Virus record (IMG/VR): IMGVR_UViG_3300034093_001036
Coordinates: 1 to 64,000 of that record
Origin: a virus
Reading direction: 5' to 3' (one strand)
DNA length: 64,000 bases
Below are positions 1-64,000 of this stretch, in pieces (position 1 is the stretch's first letter; the number at the start of each line of letters is the position of its first letter). Below the pieces are notes generated by a model that searched no databases, had not been told where the DNA came from, and saw only the letters and a program-made list of their open reading frames with translations. The translations under genes were made by a program, and so were the position numbers.

Positions 1-1753
1 CTTGAGTCAAGGCTCTAAGTGTTTGGCTAACTGCTGTTACTTGTTCAGGGGAAAGAGTAACTAACTTATTATCACTGCTTGTAAGGTTAGCAATAACATT
101 AGATAGATCTTCTTCTGTTCCAGTTCCTTTTTCAGGAACAAGGGCTGCTAATACCTCATCTTCAATTACTACATCTGGTTCAGTCCAAGGGTTCTCTTCT
201 GGCTTTGGCTCTGGGCCAGGTTCTGGTGAAGGTTCTGGAGCAGGCTCTTCAGTTGTTTCTGTAGTTGGTTCTGGAGAAGGCTCAGGTGTTGGTGGTTCCT
301 CTGGGGTAGGCTCAGGTGTAGGCTCCTCTGTAGGGTCCACTGTAGGCTCTGGAGAAGGCTCTGGCGTAGGAGGCTCTTCTGCCGTAGGCTCAGGACTTGG
401 TTCTGGAGTTGATGGTTCCTCAGCAGTAGGTTCTGGACTTGGCTCAGGAGTAGGTGGCTCTTCAGCAGTTGGTTCAGGACTTGGCTCTGGGGTGGGTTGA
501 TTTGCTGCAGCGTTGGCTGCTGCTTGGGCAATAGCAGATTGAATTTCTCTTTGTAGTTGCTCGTCATAGCAACGCCATGCATCATCAATTGCACTATTAA
601 CATTATTAATTGCTTGATCGTATGCACTAATAGCATTATTTTTATTTTGTAATGCCGTTACAACATTTAAACTTGCATTCTCAGCCTCAGTTGTTTTATT
701 AGTTAAGGTTTGATTGTAAGCATTTAATGTTGAAACTGCTTGGTTGTAAATATTTAATTTATCATTATATACAGCCTGTGCTGAGGCAACCGCCGTACTT
801 GATTCTTGGCTTGGAACACTTCCTATAATAGTTTTTATAATTACATTATCAATAATGTACCAGTCATTGTTGTCTGCCCAAAAATATATCTCATGAATTT
901 GTTTACCAGGAAGCGCATCTAAAACCTCTTGATGGACAAATCCTGGATAATCTGAATTAACATTGTTTTGAATTGTAAAATTATATGTTGTTCCATCTGT
1001 ATGCCTGACCATAGCAGTGGCATCTCCATTTTTTGCATAAACGGAAAATTTAACCTGAGTAACTGCTCCCTCACTCCAATTGGCAACACGAAAAGCAAGT
1101 GTTTGACTTGGGGCTTGAAGATGCAACGCTGGTGGGTTTGTATAATCATTACTTGGAACCTGGTCGCTTCCATAAAAATATCCACCATTATTTGTTGAAG
1201 TTATTGCAACCTCAGTGCCAACAGAGTTTCCATTTGAGTCTATTGATCCAACTATAAATATACTAAGAGCACCTGCTGGCCAATTTTGTCTACCATTATT
1301 TATACTATTATTATTAAAATCTTCTGTTGTGATATCAGTCATTGAGCCAGACTGGGTTGAAAGGTTTATATTGGCTATATCAAGAGCATCTTGTGCATCA
1401 TTCTTATCTTCTAATGCAGTTGCCACTACTACTGTTTGTTCGTCTACGGCTGTTTGGGCTGATGCTTTTTCTTCTCCCGCCGTGGCTTTTAAGACAAGAG
1501 ATGCATCATATGTGGTAGAGGTTTGGGTCTGGGTTTCTTTTGCAGATACTGCAAGGGCATACTTATCTTCTGCCTCTTCAATTAAAAATATGAACTCATC
1601 CTTGTAGCCAAGGTCGTCAATGCTATCGTTAAGGTCTTGTATTTCTTGGGCTGCTACTGTGAGGGGATCATCAGAGTGGGCACCTTCTGGGGAAATAAGA
1701 AGCCAGCCAAATGCTAATAATGTGGCTGCTGCTATTCGTATTAGTTTTTTGAT
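1..1753 (-). CDS. Exported coiled-coil/lectin-like protein with PEPT repeats (3' end outside window)
   Basis: The open frame runs off the left edge, giving 584 codons without a stop. The N-terminus reads (M)KKLIRIAAATLLAFGWLL, a convincing signal peptide, followed by an Ala/Glu/Asp-rich helical part (about residues 30-135). A beta-rich segment follows (about 140-305; it ends DNVIIKT, like jelly-roll carbohydrate-binding modules), then a second helical part, then Pro/Glu repeats of the type PEPSPEPTAEEP (about 420-520). The only start that keeps the signal peptide is ATC at 1753-1751. It lies six bases after AGGGGG and about 30 bases after an extended -10 at 1791-1799; the first in-frame ATG is near residue 137. 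I infer a secreted or virion-surface adhesin or stalk. Its function is not identifiable, and the start codon is uncertain. Confidence 0.7.
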   Translation of the reverse strand, partial: MKKLIRIAAATLLAFGWLLISPEGAHSDDPLTVAAQEIQDLNDSIDDLGYKDEFIFLIEEAEDKYALAVSAKETQTQTSTTYDASLVLKATAGEEKASAQTAVDEQTVVVATALEDKNDAQDALDIANINLSTQSGSMTDITTEDFNNNSINNGRQNWPAGALSIFIVGSIDSNGNSVGTEVAITSTNNGGYFYGSDQVPSNDYTNPPALHLQAPSQTLAFRVANWSEGAVTQVKFSVYAKNGDATAMVRHTDGTTYNFTIQNNVNSDYPGFVHQEVLDALPGKQIHEIYFWADNNDWYIIDNVIIKTIIGSVPSQESSTAVASAQAVYNDKLNIYNQAVSTLNAYNQTLTNKTTEAENASLNVVTALQNKNNAISAYDQAINNVNSAIDDAWRCYDEQLQREIQSAIAQAAANAAANQPTPEPSPEPTAEEPPTPEPSPEPTAEEPSTPEPSPEPTAEEPPTPEPSPEPTVDPTEEPTPEPTPEEPPTPEPSPEPTTETTEEPAPEPSPEPGPEPKPEENPWTEPDVVIEDEVLAALVPEKGTGTEEDLSNVIANLTSSDNKLVTLSPEQVTAVSQTLRALTQ

Positions 1754-1790
1754 TACCTTCCCCCTAGGACAGACAATGTCTGTTAGGGTT

Positions 1791-1799
1791 ATTATACCA
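1791..1799 (-). promoter_or_regulatory. Extended -10 promoter (TGGTATAAT) for the left-end exported protein
   Basis: The minus strand reads TGGTATAAT, with TTTAAA 17 bases upstream as a weak -35. Predicted transcription starts near 1784, about 30 bases before the ATC start at 1753. The leader contains AGGGGG, a plausible ribosome-binding site. This is an inference from motif and position. Confidence 0.5.
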
Positions 1800-1846
1800 T
1801 TTTATTACTGCATTTTAAAGTTATAGGTCTTTCCCAGTCACTTATA

Positions 1847-2686
1847 TCATTCTGTTTGTTTAAAAAGTGTACTATATATTGAATTTGCCATATGCATTTG
1901 TTGGTGAAATGCCCAATGACCAGGATGCCAATACTCATAGTCTGCTGCGTACTCAAAAAATTTATTATCTGAAAACTCTAAGTGACAATTATTTTCTGGC
2001 GAACTAGTCTCAAAATATGTATCTGTAAAATCTTTAAATGAGTATTGCTCTAAAGACGAATCGTTCCAGTAGGTCCACAATAATATTATATTATTTGATT
2101 TGCAATACTGAATAAACATTTTTAAAAATAACATATTATAAAAAATTGCAAATTCTTCTGGCAAAATATTTTCTACTATATGTGGTTCTTTAGAAAATTT
2201 TTCAAGTAATTTGTTAGATAGCATGGCTTTGCCTATATTTTCTCTAGACTTTACACGTTCATGATTACCTTCATTTTTTACTCTAAGGTTTATCAAAGGA
2301 ACTTCCAGCCTTGTTATTGGAAATACTGCAAATATATATTTTGGATGATAAAATTCTTTAAAAAACTGAAATGCTTTAACTATTTGTGCTTGTATTCCTT
2401 CTCCTCCTTTTGCTAAATTAATATAATCCTTATTCATTTTTTGTGATATTAGATAAGGCCATGTAAGTTCTATAGGCATTCCATGTCCCTCTGTTTGAGA
2501 ACATCCCAAAGTTAAAATTTCTTGATTGCTAAACTCATTGCACCTATATCCTTGAGAGTTTAGTTTATATTCAATAAAAACAGAGTCTGCTTCTGTTTTA
2601 GGCATAGCATGCTGACTCATTTCTTCTAAAGACCTATTTACAAAAATATCTGGAATTGTTTTTAAGTTTGATTTTTTATTAATCAT
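1847..2686 (-). CDS. SGNH/GDSL-hydrolase-like protein
   Basis: This protein of about 279 residues carries ILTLGCSQTEGHG near residues 57-69, the GCSxTxG form of the SGNH nucleophile elbow, and a C-terminal HPGHWAFHQQMH stretch that could supply the catalytic His. SGNH enzymes remove or transfer acyl groups from glycans or lipids, but the substrate here is unknown. The ATG at 2686 is preferred over the upstream in-frame TTG at 2689. The gene follows the carbamoyltransferase by a few bases and resembles the gene at 4109-5104 in layout (elbow near the N-terminus, HPG..H near the C-terminus), so the three probably act together. No signal peptide is visible, so it should act in the cytoplasm. Confidence 0.6.
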   Translation of the reverse strand: MINKKSNLKTIPDIFVNRSLEEMSQHAMPKTEADSVFIEYKLNSQGYRCNEFSNQEILTLGCSQTEGHGMPIELTWPYLISQKMNKDYINLAKGGEGIQAQIVKAFQFFKEFYHPKYIFAVFPITRLEVPLINLRVKNEGNHERVKSRENIGKAMLSNKLLEKFSKEPHIVENILPEEFAIFYNMLFLKMFIQYCKSNNIILLWTYWNDSSLEQYSFKDFTDTYFETSSPENNCHLEFSDNKFFEYAADYEYWHPGHWAFHQQMHMANSIYSTLFKQTE

Positions 2687-2690
2687 CAAA

Positions 2691-4112
2691 CTATCTTATC
2701 ACTAAATTGTTATAAGTTTTTTGCCATTTTTCTATATCATTTTCATCATTTAGTAGTGGCTGTCCTTTAATATTAAGGCTTGTATTTAATAGTATTGGAA
2801 CACCAGTTTCAATATAAAACTTATTAAGAACTCTCCATAACCCACGATGTTGATCTTTATTTACAGTTTGAACTCTTGAGGTTCCATCAGCATGAACTAC
2901 AGATGGTATTTTATCTGGCTGAAGACACTTAACTGTATATTGCATATAAGGGCTTGCAAAATCCATATCAAACCACTTAGACGCACACTCTTCCATAACT
3001 ACTGGAGCAAATGGTCTAAACAACTCTCTTTGTTTAATTAAATTAACTTTATCTTTTATATTTGGATCTCTTGGGTCAGCAAGAATGCTTCGATTGCCCA
3101 ATGCTCTTGGACCGTATTCTGCTCTGCCTGTTGCTACTGCTACGATTCCATCTTTTAATATACCGTCCACAATTTGCTGAACAGGATACTCTCCTCCAAG
3201 ATCATAGCCAAGATACGGAGTCTTCCAGTCAAGGTGCTTTCCGTACAAGGCTGCTGCTGCACCTAAAGAACTACCAGCATCTCCTGGGTTAGGCATGATC
3301 CAAATCATATCAAAAATATTCCATAGCAATGTATTTGCTGAAGAGTTAAGGGCACAACCACCCATAAATACTAAGTTCTTTTTACCAGTAAGGGACTTTG
3401 CCATACGCATAAACTGATTTAATCTTTGCTCATACACTACTTGTACTGCTGCAGCAATATCAAACCTATCTTGCTCTGTAATTATCATTCCCCAGTCATT
3501 AATTCCTTTATGAAAATTATATTTTTGTTTATCGTATGAAGGAAAATATTCATCAACCTCTTTGTAGTAACGCTTCCAGTCACCATAGGCAGCCATTCCC
3601 ATCATAATGTATTCTTCTTGGTTTGGCATAAGTCCAATAAGTTGTGTAAAAGCAGAATAAAATAGTCCAAAACTAACTGGATAGTTTTGCTTATACTTAA
3701 GTTTAATCTTGTCGCCCTCACCAACCCAAATAGTTGAAGTGTTATATTCTCCTATTGCATCTAATACAACAATTACAGCATCGTTAAATGCGCTTGTGTA
3801 GTATCCTGCTGCTGCATGAGAGTAGTGATGCTTAAAGTAGTGTACTGGAACATCTAAAGGAATGTTTGGCTTCCAGTCTGCTGCGCCACCCTTTAACATT
3901 ATTCTAGATCTTTTAAGCCAAGGCTTCTCATAGTAAGCAATGTAGTCTGGTGTTCCATAGTTTAATGCATCTAAGATAATATCTTTGTTGTTATACCAAT
4001 CATTCTTTTGTTTACTATATCTTTCTGCATGTCCCGCAAAAAGTATTTCTCCATCTTTAATTAAAGATACAGATGCGTCGTGGGAAGTTTCGTTAATTCC
4101 TAAAATTATCAT
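2691..4112 (-). CDS. Carbamoyltransferase, NodU/CmcH/TobZ family
   Basis: These enzymes make carbamoyl-adenylate from carbamoyl phosphate and ATP and pass the carbamoyl group to a hydroxyl, usually on a sugar. The N-terminal Kae1-like half has the metal-binding HHYSH (residues 95-99), GGCALNSSAN (251-260) and GDAGSS (277-282). The YrdC-like half has GRAEYGPRALGNRS (329-342) and ends soon after ILLNTSLNIKGQP. At 473 residues it is shorter than the usual 540-600, with the shortfall at the C-terminus. Its start overlaps the stop of the upstream SGNH-like gene by four bases (ATGA), implying translational coupling. Possible acceptors are a glycan on the virion or host, or a modified base; the sequence does not decide. 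Confidence 0.9.
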   Translation of the reverse strand: MIILGINETSHDASVSLIKDGEILFAGHAERYSKQKNDWYNNKDIILDALNYGTPDYIAYYEKPWLKRSRIMLKGGAADWKPNIPLDVPVHYFKHHYSHAAAGYYTSAFNDAVIVVLDAIGEYNTSTIWVGEGDKIKLKYKQNYPVSFGLFYSAFTQLIGLMPNQEEYIMMGMAAYGDWKRYYKEVDEYFPSYDKQKYNFHKGINDWGMIITEQDRFDIAAAVQVVYEQRLNQFMRMAKSLTGKKNLVFMGGCALNSSANTLLWNIFDMIWIMPNPGDAGSSLGAAAALYGKHLDWKTPYLGYDLGGEYPVQQIVDGILKDGIVAVATGRAEYGPRALGNRSILADPRDPNIKDKVNLIKQRELFRPFAPVVMEECASKWFDMDFASPYMQYTVKCLQPDKIPSVVHADGTSRVQTVNKDQHRGLWRVLNKFYIETGVPILLNTSLNIKGQPLLNDENDIEKWQKTYNNLVIR

Positions 4113-5104
4113 TTATTCATTTCCTGATAAAATCCTTCTGCAATATGAATATGTTTATGAACTCCTGGGTGTGCCTGGTCAAGTCCATCTTCAACATCAC
4201 CACCAATATGAAAACAGTGTTTAAAATAATTTTCATATTCTTTATGACAGTCTTCATCAAATTCTTTATTTTCTAATTCATTTATATTATTTAAATAATG
4301 ACCAATAACTAAATCTTTATTAAAAACAACATCACTAAATATATTTTCTTTATCATTAGTTAAAGCATTTACTGTATCAACATGCCAAGATGACCAGATA
4401 AGTTTTATATTGTTTGATCTGCAGTATTGCTCTAATAAGTGTATTGCTTGCATAGAAAAAAATAGCGGAACCTCTAATGGCAATATCTCTCTATAAGTAT
4501 AAGGTCTTTTAATATATTTATTTCTTTGTGAAATTGGTTCTGGATGAACATCAAGTTGTATATCTCCAAAAGTTAAATCAGGGATAGATAGATTATTCTT
4601 ACTATCTTCTTTATTAAGTCTAAACTCTTTAGTTATATTTTTTTTAATTGGTAGACGTAATCTAAAAGGATCTGGAAACAAACATAACATAATTTCTGGG
4701 TTACCAAATATTTTAAAATATTCAAATGATTTAGCCACTAAGTCATTTATGGACCCTCCAGGAAATGATAGGTTTCGAATTTCTTTATTAATTCTTTCAC
4801 CTAAAATATTTGTCCATCTTCCATCTACAGGAACTCCATAGCCCCAGGTATTTGAACAACCAACTGCAAGTATTTCTGCTTTTTCAATCCAGTCAACATC
4901 TCTATATCCAAAATTATTTATAGAATATTCTGTTTTTGGATCTACCAAGATATTGTCTATCCTGTTTTGTCCAAATCTCGTTGTGTTTATATTTATATAT
5001 CTTGTAAGAGTATTTTTTAAAAGTAGATTTCTATATCTTTTACTAGCCATTGAATAGTCTTCATCGGTTTCATAACCATCAATCATTGCCAATAGAGGGT
5101 TCAT
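4109..5104 (-). CDS. SGNH/GDSL-hydrolase-like protein, paralogue of 1847-2686
   Basis: This protein of 331 residues has ILAVGCSNTWGYG (residues 78-90, likely nucleophile Ser84), a FPGGSIND stretch compatible with the block-II Gly, and AHPGVHKHIH near the C-terminus as candidate His region. It shares the arrangement and the phrase YCRSNNIKLIW with the gene at 1847 (YCKSNNIILLW), so the two are diverged copies on either side of the carbamoyltransferase. It is first in a three-gene operon, with a promoter-like TGATATAAT at 5200-5208 and an AT-rich leader. The catalytic Asp is less clear than the Ser, so a non-catalytic member is possible. Confidence 0.6.
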   Translation of the reverse strand: MNPLLAMIDGYETDEDYSMASKRYRNLLLKNTLTRYININTTRFGQNRIDNILVDPKTEYSINNFGYRDVDWIEKAEILAVGCSNTWGYGVPVDGRWTNILGERINKEIRNLSFPGGSINDLVAKSFEYFKIFGNPEIMLCLFPDPFRLRLPIKKNITKEFRLNKEDSKNNLSIPDLTFGDIQLDVHPEPISQRNKYIKRPYTYREILPLEVPLFFSMQAIHLLEQYCRSNNIKLIWSSWHVDTVNALTNDKENIFSDVVFNKDLVIGHYLNNINELENKEFDEDCHKEYENYFKHCFHIGGDVEDGLDQAHPGVHKHIHIAEGFYQEMNK

Positions 5105-5199
5105 TAGTATATGAACCTATTCTTATTTTTATTTTTCTTAAAAATATTTTTTATTTTAAATATAACTTTATACACAAAATATTTTATTGCCATATTATA

Positions 5200-5208
5200 A
5201 TTATATCA
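5200..5208 (-). promoter_or_regulatory. Extended -10 (TGATATAAT) upstream of the carbamoyltransferase operon
   Basis: TGATATAAT sits in the AT-rich gap 5105-5284. A second TATAAT lies at 5194-5199. Predicted transcription starts near 5193, leaving a leader of about 90 bases. No good -35 is visible. The site lies just beyond the terminator at 5243-5269, so the operon would be insulated from the upstream gene. Confidence 0.4.
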
Positions 5209-5237
5209 TATACAATTTTTATATTATTTTATTCCAC

Positions 5238-5270
5238 AAAAAGGGGGACTAGCGTTAAGCCAATCCCCCC
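5238..5270 (-). terminator. Rho-independent terminator of the exported-protein gene
   Basis: On the minus strand GGGGGA (5269-5264) pairs with TCCCCC (5248-5243) across a 15-base loop, followed directly by TTTTTG. It lies 15 bases after the stop of the gene at 5285-6463. Confidence 0.75.
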
Positions 5271-5284
5271 AATTGTTGGACTAA

Positions 5285-6463
5285 TTACTTAATGTAAGTA
5301 ACCTTTGCCTTTGGATTCTTTGCATTCCACTTCTTTGCAAGTGCATTGAAAGCAGTCTTAATTGCCTTAAGTGCAGCAGCATTATCTGCTGTTAACTTAG
5401 CAATTGTTGCATCCTTAGCAAGAACAACTGCATCTGAAGCAGTCTTTGCATCAAGTGCAGCCTTATCTGAAACAGCCTTTGCATCAGCAAGTGCCTTTAC
5501 AGAAGCAGCCTTCTCTGCTGCAAGAGCAGCATCTGAAGCAGCCTTAGCAGCAACAGCATCTGAAGCAGCCTTTACGACTGCAGCATCTGAAATTGCCTTA
5601 GCAGCAAGTGCAGCATCCTTAGCAGACTTTTCGGCAGCAAGTTCTGATACTAGATCACGAACTGTAATTTCTGCAAAAGGTGCTAGTGTGCGAGCAGTTA
5701 AACCAACTACATCAGCAGTTGTTGCTTCGCCAGCAGTTGTTGGAGCAAACATGATTAGTGCTCGTGTACCAGTTGTTGGAAGCGTTGCAGTAAACTTTGC
5801 AACTCCAAAATCTGAAAGTGTAATACCAGTTGTTGCTGTTGCTGAAGCAAGTGTTGCTGTTGCAGCAAATACTGTTGCAGTAATTGACGTACCAGTAGTT
5901 GGTGCAGACACCTTGTTGCCAAATACGTCTGTTGCTGTAACTAAAATATCTTGCTTTGTTCCAGCAGCACCAGATACTGGAGCAGAAACTGTTAGGTTAT
6001 TAATTAAACCAGCAGTACCCTGTACGTAGTAAGTAAGAGTTGTTCCACCGTTGGTGATTACAACTGTACCAATTGCTGTTGTCTTTGTGTAGACATAAAA
6101 AGTTGCTGTTGTTCCTGTACCAGTTGCAACTGTCAAAGATGAAGATCCTGATGTTGCTCCTACTGGTGCAGCAGTTGTGTGTAGTGCAGACACGATTGTT
6201 GCATTTGTTGCTACTACAGAAACTACTGTTCCTGTGTCAACTGTTGCGACAAACTTTAGTGCGTCAGCAACGTCAATTGTGTTGTCTGCAGGTACTGGCA
6301 ATGAAGCAGGCGTAGCAATTGCTGAAGCAGATGACTTATCTGTGTTACTTGCTCCAAGAGTTACTGCGACTGTCATTACAGCAGCGTTTGCAGGCGTTGC
6401 CACGATTGTGCCCAGAGTCATGGCTGCAACCATGGCTAGGGCGATTTTCTTAAATGAGTTCAT
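5285..6463 (-). CDS. Exported beta-rich protein with Ala-rich coiled-coil tail (host-like, moron-type gene)
   Basis: The protein has 392 residues. The signal peptide MNSFKKIALAMVAAMTLG ends in TPANA-A, a classical signal peptidase I site. Thr/Ala/Val-rich, Ig-like beta segments follow (about 30-270). Next comes a helical stretch of AAKAASDAAL-type heptads (about 275-365), and then a basic end, FNALAKKWNAKNPKAKVTYIK. The sequence resembles secreted surface proteins of actinobacteria rather than a phage structural protein (family impression, not checked). It is visibly richer in G+C than the AT-rich genes on its left. It has AAAGGA as ribosome-binding site, a TATAAA box at 6483-6488 and its own terminator, so it behaves as an independent unit. 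The role is unknown: altering the host envelope, blocking superinfection or decorating the virion are all possible. Confidence 0.75.
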   Translation of the reverse strand: MNSFKKIALAMVAAMTLGTIVATPANAAVMTVAVTLGASNTDKSSASAIATPASLPVPADNTIDVADALKFVATVDTGTVVSVVATNATIVSALHTTAAPVGATSGSSSLTVATGTGTTATFYVYTKTTAIGTVVITNGGTTLTYYVQGTAGLINNLTVSAPVSGAAGTKQDILVTATDVFGNKVSAPTTGTSITATVFAATATLASATATTGITLSDFGVAKFTATLPTTGTRALIMFAPTTAGEATTADVVGLTARTLAPFAEITVRDLVSELAAEKSAKDAALAAKAISDAAVVKAASDAVAAKAASDAALAAEKAASVKALADAKAVSDKAALDAKTASDAVVLAKDATIAKLTADNAAALKAIKTAFNALAKKWNAKNPKAKVTYIK

Positions 6464-6483
6464 TTAATGTATTCCTTTTCTAT

Positions 6484-8280
6484 TTATAGTGTTTTTAGTC
6501 CATCCAAATAATCTTCGATGTCTTTTATTTGGCTAGGTTTATATTGTATCACATTGCGACTATCCAGGTCAAATTGCTCTTCTGGAGTCTTTGGTCTGTC
6601 TTTAAAGGTGTGAACCTCTACTTCAGTGTCTATATTTTTTGGAGTATGTGATATTGCCCCAAATATTGCTCCACACACAGCATCAGCCAAGTCCTTTGAC
6701 TTTTTGCGGGGGTGGTCAACTCTGTCATTTTTCATAATCTTTAATTGTGTTAGTTCATCAAATAATAAATCAATTGCAGGCATAGCAAGTCTTTCCTCGT
6801 ATACAAGCATAGCCATATCTTCATAATGTTTTTTAGCAACAGAAACAGTATCAGTATTCATTCCTACTTGCTTTAGTTCATTTTGAATATCAAATGATTG
6901 CCAACGGTCAAAGGAAACCATTCCAATATCAAACCCTATTCTTCTAAGGTTCTGAATCCATTGTTTAACTTCTGAAAGATTAACTGGGCCTTCAATCTTT
7001 GGTTCCCACCATGCTACTGCATCTACTACTACAATTGGTGCTACTTGTTCATAGTTATTAATGACTTGTATGTTTACCCATTTTTCTACATGTGCAATAG
7101 CAACAGCACACTTATCGTGCTTCTGGGCAAGGTCAGCGTGTACATAATATTTCTTAGTTGGATCTGGTTTAAATGCTTCATCAAACCTTCTAAAGTTATC
7201 TACAGGGTTTCTAAGTGTCATACAAGATCTAACCTTTTCGTGCTGCTTAAAGAATGCATCAGAAGCAAAAGTTGGTACGCATGTAAAGCGCATCATTGCA
7301 TCTCCAAGGTCAGTCATAAAAGCAATCTTAAAATCATCAATCTGTCTTGTTGGGTTTACTTCCCATGTAGGTCTTTTTAGTGCAAAGACTCCTGGGTATT
7401 TGTATGAGATGATGTGGTCTTCATCCCAGGAAATTTCAAACTTATTGTTTGGGTCTGTATCAGGTAGCAGTGGATTAATAATAAACTCGTGTGTTCTTTC
7501 AATTACTTCTTTCTCAGCAACAACTGCGTCGTATTTCTCTGAGATATAGTCTCCTGGGTATCTTGGGAATGAAAGCAAAACAACTTTGCCAAGGTCTGGG
7601 AAACGAGAGTCTACTGATCCACGGAAAGCCTTGTAGATATTCTCAGCAGTTTTTCCTTGTTCGTTACCTGTTCCAACTTCAGATGCAAATCCAGAGATCT
7701 CATCAAGAACTGCAAGAAGAAGGTTTAACCCCTCATGGGATTCTCTTTCTGAGTGTCCAGAGTAAACAGTTATAGACTTATCAAACTCAACTGAGTCTGC
7801 TTTTGCATAATACTTTCCAGCAAACCATGGGGATTTTTCAATCTTTGATTTAAAACCTTTAAAGAAAACATTCTTAGCCTGCTGTGCGTTAATAGCCACA
7901 TTGATTAAGTCAATGGCATCTCCTGACGGCTTACCAAAATACTTTGCTGGGTCTTTTAAACATAATAGTTTATATACAATATATGCACACGATACTGTAG
8001 ATACAAAGTCTTTACCAGATCCCTTGCCAAGTTGCAGAATAATCTCATTCTTAGTATATTTATCAAAGTATCTTATGCCTTCTTCTTCTCCCATTATATC
8101 AATGAGATCTTCTTTGCGATATATCTGACTCATTGCTTCTACAATATCGTACTGAATATCAGAAAGTGGAGGCTGACCTAAGTATTTTTCGCCCTCAACA
8201 AATGTTCTTGCATTTACAGGTGTCTCTTGAAAATGGTTATCTTTAAGCACTTCAAGAAAATCATTGAATGTCGTGGACAA
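6484..8280 (-). CDS. terL: Terminase large subunit
   Basis: This is the packaging motor ATPase-nuclease that pumps DNA into the prohead and cuts concatemers. The Walker A motif is GKGSGKD (residues 85-91) and Walker B is LLLAVLDE (187-194, with catalytic Glu194). The nuclease half begins near YYVHADLAQKHD (about 375), with further acidic residues at VVVDAVAWW and in AMPAIDLLFDEL. The length of 598 residues is typical. The start overlaps the end of the small-subunit gene by 20 bases. It sits directly after replication genes and far from the portal, so the packaging and head genes are not contiguous here. Confidence 0.92.
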   Translation of the reverse strand: MSTTFNDFLEVLKDNHFQETPVNARTFVEGEKYLGQPPLSDIQYDIVEAMSQIYRKEDLIDIMGEEEGIRYFDKYTKNEIILQLGKGSGKDFVSTVSCAYIVYKLLCLKDPAKYFGKPSGDAIDLINVAINAQQAKNVFFKGFKSKIEKSPWFAGKYYAKADSVEFDKSITVYSGHSERESHEGLNLLLAVLDEISGFASEVGTGNEQGKTAENIYKAFRGSVDSRFPDLGKVVLLSFPRYPGDYISEKYDAVVAEKEVIERTHEFIINPLLPDTDPNNKFEISWDEDHIISYKYPGVFALKRPTWEVNPTRQIDDFKIAFMTDLGDAMMRFTCVPTFASDAFFKQHEKVRSCMTLRNPVDNFRRFDEAFKPDPTKKYYVHADLAQKHDKCAVAIAHVEKWVNIQVINNYEQVAPIVVVDAVAWWEPKIEGPVNLSEVKQWIQNLRRIGFDIGMVSFDRWQSFDIQNELKQVGMNTDTVSVAKKHYEDMAMLVYEERLAMPAIDLLFDELTQLKIMKNDRVDHPRKKSKDLADAVCGAIFGAISHTPKNIDTEVEVHTFKDRPKTPEEQFDLDSRNVIQYKPSQIKDIEDYLDGLKTL

Positions 8281-8797
8281 CCGTAATCACCTCGTTGTCT
8301 TTTGCAAACGAAGAAAGTCTACGCATTATCTCATCACGAACCTGTGGATACTCAGATGCAATATCTTTTAATATTAAAACAAGAACCTCTTGGCGTCGCT
8401 CAATCTCCATCATTTCTTCTGCAAGTTCTTTGTTCTCAAGAAGACCAGCCTTTTGTAGCATATCAATACGCTTAGACTCAATATCCATTACAAGTTTAAT
8501 TGCAGCAGTCTTTGCGCTAAGGTTATTAGTCATGGATGCTTCATCAATAACTTCGTATGTACGAGAAACCAACTTACTGTAATGTGTGTCTGCAGCAGCA
8601 AGTGCCTCTTTAGCACGGGCACGAATAGCATCATTAGCAGATGCCATGACTTTCCATTCGTTAATTAATGTCACAACTCTTTGTCTTGGTATTGCAAGTT
8701 GTTTTGATATTACAGTTGGGTCATTGCCTTTTAGGTATTCTTCTACAACTTGATTTACTTGATCAAGGTGCTTAACTAGATCTTCTTCAGTTGACAT
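8261..8797 (-). CDS. Terminase small subunit-like DNA-binding protein
   Basis: The protein has 178 residues. Residues about 15-50 (EEYLKGNDPTVISKQLAIP, then RQRVVTLINEW) form a helix-turn-helix of the kind that starts small terminases. A long helical region follows (about 60-150), with an AKTAAIKLVMDIESKRIDMLQKAG segment suited to oligomerisation. It lies immediately upstream of terL and overlaps it by 20 bases. The role is assigned from position and architecture, since small subunits diverge too fast for a firm match. Confidence 0.65.
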   Translation of the reverse strand: MSTEEDLVKHLDQVNQVVEEYLKGNDPTVISKQLAIPRQRVVTLINEWKVMASANDAIRARAKEALAAADTHYSKLVSRTYEVIDEASMTNNLSAKTAAIKLVMDIESKRIDMLQKAGLLENKELAEEMMEIERRQEVLVLILKDIASEYPQVRDEIMRRLSSFAKDNEVITVVHDIQ

Positions 8798-9062
8798 GTT
8801 TTAACTCCCTTGCTATTTTTAATAGTATAAGATAGCCAATCAAATCGTCAATATCATTGTCACCAATGAATGATCCACCTCTAGTAATTCTAGACAGTTT
8901 GTCATCAATTCGAACATGTAACTGTTCAATGTTATCAGAAATAGAAAAAATACGAACTGGGTTTAGTGCTGAGTCTCCGTAGGATTTATTTTTTGTAATA
9001 AGCATGTCCTTAATCTCATCACAAACTTGACCAATGGTGAACTGTGTCTCAGAACTCATCAT
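8787..9062 (-). CDS. Nucleotide-modification-associated / MazG-like small protein (DUF1599 type)
   Basis: The protein has 91 residues: an N-terminal helix, then KNKSYGDSALNPVRIF (residues 24-39), VRIDDKLSRI (51-60) and DDIDDLIGYLILLKIA (70-85). This pattern is familiar in many phages, in a family linked by comparative genomics to modified-nucleotide metabolism and related in shape to MazG-type NTP pyrophosphatases. The acidic pairs could bind metal. The start overlaps the end of the small membrane-protein gene. ATG at 9062 or 9059 are both possible, with GAGGAG just upstream. Function is inferred from the family only. Confidence 0.6.
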   Translation of the reverse strand: MMSSETQFTIGQVCDEIKDMLITKNKSYGDSALNPVRIFSISDNIEQLHVRIDDKLSRITRGGSFIGDNDIDDLIGYLILLKIARELKHVN

Positions 9063-9186
9063 CTATCTCCTCTTCTAGATCCCAATCAAATACTTCTGGA
9101 ATTCCTTTTAGCGCAGCAAACGCAAAAGCAAAACCAACAGTACCTGCTATAGCAAGTGCTATAAATGCTTTTTCAACTTTACTCAT
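9049..9186 (-). CDS. Small single-pass membrane protein
   Basis: This 45-codon gene reads MSKVEKAFIALAIAGTVGF at the start, continues through an Ala/Phe-rich hydrophobic helix to about residue 27, and ends in an acidic tail (WDLEEEIDDEF). Its ATG overlaps the stop of the helix-turn-helix gene (ATGA), and its end overlaps the next gene by 14 bases, both signs of a real coupled gene. It has one transmembrane segment with a probable cytoplasmic acidic tail. No function can be assigned. A holin role is conceivable but unsupported, because holins usually have a basic tail. Confidence 0.6.
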   Translation of the reverse strand: MSKVEKAFIALAIAGTVGFAFAFAALKGIPEVFDWDLEEEIDDEF

Positions 9187-9338
9187 CGTCTTGATTTCCT
9201 TAATCCAAATTTAGCAAGGTATACATAGATAGTTTCCAATGAACACCCACACTCCTTTGCAATTTCCTCTGGCGTCTTTTTATCCATAAGGTAACGCTTA
9301 CGCATAAAAGTTTCACTTGTATATAGTTTAGCAGCCAT
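9183..9338 (-). CDS. Small helix-turn-helix protein
   Basis: This 51-residue basic protein contains KKTPEEIAKECGVSLETIYVYLAKF (residues 20-44), split here as KKTPEEIAKECG and VSLETIYVYLAKF, a textbook helix-turn-helix. The basic end is GLRKSRR. It starts four bases after the resolvase stop and overlaps the next gene by four bases. It is likely a sequence-specific DNA-binding regulator or a recombination accessory factor. Confidence 0.65.
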   Translation of the reverse strand: MAAKLYTSETFMRKRYLMDKKTPEEIAKECGCSLETIYVYLAKFGLRKSRR

Positions 9339-9342
9339 AATA

Positions 9343-9933
9343 TTATTTGTCAACTCCAATTGCTTTCCCCCAGTTTTTTACAGCCCAATGACCAATGCCA
9401 CAAGCATCTGCAACATCGTTATCAGTAATAGTTCTATCATAGATTGTATTAATAAATTTTATTGTTCTTTCTTTACGTAGATTTCTTTCGTAAGCCTTAT
9501 ACCAAGAAATAGATTTTGCTGGGTGTTGATACCTTATAACAACCTGCTCATCTTTTGATATTTTTTTATTACCTATATAGTTTTGCCAAGTGATTGGTGA
9601 AACCGTTCCGATTACTTTAGTTCCAGATTGCCCTGCTGCGCCAAGAATTGCTCCTTGAACTAAAGCAAGGTCGGCAGCCGTTTTTGGACTATTCATAAAC
9701 ACTGTATGCTCAATAATAATTGCTTCAAACCCACCATAGTAATCAAAGAATGCTTTTATTTTTTTACCTGCATCCATAACTTTTTCATAGGTATTGTTTC
9801 CTTCAAAATTAATTTTACCAACAACACCAAGATCTTCACCATTAAACAAAGAAAATGCCATGCTGTTAGTACTGGCATCAATAGCGCAAATTGTATGTGG
9901 CTTAACCTCTAGCCCCCACTTATTTTTTACCAT
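9343..9933 (-). CDS. RuvC-like Holliday junction resolvase
   Basis: The protein of 196 residues has the RNase-H-fold acidic set: Asp19 in CAIDAST, Glu75 in IIIEHTVF, and paired Asp in ITDNDVADACGIGHWA near 170-180. The region TAADLALVQGAIL resembles the RuvC helix that follows the second acidic residue. RuvC-type nucleases cut branched DNA made during recombination and clear it before packaging. The gene lies in the recombination block after a zinc-ribbon gene that it overlaps by 14 bases. I am confident of the fold; substrate preference is inferred. Confidence 0.82.
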   Translation of the reverse strand: MVKNKWGLEVKPHTICAIDASTNSMAFSLFNGEDLGVVGKINFEGNNTYEKVMDAGKKIKAFFDYYGGFEAIIIEHTVFMNSPKTAADLALVQGAILGAAGQSGTKVIGTVSPITWQNYIGNKKISKDEQVVIRYQHPAKSISWYKAYERNLRKERTIKFINTIYDRTITDNDVADACGIGHWAVKNWGKAIGVDK

Positions 9934-10204
9934 TTGTTTTTCCTTTTATCTGTTTAATTGCTTTGATAACTGCATCAGGATTTATACTGCAAGATGAACA
10001 AACTAAGTCATCATTGTATATAGAAAGTGGAGTTAAACATGACTTGCAAAGTCTTGTTTTTCCCTTTCTTTTTTGCCTTTTTGATTGCACATATCTTATT
10101 GCAATTTTTTCTTTTGTTGCGATATCTCTACAGTGTGGAGAGCAATATATCTGATAAGATACAGTGGGCTCAAACTGATTGTCGCAGCATTTACAATTGT
10201 TCAC
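9920..10204 (-). CDS. Two-zinc-ribbon basic protein
   Basis: The protein has 94 residues. CKCCDNQFEP with YCSPHC forms one Cys cluster (about residues 4-26) and LCKSCLTP with LVCSSCS a second (about 53-73). Between them lies a very basic helix (KEKIAIRYVQSKRQKRKGK). The first cluster resembles the zinc finger of HNH-type or recombination proteins. It is probably a nucleic-acid-binding accessory. It overlaps the Cas4-like nuclease gene upstream and the resolvase gene downstream by 14 bases each. Confidence 0.6.
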   Translation of the reverse strand: MNNCKCCDNQFEPTVSYQIYCSPHCRDIATKEKIAIRYVQSKRQKRKGKTRLCKSCLTPLSIYNDDLVCSSCSINPDAVIKAIKQIKGKTNGKK

Positions 10205-11009
10205 CGAGAATCTCCAAGGGTGCTATTTTTAACACGCCTGGACCTGCAGACTCACATGCTTTTTTAATTGGGCATGACTTGCATATCTTGGAGTTTGATC
10301 TATAGTTTTTGTTTGGCAGGGTTCTGTCTTCCCATGTCTTGCGAACTAATCTCATCCAATCAAATGCCTGGTCTACCCACCGACGGTAATGATCGTTTAC
10401 ATCTACAGGGATCAAAAGGAGTTCATGATTATTTTTATTTTCATAAATCATTACACCAACTGGTCTCTTTAAGATTTTCATATAGATAAGTAACTGCATT
10501 AGGTGACCATTCTTGGCCTTACCAGATGCCTTTCTATACTCGAATCCTTCGTTCATCATTGTTTTAATTTCACCAATGAGTTCTTGGCCTTGCCAATCAA
10601 ACATAACATCGCCATATCCAAAGATAGGGGGATCTTGATTTATAATTTTAAACTCTGTAGTGGCTTCGTTATTCTCATCACGATAAACTTTTACCATTCC
10701 AGCGTTCAACATTGCATTTTGAATTCGTGCATGTGATAGTGTTCCTGCAGTCATGTTGGCTGCACCATAAGCATCTGCGTTGTCTTCAAACATCTGACCG
10801 TCAAAAGCAAGATACCAATATCTAGCACATTCTCCGTGCCCGTAAGCAATAGTTGATGGAGCAAAAGTCTTTTTTGTTGTATGCTTATCTACACGAGTAA
10901 TCGTATAGCCTTCTTTAATCTTTGCCTCAAGCCCTGCTATATCTATAGGATGAATTGGCTTTTCTTCTGGCTTTATCATTACCGTATGCAATAAATTTTT
11001 TGTCATCAT
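10191..11009 (-). CDS. Cas4/RecB-like exonuclease with iron-sulfur cluster
   Basis: The protein has 272 residues. It shows the PD-(D/E)XK core: Asp134 in GYGDVMFD, Glu147 and Lys149 in GEIK, then His169 and Gln172 in HLMQLLIYM. Four Cys are placed as in Cas4 and AddB: Cys61 (GECARYWY), then Cys243, Cys246 and Cys252 in CKSCPIKKAC, which should bind a [4Fe-4S] cluster. Cas4-like phage nucleases resect DNA ends for recombination. The gene begins its own unit, since an extended -10 lies at 11030-11038. ATG at 11009 or 11006 are equally possible. No CRISPR array is seen nearby, so a recombination role is preferred over spacer acquisition. Confidence 0.82.
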   Translation of the reverse strand: MMTKNLLHTVMIKPEEKPIHPIDIAGLEAKIKEGYTITRVDKHTTKKTFAPSTIAYGHGECARYWYLAFDGQMFEDNADAYGAANMTAGTLSHARIQNAMLNAGMVKVYRDENNEATTEFKIINQDPPIFGYGDVMFDWQGQELIGEIKTMMNEGFEYRKASGKAKNGHLMQLLIYMKILKRPVGVMIYENKNNHELLLIPVDVNDHYRRWVDQAFDWMRLVRKTWEDRTLPNKNYRSNSKICKSCPIKKACESAGPGVLKIAPLEILGEQL

Positions 11010-11023
11010 TTCTCGTTTCTATT

Positions 11024-11038
11024 AGTATAAGTATAGCA
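11024..11038 (-). promoter_or_regulatory. Extended -10 (TGCTATACT) with a second TATACT
   Basis: The minus strand reads TGCTATACTTATACT, two overlapping -10-like hexamers. The upstream one has the TG extension. Predicted transcription starts about 14 bases before the nuclease ATG at 11009. No good -35 was found. Confidence 0.45.
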
Positions 11039-11040
11039 GA

Positions 11041-11346
11041 TTATCGGGTTATGTACTTTAGTGCAGACACCAAGTTATTTAACGACTCTGCTGCCGTATA
11101 ATAAAGATTCTTTTTGCCGCGATCTGATTTGTCAACATTAGCCATCCATGTTGCCTTAAATGCCATCTTTGCTGCTATTGCTTGAAGTCTTACAATCTCT
11201 ATATGTGCTACATTTAAAGGAATGTCTGGCTTAATAATTATCTTAGCAATAAATGTTAAAGCAGTAGTCAACTCCTCATCTTGCATGTAGTCTGCAATCT
11301 CTGCCAAACCATTTACCATATCTATAGTTGTTTGTTGTTGTTCCAT
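11041..11346 (-). CDS. Hypothetical helical protein
   Basis: The 101-residue protein is mostly helical, with no recognised motif. The N-terminus is acidic (IADYMQDEELTTALTFIAKI) and a later segment reads KDRGKKNLYYTAAESL-like. A GGAGG site precedes the ATG. The start shares one base with the stop of the upstream nuclease-like gene (TAATG), so the two are translationally coupled and probably functionally linked to recombination. I do not recognise the family. Confidence 0.6.
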   Translation of the reverse strand: MEQQQTTIDMVNGLAEIADYMQDEELTTALTFIAKIIIKPDIPLNVAHIEIVRLQAIAAKMAFKATWMANVDKSDRGKKNLYYTAAESLNNLVSALKYITR

Positions 11347-11627
11347 TATTCCTCCACTAGATCTTCTAATATACTCATCTCAATTATAGCAAGTCTTACT
11401 TTAGAGTTACCCTCGCCCATTACGACTACTATGGCTGGGTCCTTTCCGTTCTTCATGGCATCGGTAGTAGCCTTTGCCCAAACCTCTTTATTTAATGTAA
11501 AAGATTTTCCGACCTCTTTAAAGTCTACAACAAAGTTTTTCCAAGATGCATCTCCTTTTTGAGTATTACGTCCAGAGTTCTTGTGCTGTTTAGCACCTAT
11601 CCTCTTGGACTCACTCTTCTCTGTCAT
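11346..11627 (-). CDS. PD-(D/E)XK-like nuclease (small)
   Basis: The protein has 93 residues from the ATG at 11627; a TTG at 11651 would add eight. SKRIGAKQHKNSGRNTQKGD leads into FVVDFKEVGKSFTL. The spaced Asp ... DFKE is the core of a PD-(D/E)XK nuclease, and PAIVVVMG ... VRLAIIEM supplies the next strands. Small phage proteins of this layout sit beside RecA-like genes and may resolve or trim recombination intermediates. It overlaps the zinc-ribbon gene at its start. The family call is inference from the motif. Confidence 0.55.
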   Translation of the reverse strand: MTEKSESKRIGAKQHKNSGRNTQKGDASWKNFVVDFKEVGKSFTLNKEVWAKATTDAMKNGKDPAIVVVMGEGNSKVRLAIIEMSILEDLVEE

Positions 11628-11787
11628 TGCCTTTGTATTTCTGCTTGCCAAACTTAACTGTACTAAGATGTTTATTTGGACACATCCATGTTGCTGTTTT
11701 TGTTTCTGGGTATAGCCTTAGAGATCTAACATCATTTTTGCATTCATGACAAATAAACTTTCCATTGTAAACAGTAAAGTTAGCCAC
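11611..11787 (-). CDS. Small zinc-ribbon protein
   Basis: The gene starts at GTG 11787, immediately overlapping the recA-like stop, and encodes 58 residues. FICHECKNDV and WMCPNKHLS give a CxxC...C..H metal site, and the C-terminus is basic. An in-frame ATG at 11820 would lie inside the recombinase gene and has no ribosome-binding site, so GTG with AAGG upstream is preferred. It is likely a DNA-binding accessory of the recombinase and nuclease next to it. Confidence 0.55.
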   Translation of the reverse strand: MANFTVYNGKFICHECKNDVRSLRLYPETKTATWMCPNKHLSTVKFGKQKYKGNDREE

Positions 11788-12790
11788 TGAGTTTTGCCTT
11801 GATTGATTCTTGCAAATCAAGATCCTCTCTTACACGATTAACAAATGCCTCTTTGCCTTGGACTTTTGATCCATCAGGAAGAATGTACCATGCACCTGTA
11901 CGCTCTACGATACCATTTAATTCAGCAGTAGTAACAAGATCACCGATGGTGTCAAGACCAATATTATTACCTCTAAAATAAAAATCATACTCGCCAGATT
12001 GAAACCCTGGGGAGGTTTTTGAGAACTGGAGTTCCCATTTAATAGTTCTACCAATTTTTTCTTCAATTAATTTGTCTCCTACCTTAATCTTTCCTTTAAT
12101 CGCTTGATTGTCTGACTCGGAACTAAATAACTTAACAATGCAAGAAGAATAAAACTTAGTAGCCTGACCACCAGAAGGCTGCTGGCTAGTATACATAGCG
12201 TTAATATTATTGCGAGACTGGGAAATAAGAACAAGAAGAGTAGGCTTAACCTTGTTGTTAGCATAATTAAGCATTTTCCATGCGTTACTAAAGTCACGAG
12301 ATTCTGCCCCAATCTGCTTTGTATTTTCTAATGCCTTCATCTCATCTGTATCTTTTTCAAAATAGATTGCTGGAAGCATTGATGTAATAGAGTCTACCAC
12401 GATTAAGTCAACACCAGCGTTCATTAATCCAACACCTACATCTACCATGTCACTAATAGTTCTTGCTTGTGAGTAGATTAATTTTTCTGGATCTACCCCA
12501 AGAGTTCTAGCCCACTCTTCTGAGTATGACATTTCTGAATCAATCCACGCACATAATTTTCCTTCTGCCTGTGCTAAAGCAATCATCTGAAGGCACATAG
12601 AGGACTTTGCAGAAGACTTAGACCCCCAAATAAGAACTTGTCTACCATATGGCAAACCTCCTCCTAGAGCACGGTTTAAACCATAACTTGGTGTTGGCTG
12701 ATACTCATAACTAATACCAACCCCACTGCCTAATCTCTTTCTTAACTTAGGATCAAGTTGTGCTAAAGCCTCTTCTATACTAACCGACAT
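11780..12790 (-). CDS. RecA-like recombinase
   Basis: The protein has 336 residues from the ATG at 12790, chosen because GGAGG lies six bases upstream; the ATG at 12796 is too close. Walker A is GSKSSAKSS (residues 56-64). ALIVVDSITSML-like LIVVDSIT is Walker B, and LLVLISQSRNN is the sensor strand with the glutamine switch of RecA. It forms filaments on ssDNA and drives strand exchange. It lacks the long C-terminal domain of host RecA, as phage versions usually do. It overlaps the polymerase gene by a few bases. Confidence 0.85.
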   Translation of the reverse strand: MSVSIEEALAQLDPKLRKRLGSGVGISYEYQPTPSYGLNRALGGGLPYGRQVLIWGSKSSAKSSMCLQMIALAQAEGKLCAWIDSEMSYSEEWARTLGVDPEKLIYSQARTISDMVDVGVGLMNAGVDLIVVDSITSMLPAIYFEKDTDEMKALENTKQIGAESRDFSNAWKMLNYANNKVKPTLLVLISQSRNNINAMYTSQQPSGGQATKFYSSCIVKLFSSESDNQAIKGKIKVGDKLIEEKIGRTIKWELQFSKTSPGFQSGEYDFYFRGNNIGLDTIGDLVTTAELNGIVERTGAWYILPDGSKVQGKEAFVNRVREDLDLQESIKAKLSG

Positions 12791-15700
12791 GTACATCCTC
12801 CAATGTTACTGTTCCGTCTTTTGTCTTTCCAAAATCAAACTTATAAGATTTTCCTTCTTCAATGTGCATGTATGCTTTTGCAAATGATGTAGGGAAAACT
12901 GTAATAGAATGCAAGTCTCTGCTTGTATCTGCAAGTGTCAGAGATGCCATTTTTTTTCCTGTCTTTGTAATTCTTGGTTTAAAAGAAACTACAAACATTT
13001 CATCATCTTTATATGGTAACTGCTTGTAACTTAAGAACTTTACAAGTGCGTGAGATGATTCTTTTATTTCATCTGAAGGTATGAAAGAAACAATCCTGTT
13101 GTCATTACACAAAAGCAGATAAGAACGACCTGTCTCAATAATCGTATTTTCATCGTCAAATATACCGACACTGCCAGTTTTGTCCAAAACTTCAACTCGT
13201 GACCATCCTGTTCCTCGCTTAATTGATTTTACCATACCCATAAAAATGTATGATCCTTTTTCTTCAAAGTCAACAATGTCCTGAATAAATGCATAGTAAT
13301 GAGAAGGAATAGTAATATTAAACTCTGGAAGGTTTAAGTATTCATATAGGTTCTCTTTAATCTCCTGATCATTTCTAGGATTATCATTAAAGGTTGCTGC
13401 GCCTATTGCTCTTAGTGCTTGGAGTGCACGACTGTTTACTCCATTTCCTTTGGTAAATGTAAATTCCTCAAGTTCTTTGTACGAATTGAATGGTCGTGCA
13501 GATATGTATCTTTCACCAATTTTGTCAGATATGAACTTGATAGCACTGAGTCCAAACCGAATGCCTTTACCCTCAATCTTAAAATCAATATCCGAATCGT
13601 TAATGTGAGGTAACTTAACGCTAATGCCCATTCTTTTTGCTTCAATAAGGTATTCAGTTCTTGCATCTTTGTCCTTTTCATTTTTTAGCACTGAGTACAT
13701 AAACTCAAGTGGGTAATAATACTTTAGCCATGCTGTCCAATAGGATAGCGTTGAGTATGCTACTGCGTGAGACTTGTTAAATGAGTACCCTGCGTGAGCC
13801 TCAAAGTCATGCCATAAATCACGAGCAAGGTTAGGAGAGATAAACTTTGATGCACCCTCTACGAACTTCTCTTTAAACTGATCAAATTCTTTAGCATCTT
13901 TTTTCTTTCCAATGATCTTTCTAACTTTATCTGCTTCCGACATGGACATACCGCCAAGGTGTACGCATGCTTGCATAACTTGTTCTTGGTAAAGAATACA
14001 ACCATAAGTGTCCTCCGTAAATTCTTTTAATACTTGGTGTGTATAAGATATATTTTGACGACCATGCTTACGATCAACATAGTCTTTTCCAATAGTATTC
14101 ATTGCACCTGGACGAACAAGAGCATTAGACGCTGCTAGTTCATTTAGGTTCTTAACTCCCATCTTAACAAGAAGGTTTGTGTATGGTGCTGCTTCACATT
14201 GGAAGACTCCTTTTGTGTATCCATCAGAAAGCATCTGATAAACATTTGCATCGTCCATCTTAATCTTAAGAAGGTCAATCTTTTTTCCATCTCGCTCTTT
14301 AATTATGTCAATTGTATTTTTAAGAACAGACAAAGTTTTAAGACCTAAAGCATCAATTTTAATTAAACCAATTCTTTCAGCCTCTTCCATATCAACACCA
14401 ACTACAGGAATTCTTTCATCAGAACCAGTAGACGATCTTGTTTCAAGTGGTGCGTATCTAAAGATTGGCTCTTTGCTTGTTACTACGCCTGCTGCGTGAA
14501 TACCTGTACCACGAATGCGACCACGAAGTTGTTCTCCATAGACTTCTACTTCTGGATACTTTTGACGAAATTCATATGTTGATTTTGATGTGCAGAAATC
14601 ATCCCAGGAGTCTACAGTTTTTAAAACCTTATTAACATCTGATAAAGGAATATTTAATACTCGTGAAACATCTCTAACAATTCCCTTGCCAGTAAACTCA
14701 AGGAAGGTAGCAATAGATGCAACATGTCGATACTGTCTAACAAGATAGTCTTTAACTTCTTCACGACGAGTATCCTGAATATCTGTATCAATATCTGGGA
14801 AGTCATTACGTTCTGGATTAATAAAACGGAAAAACAAAAGATTGTGCTCAATAGGATCAATGTCTGTAATCTTTAATGCATAACAGACAAGAGAACCAGC
14901 AGAAGAACCACGACCTGGGCCAACCATAATCTCTTCCTTCTTTGCCCAGTTGATCATGTTACTTACAACAAGGAAATATGGAGCAAACTTTTTATCCTTA
15001 ATAATCTTTAACTCTTCTTCAAGTCTGTCAAGATACTCTTGGTTTTCTGACAAACCTCTTTCTACCAAACCTTCTAATGCAGCCTTTGCAAGTTCTTTAT
15101 CAGGACCCTTGTACTGTACTGGTAGCAAGTCTAATCCTTCTTGAATTCCATAGTCTCCTACTGTCTCTGCTAATAGGATTGTGTTTGAGTATATGTCAGG
15201 TCTATCAATCCCCTGCGATTCCATCGCTGCTTTAATCTCTTCATATGAGAGCAGGTGAATATCAAACTTATTAAATGTAATCTGACGGTCTTCGCCATAA
15301 AGATAGTCAAGGCGTTCCATCATGCTGCCTTTTTTCTTTGACTTCTCATATGTTGCATCTTTTACAAACTTACCGTGTGTGTTCATAAGCAACTTAAACT
15401 CTTGCACTTCTTTTTGTGATGGATCAACATGGTGGCAGTCTGGTGTTACAACAACCTTGATTCCAAACTCATCTGCAAGTTCAATTAAATATTTGTTAAT
15501 CTGTGCATCATTGTGAGGCATGACTTCAATATAGTAGTCATCTTTAAAGCGTTCCTTGAACCAAGATATATACTTCTTGGCAAGAGCAAACTCTTCTTCT
15601 TCTAATGCTTTTACAAGCACACTACTTGGACAAGCAGAAGTAACAATAATTCCTTCTTTATACTTTTCCAAAATAGTAAAATCAAATCTTGGCTTCTTAA

Positions 15701-16055
15701 AGAAACCATCTGTCCAAGATAGTTCACTAATCTTGTTAAGGTTTTCTAAACCAATTTGATTCTTGGCTAGAAGGATAATGTGGTTGTAGACAAGATCTTG
15801 CTGACCTTCTCTTTCAGACTTATCTCTTGTATCAGATATGTCTGCACACATGTATCCTTCTAGACCTAGAATTGGCTTAATGCCATTTGCTTTTGCAATA
15901 CGGTGCAGTTCCCTATGCCCAGATAAAGTACCGTGGTCAGTGATGGCAATTGCTGGCATCCCTAACTCAACTGCACGGTTCACGTATTCTTCTGGAGTAG
16001 CAATCCCATCAAATAAACTAAAATGGGTATGGACATGTAAGCCTACGTAATTCAT
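12780..16055 (-). CDS. dnaE: DNA polymerase III alpha subunit (DnaE-type) with PHP domain
   Basis: This replicative C-family polymerase has 1091 residues. The PHP domain opens with HVHTHFSLFDG (residues 7-17) and ITDHGTL, followed by GLEGY, HIILLAKN and TPDCHHVD. Nearly all expected metal ligands are present, so proofreading through PHP is plausible, as known for mycobacterial DnaE1. The palm has GPGRGSSAGS and PDIDTDI (catalytic Asp pair, about residue 415). The thumb/fingers region has GYSFNKSHAVAYS. The C-terminal part has an OB-fold-like segment (YIFMGMVKSIKRG). No clamp gene was recognised in the window, so the host clamp may be used. It lies between the ssDNA-binding protein and the RecA-like gene. 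Confidence 0.95.
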   Translation of the reverse strand: MNYVGLHVHTHFSLFDGIATPEEYVNRAVELGMPAIAITDHGTLSGHRELHRIAKANGIKPILGLEGYMCADISDTRDKSEREGQQDLVYNHIILLAKNQIGLENLNKISELSWTDGFFKKPRFDFTILEKYKEGIIVTSACPSSVLVKALEEEEFALAKKYISWFKERFKDDYYIEVMPHNDAQINKYLIELADEFGIKVVVTPDCHHVDPSQKEVQEFKLLMNTHGKFVKDATYEKSKKKGSMMERLDYLYGEDRQITFNKFDIHLLSYEEIKAAMESQGIDRPDIYSNTILLAETVGDYGIQEGLDLLPVQYKGPDKELAKAALEGLVERGLSENQEYLDRLEEELKIIKDKKFAPYFLVVSNMINWAKKEEIMVGPGRGSSAGSLVCYALKITDIDPIEHNLLFFRFINPERNDFPDIDTDIQDTRREEVKDYLVRQYRHVASIATFLEFTGKGIVRDVSRVLNIPLSDVNKVLKTVDSWDDFCTSKSTYEFRQKYPEVEVYGEQLRGRIRGTGIHAAGVVTSKEPIFRYAPLETRSSTGSDERIPVVGVDMEEAERIGLIKIDALGLKTLSVLKNTIDIIKERDGKKIDLLKIKMDDANVYQMLSDGYTKGVFQCEAAPYTNLLVKMGVKNLNELAASNALVRPGAMNTIGKDYVDRKHGRQNISYTHQVLKEFTEDTYGCILYQEQVMQACVHLGGMSMSEADKVRKIIGKKKDAKEFDQFKEKFVEGASKFISPNLARDLWHDFEAHAGYSFNKSHAVAYSTLSYWTAWLKYYYPLEFMYSVLKNEKDKDARTEYLIEAKRMGISVKLPHINDSDIDFKIEGKGIRFGLSAIKFISDKIGERYISARPFNSYKELEEFTFTKGNGVNSRALQALRAIGAATFNDNPRNDQEIKENLYEYLNLPEFNITIPSHYYAFIQDIVDFEEKGSYIFMGMVKSIKRGTGWSRVEVLDKTGSVGIFDDENTIIETGRSYLLLCNDNRIVSFIPSDEIKESSHALVKFLSYKQLPYKDDEMFVVSFKPRITKTGKKMASLTLADTSRDLHSITVFPTSFAKAYMHIEEGKSYKFDFGKTKDGTVTLEDVHVG

Positions 16056-16056
16056 A

Positions 16057-16713
16057 TTACCAATCTGCGTTGGTAGATGAAGTTACAGATGGACCATCAA
16101 AGCCCAAATAGTATGCTTCTTGCTCTGCATAAGGAATCTTCTTAAGTGCTGACTCAAGAGGATAAGGTTCAACTGTTCCCCATGCAAATGGTTCCTTATC
16201 TGGTGCTGCTGGAATAAGTGTGTAATTAGTTTCAGTTCCCTGACCATTACGCTTTAACTTCCATAGTACGTTTGAGATGCTTCCTGTTTCAAGAGCATAC
16301 TCACGAATTGTGTTGAATGATGATTGCTTGCTGATGCCCATTGACCAGATTGCAACATATGGTGCTTCAATTCCATCATCAACTAATACGTTGCAATAGA
16401 AACGAAGGCGACCACGCCAACCTGCTTTTGGATCTTTACGATGCATTTCTTCTGCCCAGTCACGGCCTTCAGATTCCAATGTGTCTACAGCCTTACGCTT
16501 GTAGTCCTTTGGATTTACGTGTTCTTTAACAACAAGTGCTAGTCCACGACCTTCATTATAGTTTGCTGAGTCTTCATCAAGTTCTTCGATAAATCGAATC
16601 TTAACTGATTGTCCGTCAGCGAGTTTTAGCCATTTTAACTTTGGCCCGTCGTTTTCATACTTTGGCTTGTCGAGCAGGGCATTAATGTTCTTGAGTCCCT
16701 TTACTACGCTCAT
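16057..16713 (-). CDS. Phage single-stranded DNA-binding protein
   Basis: The 218-residue protein begins MSVVKGLKNINALLDKPKY and GPKLKWLKLADGQSVKIRFIEE, the pattern of actinophage ssDNA-binding proteins, with a following beta-rich core (RLRFYCNVLVDDGIEAPYVAIWSM) and an acidic, flexible end. It coats ssDNA at the fork and assists RecA. AAAGGAG sits six bases before the ATG. It lies between primase and polymerase genes, fitting the role. The assignment rests on context and resemblance, with no catalytic motif to confirm it. Confidence 0.65.
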   Translation of the reverse strand: MSVVKGLKNINALLDKPKYENDGPKLKWLKLADGQSVKIRFIEELDEDSANYNEGRGLALVVKEHVNPKDYKRKAVDTLESEGRDWAEEMHRKDPKAGWRGRLRFYCNVLVDDGIEAPYVAIWSMGISKQSSFNTIREYALETGSISNVLWKLKRNGQGTETNYTLIPAAPDKEPFAWGTVEPYPLESALKKIPYAEQEAYYLGFDGPSVTSSTNADW

Positions 16714-16736
16714 ATATTTCTCCTTTGTTTGTTATA

Positions 16737-17681
16737 TTAGTTTAGCATAAGAGATATTGATTTGTCAAACTGGAACTCTAAATTCTTAAGTTCTTCGTCG
16801 GACATATCTCCAATATCTTTATACTGATTGTTTAGTTTAATAACAGAAACACGAGTAGAAAGTTTTTCAACTATCCTATCTTTCATGTTTCCTCCTGCCT
16901 CATCGTTATCGGCAATAACAATAATGTTATTGAAATACTTTTGAAGCAATTCTGTTTGTATGTTTGATACGTTTGCACCCAAGGTTGCAACGGCTGGAAG
17001 ACCTACTTGGTCAAGCCTTATTGCATCAAATGATGACTCCACTACATACACTCTATCAGACTTTTTTACTCTATGCAAGTTAAATAATGTTTTACTTTTT
17101 GGAAGTCCTGGAGTATTCTTAAAATCTTTTCCTTCAATAGATCTGCCAACAAATCCAATTGGAATCCCATCTGGGCTATGGACTGGAACGGTAACCATAT
17201 CTTGCTTATCAGAATAGCCAAGTGAAAACTTTGCCCAGGACTGCATCTCTATGTGTCTTGATTTAAAATAATTTTTTGGTCTATCTAATAAAACTAAATT
17301 GTTATAAAGTCTTTTTAATATATCTATGTCAAATTGTTTAAACTCTTCTTCAACTATTAGGCTTTTATTTATGTCATCAACAAGATTACTTAATTTTTCT
17401 TTTGATTTAATATATCTTGCTGATTCAAAATAGGTTCTTCCAGAAGTGTGCATTATTAGTTCAAGAAGGTCTGCTGTTTTCTGACAAGAAAAACAAAAGA
17501 ATAAACCGTTTGATTTATGTACTTCTCCTGCTGGGGTTCTGTGGTTGTTGTGAAATGGACAAAAGACTATATAGTTATCTGATAAATCAGACTCAATATC
17601 TATACCCGATCCTGTAAGGACTCTTTTAACTTGGTCTGCGGTATAAAGATTGGATTCGTTCCGTCTATTCCTGCTATCCAT
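16737..17681 (-). CDS. dnaG: DnaG-like primase
   Basis: The protein has 314 residues. The CHC2 zinc ribbon uses Cys41, His44, Cys63 and Cys66 (FCPFHNNH and FFCFSCQK). The Toprim core has VYVVESSFDAI and IIVIADNDEAGG (about 210-265), giving the Glu and DxD metal ligands. It makes RNA primers for the replication fork. It lacks the helicase-binding C-terminal domain of bacterial DnaG, so interaction with the DnaB-like gene product would have to differ. The gene overlaps the preceding small gene by 82 bases; AAGGA before the ATG supports this start. Confidence 0.9.
   Translation of the reverse strand: MDSRNRRNESNLYTADQVKRVLTGSGIDIESDLSDNYIVFCPFHNNHRTPAGEVHKSNGLFFCFSCQKTADLLELIMHTSGRTYFESARYIKSKEKLSNLVDDINKSLIVEEEFKQFDIDILKRLYNNLVLLDRPKNYFKSRHIEMQSWAKFSLGYSDKQDMVTVPVHSPDGIPIGFVGRSIEGKDFKNTPGLPKSKTLFNLHRVKKSDRVYVVESSFDAIRLDQVGLPAVATLGANVSNIQTELLQKYFNNIIVIADNDEAGGNMKDRIVEKLSTRVSVIKLNNQYKDIGDMSDEELKNLEFQFDKSISLMLN
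16739..16768 (-). promoter_or_regulatory. Candidate promoter TTGACA-N18-TAAACT before the ssDNA-binding protein gene
   Basis: A consensus TTGACA lies inside the end of the primase gene. It is followed at 18 bases by TAAACT, which matches four of six -10 positions. The start of the next gene is about 26 bases further on. The -10 is weak. Confidence 0.35.
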
Positions 17682-17953
17682 TCGCTTTTCCTTTTCCCTG
17701 CGTAAACTGCCTGTATTGATAATTCAAATTCGTAAAAGTTCTTTTTATCATTATATCGTATAGTGAAGTCTGGGTCAAGGTCAAGCCTTGGCACATACCC
17801 GCTTAGTTTCATTTCTGAGACTAATAATCTTACATATTCTATTTTAAGTCTACCAATCATAGAGTCGTCATGAATTACTCCATCAAGATAAAACTTTTTT
17901 ATAGGTTTATGATGATAGAACGTAGGTGGTAAAGACTCCATGTTTTCTGACAT
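17600..17953 (-). CDS. Hypothetical protein between helicase and primase
   Basis: The 117-residue protein reads as a compact alpha/beta domain: FYLDGVIHDDSMIGRLKIE, split here as FYLDGVIHDD and SMIGRLKIEYVRLLVSEM, then LDPDFTIRYNDKKNFYEFELSIQAVYAGKRKSEW in two strands. No catalytic motif is recognised. Its last 82 bases overlap the start of the primase gene in another frame. A TATAAT lies a few bases upstream of its ATG. The position suggests a replication accessory such as a loader or regulator, but there is no direct support. Confidence 0.6.
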   Translation of the reverse strand: MSENMESLPPTFYHHKPIKKFYLDGVIHDDSMIGRLKIEYVRLLVSEMKLSGYVPRLDLDPDFTIRYNDKKNFYEFELSIQAVYAGKRKSEWIAGIDGTNPIFIPQTKLKESLQDRV

Positions 17954-17965
17954 ATCATATTATAA

Positions 17966-19186
17966 CTACTTATCTTCAAAATCTTTATATCGATAGTATC
18001 CCTTGTCAAAATCACATTGAACTAGGAAATCTCCCATAAACCCATTACGGTTTTTTCTAAAGGCGCATTCAATGATATCGCTATTAGTCCCACGGCCAAG
18101 AGCAAGCACCCAGTCTGCATCGTAAGCAATCTGTCTAGACCATGCAGTTTGACCAAGTGTCGGGACTGAAGATAGATCATTAACATCATCTGGTGTAGCA
18201 GAAGAAATAGCAATAATAGGAACTTCTTCTCCAATAGCCATTAGTTTGAGTTCTCTTGAAAGGTTCTTCATTCGTACCGTTTCATTATCTGACTTCTGAT
18301 TAGGAGCCATTAACTGAAGGTAGTCAACGATTACAAAGTCTGGTTTGTATTGATCAATCTTTCCACGAAGAACGGAGGGGTTAATTTCCCCACCCTGGTC
18401 ATTTGATATGATGTGAAATTCTGGCTTGCCTTTAAGATTTTTTTCATGCCATTCTTTTAGCATGTCCATCTCAACTTCGCCATTACTTAATTTTCTATGA
18501 GACCAACGACCTTCACCCATAATTGTAAATACACGATTACGAACTTCTGTCTCAGACATTTCAAGACTAATGACTAGAGGGCTTTTCCCCTGCTTCCATG
18601 CTTGAACTGCAAAGTATAATGCTAACCAAGATTTTCCAATACCTGGATATGCTAAAAACACTCCAAGTTGGCCAGGCATAATTCCTGAAGGAAGGTAGTT
18701 ATCAAACCCTGGCAGTCCAGTCTTAATACCAACATGACCAAGAAGTTGTTGCTTTTTTAGATTTTCAAAGTAAGCAACGGCAGACTCAAGATCCGTAACA
18801 TCAATATCACGAATTGCAGATGTATTCTTTTTTAATTCTGATGTCTTTGTAATTAAATCATTTAATGCAACAACGCCCTGATTATTTTGAACATTTGTTG
18901 CTGCTGACCTTAGAATATCTTTTAGGCTATCATTTAAATACTCACCCTGAAGTTCTTCAAGGTGGTGCTTTGTTGCTCCTACGCTTGCTACTGGTTCAAA
19001 GTCTCTAAACTTTTCTGTAACTAATTCTGCTGGAGGCAAGGATGCATTAGCCTCAAAATATAAACGAATAAACTCCCAAATATCTCCATGGGTTCTTAAT
19101 AAGTTATCAACATTGGCTTGAAGAAGAACATGCATCTGCTTATCTTTAAGCACTGCTGTAATAAGTTTTGACTCTGTATTATTCAC
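17966..19186 (-). CDS. dnaB: Replicative DNA helicase, DnaB type
   Basis: The protein has 406 residues. A helical N-terminal domain (about 1-130) precedes a RecA-fold motor with Walker A AYPGIGKSW (179-187). Further motifs are PLVISLEMSETEVRNR (motif H1a region), FVIVDYLQLMAP (Walker B) and PIIAISSATPDDV (sensor). It is a hexameric fork helicase that works with the primase downstream. The start overlaps the end of the 102-residue gene by eight bases. The recognised loader genes (DnaC type) are absent, so one of the small neighbours may load it. Confidence 0.93.
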   Translation of the reverse strand: MNNTESKLITAVLKDKQMHVLLQANVDNLLRTHGDIWEFIRLYFEANASLPPAELVTEKFRDFEPVASVGATKHHLEELQGEYLNDSLKDILRSAATNVQNNQGVVALNDLITKTSELKKNTSAIRDIDVTDLESAVAYFENLKKQQLLGHVGIKTGLPGFDNYLPSGIMPGQLGVFLAYPGIGKSWLALYFAVQAWKQGKSPLVISLEMSETEVRNRVFTIMGEGRWSHRKLSNGEVEMDMLKEWHEKNLKGKPEFHIISNDQGGEINPSVLRGKIDQYKPDFVIVDYLQLMAPNQKSDNETVRMKNLSRELKLMAIGEEVPIIAISSATPDDVNDLSSVPTLGQTAWSRQIAYDADWVLALGRGTNSDIIECAFRKNRNGFMGDFLVQCDFDKGYYRYKDFEDK

Positions 19187-19487
19187 TTAGCCACTCCTTT
19201 GCCATTCTTCTACGCTCTGCTCTTTCTAAACTGTCTTTTATATTATCTTTTTGTGCCTTTAATATTTTTTCTGCGTTATATGCAAAGTAGTTCCAAGAGG
19301 GGTTCTCTGCAACTGAAAAGTAATACTCAAGTATATCGTAACACCCTGGTAGTGTGTATGATTCAACAAGAGCATCGGAGGCCCACTGTTCTACATTTAA
19401 GTTAAGGGATGGCTTAGATTCGTACCTTGCGGTATGATACTTACTGTATCTTGAAAGCAAAGCCATACGGTCTTTGCGTTCTACCAT
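19179..19487 (-). CDS. Hypothetical helical protein upstream of helicase
   Basis: The 102-residue, charged, mostly helical protein has aromatic patches (YDILEYYFSVAENPSWNYFAYNAEKIL) and a basic/acidic C-terminal helix (LERAERRRMAKEWLSE). Its ATG overlaps the stop of the preceding gene by one base (TAATG) and its end overlaps dnaB by eight bases, so it is coupled to both. Size and position would suit a helicase loader or replication accessory. I do not recognise the family. Confidence 0.6.
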   Translation of the reverse strand: MVERKDRMALLSRYSKYHTARYESKPSLNLNVEQWASDALVESYTLPGCYDILEYYFSVAENPSWNYFAYNAEKILKAQKDNIKDSLERAERRRMAKEWLSE

Positions 19488-19696
19488 TATGCTTCGGCAG
19501 CCTCTTCTTGTGCTTCCCTAATTTTGTCTGTAAGTTTATCTTCAACAAACTTGTAAACACGCTCAAAAGCCTGATCAACAGTCTCTCCACTCTTGCGAGA
19601 ATCTGAAACGCCAAGATCAAGTCTTAGTGATTGAAAGTTGCCAAGGTTAAGTGTGTACCCAAGTGTAACGGATACCTTTGTCTCTTCGTTTTCCAT
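19487..19696 (-). CDS. Hypothetical small acidic protein, first gene of the replication operon
   Basis: The 69-residue protein from ATG 19696 (MENEETKVSVTLGYTLNLG...) has a beta-strand pair, then an acidic helix (DQAFERVYKFVEDKL, IREAQEEAAEA). The in-frame ATG at 19747 is rejected because those 17 codons are the out-of-frame reading of a duplicated gene end. GAAGGG stands directly upstream of 19696. It is transcribed from the strong promoter at 19768-19796. Similar small proteins with the phrase TLNLGNFQSLRLDLGV occur in actinophages by my recollection, of unknown function. Confidence 0.65.
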   Translation of the reverse strand: MENEETKVSVTLGYTLNLGNFQSLRLDLGVSDSRKSGETVDQAFERVYKFVEDKLTDKIREAQEEAAEA

Positions 19697-19709
19697 TTTA
19701 TACCCTTCG

Positions 19710-19817
19710 TTAAATAGATTCATTCCACACTGGAATAAATCGTCCATCTTTAGTTCTCGTATATGTAAGTATACCGTCTCCTATGCGCCTTGTCAACTCT
19801 TGGCTTGTAGGAGTCAT
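19710..19817 (-). pseudogene. Truncated paralogue tail (35-codon ORF) of the DNA-binding protein
   Basis: From ATG 19817 the frame reads MTPTSQELTRRIGDGILTY and ends FIPVWNESI, matching the C-terminus of the protein at 20522-21064. No ribosome-binding site is clear. Most base differences between the copies are silent or conservative, so the sequence was under protein-level constraint until recently or still is. It overlaps the promoter that serves 19487-19696. Confidence 0.55.
19768..19796 (-). promoter_or_regulatory. Strong sigma70-type promoter TTGACA-N17-TATACT for the replication operon
   Basis: The minus strand has consensus TTGACA (19796-19791), exactly 17 bases, then TATACT (19773-19768). 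Predicted start is near 19761, about 65 bases before the ATG at 19696. The same promoter is conserved in the other copy of the repeat. Confidence 0.8.
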
Positions 19818-19843
19818 GTTATTTGTTATTAATTTGTCTTTTC

Positions 19844-20476
19844 TTAATTGTACTTAAATGTATCAAATTCCCAGGCCCACTCATGTGCAATATCTTGCAT
19901 CTGCTTTTCTGAAAACACATCTTTTGGAGTTATTTCTTTTGGCCTATGATTTTTTTGATATACATTTAAATCTAAATGCAATCCTTTGGGCTCTAAAATT
20001 TGATTAATACCTGGCTCAATGCCATCTTCATATTTAATAACATTTTTAACCTGAATAGTGCCATCCTTTGAGTATAAATCTTTTGTGCTTTTTAACCACC
20101 CACGCCAATCTTTTCTTAAAGTGTTTTCAAAATATTTATTTACAAAGTCAGGTCTATCTCCAGATAAATAGTTTTGCATATTACCTGTATACTCTATCTG
20201 CAAAAAGAAATCTGATAAGACTGTATCGTATGGATTTCTGACTACAACGCATGAATCTACTTCAGATAAATTTTCAATTAGTGCTTCTAATTCTGAATAT
20301 GGGATATGATTAAAAAATTTTTCATGATTTCTTGGACTATGTCTTTCATCTATTGGATATACTGGTGTTACAGCAGCATCTTTATCCATTATTTGAGATA
20401 AACAAATTTCAGTTGAAGACCCTCCAACTTTTTTGTTTTTTAAATATAAAAAATTATATTTTTTTGAATATATCAT
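19844..20476 (-). CDS. Sulfotransferase family protein
   Basis: The protein has 210 residues. The N-terminal FLYLKNKKVGGSSTE (residues 9-23) is the 5'-phosphosulfate-binding loop, and VVRNPYDTVLSDFF (about 76-90) is the 3'-phosphate-binding motif of PAPS-dependent sulfotransferases. Family members move sulfate from PAPS to a hydroxyl or amine of a glycan, lipid or protein. RNHEKFFNHIPYSEL resembles the segment between the two motifs in bacterial members. It sits as single cargo between two copies of a 136-bp gene end, inside the replication region, and is AT-rich. It is probably a late insertion. The substrate is unknown. A second member lies at 60727-61413. Confidence 0.78.
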   Translation of the reverse strand: MIYSKKYNFLYLKNKKVGGSSTEICLSQIMDKDAAVTPVYPIDERHSPRNHEKFFNHIPYSELEALIENLSEVDSCVVVRNPYDTVLSDFFLQIEYTGNMQNYLSGDRPDFVNKYFENTLRKDWRGWLKSTKDLYSKDGTIQVKNVIKYEDGIEPGINQILEPKGLHLDLNVYQKNHRPKEITPKDVFSEKQMQDIAHEWAWEFDTFKYN

Positions 20477-20514
20477 TTAATGCGTCCAGTTTCGTTTTTC
20501 ATTACCACACCCAT
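20473..20514 (-). other. Possible 13-codon leader peptide of the sulfotransferase
   Basis: TATAAT at 20526-20521, six bases, then ATG begins a frame MGVVMKNETGRIK that stops at TGA overlapping the sulfotransferase ATG (ATGA). A leaderless short peptide that ends on the next start could couple translation, as the sulfotransferase itself has no clear ribosome-binding site. Small size makes chance possible. Confidence 0.3.
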
Positions 20515-20521
20515 TTCTAAA

Positions 20522-21064
20522 TTATATAGACTCATTCCATACTGGAATAAATCGTCCATCTTCAGTTTTCCTATAAGTAAGTATACCATCGCCCATTCTT
20601 CGTGTCAACTCTTGTTTGCTAGGCGTAATATCATTAGTAATTAATTTATCTTTTCTTGGTCGACCAATATGATATGAAGCAAGTATATCACGTATCTCTT
20701 TTACTTGCGATTCTGAATAATATGATCTTACCTGAAACCCTCTTGCTCCACCTTTTTGAGATCCCGTTGGAAATGGAATGACTCCTCGTTTCATTAGTGA
20801 TGGCATATATTTTTTATGACGATTAACTAAATCAGCAGTCTGACCTACCGTGTATGCTCGCTCTCTTTTATTTCTAAAATCATTAATTAAACAACTTTCA
20901 ATTTGATCTTTGTTTATATTATAAACAGACATTATTCCATTAGAGTGATTGTAGTGATGTATTCTAACTAGGTCTCCATTAAGAAACCAAACTTTTTTGT
21001 TACCTGGTATTACAGGTGACTCATTGTACTTTTCGCTCTCAATAGTTCCCTTTTTAGTAACCAT
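20522..21064 (-). CDS. Helix-turn-helix (excisionase/MerR-like) DNA-binding protein
   Basis: The protein has 180 residues. Residues about 70-130 (AYTVGQTADLVNRHKKYMP, then MKRGVIPFPTGSQKGGARGF and SESQVKEIRDIL) resemble a winged helix-turn-helix of the excisionase or MerR type. A basic linker (GRPRKDKL) and a compact C-terminus (TRRMGDGILTY, RFIPVWNESI) follow. GGAGGGACA precedes the ATG; the start lies 55 bases inside the zinc-ribbon gene in another frame. The C-terminal 44 codons are duplicated at 19710-19845 and carry a promoter. It is likely a regulator at the head of the replication block and may bind the promoters it contains. Confidence 0.72.
   Translation of the reverse strand: MVTKKGTIESEKYNESPVIPGNKKVWFLNGDLVRIHHYNHSNGIMSVYNINKDQIESCLINDFRNKRERAYTVGQTADLVNRHKKYMPSLMKRGVIPFPTGSQKGGARGFQVRSYYSESQVKEIRDILASYHIGRPRKDKLITNDITPSKQELTRRMGDGILTYRKTEDGRFIPVWNESI
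20580..20608 (-). promoter_or_regulatory. Strong promoter TTGACA-N17-TATACT within the DNA-binding gene
   Basis: TTGACA (20608-20603), 17 bases, then TATACT (20585-20580) preceded by TG (extended). It lies inside the last codons of the gene at 20522-21064 and points at the sulfotransferase gene. Predicted start is near 20573. Confidence 0.75.
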
Positions 21065-21201
21065 TGTCCCTCCAAAGTGTGGCTAGGTGGATGAAAAAAT
21101 ACTCTTACTCCGCAAGTCATACAATATACTTCTAGATGGTTAATCTCAGTATATTGCCTATCTATGAACATTCTTCCCTTACATTTTTTGCATGACATCA
21201 T
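21010..21201 (-). CDS. Small zinc-ribbon protein
   Basis: The 63-residue protein has MSCKKCKGRMF and VYCMTCGVR, two CxxC knuckles 24 residues apart, forming a zinc ribbon. A short basic helix (LLKRELLRAKST) follows. The start is at or next to the end of the tail gene at 21201. Its 3' part overlaps the DNA-binding gene by 55 bases. It is a probable small regulatory or nucleic-acid-binding protein. Confidence 0.6.
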   Translation of the reverse strand: MMSCKKCKGRMFIDRQYTEINHLEVYCMTCGVRVFFHPPSHTLEGQWLLKRELLRAKSTMSHL

Positions 21202-21644
21202 TAATTTGGTATTCCAATAATTATTAGATTAATACCAATACTTGTGTCGCCTCCAGCATTAAATTTAACTGTACCCTCAACTTTAGAAGTTGAGACACTT
21301 TTTAATGTAACTGTAACATCTTTACCAGCATCAGTATTTCCAACGTTAACTGGTGTTGCTGTTACCACTGGTGCAAACTTAAACTCGCTTGAAAAATCAT
21401 AAGAAAATGGCTGAGAAGATCCAGCAGTCTGTGTTGCGCTTGTTGTAACTTGAACATACCCACCAATGATTCTTGCCTCAGATGCTTTTACGCTTTGTTT
21501 TCCAGCGTTAGGCGTGTCTATGGTTACATATTTATATGCTGATGGTGATACCTGAACAGAGAGATCATTAATAGCCTTAACAATCTGATAGATATATGTT
21601 ACATCTAGTGGTTGACCTCGCTCTGGTACGGGTAATATTGCCAT
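21201..21644 (-). CDS. Tail-tip or fibre-type virion protein
   Basis: The 147-residue protein has an N-terminal helix (LDVTYIYQIVKAINDLSVQV), followed by beta-strands rich in Thr/Val ending GINLIIIGIPN. The layout matches the last gene of a tail-tip cluster, with a helical coupling part and a receptor-type beta-sandwich. It follows four tail genes. Its ATG is exactly at the predicted transcription start of TGGTATAAT (21651-21659), so it can be translated from a leaderless mRNA as well as from read-through. The specific role is unknown. Confidence 0.6.
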   Translation of the reverse strand: MAILPVPERGQPLDVTYIYQIVKAINDLSVQVSPSAYKYVTIDTPNAGKQSVKASEARIIGGYVQVTTSATQTAGSSQPFSYDFSSEFKFAPVVTATPVNVGNTDAGKDVTVTLKSVSTSKVEGTVKFNAGGDTSIGINLIIIGIPN

Positions 21645-21650
21645 ACTATA

Positions 21651-21659
21651 ATTATACCA
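21651..21659 (-). promoter_or_regulatory. Extended -10 TGGTATAAT giving a leaderless start
   Basis: TGGTATAAT ends six bases before the ATG at 21644, so the predicted +1 is the A of the start codon. It overlaps the stop of the upstream gene. No strong -35 is visible. Confidence 0.55.
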
Positions 21660-22080
21660 GACTTACGATTCCAGAGTCATAGACTTCTAAGTTTTCTGTA
21701 AGTGCTGGATTAATAGATGATATTTGAACTATAGCCCTTACTGACTGTGTTCCTGTTTTTAAAAATGAATAGTTTTGTGATCCAGATGTTCCTAGATAAG
21801 ACGGAGTTGCTCCATCAAACCCTACAAAGATATCATAGGTTATTTGTATTGAAACTTCTCCTACTGCCCAATTTAGAAAAATTGTATTACCAATAATATT
21901 AAGATCTCCTGGGCCAGTAACAACAGCCTCAGAACCAAGAATAAATATTTTTGAATATGCTGACTTTCTGTTTTTATCTTCTGCTATTAATCTAAATCTT
22001 AAAACTCTTGAATTAGACGATGTTACTTTTCCAAGTAAATCTTTTTTAATAATAACATTTTTTATTCCTTTGTCTGCCAT
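21652..22080 (-). CDS. Tail-tip protein with FN3-like domain
   Basis: The 142-residue protein is all beta, with VLRFRLIAEDKNRKSAYSKIF and TIFLNWAVGEVSIQITYDIFVGFDG, a fibronectin III-like pattern, and no signal peptide. It starts at the stop of the gene upstream (shared base) and ends at the leaderless promoter of the next gene. Such small beta proteins are common as accessory adhesins at the tip of siphovirus tails. Function is inferred from position. Confidence 0.55.
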   Translation of the reverse strand: MADKGIKNVIIKKDLLGKVTSSNSRVLRFRLIAEDKNRKSAYSKIFILGSEAVVTGPGDLNIIGNTIFLNWAVGEVSIQITYDIFVGFDGATPSYLGTSGSQNYSFLKTGTQSVRAIVQISSINPALTENLEVYDSGIVSLV

Positions 22081-23234
22081 TATCCAACATCCAAGGCAAA
22101 TCTAAACTCAATATAGTTTGTTGTGTTTGCTGATTTTATAATTGGTTTTGCACCTACACTTTTAATTACAGAGTATCCAGTAAGTCCATACAAAGAATTT
22201 GTAGAAGTAATATTTTCAAGTCTTAGCCCATCTAAACAAACATAAAATAAGTCAGAAGGCAATCCAGCCTCTGTTACGCAAGCATAAATTTTTGCTACAG
22301 TAACTTCTCTCCAGTCAAAGTTATCTGTTTTGTTTAAATCTTTAAGTGCTTTTGTAGCAACAACGTATCTGTTTAAAGCAAAATTTGTTTCTTTTACTGC
22401 TGTTCCAGCAGAGTATCCTACATCATCAATATCTACCTCAAACCTTGCATACTCTTGTGAAGAGTTTAAGCCAGTATAAGAAAATTCCAATAAAATTTTA
22501 ACATTGTCTGGCACTGTATTGGAGTTGGCAACTTTATTAACAACAGAAAATGCTAATCTTAGTTCATCTAATGGACTATTTTTTGTAAGATCTACTGCTG
22601 TATCGTTTAGCCTTATGTATTTAGATCCAGTGCCAACTACAATTTTGCCTAACTGGTTACTTGTAAGGGTTGAATCATTTCCAACTATAGCAATAATATT
22701 ATTTAAGAATCTACATCTTTCATTTCTTGCAACTCTGTCTGACTGAGTAAATATTCTATTGTCTGCATTTGTCTTAAATACATTGAGGGACTGGTTTATA
22801 ATACCGTTTTCTGCAACACCATCAAGTGGTTCATATTTTGATTCTATATCAATTGCAGCAGAACCAAATGGTTGATATAGCCAGTTGTCAGTATCTGCAA
22901 AAGAATAAATTGTTCGGCTATCAAAAGATCCAGCAATTGGGTTTGACGCAGCAGAGAATATTCCAACCTCAGTAATCTCATATCTTTCTTCTGTTGGCAA
23001 CTCTGCTGTTAATACTACCTTATCTATCCCGCCCTCATTTACAAATCCTCTAGAAATAATAGGAACACGAAACATCTCAAAATCTAAGGAATTCTTTAGT
23101 GCATAGTCTCCAAAAACACCCCCATCAGAAGCCACTGGGCTAGGCCCACAGCCCACAGCAATGTGTGAGGCATATGATTGTGTCTGACCCACAAGATACT
23201 TGGCTAAAAGATTTTTACCTATATTAGTTATCAT
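22080..23234 (-). CDS. Tail-tip/baseplate-type structural protein
   Basis: The 384-residue protein begins MITNIGKNLLAKYLVGQTQ and SHIAVGCGPSP, with ERYEITEVGIFSAAS (about 85-100). This pattern is seen in phage tail-collar or baseplate wedge proteins that start with an assembly domain followed by beta domains (FRFALD at the end). It is coupled by a one-base overlap to both neighbours. It probably forms part of the tail tip and carries receptor-facing beta domains. I do not recognise a specific named family. Confidence 0.6.
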   Translation of the reverse strand: MITNIGKNLLAKYLVGQTQSYASHIAVGCGPSPVASDGGVFGDYALKNSLDFEMFRVPIISRGFVNEGGIDKVVLTAELPTEERYEITEVGIFSAASNPIAGSFDSRTIYSFADTDNWLYQPFGSAAIDIESKYEPLDGVAENGIINQSLNVFKTNADNRIFTQSDRVARNERCRFLNNIIAIVGNDSTLTSNQLGKIVVGTGSKYIRLNDTAVDLTKNSPLDELRLAFSVVNKVANSNTVPDNVKILLEFSYTGLNSSQEYARFEVDIDDVGYSAGTAVKETNFALNRYVVATKALKDLNKTDNFDWREVTVAKIYACVTEAGLPSDLFYVCLDGLRLENITSTNSLYGLTGYSVIKSVGAKPIIKSANTTNYIEFRFALDVG

Positions 23235-23752
23235 TAATTACTCCCACTATGTATTGTATCATCAAAAATACTTCCACTGTTCAATATATTAATTTCTGCT
23301 TGCTCGCCCTCTTTGACATTAACTAAGTTAATAACTAGGTCTCCGCTTATCGGATCTATATAGACTGACTTACAGTTTGGCACTTTAACTCCATCCACCA
23401 GATCATATCCTGTACCACAAACTGGTAGATGGTCAAATATAGATAAAGATAAAGACTTAAGATACGAATCAGATGCCTGCAGTCTTAAAACATTATTTGG
23501 ATTGTATTGTAGATATAAATCTGTTAAATTTTTAATCGGGGTATAAATAACCTTTTGCCCATTTACCAGGTCATGCCTAGATATAGTGGCAAGTTCATAT
23601 CCTCCAATATCCTCAAATATAAGGTCTGTCATTATTTCAATAGACATGGCCTCATCATTTAAAAGAATTAAATCTGGAGTAGCAATTTTTACTGAGTTAT
23701 CTTGAGATGCGCTTTCTGGATATGGAAGATTTGCTGTTGCGCTTGTTGTCAT
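23234..23752 (-). CDS. Hypothetical tail-tip protein
   Basis: The 172-residue protein is beta-rich and acidic, with CGTGYDLVDGVKVPNCKSVYIDPISGDLVINL near the middle, split here as a Cys-containing hairpin and VYIDPISGDLVINL. The two Cys could form one of few disulfides in the tail. No family is recognised. It shares bases with both flanking tail genes (TAATG), so it is almost certainly co-translated and structural. Confidence 0.55.
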   Translation of the reverse strand: MTTSATANLPYPESASQDNSVKIATPDLILLNDEAMSIEIMTDLIFEDIGGYELATISRHDLVNGQKVIYTPIKNLTDLYLQYNPNNVLRLQASDSYLKSLSLSIFDHLPVCGTGYDLVDGVKVPNCKSVYIDPISGDLVINLVNVKEGEQAEINILNSGSIFDDTIHSGSN

Positions 23753-26700
23753 TATAAAACCTCACTTAAAAATACTGTCATGTCTGGACCACTTGGACCT
23801 CTTGAAAAATCAATATTATATACAACAAATCTGCTCAATGCATTTGATGCCATACTTATTCCATTTTCTTGATAGTCTAAACTTACTATGTCACCAAGTT
23901 GAATTGTAGGTATTGCAAATATTTTAACTCCGATAGACTTTCTTGGCTTTGATGTTTTTTCAACCATCCACTTCATTAAGTTTGAGGCTTCATCTTGTGA
24001 TTGAATATATGGAGTAGTTAGTGAAAAATCTTTTTTCCCGTAAGTCATTCTACTTAATTTTATATCTTGATAATCTTGTTTAAATTTAAAAGGATTTGAA
24101 ATTAATTTATCTGCAACAAACTGTGGGCTTGATTCAAGAGTATTCTTATTAAAATATTCATCAACTGTTAGGTTGTTATCTGACTCCTGTGTAAAAGTAA
24201 TTCCCTGAATTCTTAAATAGTTCCCACTTGTTTCGTCTAGACTAAGCGCAGTGTCTGTTGCATTAAATATCATAAACTCAGCACCGTATGATCCTGCTCT
24301 AAAACCAGAAACGACATACCCCTTTATTTTATTAAATGTTGGAGAAATTTTTGCAGTTAATGCTGGATAAGCCTTATCATATTTAAAATTAAACACTGCT
24401 GCTTCTCTCATAATGCTGCCAAACTCTTCAAAATATATGTCATACTTTGGAGGTTCTGACGAACCAATTCCAGAAAGATATGTATTTTGTATTAAACCAC
24501 TAATGGCATACTTTCTAAAAGACTCATTAGCGTCAATTTCAGAATCTCCGAATACAGAATTTACTGGTGCGCCCAAAGAAAATGATGTGTTTTGAGAATA
24601 GTTATTGCATAGTGCATAAACATTTTCAAACATTGCTCTTGAAGATCCTCTTGTAAATAATGCTATGTTAGAATATATAGGAAGTGGATCATTATCATCT
24701 ACTGTTTTTATTAGTTTGCCGTTAATGTATAAGTAGAATCTTCTTGTCTTTCCTATGTCTTCATATTCTACTGCTAAATCATATACCGTTGGATTTTCCT
24801 CAGCAAAAACTCTTGACTGCCCAGTAAATCTTCCATCATCAACAGTAATTGTAGCAAGACCATCCCAAAGGCCAACAGGAATTGCCTTACTATTATCAGA
24901 TTTTATTTTGTAGAAAAAAACATTACTAACGCTTTGTCTATCTGTTTCTGACAAATTACCTAGTCCAAGTGCTGCTATCTCAAAATAATATCCTACATTT
25001 GTTGTTGGATTTAACATTACTGCAATTCCAGCAGAACCACCCGCAACGTTAATATTTTTATCTGGTGTAGAACCATTTACAACATAGTAAGTTGAGGATC
25101 CATTGGTTGTCTGACCACGGTCTTCATTGCTTTCAATCTTACCAATAATTCTTAGTCTTGTTCCAAAGTGTTTATACTTTTTTCCTTCTAATGATTTATG
25201 AACATATGAAATAAAATTTCTTGGCTTTTCTTTAGTAGCAAAGTTTGGGCCAGTCAAAGAAAGTGCTGATGATTGAACTGAGCCTGGGACTTGTTGAGTA
25301 TTTGTGGTTATCTCTCCCACAACAGAAGTTGACAGAAAGTTTTTAATAATTCCGCTTCTAGATGAAGTTCTTGCTAAAGCATCAGAAGATATTCCAGAGT
25401 CAGTTAATTTTCCAGATAATGCAACGGTGGTTGCAGGTAAAGTTAAATCTTTTTGAAACAAATACTCTGATGACATGTAACAACCTTTAACATTGTCATC
25501 TGATTTCCAGTAATCAGCAATTCCAGCATTGTGTGCAACAACAGTAGTTCCAAATTGTCCACGACCATGCTTTTGAACTTCTCCATTTTGTAATCTAATA
25601 ACACCAGATTGCTCAAAATATTTTGGTTCAGAATAAATTCTTACAAGGCCAGTTGGATATATCTTTCCATTGAATGGAAGTTTAGAAAAATAATTTTGAT
25701 AGTCTTCTGTAGAAGTTATCCAAACATTTCCAAAACCAGTAACGTTGTATTGAACTGCATCATATTTTATAATTTCTCCTTGTGAATAAAAATATCCATT
25801 ATATCTTGTAATCCAATACGCTGCTTCACCAAGACTAAATGTATTATTAATTACAATGTTATTTTTTACAATTGGCACATCTGCTAAAAGATTAGAGTTT
25901 AGTGGTATAGCGCTAAGAACATATGCAGACTGCTTGTTTACTTCGTTATTTATTGACTTTGTATTTTCTGTTCCAGACACTTCCCACAATAGAGCAGGCT
26001 TATAAGTGTAAAATCTTTCATCATCTAAGAGGCTTGCTTGTCTTAAAGAGCCAATAGATCTTTGTATATGTCTTGTTGTGTAATTAATTACTCCATCATT
26101 GTATACATTGTTTGTCTGGCTAGATACAGAAATCACATTTGCAAGTTTAGCATTTGCAAGTGTTTTATTTTTAATTTCATTATCTTGAAACAGATCGTTA
26201 GTTCCCCTAAGTTCAAAGGTTGTTGGTCTTTGTTCTTTTGTTGGCATAATATAGTCTTTGCTCATCATAACAAAGTTATTGTATTCATCAAAAAACATTG
26301 CAGTTTGAGTTGATACCGCTAAATCTTGAAGAATTTGTGCAACGCTGTTGTCTGGCCCAACAAAGAAATATGGAATTATTGTTTCTTTTTCATTTGCCAC
26401 TCTTCTAAATGTGTAATTAGAAAAACCAATATGGTCTAATAAAAGAGAAACAGCAGAACTTACAGATACTTCTGTCATTAATATTTGTGGTGCAGTTATT
26501 GATTCTAGATACCAATACATATCTCTTAAGGAAAGGGACACAGTTTTATTCATAAGATCCTGCTTGGGAAATGAATCGGCATATAGTGTTTTAATTGGAA
26601 CCCAGTAATCCCAGCCTGCAACATCAACAATTACTTCATAAAACTTAAACTGAACATGTCTATTTATATATTTTGCTATAATACTTGACTGATTGTTTTC

Positions 26701-28044
26701 ATTAAATGCTTGATCATAATCAAATATATTAATATTTCCATTAGATGCAATTAACTGCCCAACTGGTAAACCACTTAGCCCAAGATCTGATGCACTCTTA
26801 TTAATTGAATAGTCTAAAGTTTTATCAGATACATTTAAAACAAGTCTTGGAGATATTTCTATAAGGTCAAAGGTTGAGTCTTTTACATTCATTGAGTCAA
26901 CGACAATTCTAATTCCAGAGATGTATTCAAATTCTCGGTACTGTTCTTTTCCATCTAAGGATTTAGTAAATACATTTGGAGATGTAGCATCTACAACAAA
27001 GTTTGTAAGTCTGTCTACTGTCTCATCTTGGATATACCAACCATACTTTGGGGTTATGATTGTATAATCTGTACCGTTCCAAATATAAAACTTGCCTATA
27101 TCGTTTTCATTTTCTTTAATAAGATAAGCATATCCAACTACAGACTGCTCGGGAAGCAAAGAAATACTTGAGTATACTTCTGCAAAAACAAAATTTGCTT
27201 TCCATTCATCTGGAACAATTAGTCCATAGGCTATTTCAACATATCCATCACTCTTGATGACGGATGATCCGTCTGCTCTTCGTATTGCTGGATTAAAAGA
27301 TATAACATCCTGCCAGTTTGAATCTTTTAGGAATTGAATTTTCCATCTAGTTGGAACCTTTTGATTTAACTCTCCAAAGAATGGATCTGAAAATGCTCCA
27401 GTTGGGGACGAAAAGGGGCCTAGATTTTCTGTTCCAGTATGAGTTTGCATCTTAACAACAACTCTATTGGCTGGAATCTTTTCTTTATAGACAACAAAAG
27501 GACAGGCATCTTCTATAGAGTTTTGAGAACCTCTTACCTTTGAGGCAATCCCGTATTCTTGACCAGACTCTGTTCTGTATGAAGTCCAGTACTTAAACTT
27601 ATCATTTTTATCTGGCATATAGTATCTTGGTCTGTCGGCCATGACTAGATTGGGGTGGTGCAGTTTCCCGTTCTCAAAGAACACTGCCTTGTTAATTCCA
27701 GACCTTGGTCTAAACTGATTAAAACATTCTTCTAAAGAATAAAGAGTTTTTAACTTTTCCTTCTTTGTCAAAAATGTTGTTGGAATGTCGTCATTGTCAA
27801 ATGTTCCATCTACTAAAACATCTGCATCTGTCGCTCCTGTATAAAAATTTCCAGCATCATTAATATCAAAACTTGTTGGAAGTGAAGCATAAAGAGAAGA
27901 AGACTCTGTTGGTCTATATCTATAGTTACCAATATGTTTTATATTGGTTGGTATGTTCATGTTCCATTCTGCTGTTATTATTGACTTGTTTCGTACCGTC
28001 GGAGAAGTCTCTAAAAATGTTTGCAGTTCTTTATCTTCAAACAT
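23752..28044 (-). CDS. Large minor tail protein with ConA/LamG-like domain
   Basis: The protein has 1430 residues. The front part (about 1-330) carries beta domains (DWNMNIPT-like start, VVVKMQTHTGTENLGPF). The middle (about 480-620) resembles the tail-hub strands of siphovirus minor tail proteins (KTVSLSLRDMYWYLE). A ConA-like segment near 1030-1150 includes YDLAVEYED and RRFYLYINGKLIKTVDD. The last 150 residues (IPTIQLGDIVSLDYQENG) look like the closing strands of a hub. It starts one base within the end of the gene at 28044-28679. It is a probable hub/adhesin of the tail tip. Confidence 0.72.
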   Translation of the reverse strand: MFEDKELQTFLETSPTVRNKSIITAEWNMNIPTNIKHIGNYRYRPTESSSLYASLPTSFDINDAGNFYTGATDADVLVDGTFDNDDIPTTFLTKKEKLKTLYSLEECFNQFRPRSGINKAVFFENGKLHHPNLVMADRPRYYMPDKNDKFKYWTSYRTESGQEYGIASKVRGSQNSIEDACPFVVYKEKIPANRVVVKMQTHTGTENLGPFSSPTGAFSDPFFGELNQKVPTRWKIQFLKDSNWQDVISFNPAIRRADGSSVIKSDGYVEIAYGLIVPDEWKANFVFAEVYSSISLLPEQSVVGYAYLIKENENDIGKFYIWNGTDYTIITPKYGWYIQDETVDRLTNFVVDATSPNVFTKSLDGKEQYREFEYISGIRIVVDSMNVKDSTFDLIEISPRLVLNVSDKTLDYSINKSASDLGLSGLPVGQLIASNGNINIFDYDQAFNENNQSSIIAKYINRHVQFKFYEVIVDVAGWDYWVPIKTLYADSFPKQDLMNKTVSLSLRDMYWYLESITAPQILMTEVSVSSAVSLLLDHIGFSNYTFRRVANEKETIIPYFFVGPDNSVAQILQDLAVSTQTAMFFDEYNNFVMMSKDYIMPTKEQRPTTFELRGTNDLFQDNEIKNKTLANAKLANVISVSSQTNNVYNDGVINYTTRHIQRSIGSLRQASLLDDERFYTYKPALLWEVSGTENTKSINNEVNKQSAYVLSAIPLNSNLLADVPIVKNNIVINNTFSLGEAAYWITRYNGYFYSQGEIIKYDAVQYNVTGFGNVWITSTEDYQNYFSKLPFNGKIYPTGLVRIYSEPKYFEQSGVIRLQNGEVQKHGRGQFGTTVVAHNAGIADYWKSDDNVKGCYMSSEYLFQKDLTLPATTVALSGKLTDSGISSDALARTSSRSGIIKNFLSTSVVGEITTNTQQVPGSVQSSALSLTGPNFATKEKPRNFISYVHKSLEGKKYKHFGTRLRIIGKIESNEDRGQTTNGSSTYYVVNGSTPDKNINVAGGSAGIAVMLNPTTNVGYYFEIAALGLGNLSETDRQSVSNVFFYKIKSDNSKAIPVGLWDGLATITVDDGRFTGQSRVFAEENPTVYDLAVEYEDIGKTRRFYLYINGKLIKTVDDNDPLPIYSNIALFTRGSSRAMFENVYALCNNYSQNTSFSLGAPVNSVFGDSEIDANESFRKYAISGLIQNTYLSGIGSSEPPKYDIYFEEFGSIMREAAVFNFKYDKAYPALTAKISPTFNKIKGYVVSGFRAGSYGAEFMIFNATDTALSLDETSGNYLRIQGITFTQESDNNLTVDEYFNKNTLESSPQFVADKLISNPFKFKQDYQDIKLSRMTYGKKDFSLTTPYIQSQDEASNLMKWMVEKTSKPRKSIGVKIFAIPTIQLGDIVSLDYQENGISMASNALSRFVVYNIDFSRGPSGPDMTVFLSEVL

Positions 28045-28679
28045 TATACTTCTTCCAAAGTTATTGAGACGTTCCAGTAATCAAACTTAGTTCCTCTTTT
28101 TTCAACAGAATATGAAAAATCACTAATAAACATTTCTATAAGTTGATTGTATTGTCCAAGGTGGTCGTATGGTTCTGGTGTTCCACTAAATATACCCTTT
28201 CTATCGTAGGCAAGAAATACCCAAAAAGATCCTTTATGTGAGTCATACCACTCAAGCATATCTGCTCCACCTGCGCCTCCATCAGTTGTATAGGATACAT
28301 ATGGAGAAACTCCAGTAGCAGTATCAAAACTTGGAATGTTTGCATGGGATCTAGACGGAATTAAATTCCAACTTGTACTTAGTGTTATTTTATCTGCAAT
28401 GTGATATGATCTCATGCGACCATTAATCATTCTTTCACGCTTTTCAATTCTTTCTTCTGAAAAATCAAGGGGCTGTCTATTATCATCAGTAATAAACAAG
28501 AATTGATCTAGAAGGGTTTGATCTTCAACATCTTCTGGGTCTACTCCAACTTCATACCCATAGGGAATGTACAAACCATCTTTAAGAGTGCCAGAGTTTT
28601 CAGACCACAGCATACCGCTTGGTCTGTTATATTTTTTACGACCCTGAACATAGGTGACTCTTGGATCAATTTCTGGCAT
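28044..28679 (-). CDS. Distal tail/minor tail protein
   Basis: The 211-residue protein is directly downstream of the tape measure gene, where siphoviruses encode the distal tail protein. Beta-strands recur (HIADKITLSTSWNLIPSR, GSFWVFLAYDRKGIF, FDYWNVSITLEEV), and the end resembles proteins that join the tube to the tip. GAGGGGTG precedes the ATG, which lies 14 bases within the tape measure end. Assignment rests on position and fold class; residues are too diverged for certainty. Confidence 0.6.
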   Translation of the reverse strand: MPEIDPRVTYVQGRKKYNRPSGMLWSENSGTLKDGLYIPYGYEVGVDPEDVEDQTLLDQFLFITDDNRQPLDFSEERIEKRERMINGRMRSYHIADKITLSTSWNLIPSRSHANIPSFDTATGVSPYVSYTTDGGAGGADMLEWYDSHKGSFWVFLAYDRKGIFSGTPEPYDHLGQYNQLIEMFISDFSYSVEKRGTKFDYWNVSITLEEV

Positions 28680-31600
28680 TTAATGACACCCCTCTAATTC
28701 TTCTATCATCAACTTGTTTAATTGTTGACATTACTGCTTGTGCAATTTCATTTGGATTAGCATTTGTTTTTGCATTAACAGTTAATGTATATGTATTATT
28801 ATACACTGCTCCACCAACTGATTCGCCATTATTTATTTTTCTCATAGTATCTACGCCATAAGTATCTACAGCATACTTACTCATTATAAATTCTCCTGGA
28901 GTTAACATTGCTGGAACTGTATCTGTGCCTTTAGCAAATCCACCAAGAGAGAACATTTTAGGAATTATTCCACCATTCATTCTTCCTACTCTGCCCTTAG
29001 CATTTATTGCTGCTTGCTCTGCTGCTAGATCTGCTGCTTCTTTTGCCTTAAATCTAGAAAGATTAGATGCTTGATTTTGTACACTAATTGCTTCTGCTGC
29101 AGCAATTGCTGCTGCTTTTATTTGTGATGCAATAGACAGGGCCCCGATTATTCCATTTTCCATTGCTGCATTAGCGCTTGGGTGAAATGCTGCTGCTGCA
29201 ATAGCAGGTGCATAATCTGCAGCCTTTTCTAATGCTGCTTTATTAATATCTTCTGCTTTTTTATTTCCTTCAGTTGATGCTTTTGGATCTGGAACAAATG
29301 GACCTGGACCTTGTGTTGCAGTTGTACCAGAGTTGCTTGAAGTATTCCCTGGTTGAGCCTGATATGCTGCAATAAGTTTTGCTTGAGTCTCTAGTGCAAG
29401 TTTCATAGAATCAACAAATGCAGCACTCTTAATTAATGCAAGGTCTACTTGATTTTTAATTGCTTCCCAAGCATCTTTTGTTTTGCCAAGAACCGTAAGT
29501 CCTTCTATATCTTTGTCTAATATTATTTGTCTTAAACGAATAAACTCTTGTGCTGGTTCTAGTTTCTCTTCTTCAATTTTAAATATTTTATCTTGAAGAT
29601 CTTTGATTTCTTTTTCAAGTTCTAGTCTAGTTTTTCCACCCTGAGTTTTTACTCTAGACAATTCATATTCTCTAGATTTCTCTACAGCATCTTTTTGTTT
29701 TGTTACTGCATCTGCTGCTGCTTGGGCTCTCATATCCTGTACGGCCTTTGCTGCTGCTGAAATATCTCCAGAGGTTAGGGCCTCAGCAAGAGTTAGTTGA
29801 CCCTTTTGCTGATTAGAAATAGAAGAGTTTAACTTTTCTACTTCATCTAAAGCCTTAATTCTTTCATCATACTTATCATTAATTTTTTGTTCTTGCTCTT
29901 CAATACCCTTTAGTGCTGCTTCTTTGTCATCTATTTCATATTGAATTGCTGCAATTGCATTTTGTGCCTCTTTAATTACTGCATTTTGTGATTTTGTATC
30001 TATTTTAAATTGTATATTTAGGGCTGTCTCCTGAACATCAAAGGCCTGCATAGCATTGCTAAAACCTTTATCAAATAAGCCTTGCATGAATTCAACGGTA
30101 GACTTTAATTGATTTAGCCTTTCAGTAAAATCGTCAATTAAATCATTTAACTCTCCCTGGGCTTTAACAATAATTGCTGTTGGTGCTCCGTTTGCTATTA
30201 ACTTATTTAATCTCGATTGTTGTGAAGCAATTTGGCTTTCCATTGATTGTAGGTTTTCATCGGATGAAATTGCAAAAGCATCTTCTGCCCCATACTTTGA
30301 TCTTAGTCTTGCTTCTTGAATTGTGTTTTTCTTAAATTGTGCGATATCTGTTTTTACTCCTTGAATTGCCGCTGACTTTTCTTGTGCTGCAGTTAAAAGT
30401 TTATAGTTAGAAATCAAAGTTCTAAGGCTTTTATCATTTACTCCATTGGCAATGGCTGCTGCCAAAGTTTTATCAGAAATTAATTGGTATGCCTCTGCTA
30501 CTGGAACTCCAAGGTTTGCCAACTTATTAAATGCAGTTGATTGATTTTCAATAGCCTTGAAGTCTGCTTCCATGCTAGACTTCCAGTCACCCATAGTTAT
30601 TGAGTTTAATGCTTCCTGAATGTTTTTAGCATCTTCTTTTAGTCCAACAATATTTTTCTTGTTGTCAAACTTAAACAATGAGTTCTTTTTCTGTTCATAT
30701 ACCTTTGGATCCATGCCAACGATTAGTTCGATAAAGTCTTGGCTTGTACCTAAGCCTCTTAGATCATTTTCTATACCGCTAAATACATCAATAGTTTTGT
30801 TACCACCAAACAGTTTATCTAGTGCCTTACGAGAAGCACCCCAGCCTTCTGTGACCTTGATCTGGTTCATTCGTACATCTCTTAGTTTCTTTACTAAGTC
30901 ATCTAGTGGTGAGGACTGGACTTTGTTTCCATCGGCAGGAGTGTTTCCTCCTACTGGAGCCTTTACTCCTACTGATAAGTTATCTGTAACGGCTTTGTAT
31001 CCTTGGGCTTCTGTGTATTTTTGTATTTTATAAGAAAGACTTCCTGTTACTCCTTGTCCACCTCTTGGTGCAGGCTCCTTAAGCCACGCCTTATAGTCTT
31101 CGCTTGCTTCAATTTTTGGCTCTGGAATATTAACTAATGTTGAAATTGTAGTTGTATAAACCTTTTGCTGATCTTCAGTTAATGTGTTAAAGTATGCTTC
31201 ATCAAATGCTGCTGTTCCCTTAACCTCTGGCATAATCTCATAAACAATTTTTGCAGTTAAATCTTTGCTACCTTCAATTGCGTCTAGCATTTTATTTAAT
31301 GATGCGTATGCCTCTTGGCTTTCCTTGCTTTTGTCAGTATAGTAACTGACCATAACATCTGATGGGATAACTGTATTGAGACTGTTTAACTTAATTATAT
31401 TTTTTGTAAAATCAAGAGCATCTGAGTCTTTTTCAAATGCTTCTACCCTGGTTATAAATTTTGTTTGAACTGTCTTGTTAATGGTACCCTTTGCATCAAG
31501 AATATTCTGTGCTGCTACACCTATTGACTCAGATGTTGCACCACTAAACTTTGTAATAATTTTCATCATCACTGGGGCCATGTCTTTATTGTCTGTTGCC

Positions 31601-34600
31601 ATTTGCAAAAGACTTCTGAATACTGCTGGAGGAATATCTCCACTTGCCATCTTTGCTTGAATTAAAAACTCTTGTCCACTATCGATAAGACCATCTTTTC
31701 TTAGATTTTTTGATTGCTGATTTACAGTATCTATATATGCTAACTGGTTAGGATCATTTTTGTATTTTGCAGTTGTGGCTTTTTTCATTCCAGACATCAT
31801 TGCTTCTTGAAGTCCACCAGCACTATTGTATTGAGATACTATGTCTCCTTGCATTTTTGCTTGGGCTGCAGTTAGTTGATCTCTTTTTCCAACTTTGCCT
31901 TTTTCTTTATCTCCTAAATACTCTTTCTCTAGTTCTAACGCCTCATTAATTTTACCCTGCAGCCTTAACTCTTCAATTTTTTTCTGATAATACATATCAA
32001 GAGAGTCAAGCATTTGTTTATTTTGTTCCATTGCAATTTTAGCATCTACCGCATAGGTTGCTCCAAGAACTGCTGCCTCTTTTGCATATTTCTTTGAGGC
32101 AAAGTATCCACCAATTGCTCCTACTGCTGTTCCAATTCCAGCACCTATAATTGCTCCTGCTAGAGTTCCTGCAGGTCCTAGTGCTGTTCCAATTCCAGCA
32201 CCTGCTGCTGCTCCACCAAGAGCCGAAGCGCCTATGCCTAGTCCTTGTGTTACTTTTTGTCCAGCAAGTTGTTGTAAAACACCAGCATTTTTTACATTAT
32301 CAGCACTAGTTTTCATATTCTTTGCATTTGCATTTACCATATTTATTCTAACATTTAATGGATCGTTAACAAGGTTTTCTCCGTTTGGTCCAAGCAAACT
32401 TTCTAATTGAGCAATAACCTTTATACCAATAGACATATCTCCTGCTTGTCTAGCAGCATTCATAGCCAAACTTTTTGCCTGTGACATATCCATAGCACCA
32501 GACATAATTGCTGCAGAAAGTTGGCCACCTAAATCTTTCACTGCAACATTTCCTTTACCGTCAGCGTTCTGTTTTGAAATTCTTGCAGTCAAAGCCTTTC
32601 CTTCTGCTGTTTGAGCATATGCTTCTCCATAAGTAGTCTTACCAGTTGCTGCGCCAAGCATTGCAAAAGAATTTTTTCTTCTTAGGTCCATCTGTTCTGA
32701 GGCTGTTGTCTTACCACCAAATTTTGCTATAGTCTGTAATGCAGATGTAGATCCTTTAAACTTTTCACCCTCTTCTAAAACCTGATCTGCTGCTTTATCA
32801 AATGACATTCTCAAGGCAGCAAATGATCCAACTGTTGCAAGAAGTCCTACTGCTAAGGCTGAAGCAGGACTTTTTAACATTGGAATTATCATAGACAATC
32901 CCATAAGTGGCATCATTAATTTTTGTGAGATTTCTCCAACTTTACCTGGTACCATAGAACCAATCATTGCTGCACCTGCTGCCATTCCGACACCGCCAGC
33001 AATTCCCATACCACCCTTACCTGCTACTTTTGCATTTTGTCTATTATTTTTAAGTCTTTGCAATTTAGTGGTTTCAAATTTACCATTTGCCATTGAAGGT
33101 CCCATTGGCGTTCCAGAAACTGAAGGTGCTGGTGTAAACTGTGCTGCTGCTCTTTCACTAATAATTCTTTTTTGATATGCTACAGAGTTTGCTAACTTAG
33201 TTCTTCTTTCCATTTGTCTACGCATAGACTTGGCATCTGCATCCATTGGCCCCATGCCGTATAGTTTAGTTCTTGATGCTGCCGTCTTTGCTTGTGTTTT
33301 TGCTTCTGCCCTTTGGCGCTTTTCCATTTGTCTACGTAAAGATTTAGCATCTGCATCTATTGATCCCGTTCCATACAAAGCAGTCCTTGATGATGCTGCT
33401 GCGGATTGAGATATTGTTTTTCCAATAGTGGCACCAGCAGCCTTGGCTTTTGCAACAGATCCTTTTACTCCCGCAAGAATTGCGTTTACAGTTGCATTCT
33501 TTGATCCTGGGGCATTTGCTTTTCCAACAATTCTTCCCTTGGGGCCTTGACGAACCGATGAAGCAACACTCGCTGGAGCAAGTCTTGTATCCTTTATGCT
33601 GCCAGAGTCTGATTTTAACTTTCCGTTATTTGGCTTTGTTGGTATTGGCTTTAGGTTACCCTTTTTGTCTTCAAGTACTTCATCTGGCTTTACCAAAATT
33701 GAACGATGGAAGTTATAAACCTTTTTCCAGTCTGCGTTTAAACCAGCCTGAAGTCTCTTATACATATCTTCATAAACTTTTTTGGCTGGATCTCCAGCAT
33801 CAAGTTTAAAACCATCTATAGTTTTTCTTAATTTTGGAAGAGTTCTATTAATCTCATCTTTTATTTTTCTTTCATATTCATCTGCAGACTGAATATTTTG
33901 TGGAATATCAGCAGTGGCATTTCCAAACCAGAAAGGAGAGTTGTTGGCATTTGGACCTGAAACACCTTTAAGATTGTGCATAGCAATTGCTTCCATAGAT
34001 GGAAGTCCTGCTGAATAAGATCTTGTTCCAGAGGCTTTATCAAATACTCCTGCTGCTCCAACATCAGTTACAACATTGCCTCCAAGGTTGCCTTTCTTAA
34101 GATCTTTGTCTCCACGAAGGCTTGATGCTACTAATTGCTTAATATATTCTTTTTCAGTAAAAGTTTTTGGCATTGTGTTTGGATCAAATCTTGAATCATA
34201 TGGAGATTCCAAAACAATAATCTTTCTTTTTTTCTTAACATCTGGTTCATCAATATCTGTAGGATCAATCATTGTTTTGATTGTTTGTCTTGGTGCTAGT
34301 AAGCCCTGTGCTCTAGCAATCTCAGTTCCTCTTTTTTCTGCTATAGCGTCTAACTCACTTAGCATTGGTTTTACAAATACTTTTGACCCATCTGGTTTTG
34401 TAAATACTCCGCCAATGGTTGACATAAAATTACTTCTACCAGAACTCTGTGTTTCTTGAACACCAAAGTTTGTAGGCTTCTTTGCTCCAAAGGCAGTTTG
34501 AGATGCCTCTATTGCAACTGCTCTTAGTTTTTCTTTGTGCTCCATTGCTTTTTCAAGATCAAGCAATTGTGGGGCTGATGGCGGTGCTGCAACCTTTGCT

Positions 34601-37533
34601 TTCTTTGCTGCCTTTGTGCCTTGAGAAATTACAGGGGTTGTTCCTGCTCCAAGTCTGTTCATATTAACTACGGTTCCTTCTGGAACTTGAACTCCATGGT
34701 ATGTGCCTGCTGGAAGAGTTATAGTTGATGATCCAGTTACTACTCTTTTTTTACTATTAACTCTTTCATCAATGCTGTAGTCTAAGATTAAACCTTGTCT
34801 TTTTGCCTCATCAAGAATTTTTCTACTTTCATCAGGTGTAGTTCCTAATCCCTTACCCATATTAAATCTATAGTCTGTTGCATACAGTCCTTGAGATTTT
34901 ACATAGCCTGGGTCGTTTGGACTTATTATTTTTGGAATTTCTTTCTTATATAAATTGTCAACTATTGAATCATTTATAAATGGGCTTTTAGATTCTTGAA
35001 TTGACTTTAAGAATGCATTATCTAGCGCTTGTGCCTGTACTGCAGACATTCCAGATGGAGACCATTTGCCTGCTCCACCCTTAATCCATTCATCTATAAA
35101 CTGTTGCTTAGGTACTCCACCAGTTAGGCTAGGCATTGCTTTATTCATCCACTCAGGGAAGTTGAACATAAGACTGTGCTTTGTTGTTGTTACTGGTGGC
35201 AAACCTTGTGATATTAGAACCTGTTCCATAGTTATAAGTTTTAACTTTTGATCGGGAGACATATTAGGATTGCTCTTAATAATGTCTGATATTAGTCTTG
35301 GCTCGCTGCGTCCGCCTACGTGTGTTTCATTAATTGCAACTGATTTAGCATCTGTTGTTGCTGCTACTTCAGGAGCAAATGCTAATCCTTGAACTCTTCC
35401 GCCTGCAACCATGTGTGCAATGGCTGGTCTATTTGCTGGATCCTGTGCTGATTGTTGAGGGATTACTGCTTCACCAGGAGTTAGGTCTGCGTTTACGCTA
35501 TCTTTATTTCCAGTTCCTGGAACGCTTGTTGTTCCTTTACCATATTTTTTAGGTGTAGGCAAGCGCTTTCCAGCACTGGGACCCGTAAATCCTATTTGTG
35601 CTGCAATGGCTCTTCTGTATGCATTTGCCAACATGTTAACTGCTGCTGTTTCAGAAGTAAAGGTTTGTCTTAATCTTTGATGAACTTGATCAAGTGATGC
35701 TGCAACTGCTGATGCCTCTAACTGTTCTTTAGTTAAATAGTTTGTCTGCTCTCCTAATATTTGACTTGATTGACCCGTTCTGTTGTACATAGATTTTAAT
35801 CCTGCAAACATTTTAATTATATTAGCAACAGCGTTTGCAATCAAACCAAATCCCATTAAAAGAACTGGTCCAACACCAGCAAGAGCAACTGTAAGAATAG
35901 TTAAGAATTTTTTAGTACCATCTCCTAAGTTATTAAACTTGTCAAGAATTTTCCCAACAAACTCAACAATAGGGGTTAATGCTTTTAAGAATTGTTCTCC
36001 TACTGGAGCAATAGCCAATTTTAAATCTTCCATTGATTTTTTAAATTTGTATGTTGTTGTATTCTGAATTTTATCCAATTCTCGTTGTGACAAGATTGCA
36101 AGTTCTTCTGTAGTTGCTTTTGTTAATGATAAGACTCTCTGTGCTTGTGTACCCTGGGTTGTTACGTTTTGAAACAGTGTGGAAAGTCTTGAAAACTGGA
36201 ACTTACCAAATAGTTGTTCAATAGCACGAGCACGGTTAAGTGGGTCAAGAGTATCAAGTGCTTGTGCGAACCCAACAACAGTTGCTTTAATGTCTCCTTG
36301 GTTGGCTTCAACAATTCCTTTAATATTTACGCCAAGTTCTCCAAGAAACTTGCTTGCCTTTGTTGATGGATTAATTAATGATGCAAGACCAGACTTAAGT
36401 GCGTTAGCGCCTTCGGATGCATTGATTCCACCTTCTTTCATTGCTGTAAGGAAAAATGCTAAGTCTTCAACGTTTCCACCAAGTTGCTTAACAACTGGTC
36501 CAGCCTTTGGAATTGCTATTGTTAAATCTTCAATAGATACTACAGTTTGGTTTTCAACTGCGTTAAGGAAATCAATTTTGTTTGCAAGATCTTCTGCTGC
36601 AACGCCAAAAGCGTTAGTTACAGAAATTGTTGTCTCTAATGCCTGCGTTTGTTCTACTCCGCCAAGAACTGCAAGCCTTGTTGCCTGTACAACTTGTGCA
36701 ACTAATTCTGCACCCATCTTGCCCATTGCTGCAGCATCTGCAGCCATTTTCATTGTGTCTTCTATTGCAACGCCATACTTAGTATATTCTGTTGCAAGTT
36801 TTTGAATTTGCTTAACCATTGCATCAGTTTCTGCTTGTGTTGTAAACATTTCTCCATACACACGCTTAAATCTAATTGCCTGCTCTTCAAGTTTCATGAA
36901 TGTTTTTGAAGCAACTGTACCAAGCATTGCAAGTGGAACAGTAAAACCAACCATTAACTGACGTCCTGCCCACTGAGTATTCTTACCAAAGTTTAGGAGA
37001 TTGGTTGATCCTTGTCTTAATAATTGATTAAGTAGTTGTTGTCTCTGTGCAGCAATGGCTGTTTGTGTGCCCAGATTTTTCATATCAAGCGTTAGAGGTC
37101 TTACCGCAATTGCTTGTAGTGCTCCATTGGCACCTCTGCCCATTTTTACATACTGGGTCTGTATATCTTTTACACGCTCTCGTGCAACTTTATTTAATGT
37201 TTCAAATTCAGATCTAAACAGTCTTCCAAAAGTTTTTGTTGCTGCTCCAGTATATCTAAAATATTCTCTAGATGTTAACTTGTTTCTTTCTAAAGCATTA
37301 GTAAAAGACTCTGTACTTGATGTTACTGTTCGCATAGATGCTTGGAATTTTCCAGTAGCATTTATGCTGTTCATCAAGTTCTGTGCTTGATTTGCTGCTA
37401 CCGCTGAGGCTGCGGTACCAGACTTTGCCATTTGTGTATGGAAGGCTGATATTTGACGTTGTAGAAGTTTTAGACTTGCTAAAGCATCAGACGTATCAAT
37501 ATTTACATGAATATTGGATTCTACATCAGCCAT
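28666..37533 (-). CDS. Tail tape measure protein with embedded extra domains
   Basis: The protein has 2955 residues. The front (about 1-480) matches the TP901-type tape measure core (FKRVYGEMFTTQAETDAMV; AEDLANKIDFLNAVENQTV in two parts). Hydrophobic helices lie near 535-570, 1510-1530 and a Gly/Ala zipper near 1775-1815. Long coiled coils fill about 2500-2790. Two GTxxVP...LTPGE motifs (about 660 and close to the C-terminus) are like those in many actinophage tape measures. Residues about 1005-1290 look like an inserted kinase-like fold, and a 38-residue tandem repeat lies near 1380-1450. It sets tail length and enters the host at infection. Tail length predicted by the usual scaling is several hundred nm. 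GAGGTGT precedes the ATG. Confidence 0.95.
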   Translation of the reverse strand: MADVESNIHVNIDTSDALASLKLLQRQISAFHTQMAKSGTAASAVAANQAQNLMNSINATGKFQASMRTVTSSTESFTNALERNKLTSREYFRYTGAATKTFGRLFRSEFETLNKVARERVKDIQTQYVKMGRGANGALQAIAVRPLTLDMKNLGTQTAIAAQRQQLLNQLLRQGSTNLLNFGKNTQWAGRQLMVGFTVPLAMLGTVASKTFMKLEEQAIRFKRVYGEMFTTQAETDAMVKQIQKLATEYTKYGVAIEDTMKMAADAAAMGKMGAELVAQVVQATRLAVLGGVEQTQALETTISVTNAFGVAAEDLANKIDFLNAVENQTVVSIEDLTIAIPKAGPVVKQLGGNVEDLAFFLTAMKEGGINASEGANALKSGLASLINPSTKASKFLGELGVNIKGIVEANQGDIKATVVGFAQALDTLDPLNRARAIEQLFGKFQFSRLSTLFQNVTTQGTQAQRVLSLTKATTEELAILSQRELDKIQNTTTYKFKKSMEDLKLAIAPVGEQFLKALTPIVEFVGKILDKFNNLGDGTKKFLTILTVALAGVGPVLLMGFGLIANAVANIIKMFAGLKSMYNRTGQSSQILGEQTNYLTKEQLEASAVAASLDQVHQRLRQTFTSETAAVNMLANAYRRAIAAQIGFTGPSAGKRLPTPKKYGKGTTSVPGTGNKDSVNADLTPGEAVIPQQSAQDPANRPAIAHMVAGGRVQGLAFAPEVAATTDAKSVAINETHVGGRSEPRLISDIIKSNPNMSPDQKLKLITMEQVLISQGLPPVTTTKHSLMFNFPEWMNKAMPSLTGGVPKQQFIDEWIKGGAGKWSPSGMSAVQAQALDNAFLKSIQESKSPFINDSIVDNLYKKEIPKIISPNDPGYVKSQGLYATDYRFNMGKGLGTTPDESRKILDEAKRQGLILDYSIDERVNSKKRVVTGSSTITLPAGTYHGVQVPEGTVVNMNRLGAGTTPVISQGTKAAKKAKVAAPPSAPQLLDLEKAMEHKEKLRAVAIEASQTAFGAKKPTNFGVQETQSSGRSNFMSTIGGVFTKPDGSKVFVKPMLSELDAIAEKRGTEIARAQGLLAPRQTIKTMIDPTDIDEPDVKKKRKIIVLESPYDSRFDPNTMPKTFTEKEYIKQLVASSLRGDKDLKKGNLGGNVVTDVGAAGVFDKASGTRSYSAGLPSMEAIAMHNLKGVSGPNANNSPFWFGNATADIPQNIQSADEYERKIKDEINRTLPKLRKTIDGFKLDAGDPAKKVYEDMYKRLQAGLNADWKKVYNFHRSILVKPDEVLEDKKGNLKPIPTKPNNGKLKSDSGSIKDTRLAPASVASSVRQGPKGRIVGKANAPGSKNATVNAILAGVKGSVAKAKAAGATIGKTISQSAAASSRTALYGTGSIDADAKSLRRQMEKRQRAEAKTQAKTAASRTKLYGMGPMDADAKSMRRQMERRTKLANSVAYQKRIISERAAAQFTPAPSVSGTPMGPSMANGKFETTKLQRLKNNRQNAKVAGKGGMGIAGGVGMAAGAAMIGSMVPGKVGEISQKLMMPLMGLSMIIPMLKSPASALAVGLLATVGSFAALRMSFDKAADQVLEEGEKFKGSTSALQTIAKFGGKTTASEQMDLRRKNSFAMLGAATGKTTYGEAYAQTAEGKALTARISKQNADGKGNVAVKDLGGQLSAAIMSGAMDMSQAKSLAMNAARQAGDMSIGIKVIAQLESLLGPNGENLVNDPLNVRINMVNANAKNMKTSADNVKNAGVLQQLAGQKVTQGLGIGASALGGAAAGAGIGTALGPAGTLAGAIIGAGIGTAVGAIGGYFASKKYAKEAAVLGATYAVDAKIAMEQNKQMLDSLDMYYQKKIEELRLQGKINEALELEKEYLGDKEKGKVGKRDQLTAAQAKMQGDIVSQYNSAGGLQEAMMSGMKKATTAKYKNDPNQLAYIDTVNQQSKNLRKDGLIDSGQEFLIQAKMASGDIPPAVFRSLLQMATDNKDMAPVMMKIITKFSGATSESIGVAAQNILDAKGTINKTVQTKFITRVEAFEKDSDALDFTKNIIKLNSLNTVIPSDVMVSYYTDKSKESQEAYASLNKMLDAIEGSKDLTAKIVYEIMPEVKGTAAFDEAYFNTLTEDQQKVYTTTISTLVNIPEPKIEASEDYKAWLKEPAPRGGQGVTGSLSYKIQKYTEAQGYKAVTDNLSVGVKAPVGGNTPADGNKVQSSPLDDLVKKLRDVRMNQIKVTEGWGASRKALDKLFGGNKTIDVFSGIENDLRGLGTSQDFIELIVGMDPKVYEQKKNSLFKFDNKKNIVGLKEDAKNIQEALNSITMGDWKSSMEADFKAIENQSTAFNKLANLGVPVAEAYQLISDKTLAAAIANGVNDKSLRTLISNYKLLTAAQEKSAAIQGVKTDIAQFKKNTIQEARLRSKYGAEDAFAISSDENLQSMESQIASQQSRLNKLIANGAPTAIIVKAQGELNDLIDDFTERLNQLKSTVEFMQGLFDKGFSNAMQAFDVQETALNIQFKIDTKSQNAVIKEAQNAIAAIQYEIDDKEAALKGIEEQEQKINDKYDERIKALDEVEKLNSSISNQQKGQLTLAEALTSGDISAAAKAVQDMRAQAAADAVTKQKDAVEKSREYELSRVKTQGGKTRLELEKEIKDLQDKIFKIEEEKLEPAQEFIRLRQIILDKDIEGLTVLGKTKDAWEAIKNQVDLALIKSAAFVDSMKLALETQAKLIAAYQAQPGNTSSNSGTTATQGPGPFVPDPKASTEGNKKAEDINKAALEKAADYAPAIAAAAFHPSANAAMENGIIGALSIASQIKAAAIAAAEAISVQNQASNLSRFKAKEAADLAAEQAAINAKGRVGRMNGGIIPKMFSLGGFAKGTDTVPAMLTPGEFIMSKYAVDTYGVDTMRKINNGESVGGAVYNNTYTLTVNAKTNANPNEIAQAVMSTIKQVDDRRIRGVSLNARN
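33205..33400 (-). repeat. Tandem repeat in the tape measure gene, period 114 bp
   Basis: Two copies of a segment encoding (T/A)(K/L)YGxGxxDADAKSxRRQME lie 114 bases apart; the shared catttgtctacg words begin at 33211 and 33325 on the plus strand. In-frame duplication adds 38 residues and, by the tape measure principle, tail length. Confidence 0.8.
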
Positions 37534-37551
37534 CCATTAACACCTCTTTAT

Positions 37552-37875
37552 TTAGTTATTTGCAAGGTTGCCAAGTAGTGATGCGTCAGAAAGTTTAATT
37601 CCTGATGCCTCTTCGACAATCTTGTATACTGTTGGAAGATCTAGATTTTCTTCTAGGGCTTCCTTGTCTTCTGCCAATTCTGGCTTGTATTGTTTCATTG
37701 CGATTTGAACACAGTCCATTAACAAATCCATAGACTTTTCGTTATCTTCTGCGACCTTTGCAATGTCTTCAAACTTCTTCATAAACGGACGAAGTAGAGA
37801 AATCTTAAGTGGTCTTACCTTGATCTTTGTTCCATCGATCAGAGTTACTGTCTTTTCTTCAGTGGCGATTGCCAT
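37552..37875 (-). CDS. Tail assembly chaperone-like protein (short paralogue)
   Basis: The 107-residue protein lies directly upstream of the tape measure gene. LKISLLRPFMKKFEDIAKV, MDCVQIAMKQYKPEL and LEENLDLPTVYKIVEEASGIK mirror segments of the gene at 37931-38611, so they are paralogues. Most siphoviruses make the short and long chaperones by a ribosomal frameshift in one gene; here two separate genes seem to do that job. AAGGAGG precedes the ATG, and an extended -10 lies at 37902-37910. It should bind the tape measure protein and help tube polymerisation. Confidence 0.72.
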   Translation of the reverse strand: MAIATEEKTVTLIDGTKIKVRPLKISLLRPFMKKFEDIAKVAEDNEKSMDLLMDCVQIAMKQYKPELAEDKEALEENLDLPTVYKIVEEASGIKLSDASLLGNLANN

Positions 37876-37901
37876 TTATTCCTCCTTATAAGGTTTAGTT
37901 A

Positions 37902-37910
37902 ATTATACCA
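37902..37910 (-). promoter_or_regulatory. Extended -10 TGGTATAAT before the short chaperone gene
   Basis: TGGTATAAT lies in the 55-base gap between the two chaperone-like genes. The predicted start is near 37895, leaving a 20-base leader with AAGGAGG. It would raise expression of the short chaperone and tape measure genes. Confidence 0.5.
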
Positions 37911-37930
37911 TAGCGCAGGCTTATTTCTGG

Positions 37931-38611
37931 CTATTCGGAAACCTCATAATCAATACCCATGCCAATGCCAAACCCTGCTCTTTCAGCATTTACTCCTTGT
38001 AGGGCCAGAATATCATTTCCATTTCCTGTTGCACCCTTGCTAAATACTCTAGCCTTCATGTCTTCCCATTCATTACCGCTACCAGAATTTTTATCTAAAT
38101 CTACACCTTGCATTGCTGCAGCAAACTTTTTATCACTGTAGTCTAATTCTCTTTTTATCTTTAGTGTGGCTGTTAGTTCTTGCATAGACATTGATGATTC
38201 TAACTGATCATAGTCTTTCCATATACCGATCAAAAAAACCTCTGACTCTAGTTTTGCCAAGTCTAAGGTTTCCCATGTTGATCCACTGTCAACTGCCTGA
38301 TTTTTAACAGTGTCTTCTGACTTCTCATTAATTTTGATTCCCGCTGCAACATCAATAACATCATAGATAGTTGGTAAGTCTAGGCTGTCTTCTAAATCTT
38401 CAATAGTTTTAATTGATGGGCAATATTGTTGCATTGCAATAAGAGCGCATTGAGCCAAAATAGATATTGATTCATCATCACTTTTTGCTTCTTTAATTTT
38501 TTCAAAGGTTTCTAAAAATTCTCTTAAGTATTTTATTTTTAATGGGGCAGCAATAATAACTCTATCATCTACTAGTGATATTTTTTTTGTTTCATATATT
38601 TTTGTTGCCAT
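37931..38611 (-). CDS. Tail assembly chaperone-like protein (long paralogue)
   Basis: The protein has 226 residues from ATG 38611. The in-frame ATG at 38641 is rejected because it lies inside the terminator hairpin, upstream of the promoter. The first 105 residues repeat the short paralogue (LKIKYLREFLETFEKI; CALIAMQQYCPS; LEDSLDLPTIYDVIDVAAGIK). The extra C-terminal part (ESEVFLIGIWKDYDQLESSM; LKIKRELDYSDKKFAAAM) resembles the T-type extension that recruits the tail tube. The predicted transcript starts at the ATG itself. It lies between tail tube and short chaperone genes. Confidence 0.72.
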   Translation of the reverse strand: MATKIYETKKISLVDDRVIIAAPLKIKYLREFLETFEKIKEAKSDDESISILAQCALIAMQQYCPSIKTIEDLEDSLDLPTIYDVIDVAAGIKINEKSEDTVKNQAVDSGSTWETLDLAKLESEVFLIGIWKDYDQLESSMSMQELTATLKIKRELDYSDKKFAAAMQGVDLDKNSGSGNEWEDMKARVFSKGATGNGNDILALQGVNAERAGFGIGMGIDYEVSE

Positions 38612-38617
38612 TATATA

Positions 38618-38626
38618 AGTATACCA
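38618..38626 (-). promoter_or_regulatory. Extended -10 TGGTATACT giving a leaderless start
   Basis: TGGTATACT follows the terminator of the tail tube gene and ends six bases before the ATG at 38611, so the predicted +1 is the A of ATG. Terminator and promoter together separate the tail tube and chaperone units. Confidence 0.6.
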
Positions 38627-38629
38627 AAC

Positions 38630-38658
38630 AGAAAGGCCCAACCCCGAAGGATTGAGCC
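38630..38658 (-). terminator. UUCG-tetraloop terminator after the tail tube gene
   Basis: On the minus strand a 10-base stem (GGCTCAATCC with GGGTTGGGCC, two G:U pairs) closes a TTCG tetraloop at 38648-38645 and is followed by TTTCTGTTT. It lies 20 bases after the stop of the tail tube gene. Confidence 0.8.
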
Positions 38659-38677
38659 TCTCATATATTAAGTTGTA

Positions 38678-39337
38678 TTATACTGCTGTTGCTAGTGTGC
38701 GGTCTACGATCTTACCGTATGACGCATTGTCGTTTGGAAGAAGACGGAATGAAACTTCAAACATTGAAGCCTCGTCACGCTTTGCAGATACTGTCACATT
38801 CTCAATTGATAGTGCACGGTATGCTACATAGATTCTTTCCTTGTTGATCGCTGCTGAACCAGATCCTGGTCCTACTGCTACAATACCACGCTCTAGTGGA
38901 ACGTCACCAATATCTCCTGCTGACATTCTTAGTGTCGATAGGTTGGATGCTGTTGCGATTTCCTCATTTGATGCAATTGCTACTAGAAGATTTTCTAGTG
39001 TTGCTTCTGCAAAAGATGTATTTAGATTAACTGTCATACCCTGCTTGAATAAACGAGCAACGTCGAGAAGTTGATCTACTGCTACATCACCAAAGTCTGG
39101 CTGGAATGCGAGTTCCAAACCATTTGATGTGTATCCTATATTTGTGTAATCTTCGTCAAGTGACAAAGTTTCCTTATAGGATGTTGTGGATGCTGTAAGT
39201 GCTGGAAGATCAGTGCTTGCTTGTGTATCAGTGATCGCTCCTGTTGCGTCTACATATCCGATTGGGCCTGAATCATGCGTAAATAGTGCTGCTGCACCTA
39301 CGATGATGTTACTACTTGAACCACGGCTGTATGCCAT
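38678..39337 (-). CDS. Major tail (tube) protein
   Basis: The 219-residue, strand-rich protein has no hydrophobic helix. Features such as GLELAFQPDFGDVAVDQLLDVARLF and ENVTVSAKRDEASMFEVSFRLLP, split here by the usual tube hairpins, fit the tube fold, in which a long beta-sandwich forms stacked hexamers. It lies between the tail terminator-like gene and the tail assembly genes, the standard place. It is followed by a strong terminator and preceded by a leader with GAGGTG, consistent with high, separate expression. Confidence 0.8.
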   Translation of the reverse strand: MAYSRGSSSNIIVGAAALFTHDSGPIGYVDATGAITDTQASTDLPALTASTTSYKETLSLDEDYTNIGYTSNGLELAFQPDFGDVAVDQLLDVARLFKQGMTVNLNTSFAEATLENLLVAIASNEEIATASNLSTLRMSAGDIGDVPLERGIVAVGPGSGSAAINKERIYVAYRALSIENVTVSAKRDEASMFEVSFRLLPNDNASYGKIVDRTLATAV

Positions 39338-39385
39338 ATTTTCACCTCTTTCATTTTATTGGAAGGGGGTTGTTTCCTCATGCTA

Positions 39386-39407
39386 ATTATACTACCTCTT
39401 TATTATA
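39386..39407 (-). promoter_or_regulatory. Two TATAAT boxes upstream of the tail tube gene
   Basis: TATAAT occurs at 39407-39402 and 39391-39386 in the 72-base gap before the tail tube gene. The -35 regions are poor and TG extensions are lacking. The downstream leader of about 45 bases holds GAGGTG near the ATG. Confidence 0.35.
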
Positions 39408-39409
39408 AA

Positions 39410-39919
39410 TTAATTAGCATGCCAATCATAGTCTATGATGATTTTATTCCCCGCATAGGTACGGGCTGTTCCAAAGTCAACTATATCTCTGGTTTCTTCT
39501 AGTTGGTAGATCTTAAAGTTATGGAAGAACATTGGCTTGGATTCTAGGTTCCAGGATGTAGGATTTTCTGCTGCCCATTCATTTAAATCTTTTGCTGAGT
39601 CATCTCCATTATCCAGAAGGTCACTTACCTGCTGCTGGGTTATGACCATATTCTTTTGTGCGTCATCACCTACTGAATAAAAATAGTATAGAAGTTGCTC
39701 ACATTTAATGTATGGGAATGGGGTTCTTCTCATCTTAAACATTCTGTCGTATACCCCAAATACCCCATTGCTTTGTGGAAATGTTTCAGTTAGTGCATCA
39801 ATTTCTGTTGGAAGAGTTGGGAAAAAATATGTTGTTCCTTGACCACTAAACCCAGGATTTATTTTTTCTGCTAGATAGGCGTTAATAATTGTAGGTGGAT
39901 GATGAATTAATGCAGACAT
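39410..39919 (-). CDS. Tail terminator/head-tail joining protein
   Basis: The 169-residue protein is the last small gene before the tail tube, where the tail terminator is usually found. It opens with HHPPTIINAYLAEKINPGFSG and has PYIKCEQLLYYFYSV and KIIIDYDWHAN at the end. The mix of helices and strands is compatible with the terminator fold, but the sequence alone is not diagnostic. It shares a base with the stop of the upstream gene. Confidence 0.55.
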   Translation of the reverse strand: MSALIHHPPTIINAYLAEKINPGFSGQGTTYFFPTLPTEIDALTETFPQSNGVFGVYDRMFKMRRTPFPYIKCEQLLYYFYSVGDDAQKNMVITQQQVSDLLDNGDDSAKDLNEWAAENPTSWNLESKPMFFHNFKIYQLEETRDIVDFGTARTYAGNKIIIDYDWHAN

Positions 39920-40593
39920 TATACACCCACTCCTGCGTTAGCAATCCAGCGATATCCAGTTGATAGGCCTTTAGACTTGCCAATTCTTTTTCCTGCTGGC
40001 ATATCTTTTTTATATACTTTTGGATTTTCAAGATACCTTGCAACTCCACTTGTTCTTAAAAACGCTTGTGAGAAATACTTATTAAAAAACATGTCAAAGA
40101 CTTTTTCGAAACCGCCTTCTACTTCTGTTCCTCCAGGGTTTAAAATTTCAACAGGACCTCTTGTAAACACTGTTTCTCCGTTATCATCAAACGCTAATAC
40201 CTGTGCGACTCTTGGTCTAATTGTAACTGGAATTCCTTCTTCCATGATTCTTGCTTTATCGTAGAACGGTGTACGTGATCCATCTTTAATAGATTTAGAC
40301 TGACTAAAAGATGATCTAAAAGATAGTCCTAGATTGCTTGTTGTGTATGAAATATCGTATAGTCTTGCTTCTGGGCTTCCAGTCATAGTCCATTCGTAAA
40401 CATGATGAAGCATTTGTGGATTAACTTTTGCGTTTGAGTCTATAAACTCTTTCATTATTTCTACTGTTTCCATTCCTAGAGTTTTTAGGAATACAGTCTT
40501 TCCTCTTTGGATACCCTCTAAAAATCCTACAGAATAATTAACAATATTGTTCATATCTTTTTTAAATTGTTTTGAATTAAATGTTGTTATCAT
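39919..40593 (-). CDS. Neck/HK97 gp10-like head-tail protein
   Basis: The 224-residue protein starts FNSKQFKKDMNNIVNYSVGFLEGIQRGKTVFL, in two helices, then VEIMKEFIDSNAKVNPQMLHHVYEW. The basic N-terminal helix pair followed by strands is typical of gp10-like neck components. It overlaps the 40590-41039 gene by four bases. A C-terminal segment RYLENPKVYKKDMPAGKRIGKSKGL, basic, may contact DNA or the tail. The role is inferred from order in the head-tail module. Confidence 0.6.
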   Translation of the reverse strand: MITTFNSKQFKKDMNNIVNYSVGFLEGIQRGKTVFLKTLGMETVEIMKEFIDSNAKVNPQMLHHVYEWTMTGSPEARLYDISYTTSNLGLSFRSSFSQSKSIKDGSRTPFYDKARIMEEGIPVTIRPRVAQVLAFDDNGETVFTRGPVEILNPGGTEVEGGFEKVFDMFFNKYFSQAFLRTSGVARYLENPKVYKKDMPAGKRIGKSKGLSTGYRWIANAGVGV

Positions 40594-41039
40594 ACATCAC
40601 CTGATTGATTTTCTGATCTTCTTATTACTACTTTATAAGATTCAATATTTCCAAATGGCCCTGTAAATGGTTCATAGGTTGCTAGTTCAAAAAGTGTTCC
40701 TTTGCCAGACCTAGGTCCTGATGTTTCCATATATATTAAGTTTCCTTCTTGGTCTTTAATATCTGTAATCAATATGTTTGTTAATGCGTTTTTGCTATCT
40801 AGCAAAGAAATTCTTATGTCAGATTTTACTCTTCCAACCAATATCGAGTTTTGTGTTATGTTTACATTTGGCTTTACTTCTTCTTTAAATGCTGAACCTC
40901 CAGAAGAAAAACTGCAAGCAAAGACTCTATCAAGAACCCATTGCTTTTTTATTGCTCCAAAATCACCCTGCTTAATTATTGGATGATAAACAGATGCTTG
41001 CATTGGAAACATAAAGTCTGGGGTTTCGCAAACTGTCAT
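40590..41039 (-). CDS. Head-tail stopper-like protein
   Basis: The 149-residue, beta-rich protein has SVYHPIIKQGDFGAIKKQWVLDRVF, in two parts, and YKVVIRRSENQSGDV at the C-terminus. This size and composition are typical for the stopper that plugs the portal channel after packaging. It is placed between the adaptor-like and neck genes, sharing bases with both. The assignment is by synteny. Confidence 0.55.
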   Translation of the reverse strand: MTVCETPDFMFPMQASVYHPIIKQGDFGAIKKQWVLDRVFACSFSSGGSAFKEEVKPNVNITQNSILVGRVKSDIRISLLDSKNALTNILITDIKDQEGNLIYMETSGPRSGKGTLFELATYEPFTGPFGNIESYKVVIRRSENQSGDV

Positions 41040-41935
41040 TATAACACCCCAAGTTTTGTAATAGACTTAGCATACTTTGAAAGTATCTTGTCTACAATTA
41101 TATTTCCCGTTCCTTCGAAAAGACCCTTGTCAAATTGAATTCTAAATTGATCTGTATTGTAAGAAGAAATAAATCTCTTGTAATAATCTAATTTGCCACA
41201 CTCTATATCGTGAACAAGCATTTCTGTTGCTCTAACAATGTCTGATGGAACTGCAGTATATCCATGCTCAACAGTTACTAGATAATCCCAACCTCTTCCA
41301 AACCCTCTATAGATAAACTGAGGATCTAGGGAGTCAGATGCTGCTGCAGGCAAAACTAGTGGTGCTGATTCTGCTCTATTAATGTTGTCTGTTGACTTTT
41401 CAATAATTGCTGTCTTGTCTGACGAGACTTCGTATTCTCTATCTTCTACTAATTTATTGTTTTCATATACCGTCAAAACTTTTTTAACATCATCCCAAAC
41501 TGGAAGATAATCTGCTCCAGTTCCTTCAAAGTGTAAAACTTTTTTCTTATAATAAAATCCTTCTGGAATTACAGAATCTATTACCGCTCTTGCAATTTCT
41601 TCATTTACAGAGTATTTTGATATGTCTGATGCAGTGCTTGCTTTTGTTAATGGGTCAACGTATGGTCTTACAACTTCATAAGTCTCATCTTGAAGAATTG
41701 CTTCTCCAACTGCCCCAAGATTTTTAACAATCTCAACCCTATAAGATGAATCATATTTACCTGGTAAAGATATGCTGAGATTGTTTCCTGATACCTTATT
41801 TAAAAATGTTAATGTTGATACTGAGAGATCCGCCATATCAGTTATATTAACAGTTATAGTTGATGATGTTATTCCCGCAGGAACTACAAAATTAACAGGT
41901 ATATCTGAATACGGCGAAACTCTCAATATCTCCAT
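41039..41935 (-). CDS. Head-tail adaptor-type protein with N-terminal Ig-like part
   Basis: The 298-residue protein has a beta-domain first (about 1-90; STITVNITDMADLSVSTLTF) and a helical second half with VPSDIVRATEMLVHDIECGKLDYYKRFI (about 230-258, split here by a turn), like the helical bundle of head-tail adaptors. It is longer than usual (100-150) because of the extra beta part. It lies just after the capsid unit, as adaptors do. No ribosome-binding site is clear, and GGATAAT lies five bases upstream of the ATG. Confidence 0.55.
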   Translation of the reverse strand: MEILRVSPYSDIPVNFVVPAGITSSTITVNITDMADLSVSTLTFLNKVSGNNLSISLPGKYDSSYRVEIVKNLGAVGEAILQDETYEVVRPYVDPLTKASTASDISKYSVNEEIARAVIDSVIPEGFYYKKKVLHFEGTGADYLPVWDDVKKVLTVYENNKLVEDREYEVSSDKTAIIEKSTDNINRAESAPLVLPAAASDSLDPQFIYRGFGRGWDYLVTVEHGYTAVPSDIVRATEMLVHDIECGKLDYYKRFISSYNTDQFRIQFDKGLFEGTGNIIVDKILSKYAKSITKLGVL

Positions 41936-41941
41936 CTTTAA

Positions 41942-42358
41942 TTATCCGAAAGCCTTCTGGATTTCTTCTGGTGTAGCAACTCTAACATGTGATCTAGTTA
42001 GCCACTTGTCTGCTTGCTTTTGTGTTACGATATTATATCCTCTGCTAAGAGTTCCAACTTCTTGCCAGTGAACGCTCTTTGTTGAGTGAAGCGCCACCTT
42101 TCCTGAAAGGTTTACATCTGTGTTAATTGTTTTACTTGCGCCGTCTGCTGCCATTGATCCAATAGCACCTGTCTCTGTAAAGCCTAGTGCTTGAACTGGC
42201 TCAACTACTGCTGGTGCTTCTACCACTGCTTCAACTACTGCTTCAACTACAGGTTCTACTGTAGGCTCTACTGCAACTTCTACTACTGGTGCTTCGACAT
42301 AGTCATGCTCTTCTGCATTTTCTGCTGAAAACGGATTGTTATAATTATTATTTTCCAT
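41942..42358 (-). CDS. Hypothetical head-region protein with acidic repeat
   Basis: The 138-residue protein has an acidic N-terminal half of VEAPVVE-type repeats (residues about 20-57), then a compact basic part (KVALHSTKSVHWQEVGTLSRGYNIVTQKQADKWLTRSHVRVATPEEIQKAFG in several strands and helices). AAGGAGG is six bases before the ATG, and a TATAAT lies at 42382-42377. It is located directly after the capsid gene, where decoration or head-completion proteins are often found. No named family is recognised. Confidence 0.6.
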   Translation of the reverse strand: MENNNYNNPFSAENAEEHDYVEAPVVEVAVEPTVEPVVEAVVEAVVEAPAVVEPVQALGFTETGAIGSMAADGASKTINTDVNLSGKVALHSTKSVHWQEVGTLSRGYNIVTQKQADKWLTRSHVRVATPEEIQKAFG

Positions 42359-42376
42359 TGTATCCTCCTTGTTTGT

Positions 42377-42382
42377 ATTATA
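42377..42382 (-). promoter_or_regulatory. TATAAT box after the capsid terminator
   Basis: TATAAT lies 24-19 bases before the ATG at 42358, just beyond the hairpin at 42398-42427. No -35 is evident. It may restart transcription for the connector genes. Confidence 0.4.
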
Positions 42383-42395
42383 TCATTAAAGTATT

Positions 42396-42427
42396 AAGGG
42401 GGACAGGAGAGTGAACTCCCGCCCCCC
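42396..42427 (-). terminator. Hairpin after the major capsid gene (partial terminator)
   Basis: The minus strand has GGGGG-GC-GGGAG, a six-base loop, then CTCCT-GT-CCCCC followed by only TTAATACTTT. The stem is strong, but the short T run suggests partial termination, which would lower expression of the connector genes relative to capsid. Confidence 0.6.
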
Positions 42428-42448
42428 ATTAAAGGTACTGATTACAGA

Positions 42449-43591
42449 TTATGAATCTGATGCAGAATCAGCGAATGCAATTGCATCCTCTTCTTCCCAC
42501 TGAATACCAAAGCGGACGAATACTGTGTACTCAATTGTGTCCTTCTTTGCTACGTACTCACGGTTTACAACGATGTCGCGCTGGAATCCCCATACACGGT
42601 TTGCAGGGAATGTCAAGTCGACAAAGCCTGCTGGGTAGTAAGGAACTTCCTGAACTTCAATTCCGAGAACACGTGTTGTACGTGCTCCACCGAATGTCTG
42701 TCCGAGTCCATCTAGATAGTTCTGACGGTTTGACTGTGTGCTTCCTGGCATACGGCCAGTGAATGCTTCTGCAACTGCATCTGCAAGGGTACCGTTATTC
42801 TTAACGATTCCTCCGAATACATCTGTACCTGCGTAGAACTTAAGATTGTTCTTAAGTGCACGGTACTTACGTGGCATTGCATTGATGATTCCCTGCATAA
42901 CTTCAGGTGTCCAGGCGTTATCTGTTACAGTTACAACTGACTCGTGTGCTTGTCCAGCACCTGTTCCAGTCTTTTCCTTATTGATAAATCCGTCCATGAT
43001 TGACAAGAATGAGCCTGTCGCTCCGTCACCATTGATAGCGAGATCTTCGATATCATTTGCGAATGCGTTGGTCATTAAGCGTACCAAGTGATCTTCTAGA
43101 GCGTCACCTTCTACACCATCTTCCAATGATTCTGCTGTTACTTCCCAATCAAGACGAATCTTCTTGGTAGTAAGTTCGACCTTAGAGAATGTTGCACCTG
43201 TGTTTGTGTATGTACCAATTGCTTGCGCTGCTGCACGAATTACACGCTCACCGACGTTTACCTTCTCAAGTTCCATAGAATTAGCCTTCATTGTTACACG
43301 ACGGCCATCCTTTGCTAATACTGTTGCGTCCCAAACATAGTCGATAAAACGACGTGCCTGCTCAGGGCGCAAAATTCCAGAAGCCGCTGAACCACTAGGG
43401 TTAACAGCGTTTGCTCCGCTTGTAGATCCAAGGGTTGCTGTTGGAATATTTCCAAGTGTACTTGCACCTGGTGTTGCTACTCCACCAATACCACCTGATG
43501 CGAAAGCACCTTGACCCTGATACAGACCTGGAGTTTCTCCTCCTAGATTTGCTTCAGCGCCTGGCTGGTTTTTGATTATTTCTTCTGACAT
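42449..43591 (-). CDS. Major capsid protein, HK97 fold
   Basis: The protein has 380 residues from ATG 43591. AGGAGGTGACA lies just before this ATG, so the in-frame ATG at 43618 is rejected. A Gly/Ala/Ser-rich N-terminal arm (about 10-75) precedes ILRPEQARRFIDYVWD. Then follow EVTAESLEDG (E-loop to spine helix region), LEDHLVRLMTNAFANDIEDLA and WEEEDAIAFADS at the end. The strand/helix order fits the HK97 A- and P-domains. The N-terminal arm may be removed by the protease encoded just upstream. A hairpin terminator follows. Confidence 0.88.
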   Translation of the reverse strand: MSEEIIKNQPGAEANLGGETPGLYQGQGAFASGGIGGVATPGASTLGNIPTATLGSTSGANAVNPSGSAASGILRPEQARRFIDYVWDATVLAKDGRRVTMKANSMELEKVNVGERVIRAAAQAIGTYTNTGATFSKVELTTKKIRLDWEVTAESLEDGVEGDALEDHLVRLMTNAFANDIEDLAINGDGATGSFLSIMDGFINKEKTGTGAGQAHESVVTVTDNAWTPEVMQGIINAMPRKYRALKNNLKFYAGTDVFGGIVKNNGTLADAVAEAFTGRMPGSTQSNRQNYLDGLGQTFGGARTTRVLGIEVQEVPYYPAGFVDLTFPANRVWGFQRDIVVNREYVAKKDTIEYTVFVRFGIQWEEEDAIAFADSASDS

Positions 43592-43614
43592 ATTGTCACC
43601 TCCTAGTGATTTTT

Positions 43615-44955
43615 TCATTTGAATAGATCGGCTGTTTTGAGGAAACTACCGCCCCATAGGGATTTTTCAACCATTTCAGGTTGAGACTGAAAGATATCGC
43701 CGATATCTCCAGACTTTCGGAATGCGGTGTCTGCTTCCACAGCGTCTACTCGTTTTCCAAATTCATTAAATTCACTTGAAACTGTTGCAATATCTTTTGC
43801 AACTGCTGTAAATGAATCCTTTACTGTATCAACGTCTACCTTTGAAGACTTAAGAAGTTCTACTTCTGCTTGCAAAGATTTTACTGTTGACACTAGATCG
43901 CTAAAGGCTGATTCTAGAGTATTTTTCATTTCAGTAACTGCATCTGCAATTACCTCTTCTGACTTAGATACTTCTACAACTGCTTCTGTTACTGTTTCGA
44001 CTGCTTCAGCATCTTCTGCTTTAGCAATCTCTTCTGCTACAACTTCGTCTGCCTTGACAACATCTGTTGTCTCAACCTCTTCTGCCTTAGCAACTTCTTC
44101 AATAACTTCTGCAATTGATGCATCTGCCTCTGGAGCGACCATAACATCTTCAAGCACATCTGTTTTTTCAACTTGTGTTTTTGATTTTGTCATAGGTTGT
44201 ACCTCCTTGTTAATCTTAGAAGTATTAATGCCTTTAGCACTATCAACTAAGAATTTTATCATTGTTGTTTTTTCATTATCCGTTTTTTCAACGAAACCTA
44301 TATTTTCCATAGCATTGCCTGTTGTAGGACTTACTTCTGACTCATTCTCTGAAATCTGTACTATACCAGACTCTCTATCATAAAAAACATTTTCAAGTAC
44401 GGTGGCATCTGCTTTAAACACATCGACTCCATCAACCTTTTCAACTGATACAATATTTGCAAACTGATTTGCTGGTGAATCTACAAGACTCAACTCTATC
44501 AAATCATATTGCTTAATAATTCTAATTGCCTTGTCTGATTTTTCATCAAACCCGTCATCCCATTTATTCATTCTTCCACCAATTGAAAAACCAGAAAGAG
44601 TTCCATCAAGGACCTTTTCCCAAGTATCTTGTGCACCCTTTGAAACATAAGCAGATACAAAAACACCGCTATAAAACTTTTTTGATTCTGGATCAAAATA
44701 TTTTTCTGCTTTAAAGTCAACCATTTTACCAACTGCTAATGGCTGGTGCATCTCACGAATATTTCCTCGGAATTTTGCAAAGGCATCCATTGACGCTTCT
44801 GCTGTAACAATGTCATCTTGCTTGTCAATGTTGTCTAGAGATGCAAATCCAGATACGGTTCTTCGCTCTTTGTCTACCTTTGAAAAAGGCATTGAAAGAC
44901 GCAAATTTTCCCCATTAGAGTTCCAATGGGCTTTGGATATATTACTCACTATCAT
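43615..44955 (-). CDS. Prohead protease fused to scaffold-like coiled coil (XkdF-type)
   Basis: The protein has 446 residues. The protease part (about 15-185) has EMHQPLAVGK (likely catalytic His), LSGFSIGGRM (likely Ser) and IELSLVDSPANQ, the pattern of HK97/XkdF-type prohead serine proteases. A linker precedes an acidic Val/Glu/Ala-rich region (about 255-345) and a coiled coil (VKSLQAEVELLKSS, about 365-400), which should act as scaffold. Protease and scaffold in one chain allow self-removal after shell assembly. It ends one to four bases from the capsid leader. A short TTATAAT abuts the ATG. Confidence 0.82.
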   Translation of the reverse strand: MIVSNISKAHWNSNGENLRLSMPFSKVDKERRTVSGFASLDNIDKQDDIVTAEASMDAFAKFRGNIREMHQPLAVGKMVDFKAEKYFDPESKKFYSGVFVSAYVSKGAQDTWEKVLDGTLSGFSIGGRMNKWDDGFDEKSDKAIRIIKQYDLIELSLVDSPANQFANIVSVEKVDGVDVFKADATVLENVFYDRESGIVQISENESEVSPTTGNAMENIGFVEKTDNEKTTMIKFLVDSAKGINTSKINKEVQPMTKSKTQVEKTDVLEDVMVAPEADASIAEVIEEVAKAEEVETTDVVKADEVVAEEIAKAEDAEAVETVTEAVVEVSKSEEVIADAVTEMKNTLESAFSDLVSTVKSLQAEVELLKSSKVDVDTVKDSFTAVAKDIATVSSEFNEFGKRVDAVEADTAFRKSGDIGDIFQSQPEMVEKSLWGGSFLKTADLFK

Positions 44956-45004
44956 ATTATAAGCCCCCTTTTACACATATATCACAATATGGACATATAG
45001 GACA

Positions 45005-46597
45005 TTAAGGAGTTTTTCTTCCCTCTCCCTTTGGTGCTCTTCCAGCAACTGTTGAAGTGCTGTCTGAATTATTATTTGTTCTTGCAGAGTCTCTGGCTCT
45101 TGTAGTTGTTGCTTCTGCTGCTGCGGTTGCTTTAAGATCTAAGACCTCGTCGCCACCTTCTCTTTGTGGCATATCCAAAAGAACTCTTGCCTCGTTTGGA
45201 GTCATAATTTGATTCTTAACATATCTTTCAAGAATTTGAGACTGTGCAATTTCATCTGTTAAGGTTAATTCATTAAAAACAAACTCAAGAATATCGGTTT
45301 TTTCACGGACAATCTTGTTGATCATTTTTTCAATTTGTCTTTGTGCTGGTCTTGCAACCTGCTCCTTAAATGTGCGATCCTGTGCAAGTGCTGCTGCGAT
45401 TGATGCAGAATCTCCGCCTCCAAGTTTAGACAATGGAACTTGATGTGCTACCAGAATGTCATCACGGTTTTGTTTACGATACTCTTTAAAGGAGCCATCT
45501 TGTATCCCGTCTTCAATGGGATCCATTTTAAACTCTACCTTATTGTTTTCGCTATCTCCTGGTAATGGAATATATAGGGTTCTATGTGACTGCCCTCTGA
45601 GATTTGTCTGTAAGAATCGGAACATCTTATCTTCTGCGTCTCCAGAGAGTTTTGCACCCTTTAATGTTACAACATATCTTGGAACTGCTTTGTTTGCAAA
45701 GTAGTCAATATTGTATTGTGAAGCAAGTGAGTCTCCATGCAATGAGTTAATTGCCGACATAATGTCTGGCACTCCGTAAAATGTGTTTAATGGTGAGTAT
45801 TGTTTAAAGTGAATAATTTCGTTTGGTCTAGCATCTGTAGTTAATGGGTTCTGATTCTTTGCTCCAAAGTTGCGGAAGTAAACAATCTTGTTTCCAATGA
45901 TCTGAACATAGCCATCTTTAATTCTTCGAACACGCATTGTTGTTGCTGGTATATGTCCGACATACCCAATCTCTCCACGAGTAGTTCTTCCAATTTCTAG
46001 ATAACCGTTACCAGTAGACTGAAGGTCTGTATAAACCTTTTCCATTGTTGCTGTAAATGAGTCGTCGTCATTAAGAGATTCTAGCCAATCACGCATCTCA
46101 ATCTTTGCTCGTTCAATTCTTTTTCTTGCCTTCTGTGTTGCACTATTATCTTCAGATGCTTCAAGTCTCATCATTGTTCTTTGAGAAACCTTAAACTCAT
46201 AACCTAAGCCAACAATGTTTTCTACCTTAGCATCAATGGCTGCGTGGTTTGCAAAAGATGTGTCGTAATAGTTTGCTAATTCATAAAGGTTCCAAGGTGG
46301 TGTGATAACGTCGAACATTCCATAGCCGTTTACATATACTAGGCCTGGGTTTATTTCTTTTGATTGTGCTCCATCAATACCGCTTTTTCCAGCAAGTGCT
46401 GCAGTTGTGTATTGAGTTGTTGGTTCAACCATCTTTGTTGAAGATCTGCTTATGCGTCTTTTAAAGTTTGCTTCTAGTCCGTCAAGAGATTTTAATGAAT
46501 CCCAATTTCCGTTAAATGGATCTGACTTTGAAAAAGTATCATCTTTCTTTATTGATTCATCAATCCTTGCACTAATCTCATAATCGTTGTCTTCCAT
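45005..46597 (-). CDS. Portal protein
   Basis: The 530-residue protein has PPWNLYELANYYDTSFANHA, split here, IDAKVENIVGLGYEF (wing start), GNGYLEIGRT, IIHFKQYSPLNTFYGVPD and ISAINSLHGD, the classical sequence run of SPP1/HK97-type portals, and YVKNQIMTPNEARVLLDMP near the end. Portals form the dodecameric vertex through which DNA is packaged. GAGGAA precedes the ATG. The C-terminus is low-complexity Thr/Ser/Asn. It lies between a small hypothetical gene and the protease gene. Confidence 0.9.
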   Translation of the reverse strand: MEDNDYEISARIDESIKKDDTFSKSDPFNGNWDSLKSLDGLEANFKRRISRSSTKMVEPTTQYTTAALAGKSGIDGAQSKEINPGLVYVNGYGMFDVITPPWNLYELANYYDTSFANHAAIDAKVENIVGLGYEFKVSQRTMMRLEASEDNSATQKARKRIERAKIEMRDWLESLNDDDSFTATMEKVYTDLQSTGNGYLEIGRTTRGEIGYVGHIPATTMRVRRIKDGYVQIIGNKIVYFRNFGAKNQNPLTTDARPNEIIHFKQYSPLNTFYGVPDIMSAINSLHGDSLASQYNIDYFANKAVPRYVVTLKGAKLSGDAEDKMFRFLQTNLRGQSHRTLYIPLPGDSENNKVEFKMDPIEDGIQDGSFKEYRKQNRDDILVAHQVPLSKLGGGDSASIAAALAQDRTFKEQVARPAQRQIEKMINKIVREKTDILEFVFNELTLTDEIAQSQILERYVKNQIMTPNEARVLLDMPQREGGDEVLDLKATAAAEATTTRARDSARTNNNSDSTSTVAGRAPKGEGRKTP

Positions 46598-46599
46598 GA

Positions 46600-46986
46600 T
46601 TATTCCTCATCCCCATACTTAGCAATTGTATCTTTTGCTGCTTGTACTGCTCCAAGGTCGTTTAGGTTTGGTATAAGTCCAGACTTCATGCGATCAACTT
46701 GCTCAGAATATTCTTCTTCTGAAACTCTTGTTAGCCCTGGAACAAATACGCATGTACCATCTCCTGGATCTCCGTAATGCATTGCAGTCTTTTTTAGTTC
46801 TGCCATTCTAGTAAAGTCGTTTTTATCTGAAGGTATATTGAGTACAGAACCGTTTCCATCTGTAAACCATTTACCATTTGCTTTCTTATACACATAAAGG
46901 CCCCAGTCATAGTTCTTTTCAATGACCTGACGTCTAACGTTTTTTACAATTGGTTGACCAGTTTTTGGGTCTATAAGGGAATCCAT
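46600..46986 (-). CDS. Hypothetical protein next to portal
   Basis: The 128-residue protein has NYDWGLYVYKKANGKWFTDGNGSVLNIPSDK, in strand-turn-strand form, and a helical end (DRMKSGLIPNLNDLGAVQAAKDTIAKYG). No family is recognised. It stops three bases from the portal gene start, so it is probably co-translated with portal and belongs to the head module. A promoter TGGTATACT at 46994-47002 puts the predicted transcript start one base before the ATG. Confidence 0.6.
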   Translation of the reverse strand: MDSLIDPKTGQPIVKNVRRQVIEKNYDWGLYVYKKANGKWFTDGNGSVLNIPSDKNDFTRMAELKKTAMHYGDPGDGTCVFVPGLTRVSEEEYSEQVDRMKSGLIPNLNDLGAVQAAKDTIAKYGDEE

Positions 46987-46993
46987 AACTACA

Positions 46994-47002
46994 AGTATAC
47001 CA
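46994..47002 (-). promoter_or_regulatory. Extended -10 TGGTATACT giving a near-leaderless start
   Basis: TGGTATACT in the 18-base gap after the LamG-like gene ends seven bases before the ATG at 46986, so the predicted leader is one base. It would start the portal-protease-capsid unit. Confidence 0.55.
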
Positions 47003-47004
47003 TA

Positions 47005-50000
47005 TTAGGCTGGGGTCTCTACGAACTGACTCCATTTTACGTCAGTAAATATAGTGTATGTATACTCTTCAAAACGAACTGGTCTATCATCATCTACAAT
47101 AATTTTGTTTGTGCCCGTATAACTCTTATAAACATCTGAAGGGTTTACACCATAATAACTTGTTTCTGATAAGACAAGAACCTTATTCCAGTTAAAAGAT
47201 GGACTATCCCAGAACTCCCAGTCAAGGGGCGAAGACCCCAAAACCTTAACTCTAAACCAAGGTCTTTCTGCTATGTTCTGAACTTCTTGTAGATTAGTAG
47301 ACTGATAGTATGAAAGGCTGTTAAATAGTAGTGGTCCAGTTAATCTTACTGCCCCTTCAAAAAATGAAAAATTAAGACTGTTTGCAAAATTAATCCCAAG
47401 GAATCCCCACTCTTGAAGAGTTATTACTGGCTCTTTTACTATTTTTCCATTCCAATAAAATCCAATACCGTTTTGGACTAGGCCAGTATTTGCATCTATT
47501 GCGTAAATTTTTGCTCTGCGTCCAGAAGGATCATTAGCAACCATGTAAAATTTTATGTAAGAATCTTTGCTTTGGATTTCAAATATCTGTGTTGGTGCAT
47601 ATGGGAAATAGTCTCCGTCAAACCTTACGGCCATTTGCATTGCTATAGCCTTAAATCCTTCGGCTCTGCTTTCATTTACAGGAATCATAAGACCTCTATT
47701 AACTAATGGATCATACCTTCCTTTTAATTGAATTCCGCTTGTTTTGGTTAAATAAAGATACGGAGATGATCCTGTATAGATTGCAAAAGGATTATTCTTT
47801 TTAAAGTTATAATAAATTCCAGTCTTTGTATATGGATAAACAGATGTTCCAAACCTTGTTCCAATTGGACTAGCATCAGATTCATTAAATGCTTGTGATG
47901 CATAAGAAAGTTTTTTAATTAATACATTGTTTGTTTCTGAATTTTTTACATTCATTTCTATGTGTGTAACAATAGACAAGTCATTGAAGTCTACTCCAGT
48001 TGGTGGGTATATAATCATATTATCTACAACTTCATATTTTGTTGTCATCCAGTCTGAACCAGGAACTAATACTCCATCTCTTGAAGGTCTTTCTGTTTTT
48101 GTAAAATAATAGTATGTTTGGTTTGCACCCAATTCTGTATATTGAAAAGTTACATAACTTTTTACAATTGATCCATCTGTGTCATATTTATATTCTTTTG
48201 CTATTTTATTTTTTAAATCATCGTAATCATTGTATCCAGTAAAAAGGTAATTGTCTAGTGATGTGTATGTTCTTTGAACTGGGGTTCCGTATTCATCTGA
48301 TAACTCTGCATATGTCCAAGCCTCTGGATCTGTTTCTATTGCTACAGTCTTTGATGGTATTGGGTAATCAATATTAAACTGAATAAAGTCAAGATCAAAA
48401 TATTGGTCCCCTCGTTTATCAAGAACGGATTCAGCAAAATATGTTAGTGGAAGTTGATCTTCCCAATATGCGCTTGCAGATACAGCAAGTTTGTATGTAT
48501 CAAAAACTATCTCTGGTAAAAGAGTATAACTTGCAACATGGTCTAAAAGGGAATCCTCTTCAGCAACAACCACACTACCGCCAGTAAGTGCTCCATTTGC
48601 TGTGTCTGTTGTACCTCCATAAGGTGGCATAGAAGTTGTATCTATTCCTCCGTCTATGTTGATTAACTGGTTATTTTGGTAAATAGCAAACAAGTCTTCA
48701 TTCCATACTGGAACACCTATCTCATTAAACAAAGATCTAATTTTTTGAAAGTTATATGCTGTACATAGTCCTACATTGTATATTTTTCCAGTAAAAGTTG
48801 ATAGACCGTTCTTGTCTCCACCAACATACATTCTTAGGTCTGATAAAGATCCAAAAAAGTCTGATGCTGGGTTTCCAAATCTTGATACAAATGCTGGAAT
48901 GTTTAAACCTATGTCTACTAGTTCTCCTGGCTCCGCAACTAAAGGAGAATAGATGGTTTCTGATATTCCGTTATAATTAATAATATAAGATATTTGATTA
49001 TTTAAAAGTTGTATCTTGAAATAACTATTTGTATTTTCTTTTTCTATTTTAAAAAGTGTTTGGGCTGAACTTGAGGTTTGTGGTAATCTAAAACAACCGT
49101 AGAAAGCAGATACTGGGGTTTTTATAAAATCAAAATTTTTAAAGAAAAGATGACCAGAAACATTATTCCAAGAAGTGTTTGGTCTAAAGGAAAAAAAGTT
49201 TCTTGTATCTGATGATTGAACTAGACCACAATCTGACAAAAGTTCTTTTTCTGTTTTTGATGACAAGACTGTTTCTGGAAGTGGGTGAGATAAAACAGAA
49301 AGAGACTTATTTACAATTGATGTATTATCATTAAAGGCTTGACTCCACGAACCTACCTTTGGATATGAGTAGTTTGAGGTGTAGTCTGCAAATGAATAAT
49401 CAATAAAAACAGATGTTCCACTATAAGATGTATTAATGTTTTCTGGAATATCAACGCCTTGCCCAAACACAAACCTTCTTTTTGCAACAGCAGTTGCAAC
49501 AATGTATGGATAAATTCCAACGCAGTCAACCTCTATTGGATATATATCATTATATGCGTAAAAGCCTATCCAGTCTTGATCTTTAAGACTTTCATTTAAC
49601 ATAGAAGGTAAAGAAAGTGACTCAGTTAAATAGTTTAAAGAAACAACTTCTTGGCCATTTATTACAAGAGATGCAGTGTCTTTGCCAACACGCATGTGAA
49701 CCAGCATTGGCCTTGTCCACTCACCAACATAATATGCACCATAGTTATCTCCTATCTTTAATCCTATTGATGGTCCATCAACATATATTCCATCTTCTGA
49801 TGCAATTGGACCAATAATTCTTTTCCTGTCATTACTATATGAATTTATTCTAAGCCAGGTTTCAAAAGTATACTGCTTAAATTTTCCAGACTCATTTAAA
49901 AATCCAGAACCAGGAACTATAAGGGAGGGCAAATCTGTATTTGGATATATAGTTGTAAGACCAGATGTTCCATAGACAATTGGAATACCTGAATTTTTTG

Positions 50001-50721
50001 CCTTAAGCATATTATCGGAAACTAAATAATATGCGTCTAACTCTTGCAGTCCGTAACATTTTGACACAACGCCCTTTTGTGGTGCAATAGATATAGTGGA
50101 TGGTATATCAATTGACTCAACTCCAAGGGATGTAGATGCAAACTCTTCTGACCATTGACCAAGACTTATTCCGTTTACTAAAAACACATCATCTGTTTCT
50201 GATCCACCAATAAAGTTAATCTTAAAAACTAGTCTTATATCTGTATCATCTGGTGGCGTATCAAAAGTTTCTGATATAAAAATCCAGTTGCTATTTATTA
50301 CTGTGTCATAGTTTTTTAAATGAACTATGTCATCTCCACTTGTTGTGTCTGTGTATTGATAACCAATTTCAAGACCAGCAATATATGCGCTTTCAGAATA
50401 AAAATATCCACCTACAGAAAATGTTCTTAAATAAGTATTAAAGTCTCTTAGGCTCATTATTTCATTACTTGTTGCAATTATAGAAGCCAACTCGTTGTCT
50501 GTTGGTGTAGCGGTAATTTTACCCACATAACTATTTATAAATGGTTCGTCTATTGATTGAGAATAGTCTTGATATGTACCGCCAACAATTGTCCAATTTG
50601 ACAAATTTCTTTGCGACTCTGAAAGTAAAGAAATGTAATCTGCTGTATCATCTAAAGCCCATAGACCAGTCGGATGCTCAGCAAAGACTTTTTCGGCATA
50701 TAGGTTTGATGGATTAGACAT
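47005..50721 (-). CDS. Large LamG/ConA-like virion protein
   Basis: The protein has 1238 residues, nearly all beta. Two or more LamG-type domains are visible: YTFETWLRINSYSNDRKRI (about 290-310) leading to VHMRVGKDTASLVINGQEVV, and IKFYMVANDPSGRRAKIYAID near 1105-1125. Opening GLWALDDTADYISL is the usual beginning of a LamG unit. Such jelly-roll proteins bind glycans and serve as fibres or decoration proteins. The gene sits upstream of the portal, not with the tail genes, so it may belong to the head surface. TGGTAAAAT lies shortly before the ATG (predicted leader three bases). Confidence 0.7.
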   Translation of the reverse strand: MSNPSNLYAEKVFAEHPTGLWALDDTADYISLLSESQRNLSNWTIVGGTYQDYSQSIDEPFINSYVGKITATPTDNELASIIATSNEIMSLRDFNTYLRTFSVGGYFYSESAYIAGLEIGYQYTDTTSGDDIVHLKNYDTVINSNWIFISETFDTPPDDTDIRLVFKINFIGGSETDDVFLVNGISLGQWSEEFASTSLGVESIDIPSTISIAPQKGVVSKCYGLQELDAYYLVSDNMLKAKNSGIPIVYGTSGLTTIYPNTDLPSLIVPGSGFLNESGKFKQYTFETWLRINSYSNDRKRIIGPIASEDGIYVDGPSIGLKIGDNYGAYYVGEWTRPMLVHMRVGKDTASLVINGQEVVSLNYLTESLSLPSMLNESLKDQDWIGFYAYNDIYPIEVDCVGIYPYIVATAVAKRRFVFGQGVDIPENINTSYSGTSVFIDYSFADYTSNYSYPKVGSWSQAFNDNTSIVNKSLSVLSHPLPETVLSSKTEKELLSDCGLVQSSDTRNFFSFRPNTSWNNVSGHLFFKNFDFIKTPVSAFYGCFRLPQTSSSAQTLFKIEKENTNSYFKIQLLNNQISYIINYNGISETIYSPLVAEPGELVDIGLNIPAFVSRFGNPASDFFGSLSDLRMYVGGDKNGLSTFTGKIYNVGLCTAYNFQKIRSLFNEIGVPVWNEDLFAIYQNNQLINIDGGIDTTSMPPYGGTTDTANGALTGGSVVVAEEDSLLDHVASYTLLPEIVFDTYKLAVSASAYWEDQLPLTYFAESVLDKRGDQYFDLDFIQFNIDYPIPSKTVAIETDPEAWTYAELSDEYGTPVQRTYTSLDNYLFTGYNDYDDLKNKIAKEYKYDTDGSIVKSYVTFQYTELGANQTYYYFTKTERPSRDGVLVPGSDWMTTKYEVVDNMIIYPPTGVDFNDLSIVTHIEMNVKNSETNNVLIKKLSYASQAFNESDASPIGTRFGTSVYPYTKTGIYYNFKKNNPFAIYTGSSPYLYLTKTSGIQLKGRYDPLVNRGLMIPVNESRAEGFKAIAMQMAVRFDGDYFPYAPTQIFEIQSKDSYIKFYMVANDPSGRRAKIYAIDANTGLVQNGIGFYWNGKIVKEPVITLQEWGFLGINFANSLNFSFFEGAVRLTGPLLFNSLSYYQSTNLQEVQNIAERPWFRVKVLGSSPLDWEFWDSPSFNWNKVLVLSETSYYGVNPSDVYKSYTGTNKIIVDDDRPVRFEEYTYTIFTDVKWSQFVETPA

Positions 50722-50746
50722 TATAGGTCTATTTTACCACAGAAGA

Positions 50747-52780
50747 CTACTTGTTTATTTTAATTTCGCAATAATCTGTTGTGCAATACATCTCTCCCTG
50801 AGCCTCAAGATTTTCTGCTCCATCATAAATTGCAGCAAAATCAATGTGCTTTAACTTGCCAATATATGACTCGTATTGCTCTTCAGTAATACCTGTGTAG
50901 GGTTGCTGTGGATAAACTGTATTTCCCATTGGAAGGAATGAGACAGCCTTTAATTGTCCTTCGTACATATTGAGTGCTGGAACAATATGCTTTGACTCTG
51001 TTTCCTTGTCAAATGAAAGTGTTACAGAAACGCCATTGTCAGACCAATACTTTTGAGCAGTTGCAGCAAGTGCAATCTTTTCAAATAGTGTTACATCTTT
51101 TTCAGATCTTGGATGACCTGATTTAATTGGGAAGTAAACTACTGATGTGTTTGCTGATACAACATCGTCTTCAACTGTATACCCTGCTGCTTTAAACAAA
51201 TGCATCATTGGATCTGTGTTTCCAAAACGAACGGCACGAAGGAAGAACTCTCCTCCAGGACCCCAGTGAACTCCAGGAGTTGCACCAGAAAGAATTGAAA
51301 CTGATCCTGATGGCTTAACTGTTGTTACACGAATTGATTCACGAACACATAACCATTCAGAGTACTGATGATCATAATGACGAATCTTGTTGTATCCTTC
51401 ATCCATCCACTCACGAACCGTTGGCAAACCCTTTTGATCTGCAAATGATGCAATACCAGTAAGTGATGTGCCAATACGACGGTTGCGTTGCATGATACCG
51501 TTTGTTTGTGGCCAATGTGTTGGAACAAGTGTTACAGTCTTTCCATAAAGGTATGCAAACTTCAGGGTACGCAGGAAGTCTTCCTTAGATTCATGACGAT
51601 TCAAGTGCACTTCTACAAGTGTACATAATTCGTATGACTCTAATGGCTGCTCCGCACAGGGATTAAAGCCCATCACACGATAGTCTTTTCCATCTGGCGC
51701 ATCCTTTAGTCTGCCATAGTTACGAGCAACATCAAGCCAGATAAAACCTGGCTCTCCATTTTCTGTAACTAAATCTACATAGTCTTCGTACTTTGTTCCT
51801 ACTTCTGCTGAAATAGAATTATTAGACATCCAAGCCCAACCTGGATTCTCTGGATCAAATGAGTTACGCTCTGGGAATAACTCTGAGTTCTTTAGATTCA
51901 TAAATGTTTCATCCCCTGCATTACCCAAAGCAAGGGTTGCTGATCTACGAACATTGCCTGATACCACACAGGTACCAATAAGATTTACAAGGTCTACGAT
52001 AGCACGAGAGTCTAGTGTTTCACCTGCTCTGGAGCCTATTACACGGTCTATATGGTCATGCAACTTGATAAGGGGTGCAGGACCTGATGCAACGCCTCCA
52101 AAGCCCTTAATAGGGGCTCCAAGAGGTCTTATCAAATCATAGTTAAATTTTTGAATGCTTTGGTTTGCTCTTAGATATGAGTTGATAAGAAGTCTAACTG
52201 ACTCTACCCATCCCTCACGAGTGTCTGGGATTTCGAACACCTGTTCTGGTTCTGTTGGGGCATAGATTGCAAAATGCTTATCCTGTCCCACTGTATCAAA
52301 CCCTACACCAATACCAAGCATAAGGGCATCCATAACCCAAGCAAACAGGGCTCCTGGATCATTCTTGTCAAGGTCCTTTGTAGAAACCATTGCACAATTC
52401 TGTAGTGCTGCCGAGTTCTTTTTTTCCATTACCATTGGAGTTCCAAAAGCCCACATACCTCGTCCTGGTGGTGTCCACTTTAATTCAAACATTCTTTGGA
52501 ATGCTTCTTGTGCAGACTTCTGAGCCTTATAATCATTCCATGGTAGACGGTTTTCTTTAGCATGATTCTTTTGAACTGAATACATACCCTCGATTACTCG
52601 ACGACAAACTTCGTGCCAACGCTCTTTAGTTCCATCCTCCTTCATACGAGAATAAGTACGGATAAATGTAATCTCTCCTAAAGAGTTTTCTGCTGCATCC
52701 TTAAAACCAAAAGGGCTTGGAGCAGAAACATATTTACCTATAAAATCTTCTGGAAGTCTAAAACTAAAAAAATCTGACAT
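50747..52780 (-). CDS. nrdJ: Ribonucleotide reductase, adenosylcobalamin-dependent class II
   Basis: The protein has 677 residues and converts ribonucleotides (probably NTPs) to deoxy forms using B12. Active-site residues align with the monomeric Lactobacillus-type enzyme: Cys129 (QNCAM), Asn373-Cys375-Glu377 in NPCAEQ and Cys386 11 residues later (disulfide partner spacing as known). C-terminal Cys666 and Cys671 in CTTDYC are the shuttle pair. The shorter length than bacterial homologues fits phage forms. GAAAGGA precedes the ATG. G+C is visibly higher than in the AT-rich cassette just upstream. The host must supply or import cobalamin. Confidence 0.95.
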   Translation of the reverse strand: MSDFFSFRLPEDFIGKYVSAPSPFGFKDAAENSLGEITFIRTYSRMKEDGTKERWHEVCRRVIEGMYSVQKNHAKENRLPWNDYKAQKSAQEAFQRMFELKWTPPGRGMWAFGTPMVMEKKNSAALQNCAMVSTKDLDKNDPGALFAWVMDALMLGIGVGFDTVGQDKHFAIYAPTEPEQVFEIPDTREGWVESVRLLINSYLRANQSIQKFNYDLIRPLGAPIKGFGGVASGPAPLIKLHDHIDRVIGSRAGETLDSRAIVDLVNLIGTCVVSGNVRRSATLALGNAGDETFMNLKNSELFPERNSFDPENPGWAWMSNNSISAEVGTKYEDYVDLVTENGEPGFIWLDVARNYGRLKDAPDGKDYRVMGFNPCAEQPLESYELCTLVEVHLNRHESKEDFLRTLKFAYLYGKTVTLVPTHWPQTNGIMQRNRRIGTSLTGIASFADQKGLPTVREWMDEGYNKIRHYDHQYSEWLCVRESIRVTTVKPSGSVSILSGATPGVHWGPGGEFFLRAVRFGNTDPMMHLFKAAGYTVEDDVVSANTSVVYFPIKSGHPRSEKDVTLFEKIALAATAQKYWSDNGVSVTLSFDKETESKHIVPALNMYEGQLKAVSFLPMGNTVYPQQPYTGITEEQYESYIGKLKHIDFAAIYDGAENLEAQGEMYCTTDYCEIKINK

Positions 52781-52813
52781 GTGTATCGTCCTTTCAAAAA
52801 CGGAATAGTCCTA

Positions 52814-52819
52814 AGTATA
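52814..52819 (-). promoter_or_regulatory. TATACT box before the ribonucleotide reductase gene
   Basis: CTGCTATACT (TGC extension) lies in the 103-base gap between the oxygenase cassette and the reductase gene. Predicted start near 52807 gives a 27-base leader with GAAAGGA. No good -35 found. Confidence 0.5.
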
Positions 52820-52883
52820 GCAGAGTTTTATGAAAAGCAAAACTCTCTATCTTATGTATAAGTTGATATTTAAAAATCTATGG

Positions 52884-53654
52884 TTAAGACGTTAACTTTT
52901 TCCACTCTTCTTTTTGAATGGCTTGCTCAATTCTTACTTGTTTTTCTTCTTCTTTCCACTTATCAATAGTTTCTTGACTATATTCAATTTCAAAATAATC
53001 CCAAAAAGAAACCATAGTATATCTTGTGCCTTCTAATATTTTACTAACACCATGCACATTTTCTATTCCTCCAGGAAATACATAGTAAGAGTATGCATTT
53101 GGTTTAAAGGATAAATAGATGTCCCACTTTTCTCCTTCTGAATTTATTTCAAAGTCTTCTTTTTCTTTACAAAAGAAAAGATCTCCACCTTCATAGTCGT
53201 TATTAAGATATAGAATACCCACATACTTATTTATTTCAAAAGCGTTTGGGACCCCGTCATTATCTGAGTTGTCAGAATGAGGAGAAGCAAAACCGCCAAC
53301 ATCCCACTTCTGTGCATGAGATGTATTGGCTCTAACTTTTCTTTCAAAAACCAGTTCAACTGCTTCTTTAAACTTTTCTCTAAGGTCATCAAAAAATGTT
53401 AGCGTTAGACCATGTTCTTCAAGTCCTGGATCGTTTGCCATTAATCCCATACCTAGAGATCCATAAAACGCTATGTCTCCCCAGTTTTCTCCTTTTGACT
53501 CTACATAATTAATTAGACATTGGCTTGTTTTTTCATCTATAAAATTAGGAATTTCAACAATTCTGTTGTGAGTTATACCTAAAACACCCTTATTATTTAA
53601 TTCATCTTTTAAATATTTAAAGTTATCTTTATTAAGTTGATTAATGATAGTCAT
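52884..53654 (-). CDS. 2OG-Fe(II) oxygenase, prolyl 4-hydroxylase-like
   Basis: The protein has 256 residues. The double-stranded beta-helix contains SPHSDNSD (HxD iron ligands), LYLNNDYEGGDLFF, NVHGV (distal His) and TRYTMVSFWDYF (Arg for 2-oxoglutarate). The family hydroxylates Pro, Lys or other groups on proteins or small molecules using O2 and 2-oxoglutarate. It is the last of the oxygenase run and overlaps its upstream neighbour by 14 bases. A charged helical tail (KWKEEEKQVRIEQAIQ) extends the usual domain and may mediate partner binding. The substrate is unknown. Confidence 0.88.
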   Translation of the reverse strand: MTIINQLNKDNFKYLKDELNNKGVLGITHNRIVEIPNFIDEKTSQCLINYVESKGENWGDIAFYGSLGMGLMANDPGLEEHGLTLTFFDDLREKFKEAVELVFERKVRANTSHAQKWDVGGFASPHSDNSDNDGVPNAFEINKYVGILYLNNDYEGGDLFFCKEKEDFEINSEGEKWDIYLSFKPNAYSYYVFPGGIENVHGVSKILEGTRYTMVSFWDYFEIEYSQETIDKWKEEEKQVRIEQAIQKEEWKKLTS

Positions 53655-54453
53655 TTTTTATGTAAACCCCGCTGCTTCTTTCAATGTTCATTCTGTCTTT
53701 TTCCATTTGCATCCATGTATCTGGTCCATATTTTTTTTGATTCTCAATCCAAGCATCTGATGCTTGTTCATCTACATACCAAAAAGATCTAACAAAATAC
53801 TTTTCTCCTTCAGTAGTTTCTCTTACTCCATGCCAGTACGGTGGCCTTGACGGAAAGATAATTACATCTCCTTCTTCTGGCTTATAAGTAATTCTTGTAA
53901 AAGAATCTTTATTGGAAAATACTTTAAATTCAATTTCTCCGCCATTATAGTTACTATTTAAATACATATTGCAAGTCAGGGCTTGTTTTTCTCCTGGACC
54001 CTCTGCATCTTCTTGTGGATAGTCTGTATGAAAAGACATAGAATATCTTGAATTGTTGTTTTCAATATGTGGAGAGTCACTTTCAGCCTTTGTAGAATCT
54101 TTTGAATTATAGTATTTGCATATGTCAGCCTTTAAAAATACTAAGTCCTCTAAGGATAGACCCGTTGTATCAACATAATGCTTTGTTGTTTTATAAAAAA
54201 CATCAAGTATATCCTTGTGTTGATCTGATACAAGAAAAGATTCTATGTATAAAGACCATTCTTGATCTGAAGGAAAAGATTTAGATCGATAAAAATTGTT
54301 ATTGAAAATTTTATAAATATCCCCAAAGTCATACCACTTTTCCCAAGTTGCGGAATCTAGAGAATCCAGAAGGCCACGCAAATCTTTAAATGGGTTCTTA
54401 TATACAAAAATGTTTTGGTCTATTTTATTAAAATTAATATTTTTAATTGTCAC
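53641..54453 (-). CDS. 2OG-Fe(II) oxygenase, prolyl 4-hydroxylase-like
   Basis: The protein has 270 residues. SFHTDYPQ (HxD), CNMYLNSNYNGGEIEF, PEEGDVIIFPS, YWHGVRE (distal His) and KYFVRSFWYV (Arg) are all intact. It is a close paralogue of the protein at 54450-55286: the two share FH(S)DY, AL-TCxMYLN, GDVxxFPS and the end EEWxxMEKxRI. An N-terminal phrase NIFVYKNPF also recurs in the paralogue. It overlaps both neighbours (4 and 14 bases). The substrate is unknown; a protein or glycan on the virion or host is likely. Confidence 0.88.
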   Translation of the reverse strand: MTIKNINFNKIDQNIFVYKNPFKDLRGLLDSLDSATWEKWYDFGDIYKIFNNNFYRSKSFPSDQEWSLYIESFLVSDQHKDILDVFYKTTKHYVDTTGLSLEDLVFLKADICKYYNSKDSTKAESDSPHIENNNSRYSMSFHTDYPQEDAEGPGEKQALTCNMYLNSNYNGGEIEFKVFSNKDSFTRITYKPEEGDVIIFPSRPPYWHGVRETTEGEKYFVRSFWYVDEQASDAWIENQKKYGPDTWMQMEKDRMNIERSSGVYIKNDYH

Positions 54454-55286
54454 ATTGCTACCTTAGATTCATCTATACCCTTTTTAATATTTGGCTTTTT
54501 GAAATCGTGATACCTGTCACCTCTATCAATTCTTTCTTTTTCCATCTTTGCCCATTCTTCAACACCAAATTTTTCTTGATTATCGTGCCACTCTTTTGTT
54601 CCAGCAAATGGAATTTGATAAAAGCATCTAATAAGATATTTGTCAATATTTCTAATTCTTTTAACACCGTGAAGGTATCTTCCCTCTTGAGATAATAAAT
54701 CTGGATGGCCTGAAGGAAAAACCAAAACATCTCCAGCCTCTGGTTTATAATCTATAACCGTTTTATTCCCAGTTAAAAATGTTATACCTCCATCGCCATA
54801 GTCATCATTCAAATACATTGTGCATGTTAATGCAAATTGTGCTCCTGGGCAATCTGTTTCAAGGGCTTTATAGTCTGAGTGATGGATCATTTCTAAAGAA
54901 TCTTTATCGCTATTTGGATCATTGTCATGAGTATATTTTGAAATTGATGGGCCCATAATAATCCAGTCCTCTCCTATTTTAAGATTATGGGCAGACATAA
55001 AATTTTCGGTTGCATAACCAAATGCATGCTGTATTGTTTCTAATGCCTCAACCTCTTCTAAATATAGTGTGTTATTAATATTAGGATCATCTTCATTTAG
55101 AAAATTACCAATGACATATACATAGTGTCCAAACCTACTCCATGGTTGCCAATCGTCAAATAAAAAACTAGTTCCTTTGTTTAATTCAGACTGCTTAAAT
55201 AATTCTACAATCCTTTTATTGTTTGGAATTAACCCTTTGTAAACATAAATGTTTTCATCTAATTGTTTAACTGTAATATTATTCAT
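54450..55286 (-). CDS. 2OG-Fe(II) oxygenase, prolyl 4-hydroxylase-like
   Basis: The protein has 278 residues. IHHSDYKAL (HxD), CTMYLNDDYGDGGITF, PEAGDVLVFPSGHP, YLHGVKRI (distal His) and KYLIRCFYQI (Arg) give a complete active site. It starts from its own extended -10 (55325-55333), with GGGGGA before the ATG, and is followed by two coupled oxygenase genes. The N-terminal motif NIYVYKGLIPNNKRI recurs in several cassette members (IFVYRDVLP, INVYKNAIN), suggesting a shared docking element. Confidence 0.88.
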   Translation of the reverse strand: MNNITVKQLDENIYVYKGLIPNNKRIVELFKQSELNKGTSFLFDDWQPWSRFGHYVYVIGNFLNEDDPNINNTLYLEEVEALETIQHAFGYATENFMSAHNLKIGEDWIIMGPSISKYTHDNDPNSDKDSLEMIHHSDYKALETDCPGAQFALTCTMYLNDDYGDGGITFLTGNKTVIDYKPEAGDVLVFPSGHPDLLSQEGRYLHGVKRIRNIDKYLIRCFYQIPFAGTKEWHDNQEKFGVEEWAKMEKERIDRGDRYHDFKKPNIKKGIDESKVAM

Positions 55287-55324
55287 TTTTTGTCCCCCAT
55301 TGGATTATCTTTAAACATATAATT

Positions 55325-55333
55325 ATTATACCA
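55325..55333 (-). promoter_or_regulatory. Extended -10 TGGTATAAT inside the oxygenase cassette
   Basis: TGGTATAAT overlaps the stop of the JmjC-like gene. The predicted start near 55318 gives a 32-base leader ending in GGGGGACAAAAA before the ATG at 55286. It would serve the last three oxygenase genes. Confidence 0.5.
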
Positions 55334-55880
55334 CCTTGTCTCCAAATAAAATTGCAAAACCAAATCTAGGGGTTATGGGTTCAACATAGTGGTAAGTTCC
55401 ACCAGGTATATACAATAGATCTCCTTCTTCTAATATAACATCCATAAAAGGTTGATCATTTTCAACAGAATCATAAAGTCTCCAACGTGTTTTACCTTTA
55501 CATTGCCAATGTATATTGTTTTCCCTGTCTTCATGTTTGCCAATAACTTGTCCGCTATCTTCAAGTTTAAGTGAACCAAATAACTGACATGTTACAACCT
55601 TTAAATCTTTAAAACAAGGATAAAATCTAGAATGAACTTCTTTTACAAATAAATTTACTGAACTTATAATCTGTGCCTCATCATAAAATAATGCGTATGG
55701 ATTAGGCAAAATCTTTTTACCAGTTTTTTTGTGCTCATAATCATTTACAAACTGAAGCACTTCATCCCAGGTAACTTCAGGCATTGATATTTTTGGAAAA
55801 AGAGTTGCTACTTTATTATTATAAGCATTTAAAAAATTATCTTGATCTAAAAAATTAAAATCAAAACTTTTATTTTTCAT
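55326..55880 (-). CDS. JmjC/cupin-like 2OG oxygenase
   Basis: The protein has 184 residues. GKHEDRENNIHWQ with CKGKTRWRLYDS, EEGDLLYIPGGTYHYVEP and RFGFAILFG follow the cupin-4/JmjC layout used by bacterial ribosomal-protein hydroxylases (H..D, Q, G.K.W.LY, IP.G..H). It is much shorter than those enzymes and lacks the dimerisation and winged-helix parts. It overlaps the next gene upstream by four bases. Family members hydroxylate His or Arg on proteins; the target here is unknown. The fold is more certain than the reaction. Confidence 0.75.
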   Translation of the reverse strand: MKNKSFDFNFLDQDNFLNAYNNKVATLFPKISMPEVTWDEVLQFVNDYEHKKTGKKILPNPYALFYDEAQIISSVNLFVKEVHSRFYPCFKDLKVVTCQLFGSLKLEDSGQVIGKHEDRENNIHWQCKGKTRWRLYDSVENDQPFMDVILEEGDLLYIPGGTYHYVEPITPRFGFAILFGDKVV

Positions 55881-56551
55881 TTTGATTTTCCATGTGAACG
55901 AATTGTAAAGAAAAAAGGAATAACATATCTAATTCCTTTTTTAATTTCTCTTACTCCGTGAATATAATTTAAATCTCCAGGGAAGAAATATGCAGAACCC
56001 GCTTTTGGCTTAAACTCAATTCCTTGATTTGGGAAATATAACTCTCCACCTTCATAGTCATCATTAAGATAAAAAAGACCTGCAATATCATACCAAGGAA
56101 AATCATTTGGCTTTCCTACATTGTCTCCTTCGTGCAACTCTTTATCTGCATGTGGGTTTTGTAGTTGTCCTGGAAGCCATCTAACAATTGCTGTTGCTGT
56201 GGGCCAGGCGTCAATATTAAAAAAATCATTTACTTCTTCTGTAAGCCTGTCTTGAAGGCTTTTAATTACTGGGTTTATATTTTTATTATTTTGATCTAAT
56301 CTATCTCCAGTGCAGACTCTGTCATCCCAATATTTAGAATCATAAATAACAGTTCCTTCTTCGTTATAGTGAGTTTCAGTAATATCCCAAATTGTAATAT
56401 TTTTTGCTGATTCTGATAAAAAAGATAGTTCTTCGTCGGTCATAAAATTGTTTCGTGCTTGGATCATATCTGCACTTTTACCAAAAAATCCAGAGGGAGT
56501 TATTGAAAATCTATCTTTATCTTGGTGATTAGAGTACTCTATTTTTTTCAT
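55877..56551 (-). CDS. 2OG-Fe(II) oxygenase, prolyl 4-hydroxylase-like
   Basis: The protein has 224 residues. NPHADKELHEG (HxD), FYLNDDYEGGELYFP, PKAGSAYFFPGD, YIHGVREI (distal His) and IRYVIPFFFT (Arg) are intact. RNNFMTDEELSFL resembles the N-terminal entry of P4H-like domains. It is transcribed from an extended -10 whose predicted start is the A of its ATG (56558-56566). It overlaps the JmjC-like gene by four bases. Confidence 0.88.
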   Translation of the reverse strand: MKKIEYSNHQDKDRFSITPSGFFGKSADMIQARNNFMTDEELSFLSESAKNITIWDITETHYNEEGTVIYDSKYWDDRVCTGDRLDQNNKNINPVIKSLQDRLTEEVNDFFNIDAWPTATAIVRWLPGQLQNPHADKELHEGDNVGKPNDFPWYDIAGLFYLNDDYEGGELYFPNQGIEFKPKAGSAYFFPGDLNYIHGVREIKKGIRYVIPFFFTIRSHGKSK

Positions 56552-56557
56552 ACAGTT

Positions 56558-56566
56558 AGTATATCA
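56558..56566 (-). promoter_or_regulatory. Extended -10 TGATATACT giving a leaderless start
   Basis: TGATATACT ends exactly six bases before the ATG at 56551, so the predicted +1 is the A of ATG. It lies in the 20-base gap between two cassette genes. Confidence 0.55.
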
Positions 56567-56571
56567 TCTTT

Positions 56572-57306
56572 CTATTCATATTTGCGCTGCTCCCAGATTT
56601 CATTTTTATATATTCCGCCATTTGGTTTTCTATAAATTTGATAATTTTCTATTGATTGCTTCATTAGTTCAACTGCATTATCTTGTTCTATTATTTCAGA
56701 AGTCCAGGATTCTCTTTTAAATGGCAGAAGTTGAGCATACGCTGTTCCTTCTGGAATAATTCCCTCAAAACCCTCACAAATAAAAAATGGAAAAGATCCA
56801 GGCATATGAACTTTGTCGTTATCCACAATTCCACTAGTTAGCAAAAATGGTAACTCAAATCTGTTAAATGGCTGAGTATACAATACGCTATATCCTGGAG
56901 GAGTTTTTATTTGCCAATCTGGAGTTATTGCAAAATGATTTTTGTAATACCCGCGGGGGTGTTCAAACTGTGGCATTTCTGATCTTTCTTCAATTAAGTT
57001 TTTATATTTTACATTTAAAACTTTATGTTTTAGTCCAGAATCAGTCATGTAGAATTCAATATCGCAAGGAAGATTAAGAGAATATCCAGAACCCATAATA
57101 TCAAAAATTGCAGGACAGGCCTTCCATGTAGGAACTTTTCCACCATCCTCTCCTATATAAAAAGAATTGTCTGTTGGTAATTTTGCAAACCTATCTGCTT
57201 TTCTAAACCATTCAGGAATTGTTCTTATAATTGGAGTTGGTGCTGACTTGCTTTCTTTTGAAAGCCAAATTTTATTTGCAATAAAAGATATTTTTTCTGT
57301 ATTCAT
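56572..57306 (-). CDS. DUF6065-like protein (first copy in gene order right-to-left: second)
   Basis: The 244-residue protein has IPEWFRKADRFAK (about 29-41), CPAIFDIMGSGYSLNLPCDIEF, TPPGYSVLYTQPFNRFELPF and IIPEGTAYAQLLPFKRESW. The last motif and the general order match the neighbour at 57306-58016 (PLPYAWKITRANEVITIPAG, in parts, and IPAGTPIVCIMPI), so the pair are paralogues of a beta-sandwich family with no known activity. They lie between two groups of oxygenases and overlap each other by one base. Pairing suggests a heteromer that works with the oxygenases. Confidence 0.6.
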   Translation of the reverse strand: MNTEKISFIANKIWLSKESKSAPTPIIRTIPEWFRKADRFAKLPTDNSFYIGEDGGKVPTWKACPAIFDIMGSGYSLNLPCDIEFYMTDSGLKHKVLNVKYKNLIEERSEMPQFEHPRGYYKNHFAITPDWQIKTPPGYSVLYTQPFNRFELPFLLTSGIVDNDKVHMPGSFPFFICEGFEGIIPEGTAYAQLLPFKRESWTSEIIEQDNAVELMKQSIENYQIYRKPNGGIYKNEIWEQRKYE

Positions 57307-58016
57307 TACTTGTCACTTTGATATTTATTAATTGAAAGTTTTAAGGATTTTACTTCGTGCTCTCCAAGGCTATTTCCTAAATGGTCAACAGCATCTCTAT
57401 AAAAGTTTGTCCATTGTCCAGACTGAGTTATTTCTCCAGAGGCTTTTCCATATTCAGAAAGATTCTTTTCAAAATCTTGATCTTTTACATAGTCGTACAG
57501 ATTTACTTCTGTTGCTTGGAGTTTTTTTAAACTAATTGGCATAATACAAACAATTGGTGTTCCTGCTGGTATTGTTATTACTTCATTTGCCCTTGTTATT
57601 TTCCATGCATATGGAAGTGGAGCAAGATGGACAACTGGACTAATTACACTTGAGAATCCTTGAACACCATCAATAAATTGATTTGGAACTGGAAGGAGCA
57701 GTAGACTAATCTCATCAGTACTTTTAAAATATAAACCACTATTAAAACTTATAGTTCCGTTAGCCCTGTTTGCATGAACATACTTTTCTCCAGAAAGAAT
57801 TTCAAGGTCTTCAGATCTAGAGTTTGGATCTGTTCCTTTCCAAATAAAAGAAATGTCTTCTGGAAAAGAAAATGTCCATCCTGTTGTGTTTGCCAACGAT
57901 ACTGGGAAGCAATGATAGGCGTGTTTGTCAAAAGTTTCATCCATCCAGTTTCTTCTAACTTTTAAAGTATCAAAAGTTACATCAGAATGTGGTGTTTGAT
58001 AAACATCTATAGACAT
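57306..58016 (-). CDS. DUF6065-like protein (paralogue of 56572-57306)
   Basis: The 236-residue protein contains RRNWMDETFDKHAYHCFPVS with LANTTGWTFSFPEDISFIW, the pattern I associate with DUF6065 (R.WMD.T..R.AYRCLPL.IAN..GW), plus VITIPAGTPIVCIMPI. Its reaction is unknown. The C-terminal helix region is charged (DVKDQDFEKNLSEYGKA). It starts with GGAAACTAAC before ATG and is one base from the upstream oxygenase gene. The family name is a recollection that needs a profile search. Confidence 0.6.
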   Translation of the reverse strand: MSIDVYQTPHSDVTFDTLKVRRNWMDETFDKHAYHCFPVSLANTTGWTFSFPEDISFIWKGTDPNSRSEDLEILSGEKYVHANRANGTISFNSGLYFKSTDEISLLLLPVPNQFIDGVQGFSSVISPVVHLAPLPYAWKITRANEVITIPAGTPIVCIMPISLKKLQATEVNLYDYVKDQDFEKNLSEYGKASGEITQSGQWTNFYRDAVDHLGNSLGEHEVKSLKLSINKYQSDK

Positions 58017-58017
58017 G

Positions 58018-58704
58018 TTAGTTTCCTGTTTCTAAAAACATCTCTGGTCCATGGAATTTTGCGCTGTAGTCTAGCATTGTTACAATTGAATATTTAGTTC
58101 CGCTAGTAACTGGCATTGCTCTATGAGAATACATATATGTTGATGGGAAAATATACAAATCTCCAGCACGTGGTTTTACTAATAAATCTTGGTGTTGAAA
58201 ATGTAAACCACCGTCGACGTAGTCGTCATTTGGGTATGCAACCAAAGACACTGTACAGTTATAAGAAAATCCATGATCATGATGATATTGGAAATGCTGA
58301 CCCTCATGGTATCTAATAAAATTCATTGCTTCCCAAAACCTTAGTTCTGCAATATTAAACATTTTACGATAGTGCTCAACTGCTGGACTTTTTCTATCGT
58401 AGCAGTCTTGCCAAAGTTGTTGAAGCGCTAAAGATGCTTCTCCTGGTCTTTGTGCCATATCTTTCTTTGTAAACTTAAAGTCAACACAATCTCTATATTC
58501 TGGCATGCTTTCTTGATAGCCAACAAACGCTTCCATCCAGTGAAATGGGTTGCTTTGGTCTTCAAGAACAGACTCTAATCTGTTAATAATATCCAGTTCT
58601 TTAGGTAAAACATCTCTATAGACAAAAATTCCACTCCCTAGATCTTCAAAAGACGACCAGGTTTGCTCTATAGGGGTTGTCTCAGTTTGAACATGTTTTT
58701 GCAT
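58018..58704 (-). CDS. 2OG-Fe(II) oxygenase, prolyl 4-hydroxylase-like
   Basis: The protein has 228 residues. QYHHDHGFSYNCTVS supplies HxD; AYPNDDYVDGGLHF, PRAGDLYIFPSTYMYSH (distal His) and GTKYSIVTMLDY (the Arg is replaced by Lys at the 2OG site) follow. It is a paralogue of the 58740-59444 protein (HGDHGPFYACTIS; IKYSVVIMTDY), with the same Lys change, so these two form a distinct subgroup. It has its own extended -10 at 58731-58739. Confidence 0.85.
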   Translation of the reverse strand: MQKHVQTETTPIEQTWSSFEDLGSGIFVYRDVLPKELDIINRLESVLEDQSNPFHWMEAFVGYQESMPEYRDCVDFKFTKKDMAQRPGEASLALQQLWQDCYDRKSPAVEHYRKMFNIAELRFWEAMNFIRYHEGQHFQYHHDHGFSYNCTVSLVAYPNDDYVDGGLHFQHQDLLVKPRAGDLYIFPSTYMYSHRAMPVTSGTKYSIVTMLDYSAKFHGPEMFLETGN

Positions 58705-58730
58705 TTTTTCCTGCTTTCTACTATGTATAT

Positions 58731-58739
58731 ATTATAGCA
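58731..58739 (-). promoter_or_regulatory. Extended -10 TGCTATAAT
   Basis: TGCTATAAT follows the stop of the 58740-59444 gene. The predicted start near 58724 gives a 20-base leader containing GCAGGAAAAA before ATG 58704. Confidence 0.5.
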
Positions 58740-59444
58740 CTAGTTATTCTTATGATGTAAATCGTTATAGTCTGTCATAATTACAACAGAATACTTTATA
58801 CCCTGCAATAATTCACAAGAGGCATGCTCATAAACAAAATTTGATGGGAAAAGAACAATGTCTCCAGCCTGGGGCTTAATCTTTAATTCTTGTCTTGGAA
58901 ACTCTAATTCTCCACCAACATAGTCATCATTAAGATATAGTATTGCAGATATTGTACATGCATAGAATGGGCCATGGTCACCATGAAGTTTAAAATATTT
59001 CCCAGGTAGATACTTAACAAAATTAAAGGCTTCTTTGTATTTCATCTGAAGATGCCATAAAGACTCATAATCATTTAGGCAGACATCTAATGCGTCTTCT
59101 ACCTCTTTGTGTATGTCAAACATGTCTTGATTAAAAGATATCCCAGACTTTCCAAGCATATCTCTTTTATATTTTATATCAATGCAGTTCCTAACATAAT
59201 CTAAATTTTCTACATCATTAACCATTGCTGTAGACCAAGAAAGGTTACAGTCTGGATCGTTTGCTGAGTTTTCTAGTCTTTTAATTATACTATCACACTG
59301 GCTTCTATTTATGGCATTTTTATATACATTAATACCGTAGCCAATATTTAAAACCTCTATGTTATTTGACATTGATCTAGACTTTAGCCTACTGTCTGCT
59401 TTTTCTAATCTTGGTAAATCAAGCCACCCAAAGTTATTTGTCAT
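58740..59444 (-). CDS. 2OG-Fe(II) oxygenase, prolyl 4-hydroxylase-like
   Basis: The protein has 234 residues. KLHGDHGPFYACTIS (HxD), LYLNDDYVGGELEFP, PQAGDIVLFPSNFVYEH (distal His) and IKYSVVIMTDY give the active site, with Lys in the 2OG-anchor position as in its paralogue at 58018. An N-terminal motif INVYKNAINRSQCD matches the shared entry element of the cassette. It begins at the predicted +1 of TGCTATAAT (59451-59459) and may be read from a leaderless mRNA. Confidence 0.85.
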   Translation of the reverse strand: MTNNFGWLDLPRLEKADSRLKSRSMSNNIEVLNIGYGINVYKNAINRSQCDSIIKRLENSANDPDCNLSWSTAMVNDVENLDYVRNCIDIKYKRDMLGKSGISFNQDMFDIHKEVEDALDVCLNDYESLWHLQMKYKEAFNFVKYLPGKYFKLHGDHGPFYACTISAILYLNDDYVGGELEFPRQELKIKPQAGDIVLFPSNFVYEHASCELLQGIKYSVVIMTDYNDLHHKNN

Positions 59445-59450
59445 TCTAAT

Positions 59451-59459
59451 ATTATAGCA
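59451..59459 (-). promoter_or_regulatory. Extended -10 TGCTATAAT giving a leaderless start
   Basis: TGCTATAAT ends exactly six bases before the ATG at 59444 (predicted +1 is the A of ATG). It lies in the 44-base gap after the methyltransferase gene. Confidence 0.6.
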
Positions 59460-59488
59460 TATCTACATATTTATACAAAATATTAATT

Positions 59489-60166
59489 TTAAATTTGATA
59501 TATGTAAATTTCTGCAAAATCATAAATTGGATCTTTTTTAAGCAATTCTTTAAAAATATAATCATTTTCAAAATGAAAAACAAAAAAGGATTTAGATTTT
59601 GATAAAATTTCCCATTTATCTAATATTAATTTATTAAAAATTTCAGGCAGCAATGGGTAATAAAAATAATAAACACACTTTTCTTCTGAAAAATGATAAT
59701 CATTTATATCACTATTTATAAAATCAACTTCTTTATCTATTTCTATATTAATTGTTTTTAAATTATTTAAAGCAATATTGTTGAATTGATCGTCTATCTC
59801 TACACCTACATACTTCTTATACGGTGCATTTGAGATTAACTGATGTAAAATTGTTTTTCCCTTACCGCTACCTATATCTAAAAAGGTATACTCCTCAATT
59901 CCTTCAATATCTTTCATAAAATTATTCACCATGTCTAAAATTTTTAAAGGTGAGTTCTGTAAACCCATTGATCCTGGAAACCTATCATTATTATCAATAC
60001 TGCCTGGCACATATTCACCAGAACCATCTGAGGCTAAAGGAGTTGGATGCCAAGTGTCTACATTATATTTTTCATCAAAAAATTTGAATAATGAAGCGTC
60101 TTCTCTTCTAATTTTTTTTAATACATCTAAATTCTTTATTGTACTTTTGTCTACACCTTTATGCAT
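59489..60166 (-). CDS. Class I SAM-dependent methyltransferase
   Basis: The protein has 225 residues. TFLDIGSGKGKTIL (motif I, about 105-118), YVGVEIDDQF (acidic motif II), DFINSDINDYHF (motif III) and YYFYYPLLPE (position of motif IV) define a Rossmann-type methyltransferase. The target is not evident: motif IV is YYPLLP rather than the DPPY of DNA methylases, so a protein, glycan or small molecule is favoured. GGAG precedes the ATG, and the start overlaps the preceding gene by eight bases. Confidence 0.82.
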   Translation of the reverse strand: MHKGVDKSTIKNLDVLKKIRREDASLFKFFDEKYNVDTWHPTPLASDGSGEYVPGSIDNNDRFPGSMGLQNSPLKILDMVNNFMKDIEGIEEYTFLDIGSGKGKTILHQLISNAPYKKYVGVEIDDQFNNIALNNLKTINIEIDKEVDFINSDINDYHFSEEKCVYYFYYPLLPEIFNKLILDKWEILSKSKSFFVFHFENDYIFKELLKKDPIYDFAEIYIYQI

Positions 60167-60746
60167 TTTTTGCTCCTAAATATTTGTTTGGCATGATATC
60201 AATTATAGCATGGATTCTGTCATGGTCACTATCGTTTATTACTGAGTGTGGAATAATATTATTAATCTCATACCAATTTCCAACCTCAAGATACTTTTTT
60301 TCTTCAAATACTTCAAATATGACTTTTGGATTTGTTATTAGTGGAATATGTATTCTTCTACCGAGTTGTAGCATTACCCCGCCATCAACGTGAGATTTTA
60401 TTCCAGAGCGCTTATTCATTTGAATTATCTCACTCCTAATAACTTTGCCATCGTACAAGTTTTCTAAATATTCATAAATAGCATTAAGGCTTTCATTAGA
60501 TTGTTTATTTTTAAAATAATTTATATCATAAGATGTATTGCCTTGTCCAATTTCCCAATGATAAGACATAAACCTTAGTTGAAACATTTTTGTATCTTTG
60601 TGCGTTGCCAACTTGTCTTGACGAGAAGTATCCAGTAGCCACTCATTTTCAAAAGAGTTAACTTCTTGAATTATTGAAGATAGATCAACTGGTAAAGATC
60701 CATATTGATAGTTCCAAGAAGTATTCTTATCTGGTAGTTTTAACAT
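60159..60746 (-). CDS. Aspartyl/asparaginyl beta-hydroxylase-like 2OG oxygenase
   Basis: The protein has 195 residues. IKSHVDGG (HxD), RRIHIPLITN, EVGNWYEINNIIPHSV (distal His) and DRIHAIIDIM (Arg) follow the Asp/Asn hydroxylase layout, including the R.HIPL strand. This family hydroxylates Asp/Asn on EGF-like or other proteins, and in bacteria some act on peptides or lipids. It is distinct from the P4H-like group of the same cassette. It overlaps the sulfotransferase gene by 20 bases and the methyltransferase gene by eight. Confidence 0.82.
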   Translation of the reverse strand: MLKLPDKNTSWNYQYGSLPVDLSSIIQEVNSFENEWLLDTSRQDKLATHKDTKMFQLRFMSYHWEIGQGNTSYDINYFKNKQSNESLNAIYEYLENLYDGKVIRSEIIQMNKRSGIKSHVDGGVMLQLGRRIHIPLITNPKVIFEVFEEKKYLEVGNWYEINNIIPHSVINDSDHDRIHAIIDIMPNKYLGAKNA

Positions 60747-61413
60747 AATCGTAAATTTCCATATCTAAATTGTTTAATTCTTCAATTTTATTTTTCATTG
60801 AATCTGATATTTTAATAGTTTGAAAATTTTCATTAATAGCATTTTTATTTGAAAAACTATAAAACCCATATGCCTGATAACATAGATCATTTAACCTTGA
60901 TATAAAAGATGAATGATTGTCTAATGTATCTATTAGAGCCATTGAGTCTATAAGGTCTTTTACTTCTTTTATATCTACGCTACCTTCTTCAAGGCACCAA
61001 CTTTCATTGGCTCTTTGAATTCCGTGGTCTAAAGAATTATAAAAATCTTCGTTTAAACTTTTATTTAAACTTCTAGCCTGAAGGTTATGGTGTTTTGAAT
61101 TTTCCACCCATTTTTCAAGTTGAGCCTCTAAGTGAGCACCTTTAAAAGATGGATGTAAATAAATAAAGTTGCTTATAAATCTATCTAATGGATTTCTAAC
61201 CAAGCCTATATTTATTAAGTCGTCTCTATACTTTAATGCAGTCAGACCAAAGTGCCCTGAAATAAACCGTTTATCAACAAAGGTTTTTGGAAAAACCTCT
61301 CCGTGGTTTGTAGCAAAGTATGGAATCTTCCTAATCTTTAGATCATTAACAATATGAGTCTTTATATATATACCCGAACATCTTGGGATATGTATATGAT
61401 TTATTGAACTCAT
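60727..61413 (-). CDS. Sulfotransferase family protein
   Basis: The protein has 228 residues. The N-terminal HIPRCSGIYIKTHI (8-21) is the 5'-phosphosulfate loop (variant of HIPKTAGT), FISGHFG is the conserved segment after it, and IGLVRNPLDRFISNFIYLH (about 68-86) the 3'-phosphate site. It should transfer sulfate from PAPS to a hydroxyl. It starts at the stop of the Hint protein gene, so the two are transcribed together, with the Asp/Asn hydroxylase coupled behind. Its proximity to the fibre and Hint genes suggests a virion glycan or tyrosine as acceptor. Confidence 0.75.
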   Translation of the reverse strand: MSSINHIHIPRCSGIYIKTHIVNDLKIRKIPYFATNHGEVFPKTFVDKRFISGHFGLTALKYRDDLINIGLVRNPLDRFISNFIYLHPSFKGAHLEAQLEKWVENSKHHNLQARSLNKSLNEDFYNSLDHGIQRANESWCLEEGSVDIKEVKDLIDSMALIDTLDNHSSFISRLNDLCYQAYGFYSFSNKNAINENFQTIKISDSMKNKIEELNNLDMEIYDYVKTTR

Positions 61414-61414
61414 A

Positions 61415-62779
61415 CTACTGAGAATCTCTGATAGTTAAGCCTTGGAAGGCACCCTTCTTATTATGAGAGATTAGATCTCCTGCAATAAAGAGTGAATAAG
61501 GATTTACAGTGATGTCATAAACATCTGTTGTTTCATCAATATATTCAACAACTTCAACAAGGGTATCAACTGCTTGATTATTGATATCGGATACTAGGTA
61601 GTCTCCAACTTTAACGACGCCAGCCTGTACGAATGCATAGACTCCATCTCTCTTAACAAGCATCAAGTGCTCCATAGAGAATCGTTTTTCGTTGGTGCTA
61701 TTGAATGCTACTGTAGTTGCAACATCTCTAGCCTTGATTGCTCCGATAACTGTTTCAACAACTGATGATCCAGTTAGAGTATCAGATACCCATGTCTCAG
61801 CAAAATCAACAGATGAGTTATCTGGTAATTCATTGAAACTGTAGGATACTAGACTTTGTCCAATAGCCAGGTCTCTTGCTTTAACATATCCACTAGTTGT
61901 TCTTACAAGAACATCACCTTGTACGCAGAATACTGGTGGGAAGAACGGACAGAATACTGGTGGGAAGAACGGACAGAATACTGGTGGGAAGAACGGACAA
62001 AAACGTGGTGGGAAGAACGGACAGAATACTGGTGGGAAGAACGGTGGGAAGAATGGGAAGAACGGACAAAAACGTGGTGGGAAGAACGGTGGGAAGAACG
62101 GTGGGAAGAATGGGAAGAACGGTGGGAAGAATGGTGGGAAGAATGGGAAGAACGGTGGGAAAAATGGAGGGAAGAAAGGAGGTGTTGTTGTAACGTTGTT
62201 AGAACTATTACCGTATAGTCCATCTCCATTAGCATTTATAGCAAGAACCTGATAACTCTGTGATGTATCTCCAGTTTCTGCTACAGTTGTTGACAAAACA
62301 TTTCCTACAACATAAACTGGACCATCAGAAGACTTTACACGATATCCAGTAATTGCAGATCCGCCAGTTGCAGGTGCTGTCCAAGATACTGTATCTAAGT
62401 TAACGGCTGTAGTTGCTGTTGGAGCATTTGGAGCAGCAGGAACTGTTGTTGCCAATACTCCTGCTGATGCAGAAGATGCTGCTGATGTTCCCGCAGCATT
62501 AGTTCCTGTTACTGTAAATGTGTAAGAAGTATTTGATGCAAGACCATCAACGGTAATTGGAGAGGCAGAAGAACTTCCTGTAAACCCTCCTGGAGAAGAT
62601 GTTACTGTAAATGATGTTGCTGCTGGAGAATCTCCTGGTAATGAAAAACTAACACTTATGGCACCATTGTTAAACGCACGTGAAGTTCCTACGTTTGTGC
62701 CTACAACAGATATGGGTGGTTTTGGCTCTAATGAGTCATTCTGTTGTAAAGATTTAGATCCTAGTTCTTTTTTTGCCAT
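61415..62779 (-). CDS. FN3-repeat protein with Pro/Phe/Cys stalk and C-terminal Hint (intein-like) domain
   Basis: The protein has 454 residues: two fibronectin III-like domains (about 22-115 and 116-205), a 75-residue stretch of only Pro, Phe, Cys and few Arg/Val (about 207-284), then Cys285 and a Hint domain to Asn440. Hint blocks are clear: CVQGDVLVRTTSGYVKARDL (block A), SMEHLML with VVKVGDYLV (block B) and VYDITVNPYSLFIAGD with LISHN (blocks F/G). There is no endonuclease insert. After Asn440 come 14 residues beginning Lys441, not Cys, Ser or Thr, so ordinary splicing is unlikely and cleavage or transfer is expected. GGAGA precedes the ATG. It is a likely virion or secreted adhesin processed at the Hint border. 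Confidence 0.85.
   Translation of the reverse strand: MAKKELGSKSLQQNDSLEPKPPISVVGTNVGTSRAFNNGAISVSFSLPGDSPAATSFTVTSSPGGFTGSSSASPITVDGLASNTSYTFTVTGTNAAGTSAASSASAGVLATTVPAAPNAPTATTAVNLDTVSWTAPATGGSAITGYRVKSSDGPVYVVGNVLSTTVAETGDTSQSYQVLAINANGDGLYGNSSNNVTTTPPFFPPFFPPFFPFFPPFFPPFFPFFPPFFPPFFPPRFCPFFPFFPPFFPPVFCPFFPPRFCPFFPPVFCPFFPPVFCPFFPPVFCVQGDVLVRTTSGYVKARDLAIGQSLVSYSFNELPDNSSVDFAETWVSDTLTGSSVVETVIGAIKARDVATTVAFNSTNEKRFSMEHLMLVKRDGVYAFVQAGVVKVGDYLVSDINNQAVDTLVEVVEYIDETTDVYDITVNPYSLFIAGDLISHNKKGAFQGLTIRDSQ
61925..62185 (-). repeat. Short tandem repeats encoding the Pro/Phe/Cys stalk
   Basis: The plus strand shows ggtgggaagaacgg words repeated throughout. Near 61925-62030 the period is 24 bp (P-V-F-C-P-F-F-P), while other units have 9, 12 or 15 bp, so the protein reads PPVFCPFF, PPRFCPFF and plain FPPFF. 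Length should vary readily by slippage. Confidence 0.85.
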
Positions 62780-62809
62780 TTTTTATTTCTCCAATTTTCT
62801 TTGTATTTT

Positions 62810-64000
62810 TTATGCTGTGAGATCTCCAACAACAACCCAAGAGTCTGTTGCTCTCTTCATTAATGTTGCTGATGACCACTGTGTACGAAGTTTTAATCCT
62901 GGAGTTGCATTAACTGTTACTCCTACTGCTCCAGCAATTGTTACTTGTCCCGCACCAGTTTGAAGGATATCAATTGATGATCCTATTGGAAAGGCTGTTG
63001 TTGCATTTGTTGGAATTGTAACTGTTACTCCAGTAGCAGAAGAAACTTCAATTAATGAATCTCTTTCATTAAGTGCTGCAAGTGTGTAGCCTGCTGTTTT
63101 TTGTATAATTGTTGTACGTGATGGAACGCCTTCTTTTGTTTGTGTTCCATCTGTGAATTGTACTCCGCCTGCTGGAACAGTTATTCCTACGCCAGTAAAT
63201 ATTGGGGAAGCAAGTGGTGCATATGTATTTGCTGCTGTTGATGAAGCAAGTTTTAGGTCTAAAGCAGTTTGTGTAGCAGTTGAAACTGGCTTGTTAGCGT
63301 CGGAAGTATTTTCTACGTTTCCAAGACCAACCATTGTTGCTGAAATACCTGAAACTGTTCCACTAAATGCTGGGGAACTAAGTGGTGCATACCCTGAAAT
63401 GCTTGCGCCTGTAGGAATTGTTACTTCTCCAGTAAATGTTGGTGAGGCTAGTGGTGCATACCCTGAAATGCTTGCGCCTGCAGGAATTGTTACTGATCCA
63501 GTAAATGTTGGTGCATGCAATGGTGCCTTATAACCAAGTACTGTGTGTGTAGCAGTTGAAACTGGCTTATCTGCATCTGCTGTATTATCAACAGATCCTA
63601 GGCCTACCATTGACTTTGTTACACCAGACACAGTTCCTGTGAATGTTGGTGAAGCAATTGGTGCCTTAGCAGCAAGGTCAGATGTTAAACCTGAAATCTT
63701 AGACTGTGCAATTGCGGCTGATGCGTTAACGTCTGCGTCTACAATTGTTCCATCAAGTATCAGCGATGAAGTTATTGCCCCAGTTGAAATAGAAACTTCG
63801 TTACCTGATACAGTTACTCCAGTTCCTGCTGTAATTGTTCCTGAACCTGAGAACTGGAATACATCAATGTTATCCGTTCCAACAACAAATGTTGCAGGGT
63901 CTGCAACTACCTGAATCCATCCTGTTCCAGCGTTTGTTCCATCTTGTACGAATATGTATGCGCCTGGAATCTCTGATGCTTCATCACAATATGTACAACG
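62810..64000 (-). CDS. Tail fibre repeat protein (5' end outside window)
   Basis: The frame is open to the right edge (396 codons present). The sequence is built of phage fibre repeats: SPTFTGxVTIPxGASISGYAPL (in parts) three times (about 63400-63530) and MVGLGxVxNTxDAxKPVSTAT twice (about 63260-63340 and 63540-63610). Such GLGNV...PVSTAT repeats form trimeric beta-helical fibre shafts. The C-terminus (GVTVNATPGLKLRTQWSS; RATDSWVVVGDL) is a beta-sandwich tip. An internal GTG at 63631 could mimic a start, but the same repeats continue upstream in frame. It is the first gene before the Hint protein gene. Confidence 0.85.
   Translation of the reverse strand, partial: RCTYCDEASEIPGAYIFVQDGTNAGTGWIQVVADPATFVVGTDNIDVFQFSGSGTITAGTGVTVSGNEVSISTGAITSSLILDGTIVDADVNASAAIAQSKISGLTSDLAAKAPIASPTFTGTVSGVTKSMVGLGSVDNTADADKPVSTATHTVLGYKAPLHAPTFTGSVTIPAGASISGYAPLASPTFTGEVTIPTGASISGYAPLSSPAFSGTVSGISATMVGLGNVENTSDANKPVSTATQTALDLKLASSTAANTYAPLASPIFTGVGITVPAGGVQFTDGTQTKEGVPSRTTIIQKTAGYTLAALNERDSLIEVSSATGVTVTIPTNATTAFPIGSSIDILQTGAGQVTIAGAVGVTVNATPGLKLRTQWSSATLMKRATDSWVVVGDLTA

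What the first reader, a model, noticed from the sequence alone, without database searches (positions are those of the whole stretch)
52884..61413. Cassette of eight 2OG/Fe(II) oxygenases with sulfotransferase, methyltransferase and two DUF6065-like proteins
Twelve consecutive genes include six P4H-like, one Asp/Asn hydroxylase-like and one JmjC-like oxygenase, all with HxD...H visible. Phages commonly have one or two such genes; eight adjacent and non-identical ones suggest ordered, multi-site modification of a target. They sit immediately after the fibre and Hint genes and are followed by structural genes, so virion surface proteins are the best candidates. It could also be a small-molecule or glycan pathway, where hydroxyl groups made by oxygenases serve as acceptors for sulfation, methylation and carbamoylation.
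Basis: partly seen in the sequence, partly recalled or inferred. Interest (0 to 1): 0.85.

Follow-up and report, generated by a model that had tools for sequence, protein, structure and literature searches.

The report
Phage cassette hydroxylating a proline-rich tail protein
Next to its tail-fibre gene, a phage carries eight oxygen-using modification enzymes that most likely hydroxylate a neighbouring protein made largely of proline and phenylalanine repeats; the repeat and the enzymes travel together across many distant phages, which gives the long-puzzling phage prolyl hydroxylases a testable target.

Summary
Twelve packed minus-strand genes (52884-61413) encode eight 2OG/Fe(II) oxygenases with intact active-site residues (six prolyl-4-hydroxylase-like, one Asp/Asn-hydroxylase-like, one JmjC-like), two DUF6065-type proteins, a sulfotransferase and a methyltransferase. 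The informative neighbour is the 'Hint' protein just upstream: it carries an 85-residue array, 87% Pro+Phe (PFFPPFFP...), ending directly at Hint Cys1. In distant viral contigs a core set (P4H-A, P4H-B, two DUF6065, P4H-C, usually P4H-F) recurs downstream of fn3 proteins with such arrays, with or without Hint: 37 of 38 distinct cassettes, the last truncated. Starting blind from PFFPPFFP, 66 of 89 array ORFs have a P4H within 3 kb downstream, 2 of 66 upstream. Among blindly chosen tail-fibre genes, P4H follows 4 of 5 with an array and 1 of 44 without. This phage's second array module ends in a PF11397 glycosyltransferase, the family of the Skp1 hydroxyproline GlcNAc-transferase. Best explanation: a dedicated pathway that hydroxylates, and sometimes further decorates, prolines of a fibre-associated array. 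Sulfotransferase, Asp-hydroxylase, methyltransferase and JmjC are lineage-specific extras. Chemistry and virion location are untested. The pairing appears undescribed in the papers searched.

The parts
62810..64000 (-). tail-fibre gene with ...ASPTFTGTV... repeats (continues to about G000 65527)
   Evidence: ORF and repeats; found upstream of the array protein in relatives
61415..62779 (-). proposed substrate: fn3 domains + Pro/Phe array + C-terminal Hint domain
   Evidence: PF00041 E 9.5e-10; PF14890 intein splicing E 2e-5, below cut-off
61928..62182 (-). 85-residue Pro/Phe array (36 Pro, 38 Phe, 5 Cys), aa 200-284
61418..61927 (-). Hint domain, Cys1 immediately after the array, SMEH block B, terminal HN followed by K
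60727..61413 (-). sulfotransferase (PF03567); lineage-specific extra
   Evidence: strong matches only in the window's clade
60159..60746 (-). Asp/Asn/Pro-hydroxylase-like 2OG oxygenase (PF05118), H119-D121, H167; lineage-specific extra
   Evidence: weak match to L-proline cis-4-hydroxylase 4p7w
59489..60166 (-). class-I (DOT1-like) methyltransferase; lineage-specific extra
   Evidence: sub-cut-off Pfam hits; distribution
58740..59444 (-). P4H-A, core; H154/D156/H207/K217
   Evidence: PF13640 E 2e-11; invariant in 15 of 15; nearest solved structures are P4Hs 3itq/5hv0, from memory Bacillus anthracis
58018..58704 (-). P4H-B, core; H141/D143/H194/K204
57306..58016 (-). DUF6065-a, core; predicted dUTPase-like fold
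   Evidence: PF19541 E 3e-28; AlphaFold2 pLDDT 87, best Z 10.7 to dUTPase
56572..57306 (-). DUF6065-b (PHROG 7084), core; predicted dUTPase-like fold
   Evidence: pLDDT 91, best Z 10.4 to dUTPase
55877..56551 (-). P4H-C, core; H134/D136/H198/R208
55326..55880 (-). JmjC_2/cupin oxygenase, H116-D118, H164; lineage-specific extra
   Evidence: PF08007 E 1e-9; distribution
54450..55286 (-). P4H-D, variable slot
53641..54453 (-). P4H-E, variable slot
52884..53654 (-). P4H-F, core in most long cassettes; H126/D128/H201/R211
50747..52780 (-). class II ribonucleotide reductase, downstream boundary; probably not part of the pathway
   Evidence: PF17975, PF21995; absent after the cassette in several relatives

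Best explanation
The cassette is a dedicated protein-maturation pathway. Its prolyl-4-hydroxylases act one after another, or at different sites, on the Pro/Phe array of the fn3-array(-Hint) protein encoded just upstream, a putative fibre-tip or adhesin protein made together with the tail fibre. Each P4H has its own conserved specificity. The two DUF6065 proteins (dUTPase-like fold) are constant partners, perhaps carriers or scaffolds. In this lineage the Asp/Pro-hydroxylase-like and JmjC enzymes add further hydroxyls, and the sulfotransferase and methyltransferase cap hydroxyls; in the phage's second module a hydroxyproline-GlcNAc-transferase-like enzyme does so. Where Hint is present, its Cys1 follows the array and could release the array or attach it covalently through a thioester. 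Shown by computation: gene content, intact catalytic residues, purifying selection on six genes, and non-random co-occurrence of array and P4Hs. Inferred: the substrate identity, the order of steps, virion location, and the roles of DUF6065, Hint and the capping enzymes.
For: Forward test: 36 of 38 distinct cassettes with at least 2 kb upstream have a Pro/aromatic array ORF upstream. Of the two misses, L024 does carry one and L014 starts inside the Hint gene. Background is 71 of 1292 ORFs, which includes the cassette-linked ones. Reverse test from PFFPPFFP, without using oxygenases: 66 of 89 have P4H within 3 kb downstream, 2 of 66 within 3 kb upstream. Control with blindly chosen SPTFTGT fibres: P4H after 4 of 5 with an array, 1 of 44 without, Fisher p = 1e-4. 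Arrays of other build (PASTA domains, C-termini -PPxFK) also have P4H neighbours in part, and on three bacterial-bin contigs with arrays the DUF6065 sits beside P4Hs. P4H-A, -B, -C and -F form position-specific clades over 16 distant contigs with invariant active sites; dN/dS is 0.04-0.15 for the six genes with enough substitutions. The second array module ends P4H - 2OG-like - PF11397 glycosyltransferase, and P4H and/or an array adjoin that glycosyltransferase in L371, L373, L374, L377 and L379. In Dictyostelium, prolyl hydroxylation of Skp1 is followed by GlcNAc addition (PMC9108976). P4H-A's only solved relatives are prolyl 4-hydroxylases.
Against: No biochemical or proteomic data. About a quarter of PFFPPFFP ORFs lack a nearby P4H; some are fragments or chance bacterial hits, but some are clearly other phages whose fibre arrays have none (L125, L127, L158). 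DUF6065 relatives occur without P4H in haloviruses and in cyanophage S-RIM4 and apparently in proteobacterial chromosomes, so that family has other uses. No cultured phage with a PFF array was found.
Confidence: 0.7

Rival explanations
1. The oxygenases modify the tail-fibre protein itself (for example its SPTFTG repeats) or other virion proteins; the array is only a neighbour in a variable tail region.
For: The cassette lies in the tail-fibre region in the relatives.
Against: SPTFTGT fibres without an array almost never have P4H nearby (1 of 44). Arrays of different architecture keep the link in part.
Confidence: 0.12
2. The cassette is a small-molecule, nucleotide or glycan tailoring pathway: oxygenases create hydroxyls that are then sulfated or methylated. 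DUF6065 proteins with dUTPase-like folds and the adjacent RNR point to nucleotides.
For: DUF6065 models resemble dUTPase; DUF6065-b relatives sit near RNR or thymidylate synthase in haloviruses and S-RIM4; sulfotransferase and methyltransferase are present.
Against: RNR is absent after the cassette in several relatives while the core persists. P4H-A is closest to protein prolyl hydroxylases. The array association is unexplained by this model.
Confidence: 0.08
3. The enzymes act on host proteins or adjust host 2-oxoglutarate and nitrogen metabolism, as has been proposed for cyanophage 2OG oxygenases.
For: Proposed in the literature for cyanophages without experiment (PMC9602691).
Against: Position-specific orthologues next to one structural gene type, in a packed cluster in the tail module, do not fit a general metabolic role.
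Confidence: 0.07

Closest known systems
Collagen-type prolyl 4-hydroxylase with collagen-like repeats (chlorella virus PBCV-1; Bacillus anthracis P4H)
   Same: PF13640-type P4H acting on proline-rich repeats; a cyanophage-like virus (L256) has a P4H directly downstream of a GPPGPPGPEG protein
   Different: Here the repeats are Pro/Phe without Gly-X-Y, and several distinct P4Hs (usually four or more) sit with one array
Dictyostelium Skp1 PhyA-GntA pathway (prolyl hydroxylation then GlcNAc on hydroxyproline)
   Same: P4H plus PF11397 glycosyltransferase in the second array module of this phage and relatives
   Different: The substrate is a repetitive phage protein, not Skp1; PF11397 is absent from the main cassette
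Cyanophage S-SCSM1 with 24 2OG oxygenases (PMC9602691)
   Same: Clusters of divergent 2OG oxygenases beside tail-fibre genes; its short tail fibre 245 has a proline-bearing RQPRNFRQPR repeat
   Different: No PFF array in that record; function attributed there to host metabolism
Hint/intein and bacterial-intein-like domains
   Same: Cys1, SxxH block B and terminal HN in the window's domain
   Different: No Cys/Ser/Thr after the Asn; the N-terminal flank is the array

Membership tests
Prolyl 4-hydroxylase (PF13640 2OG-Fe(II) oxygenase) | HxD...H metal triad and Lys/Arg for 2OG | tested here: met
   All six; invariant in orthologues except one gapped row
Prolyl 4-hydroxylase (PF13640 2OG-Fe(II) oxygenase) | Family score above curated cut-off | tested here: met
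   28.6-47 bits against cut-off 27
Prolyl 4-hydroxylase (PF13640 2OG-Fe(II) oxygenase) | Hydroxylates peptidyl proline | not testable with these tools
   Needs biochemistry; adjacency to Pro arrays is indirect support
Collagen/P4H system | Substrate with Gly-X-Y triplet repeats | tested here: not met
   Window array holds P, F, C, V and R only, no Gly
Skp1-type hydroxyproline glycosylation | P4H paired with a PF11397 GlcNAc-transferase | tested here: met
   Second module of this phage and relatives; not in the main cassette
Skp1-type hydroxyproline glycosylation | Skp1 as substrate | tested here: not met
   The neighbour is a Pro/Phe array protein
RiPP biosynthetic cluster | Short precursor peptide with leader next to the tailoring enzymes | tested here: inconclusive
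   The upstream partner is mostly a 250-460 aa fn3 protein; ORFs under 50-60 aa were not searched
dUTPase (for DUF6065) | dUTPase fold | tested here: met
   Predicted models only, best Z 10.7 and 10.4; a shared fold, not a function
dUTPase (for DUF6065) | Sequence-family match and catalytic motifs | tested here: inconclusive
   No Pfam dUTPase hit; DUF6065-b keeps an invariant GxxDxD like motif III, with Lys where the motif has Tyr (motif from memory)
Hint/intein | Cys1, SxxH block B and terminal HN | tested here: met
   PF14890 below curated cut-off
Hint/intein | Cys/Ser/Thr after the Asn, needed for splicing | tested here: not met
   HN is followed by K, often HNK-stop in relatives

The most novel reading that the evidence does not exclude
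Phages build a multiply modified Pro/Phe polymer at the fibre tip with an assembly line of several P4Hs plus capping enzymes, and the Hint domain then couples the finished array covalently to a target or releases it: a phage-made hydroxyproline adhesive with no close counterpart.
Probability: 0.25. Interest if true: 0.92.

Novelty: new variant of a known kind. Interest (0 to 1): 0.78.

Why it matters
Prolyl hydroxylases and 2OG oxygenases are common in aquatic phages, yet papers state that their use is cryptic or uninvestigated (PMC9301287, PMC9602691). A repeated pairing of P4H cassettes with a defined proline array in a fibre-linked protein gives a concrete substrate, a peptide to assay and a modification to look for in virions. 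It would extend peptidyl-hydroxyproline chemistry to phage tails and suggest a role for the DUF6065 family there.

Tried and rejected
Close DNA relatives in named phage genomes: none. DUF6065-a in named phages: none. PASTA-type array protein in named phages: none, though BLAST masks low complexity. PFF arrays in ten named records (eight cyanophage-type, two haloviruses): none. DUF6065 as a hidden 2OG oxygenase: not supported, models match dUTPase. Cellular DUF6065 neighbourhoods as a clue: ten proteobacterial regions showed no P4H hit, but ORF picking in GC-rich DNA was poor, so this is uninformative. Cassette size against number of prolines: Spearman 0.38, p = 0.03, n = 33, not corrected for relatedness, so not used. 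PF11397 presence in array records against control records (7 of 38 against 3 of 38) is a small difference on its own; only its local arrangement is used. Promoter-like sites are no more frequent than in shuffles. The 2OG-like gene at L008:7432-7992 has no Pfam or PDB match; its assignment rests on an HVD...H pattern only. Solved relatives of the sulfotransferase: none; of the JmjC protein: weak cupin matches only. Literature searches for phage prolyl hydroxylase with tail or virion terms gave nothing on this pairing.
Full report
Observation. Eight are 2OG/Fe(II) oxygenases by Pfam: six PF13640, one PF05118, one PF08007, each with HxD and a distal His. The other four are a DUF6065 protein, its PHROG 7084 relative, a PF03567 sulfotransferase and a class-I methyltransferase with weak hits. 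The six P4Hs are 25-36% identical to each other. A class II ribonucleotide reductase follows. The record is an 88.6 kb virus fragment; its major capsid protein is about 41% identical to those of large Streptomyces phages, so an actinobacterial host is likely but not shown.

The neighbour that matters. The Hint gene upstream encodes fn3 domains, then an 85-residue array with 36 Pro and 38 Phe, then a Hint domain whose Cys1 directly follows the array. In distant viral contigs the same slot holds an fn3 protein with a similar array, usually without Hint. The core of the cassette, P4H-A, P4H-B, DUF6065-a, DUF6065-b, P4H-C and usually P4H-F, persists across contigs down to about 45% protein identity, with local rearrangements. 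The sulfotransferase, Asp/Pro-hydroxylase-like, methyltransferase and JmjC genes occur together with it only in the window's own clade. Weak sulfotransferase hits in L043 and L044 suggest separate gains.

Tests of association. Forward: 36 of 38 distinct cassettes have an array ORF upstream; L024 also has one and L014 is truncated inside the Hint gene. Reverse: scanning viral contigs for DNA encoding PFFPPFFP, plus 14 bacterial-genome hits to a longer form, gave 89 array ORFs with at least 1.5 kb downstream; 66 have a P4H within 3 kb downstream, against 2 of 66 within 3 kb upstream. Control: tail-fibre genes picked by an unrelated repeat (SPTFTGT) have P4H downstream in 4 of 5 cases with an array and 1 of 44 without. 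Some array-bearing phages (L125, L127, L158) have no P4H nearby.

Selection and paralogy. A tree of 105 P4Hs from the window and 16 distant contigs gives separate clades for positions A, B, C and F (SH-aLRT 96-100), so the copies are old and keep their own place. Catalytic residues are invariant apart from one gapped row, and dN/dS between the window and L014 is 0.04-0.15 in the six genes with enough substitutions. The five genes downstream of DUF6065-b are nearly identical between the two (too few changes to test), which suggests recombination inside the cassette.

DUF6065. AlphaFold2 models built from 48 and 44 homologues (pLDDT 87 and 91) match dUTPases at best Z 10.7 and 10.4. DUF6065-b keeps an invariant GxxDxD stretch resembling dUTPase motif III (motif from memory). 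No Pfam dUTPase match exists. Relatives in haloviruses and S-RIM4 sit near nucleotide-metabolism genes. A role in the cassette is therefore inferred only from constancy.

Second module. About 8 kb upstream lies another fibre, PT-repeat/array/Hint protein (Hint 87% identical), then a P4H, a 2OG-like protein and a PF11397 glycosyltransferase. In relatives this glycosyltransferase adjoins P4H and/or an array in L371, L373, L374, L377 and L379, though not in L372, L375, L376 or L378. PF11397 is, from memory, the family of the Dictyostelium Skp1 hydroxyproline GlcNAc-transferase; that pathway hydroxylates Skp1 Pro143 and then adds GlcNAc (PMC9108976).

Mechanism proposed. P4Hs hydroxylate array prolines, each at preferred positions; optional enzymes add hydroxyls or cap them; Hint, where present, activates the array's C-terminus. 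Substrate identity is supported by association only. The literature says how viruses use P4H is cryptic (PMC9301287) and that cyanophage 2OG oxygenases have not been specifically investigated (PMC9602691). The papers searched were open-access only, so earlier description elsewhere cannot be excluded.

Verdict. A real and widespread module: known chemistry (peptidyl proline hydroxylation), new substrate class and enzyme multiplicity. Membership in the P4H family is met by sequence; membership in the collagen system and among splicing inteins is not met.

Noticed in passing
L253:10931-12196 (S-SCSM1, MK867354.2): The short tail fibre next to four 2OG oxygenases carries a repetitive RQPRNFRQPR/FRAPVPFR insert; a cultured phage in which the same idea could be tested.
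   Followed up: partly
L256:4461-6660 (Marine virus AG-345-F15): A collagen-like GPPGPPGPEG protein lies directly upstream of a P4H-like gene.
   Followed up: partly
window 61418-61927 and relatives: Hint domains after the array often end HNK-stop (L016, L053, L155, L203 and others) while some lack the terminal HN; this suggests N-terminal cleavage or transfer without splicing.
   Followed up: partly
L014:1-11018 against window 52884-61413: Identity jumps from about 88% (DUF6065-b) to 99-100% (P4H-C to P4H-F), and two opposite-strand ORFs follow a shortened methyltransferase match: recombination or insertion inside the cassette.
   Followed up: partly
L054 and 17 other ORFs in array loci: A short-chain dehydrogenase (PF00106) is a recurrent extra in array/P4H cassettes; GSHPx, DUF6171 and further sulfotransferase-like genes also recur.
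   Followed up: partly
window 2691-4112: Nol-like carbamoyltransferase (PHROG 1601) about 49 kb from the cassette.
   Followed up: no

What the first reader, a model, noticed from the sequence alone, without database searches (positions are those of the whole stretch)
61415..62779. Phage FN3 protein with Phe/Pro/Cys stalk ending in an autoprocessing Hint domain
Seen: two FN3-like domains, about 75 residues made almost only of Pro and Phe with Cys in register every eight residues, then Cys285-Asn440 with all core Hint blocks and no endonuclease. Known: Hint domains form an internal thioester at the first Cys and can cleave, splice or pass the N-part to a nucleophile (inteins, Hedgehog, bacterial intein-like domains). 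Here the residue after HN is Lys, so splicing is not expected. Inference: the Hint activates the C-terminus of the PVFC stalk and may attach the FN3 adhesin covalently to another virion component or host molecule. The stalk Cys residues could add disulfides or further thioesters. I know of no described phage example with this order.
Basis: partly seen in the sequence, partly recalled or inferred. Interest (0 to 1): 0.9.

Follow-up and report, generated by a model that had tools for sequence, protein, structure and literature searches.

The report
Self-processing tip on phage fibre protein
A virus of aquatic bacteria makes a fibre protein that ends in an intein-like domain with all its cutting residues intact, probably a tip that cuts itself off or joins the fibre's end to something else, and it is one of several swappable tips in a large, unstudied family of phage fibres.

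Summary
The 454-aa ORF (minus strand, 62779-61415) has two FN3 domains, an 85-residue stalk (38 Phe, 36 Pro, 5 Cys) and a C-terminal Hint domain (Cys285-Asn440) followed by 14 residues. [quoted passage not shown] next is Tetrahymena BIL2). Cys1, block-B His and His-Asn are invariant in an eight-sequence alignment down to 23% identity that includes fibre proteins of Erwinia and Yersinia jumbo phages and Phage NCTB, so processing is likely. 'Stalk Cys as further thioesters' is unsupported; those Cys are absent in relatives. FN3-stalk-Hint order is not unique: the same fibres end elsewhere in nothing, Cys-rich tips, an S74 chaperone or Hints, several of which lost active-site residues. I read it as an interchangeable, here catalytically intact, autoprocessing tip: cleavage most likely, ligation possible, non-catalytic tip not excluded. 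No protein was tested.

The parts
61415..62779 (-). Gene of the FN3-stalk-Hint fibre protein, 454 aa, ATG start
62468..62671 (-). FN3 domain 1 (residues 37-104)
   Evidence: Pfam PF00041 E=9.5e-10, two fn3 stretches
62183..62443 (-). FN3-like domain 2 (about residues 113-199; borders by eye)
   Evidence: second fn3 stretch; borders are inference
61928..62182 (-). Phe/Pro stalk (residues 200-284) with Cys 238, 253, 261, 269, 277; 24-bp tandem array
61460..61927 (-). Hint domain, type-A BIL-like (Cys285-Asn440); no endonuclease
61925..61927 (-). Cys285, predicted thioester residue (Hint Cys1); -1 residue is Phe284
   Evidence: alignments
61667..61669 (-). His371, block B His (motif S368-M-E-H371)
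61460..61465 (-). His439-Asn440, block G
61418..61459 (-). 14-residue C-terminal tail KKGAFQGLTIRDSQ, +1 Lys441
   Evidence: 10-11 of 14 identical in relatives whose Hint is 51-54% identical (P=0.054 for the L015 comparison)
62810..64000 (-). Upstream tail-fibre type protein (continues beyond the window; 905 aa in L262)
   Evidence: PHROG minor tail / tail fibre matches; L262
60727..61413 (-). Sulfotransferase, next gene downstream; same order in L015 and L016
   Evidence: PF03567
52884..60746 (-). Cluster of Asp/Asn hydroxylase, methyltransferase, several 2OG-Fe(II) oxygenases, JmjC-like protein, DUF6065
   Evidence: Pfam; in the 88.6-kb record, homologues of these oxygenases lie only beside the two Hint-fibre genes

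Best explanation
This is a modular tail/virion fibre protein whose C-terminal tip is a type-A BIL-like Hint domain with an intact active site. Most likely the Hint folds after translation, shifts the Phe284-Cys285 peptide bond to a thioester (His371 and the bulky Phe284 favour this), and Asn440 cyclises. The result is removal of the Hint from the end of the FN3-Phe/Pro stalk. Part of the product may carry the 14-residue tail (or another amine) joined to the stalk end by BIL-type aminolysis. Function: a self-removing or self-finishing end piece of the fibre, in the position where other fibres of the family carry an S74 chaperone, a Cys-rich tip or nothing. Shown by computation: domain order, Hint fold, intact catalytic residues, family-wide swapping of the tip. 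Inferred: that it reacts in the cell, which product dominates, that the protein is in the virion, and the role as an end piece.
For: Profile match to the CthBIL structure E=4.9e-13; AF2 model pLDDT 86, top Foldseek hits both BIL domains. In an eight-sequence alignment including 23-27% identical phage virion proteins only 10 columns are invariant, and Cys1, the block-B His and the final His-Asn are four of them. Every Hint checked in the window clade, L071, the Erwinia/Dickeya/Yersinia/Alcaligenes group and the two fibre Hints of NCTB keeps the full set (one window-clade fragment starts after Cys1). Phe at -1 promotes the N-S acyl shift in a studied intein (PMC6333167). The same C-terminal position is taken by Peptidase_S74 (L084, PF13884 E=7.6e-12) or nothing. 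The two copies in one genome share an 88% identical Hint under dissimilar N-terminal parts, as expected of an exchangeable functional module. PHROG and GenBank label the isolate relatives virion structural or tail proteins.
Against: No protein was tested. Many related stalk fibres carry Hints with Gln or Glu in place of the block-B His, some lost His-Asn and four lost Cys1, so the fold can be kept without the canonical chemistry. The tail after Asn440 is at least as conserved as the Hint (P about 0.05), odd for a discarded piece. S74 is only an analogy of position, not of mechanism.
Confidence: 0.55

Rival explanations
1. Ligation device: the thioester at Cys285 is attacked by an amine (the alpha or epsilon amine of Lys441/442 of the freed tail, or a Lys of another virion or host protein), so the fibre end becomes covalently joined by a peptide or isopeptide bond.
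For: BIL2, second-best fold match, forms an isopeptide to a Lys of its C-flank and can conjugate other substrates (PMC8616854); type-A BILs ligate by the free amino group (PMC4031507). Lys at +1 in the window clade and in every HNK* Hint of the stalk family (L071, L081, L123, L150, L222, L231). Tail conserved 11/14 against 54% in the Hint.
Against: Cleavage dominates for tested BILs (PMC4031507). +1 is Thr, Val, Met, Ala or Ser in other lineages and absent in some. The tail's conservation is only borderline beyond expectation (P=0.054). No acceptor protein identified.
Confidence: 0.2
2. Non-catalytic tip: the Hint fold is kept as a compact binding or capping domain at the fibre end, and the residues are retained by descent or for folding.
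For: Block-B His, His-Asn or Cys1 lost in most of the other stalk-fibre Hints while the fold is kept; other tips in the same place are simply different small domains.
Against: The window clade and the distant jumbo-phage clade keep the complete set, and those residues are among only ten invariant columns at 23-27% identity.
Confidence: 0.2
3. Selfish mini-intein that lost its endonuclease and happens to sit near the end of a fibre gene.
For: PF14890 intein splicing match; no endonuclease; phages often carry inteins.
Against: C-terminal in every fibre protein of this family examined, after different N-terminal parts; flanks non-conserved and low-complexity; +1 not Cys/Ser/Thr here; closest solved structure is a BIL, not an intein.
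Confidence: 0.05

Closest known systems
Type-A bacterial intein-like (BIL) domains, e.g. Clostridium thermocellum BIL (PDB 2lwy)
   Same: Best profile and fold match; Cys1, block-B His, C-terminal His-Asn; +1 not Cys/Ser/Thr; no endonuclease
   Different: Found here as the last domain of a phage fibre after a Phe/Pro stalk, with a 14-residue tail; known type-A BILs are in hypervariable parts of bacterial proteins (PMC7765530)
BIL2 of the Tetrahymena BUBL1 locus (PDB 6y75)
   Same: Second-best fold match; Lys in the C-terminal flank as possible acceptor
   Different: BIL2 lies between ubiquitin-like domains and binds Zn; no ubiquitin-like domain here, and activity here is unknown
C-terminal Hints of collagen-like virion proteins of Erwinia/Dickeya/Yersinia jumbo phages (phrog_38766) and Phage NCTB tail proteins
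   Same: Homologous Hint (23-27% identity), same place at the protein's end after a fibrous part, short tail, active site intact
   Different: Collagen-like or Gly-rich stem instead of FN3 and Phe/Pro stalk; +1 mostly Thr; no published function found
Peptidase_S74 intramolecular chaperones of phage tail spikes
   Same: Self-removing C-terminal module; occurs at the same place on a Phe/Pro stalk protein (L084)
   Different: Unrelated fold and chemistry
Hedgehog autoprocessing domain (1at0)
   Same: Hint fold, C-terminal position, thioester at Cys1 (Foldseek E=8e-5)
   Different: No sterol-binding region: only 14 residues follow; uses only the N-S acyl shift (PMC7664689), whereas His-Asn is present here

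Membership tests
Hint superfamily | Horseshoe beta fold with Hint motifs A, B, F | tested here: met
   AF2 model and Foldseek to inteins, BILs and Hedgehog; motifs in alignment
Type-A BIL domain | Cys1 and block-B His | tested here: met
   Cys285, His371
Type-A BIL domain | C-terminal His-Asn with a +1 residue that is not Cys/Ser/Thr | tested here: met
   H439-N440-K441
Type-A BIL domain | Sequence closer to BIL than to inteins | tested here: inconclusive
   2lwy E=4.9e-13 vs next best 2.7e-8 by profile; but the window sequence alone scores an intein better and no tree was built
Type-A BIL domain | Autocleavage and/or splicing activity | not testable with these tools
   needs expression
Intein (class 1) | Cys/Ser/Thr at +1 and insertion into a conserved host protein | tested here: not met
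   Lys at +1; C-terminal in a variable fibre
Hedgehog-type (Hog) Hint | Sterol-recognition region after the Hint | tested here: not met
   only 14 residues follow Asn440
phrog_38766 virion structural protein | Whole-length homology including the collagen-like part | tested here: not met
   only profile positions 331-469 of 478 match, the Hint part
FN3 Phe/Pro-stalk fibre family (defined here) | N-terminal FN3 module and [FYWH]FPP stalk with a variable C-terminal tip | tested here: met
Virion protein | Present in the particle | not testable with these tools
   only homology to annotated virion proteins and a neighbouring fibre gene

The most novel reading that the evidence does not exclude
Phage fibres use a terminal BIL-type Hint as a built-in, ATP-free ligase: the stalk's C-terminus is activated as a thioester and joined to the Lys of the following tail, or to a Lys of another virion or host-surface protein, giving covalently finished or cross-linked fibres; the recurrent +1 Lys is the acceptor.
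Probability: 0.17. Interest if true: 0.85.

Novelty: new variant of a known kind. Interest (0 to 1): 0.62.

Why it matters
If active, it would give phage fibre assembly a second, chemically different self-processing end module beside the S74 chaperones, and a natural role for type-A BIL domains, whose biological purpose is poorly understood. It also points to a large family of uncultivated phage fibres with swappable tips and neighbouring oxygenase genes, whose FN3 part was not found in the isolate-phage collection. A protein of 454 residues with a Cys1 mutant control makes the question directly testable.

Tried and rejected
A single NCTB Hint found no contig. (2) Genome contigs: no Hint relative; the FN3 part gave one short MAG contig (Chitinophagaceae bin, 3.2 kb), too weak for a host. 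The portal is 45-48% identical to Streptomyces phages, which only hints at an actinobacterial host. (3) The idea that the Hint sits exactly in front of the terminal Lys of Hint-less stalks (ends ...FK*, 23 of 136): attractive because HN-K would restore that end, but such ends belong mostly to stalks with other N-termini and several Hints follow ...FKGKC, so I do not rely on it. (4) Stalk Cys as functional thioesters or conserved disulfides: rejected, not conserved. (5) A class-3 intein-like switch in Hints without Cys1 (Cys near block F): position does not fit, not pursued. (6) Tail motif KKGxFQG elsewhere in the held loci: no other occurrence. (8) Literature: no paper in the held library describes Hints at the end of phage structural proteins; subscription papers are not held.

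Full report
What is there. The finding's coordinates hold one ORF, but on the minus strand: 62779 to 61415, 454 aa. Residues 37-104 and a second stretch are FN3 (Pfam PF00041, E=9.5e-10, two stretches). Residues 200-284 are an 85-residue stalk of 38 Phe, 36 Pro, 5 Cys, 4 Val and 2 Arg, coded by a 24-bp tandem array. The only Cys of the protein are at 238, 253, 261, 269, 277 and 285, the last five spaced by eight, and the last one is the first residue of a Hint domain that ends at Asn440, followed by KKGAFQGLTIRDSQ.

Is the Hint real? Single-sequence searches are suggestive only (PF14890 E=2e-5, below its cut-off; phrog_38766 E=2e-8; MjaKlbA intein E=7e-5). An alignment of the window sequence with 27 relatives from IMG/VR (A6) matches the solved BIL domain 2lwy over nearly its whole length at E=4.9e-13 and many inteins. 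AlphaFold2 on that alignment gives pLDDT 86, pTM 0.81, an almost entirely beta domain; Foldseek's best PDB hits are 2lwy (1.5e-7) and the Tetrahymena BIL2 domain (2.1e-7), followed by inteins, and Hedgehog at 8e-5. In the viral library the best hits are uncultured-phage proteins named 'Hint domain containing' (48% identity) and 'Fibronectin type III' (32-33%), so entries of this kind are already deposited, though I found no paper on them.

Active site. Block A Cys285, block B S368-x-E-H371, block F VYD and block G H439-N440 are all present. Aligned with Hints of two Erwinia jumbo phages, a Yersinia jumbo phage and Phage NCTB at 23-27% identity, only 10 columns are invariant, and Cys1, the block-B His, and the final His and Asn are four of them. 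In 46 non-redundant Hint regions the full set is kept in the window clade, in L071, in the collagen-like jumbo-phage group and in the two fibre Hints of NCTB. In other Phe/Pro-stalk fibres and relatives the set erodes: block-B His to Gln with HNK* (L081, L123, L150, L222, L231), to Glu with HNSKV* (L197, L214, L219) or RN* (L095), His-Asn lost as well (L116, L124, L125, L130), or Cys1 lost (L122, L144, L155, L195). So conservation argues for chemistry in this clade, while the family shows that the fold can outlive it.

What could the reaction be? The literature says otherwise: type-A BILs, the closest match, have His-Asn, lack a +1 nucleophile and still splice to some extent because the amino group freed by Asn cyclisation attacks the thioester, although cleavage dominates (PMC4031507); BIL2 makes an isopeptide bond with a Lys of its C-flank and can conjugate other substrates (PMC8616854). 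Lys at +1 is found in the window clade and in all HNK* members of the stalk family. A bulky residue before Cys1, here Phe284, promotes the N-S acyl shift in a studied intein even without the block-B His (PMC6333167). The 14-residue tail is 11/14 identical to that of L015 while the Hint is 54% identical, weak evidence (P=0.054) that the tail is more than waste. I therefore rank cleavage first, with ligation and a non-catalytic tip at about one in five each.

Setting. The window is part of an 88,579-bp virus record with a second Hint fibre at 72.7-74.4 kb: its N-terminal part is dissimilar (Pro/Thr-rich, Cys-containing), it has the same kind of stalk, a linker, and a Hint 88% identical to the first. 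The Hint is thus a module shared between different fibres. A DNA pattern for the stalk hit at least 120 IMG/VR stretches, and the FN3 part has 486 relatives there but none in isolate phages. Among 136 non-redundant complete stalk proteins, 43 end in Cys-rich tips, 52 end within 12 residues of the stalk (23 with a final Lys), 17 in Hints, 5 in S74-like ends and 19 otherwise; the classes were assigned by simple rules. One S74 tip was confirmed by Pfam (L084, E=7.6e-12). The Hint therefore takes the place of a known self-removing chaperone or of nothing, which is the main reason for reading it as an end piece.

Other features of the locus. Downstream lie a sulfotransferase, an Asp/Asn hydroxylase, a methyltransferase and several 2OG-Fe(II) oxygenases; the first three keep their order in L015 and L016 (by reading the ORFs). 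In the record, homologues of these oxygenases occur only beside the two Hint fibres, and 151 of 200 stalk loci carry one against 0 of 20 Erwinia-type loci. The loci come from related phages and the Erwinia set is a loose control, so this is an association. Hydroxylation of the stalk's prolines is a guess.

Limits. No protein was made. Virion location rests on homology. The portal suggests, and no more, an actinobacterial host.

Noticed in passing
L042-L161, L182-L261: Large family of uncultivated-phage fibre proteins with [FYWH]FPP stalks and interchangeable C-terminal tips (Cys-rich, Hint, S74-like, FN3/other, or none).
   Followed up: partly
window 52884-60746 and L262:9990-10571: 2OG-Fe(II) oxygenase genes lie beside the Hint-fibre genes and nowhere else in this record; the same association in 151 of 200 stalk loci. 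Possible hydroxylation of the stalk prolines.
   Followed up: partly
L262:10704-12425: Second Hint fibre of the same phage: dissimilar N-terminal part, Hint 88% identical to the first copy.
   Followed up: yes
L040:5480-5941: Phage NCTB has a separate small Hint-like ORF ending HNKVD*, without the Cys1 motif and with no fused fibre.
   Followed up: no
window 47005-50721: 1238-aa protein next to the portal region with no Pfam or PHROG match and no relative in isolate phages.
   Followed up: no
window 2691-4112: NolO-like carbamoyltransferase gene.
   Followed up: no
L130: Two Hint-bearing proteins in one contig again, both with Cys1 but without block-B His and without His-Asn.
   Followed up: no
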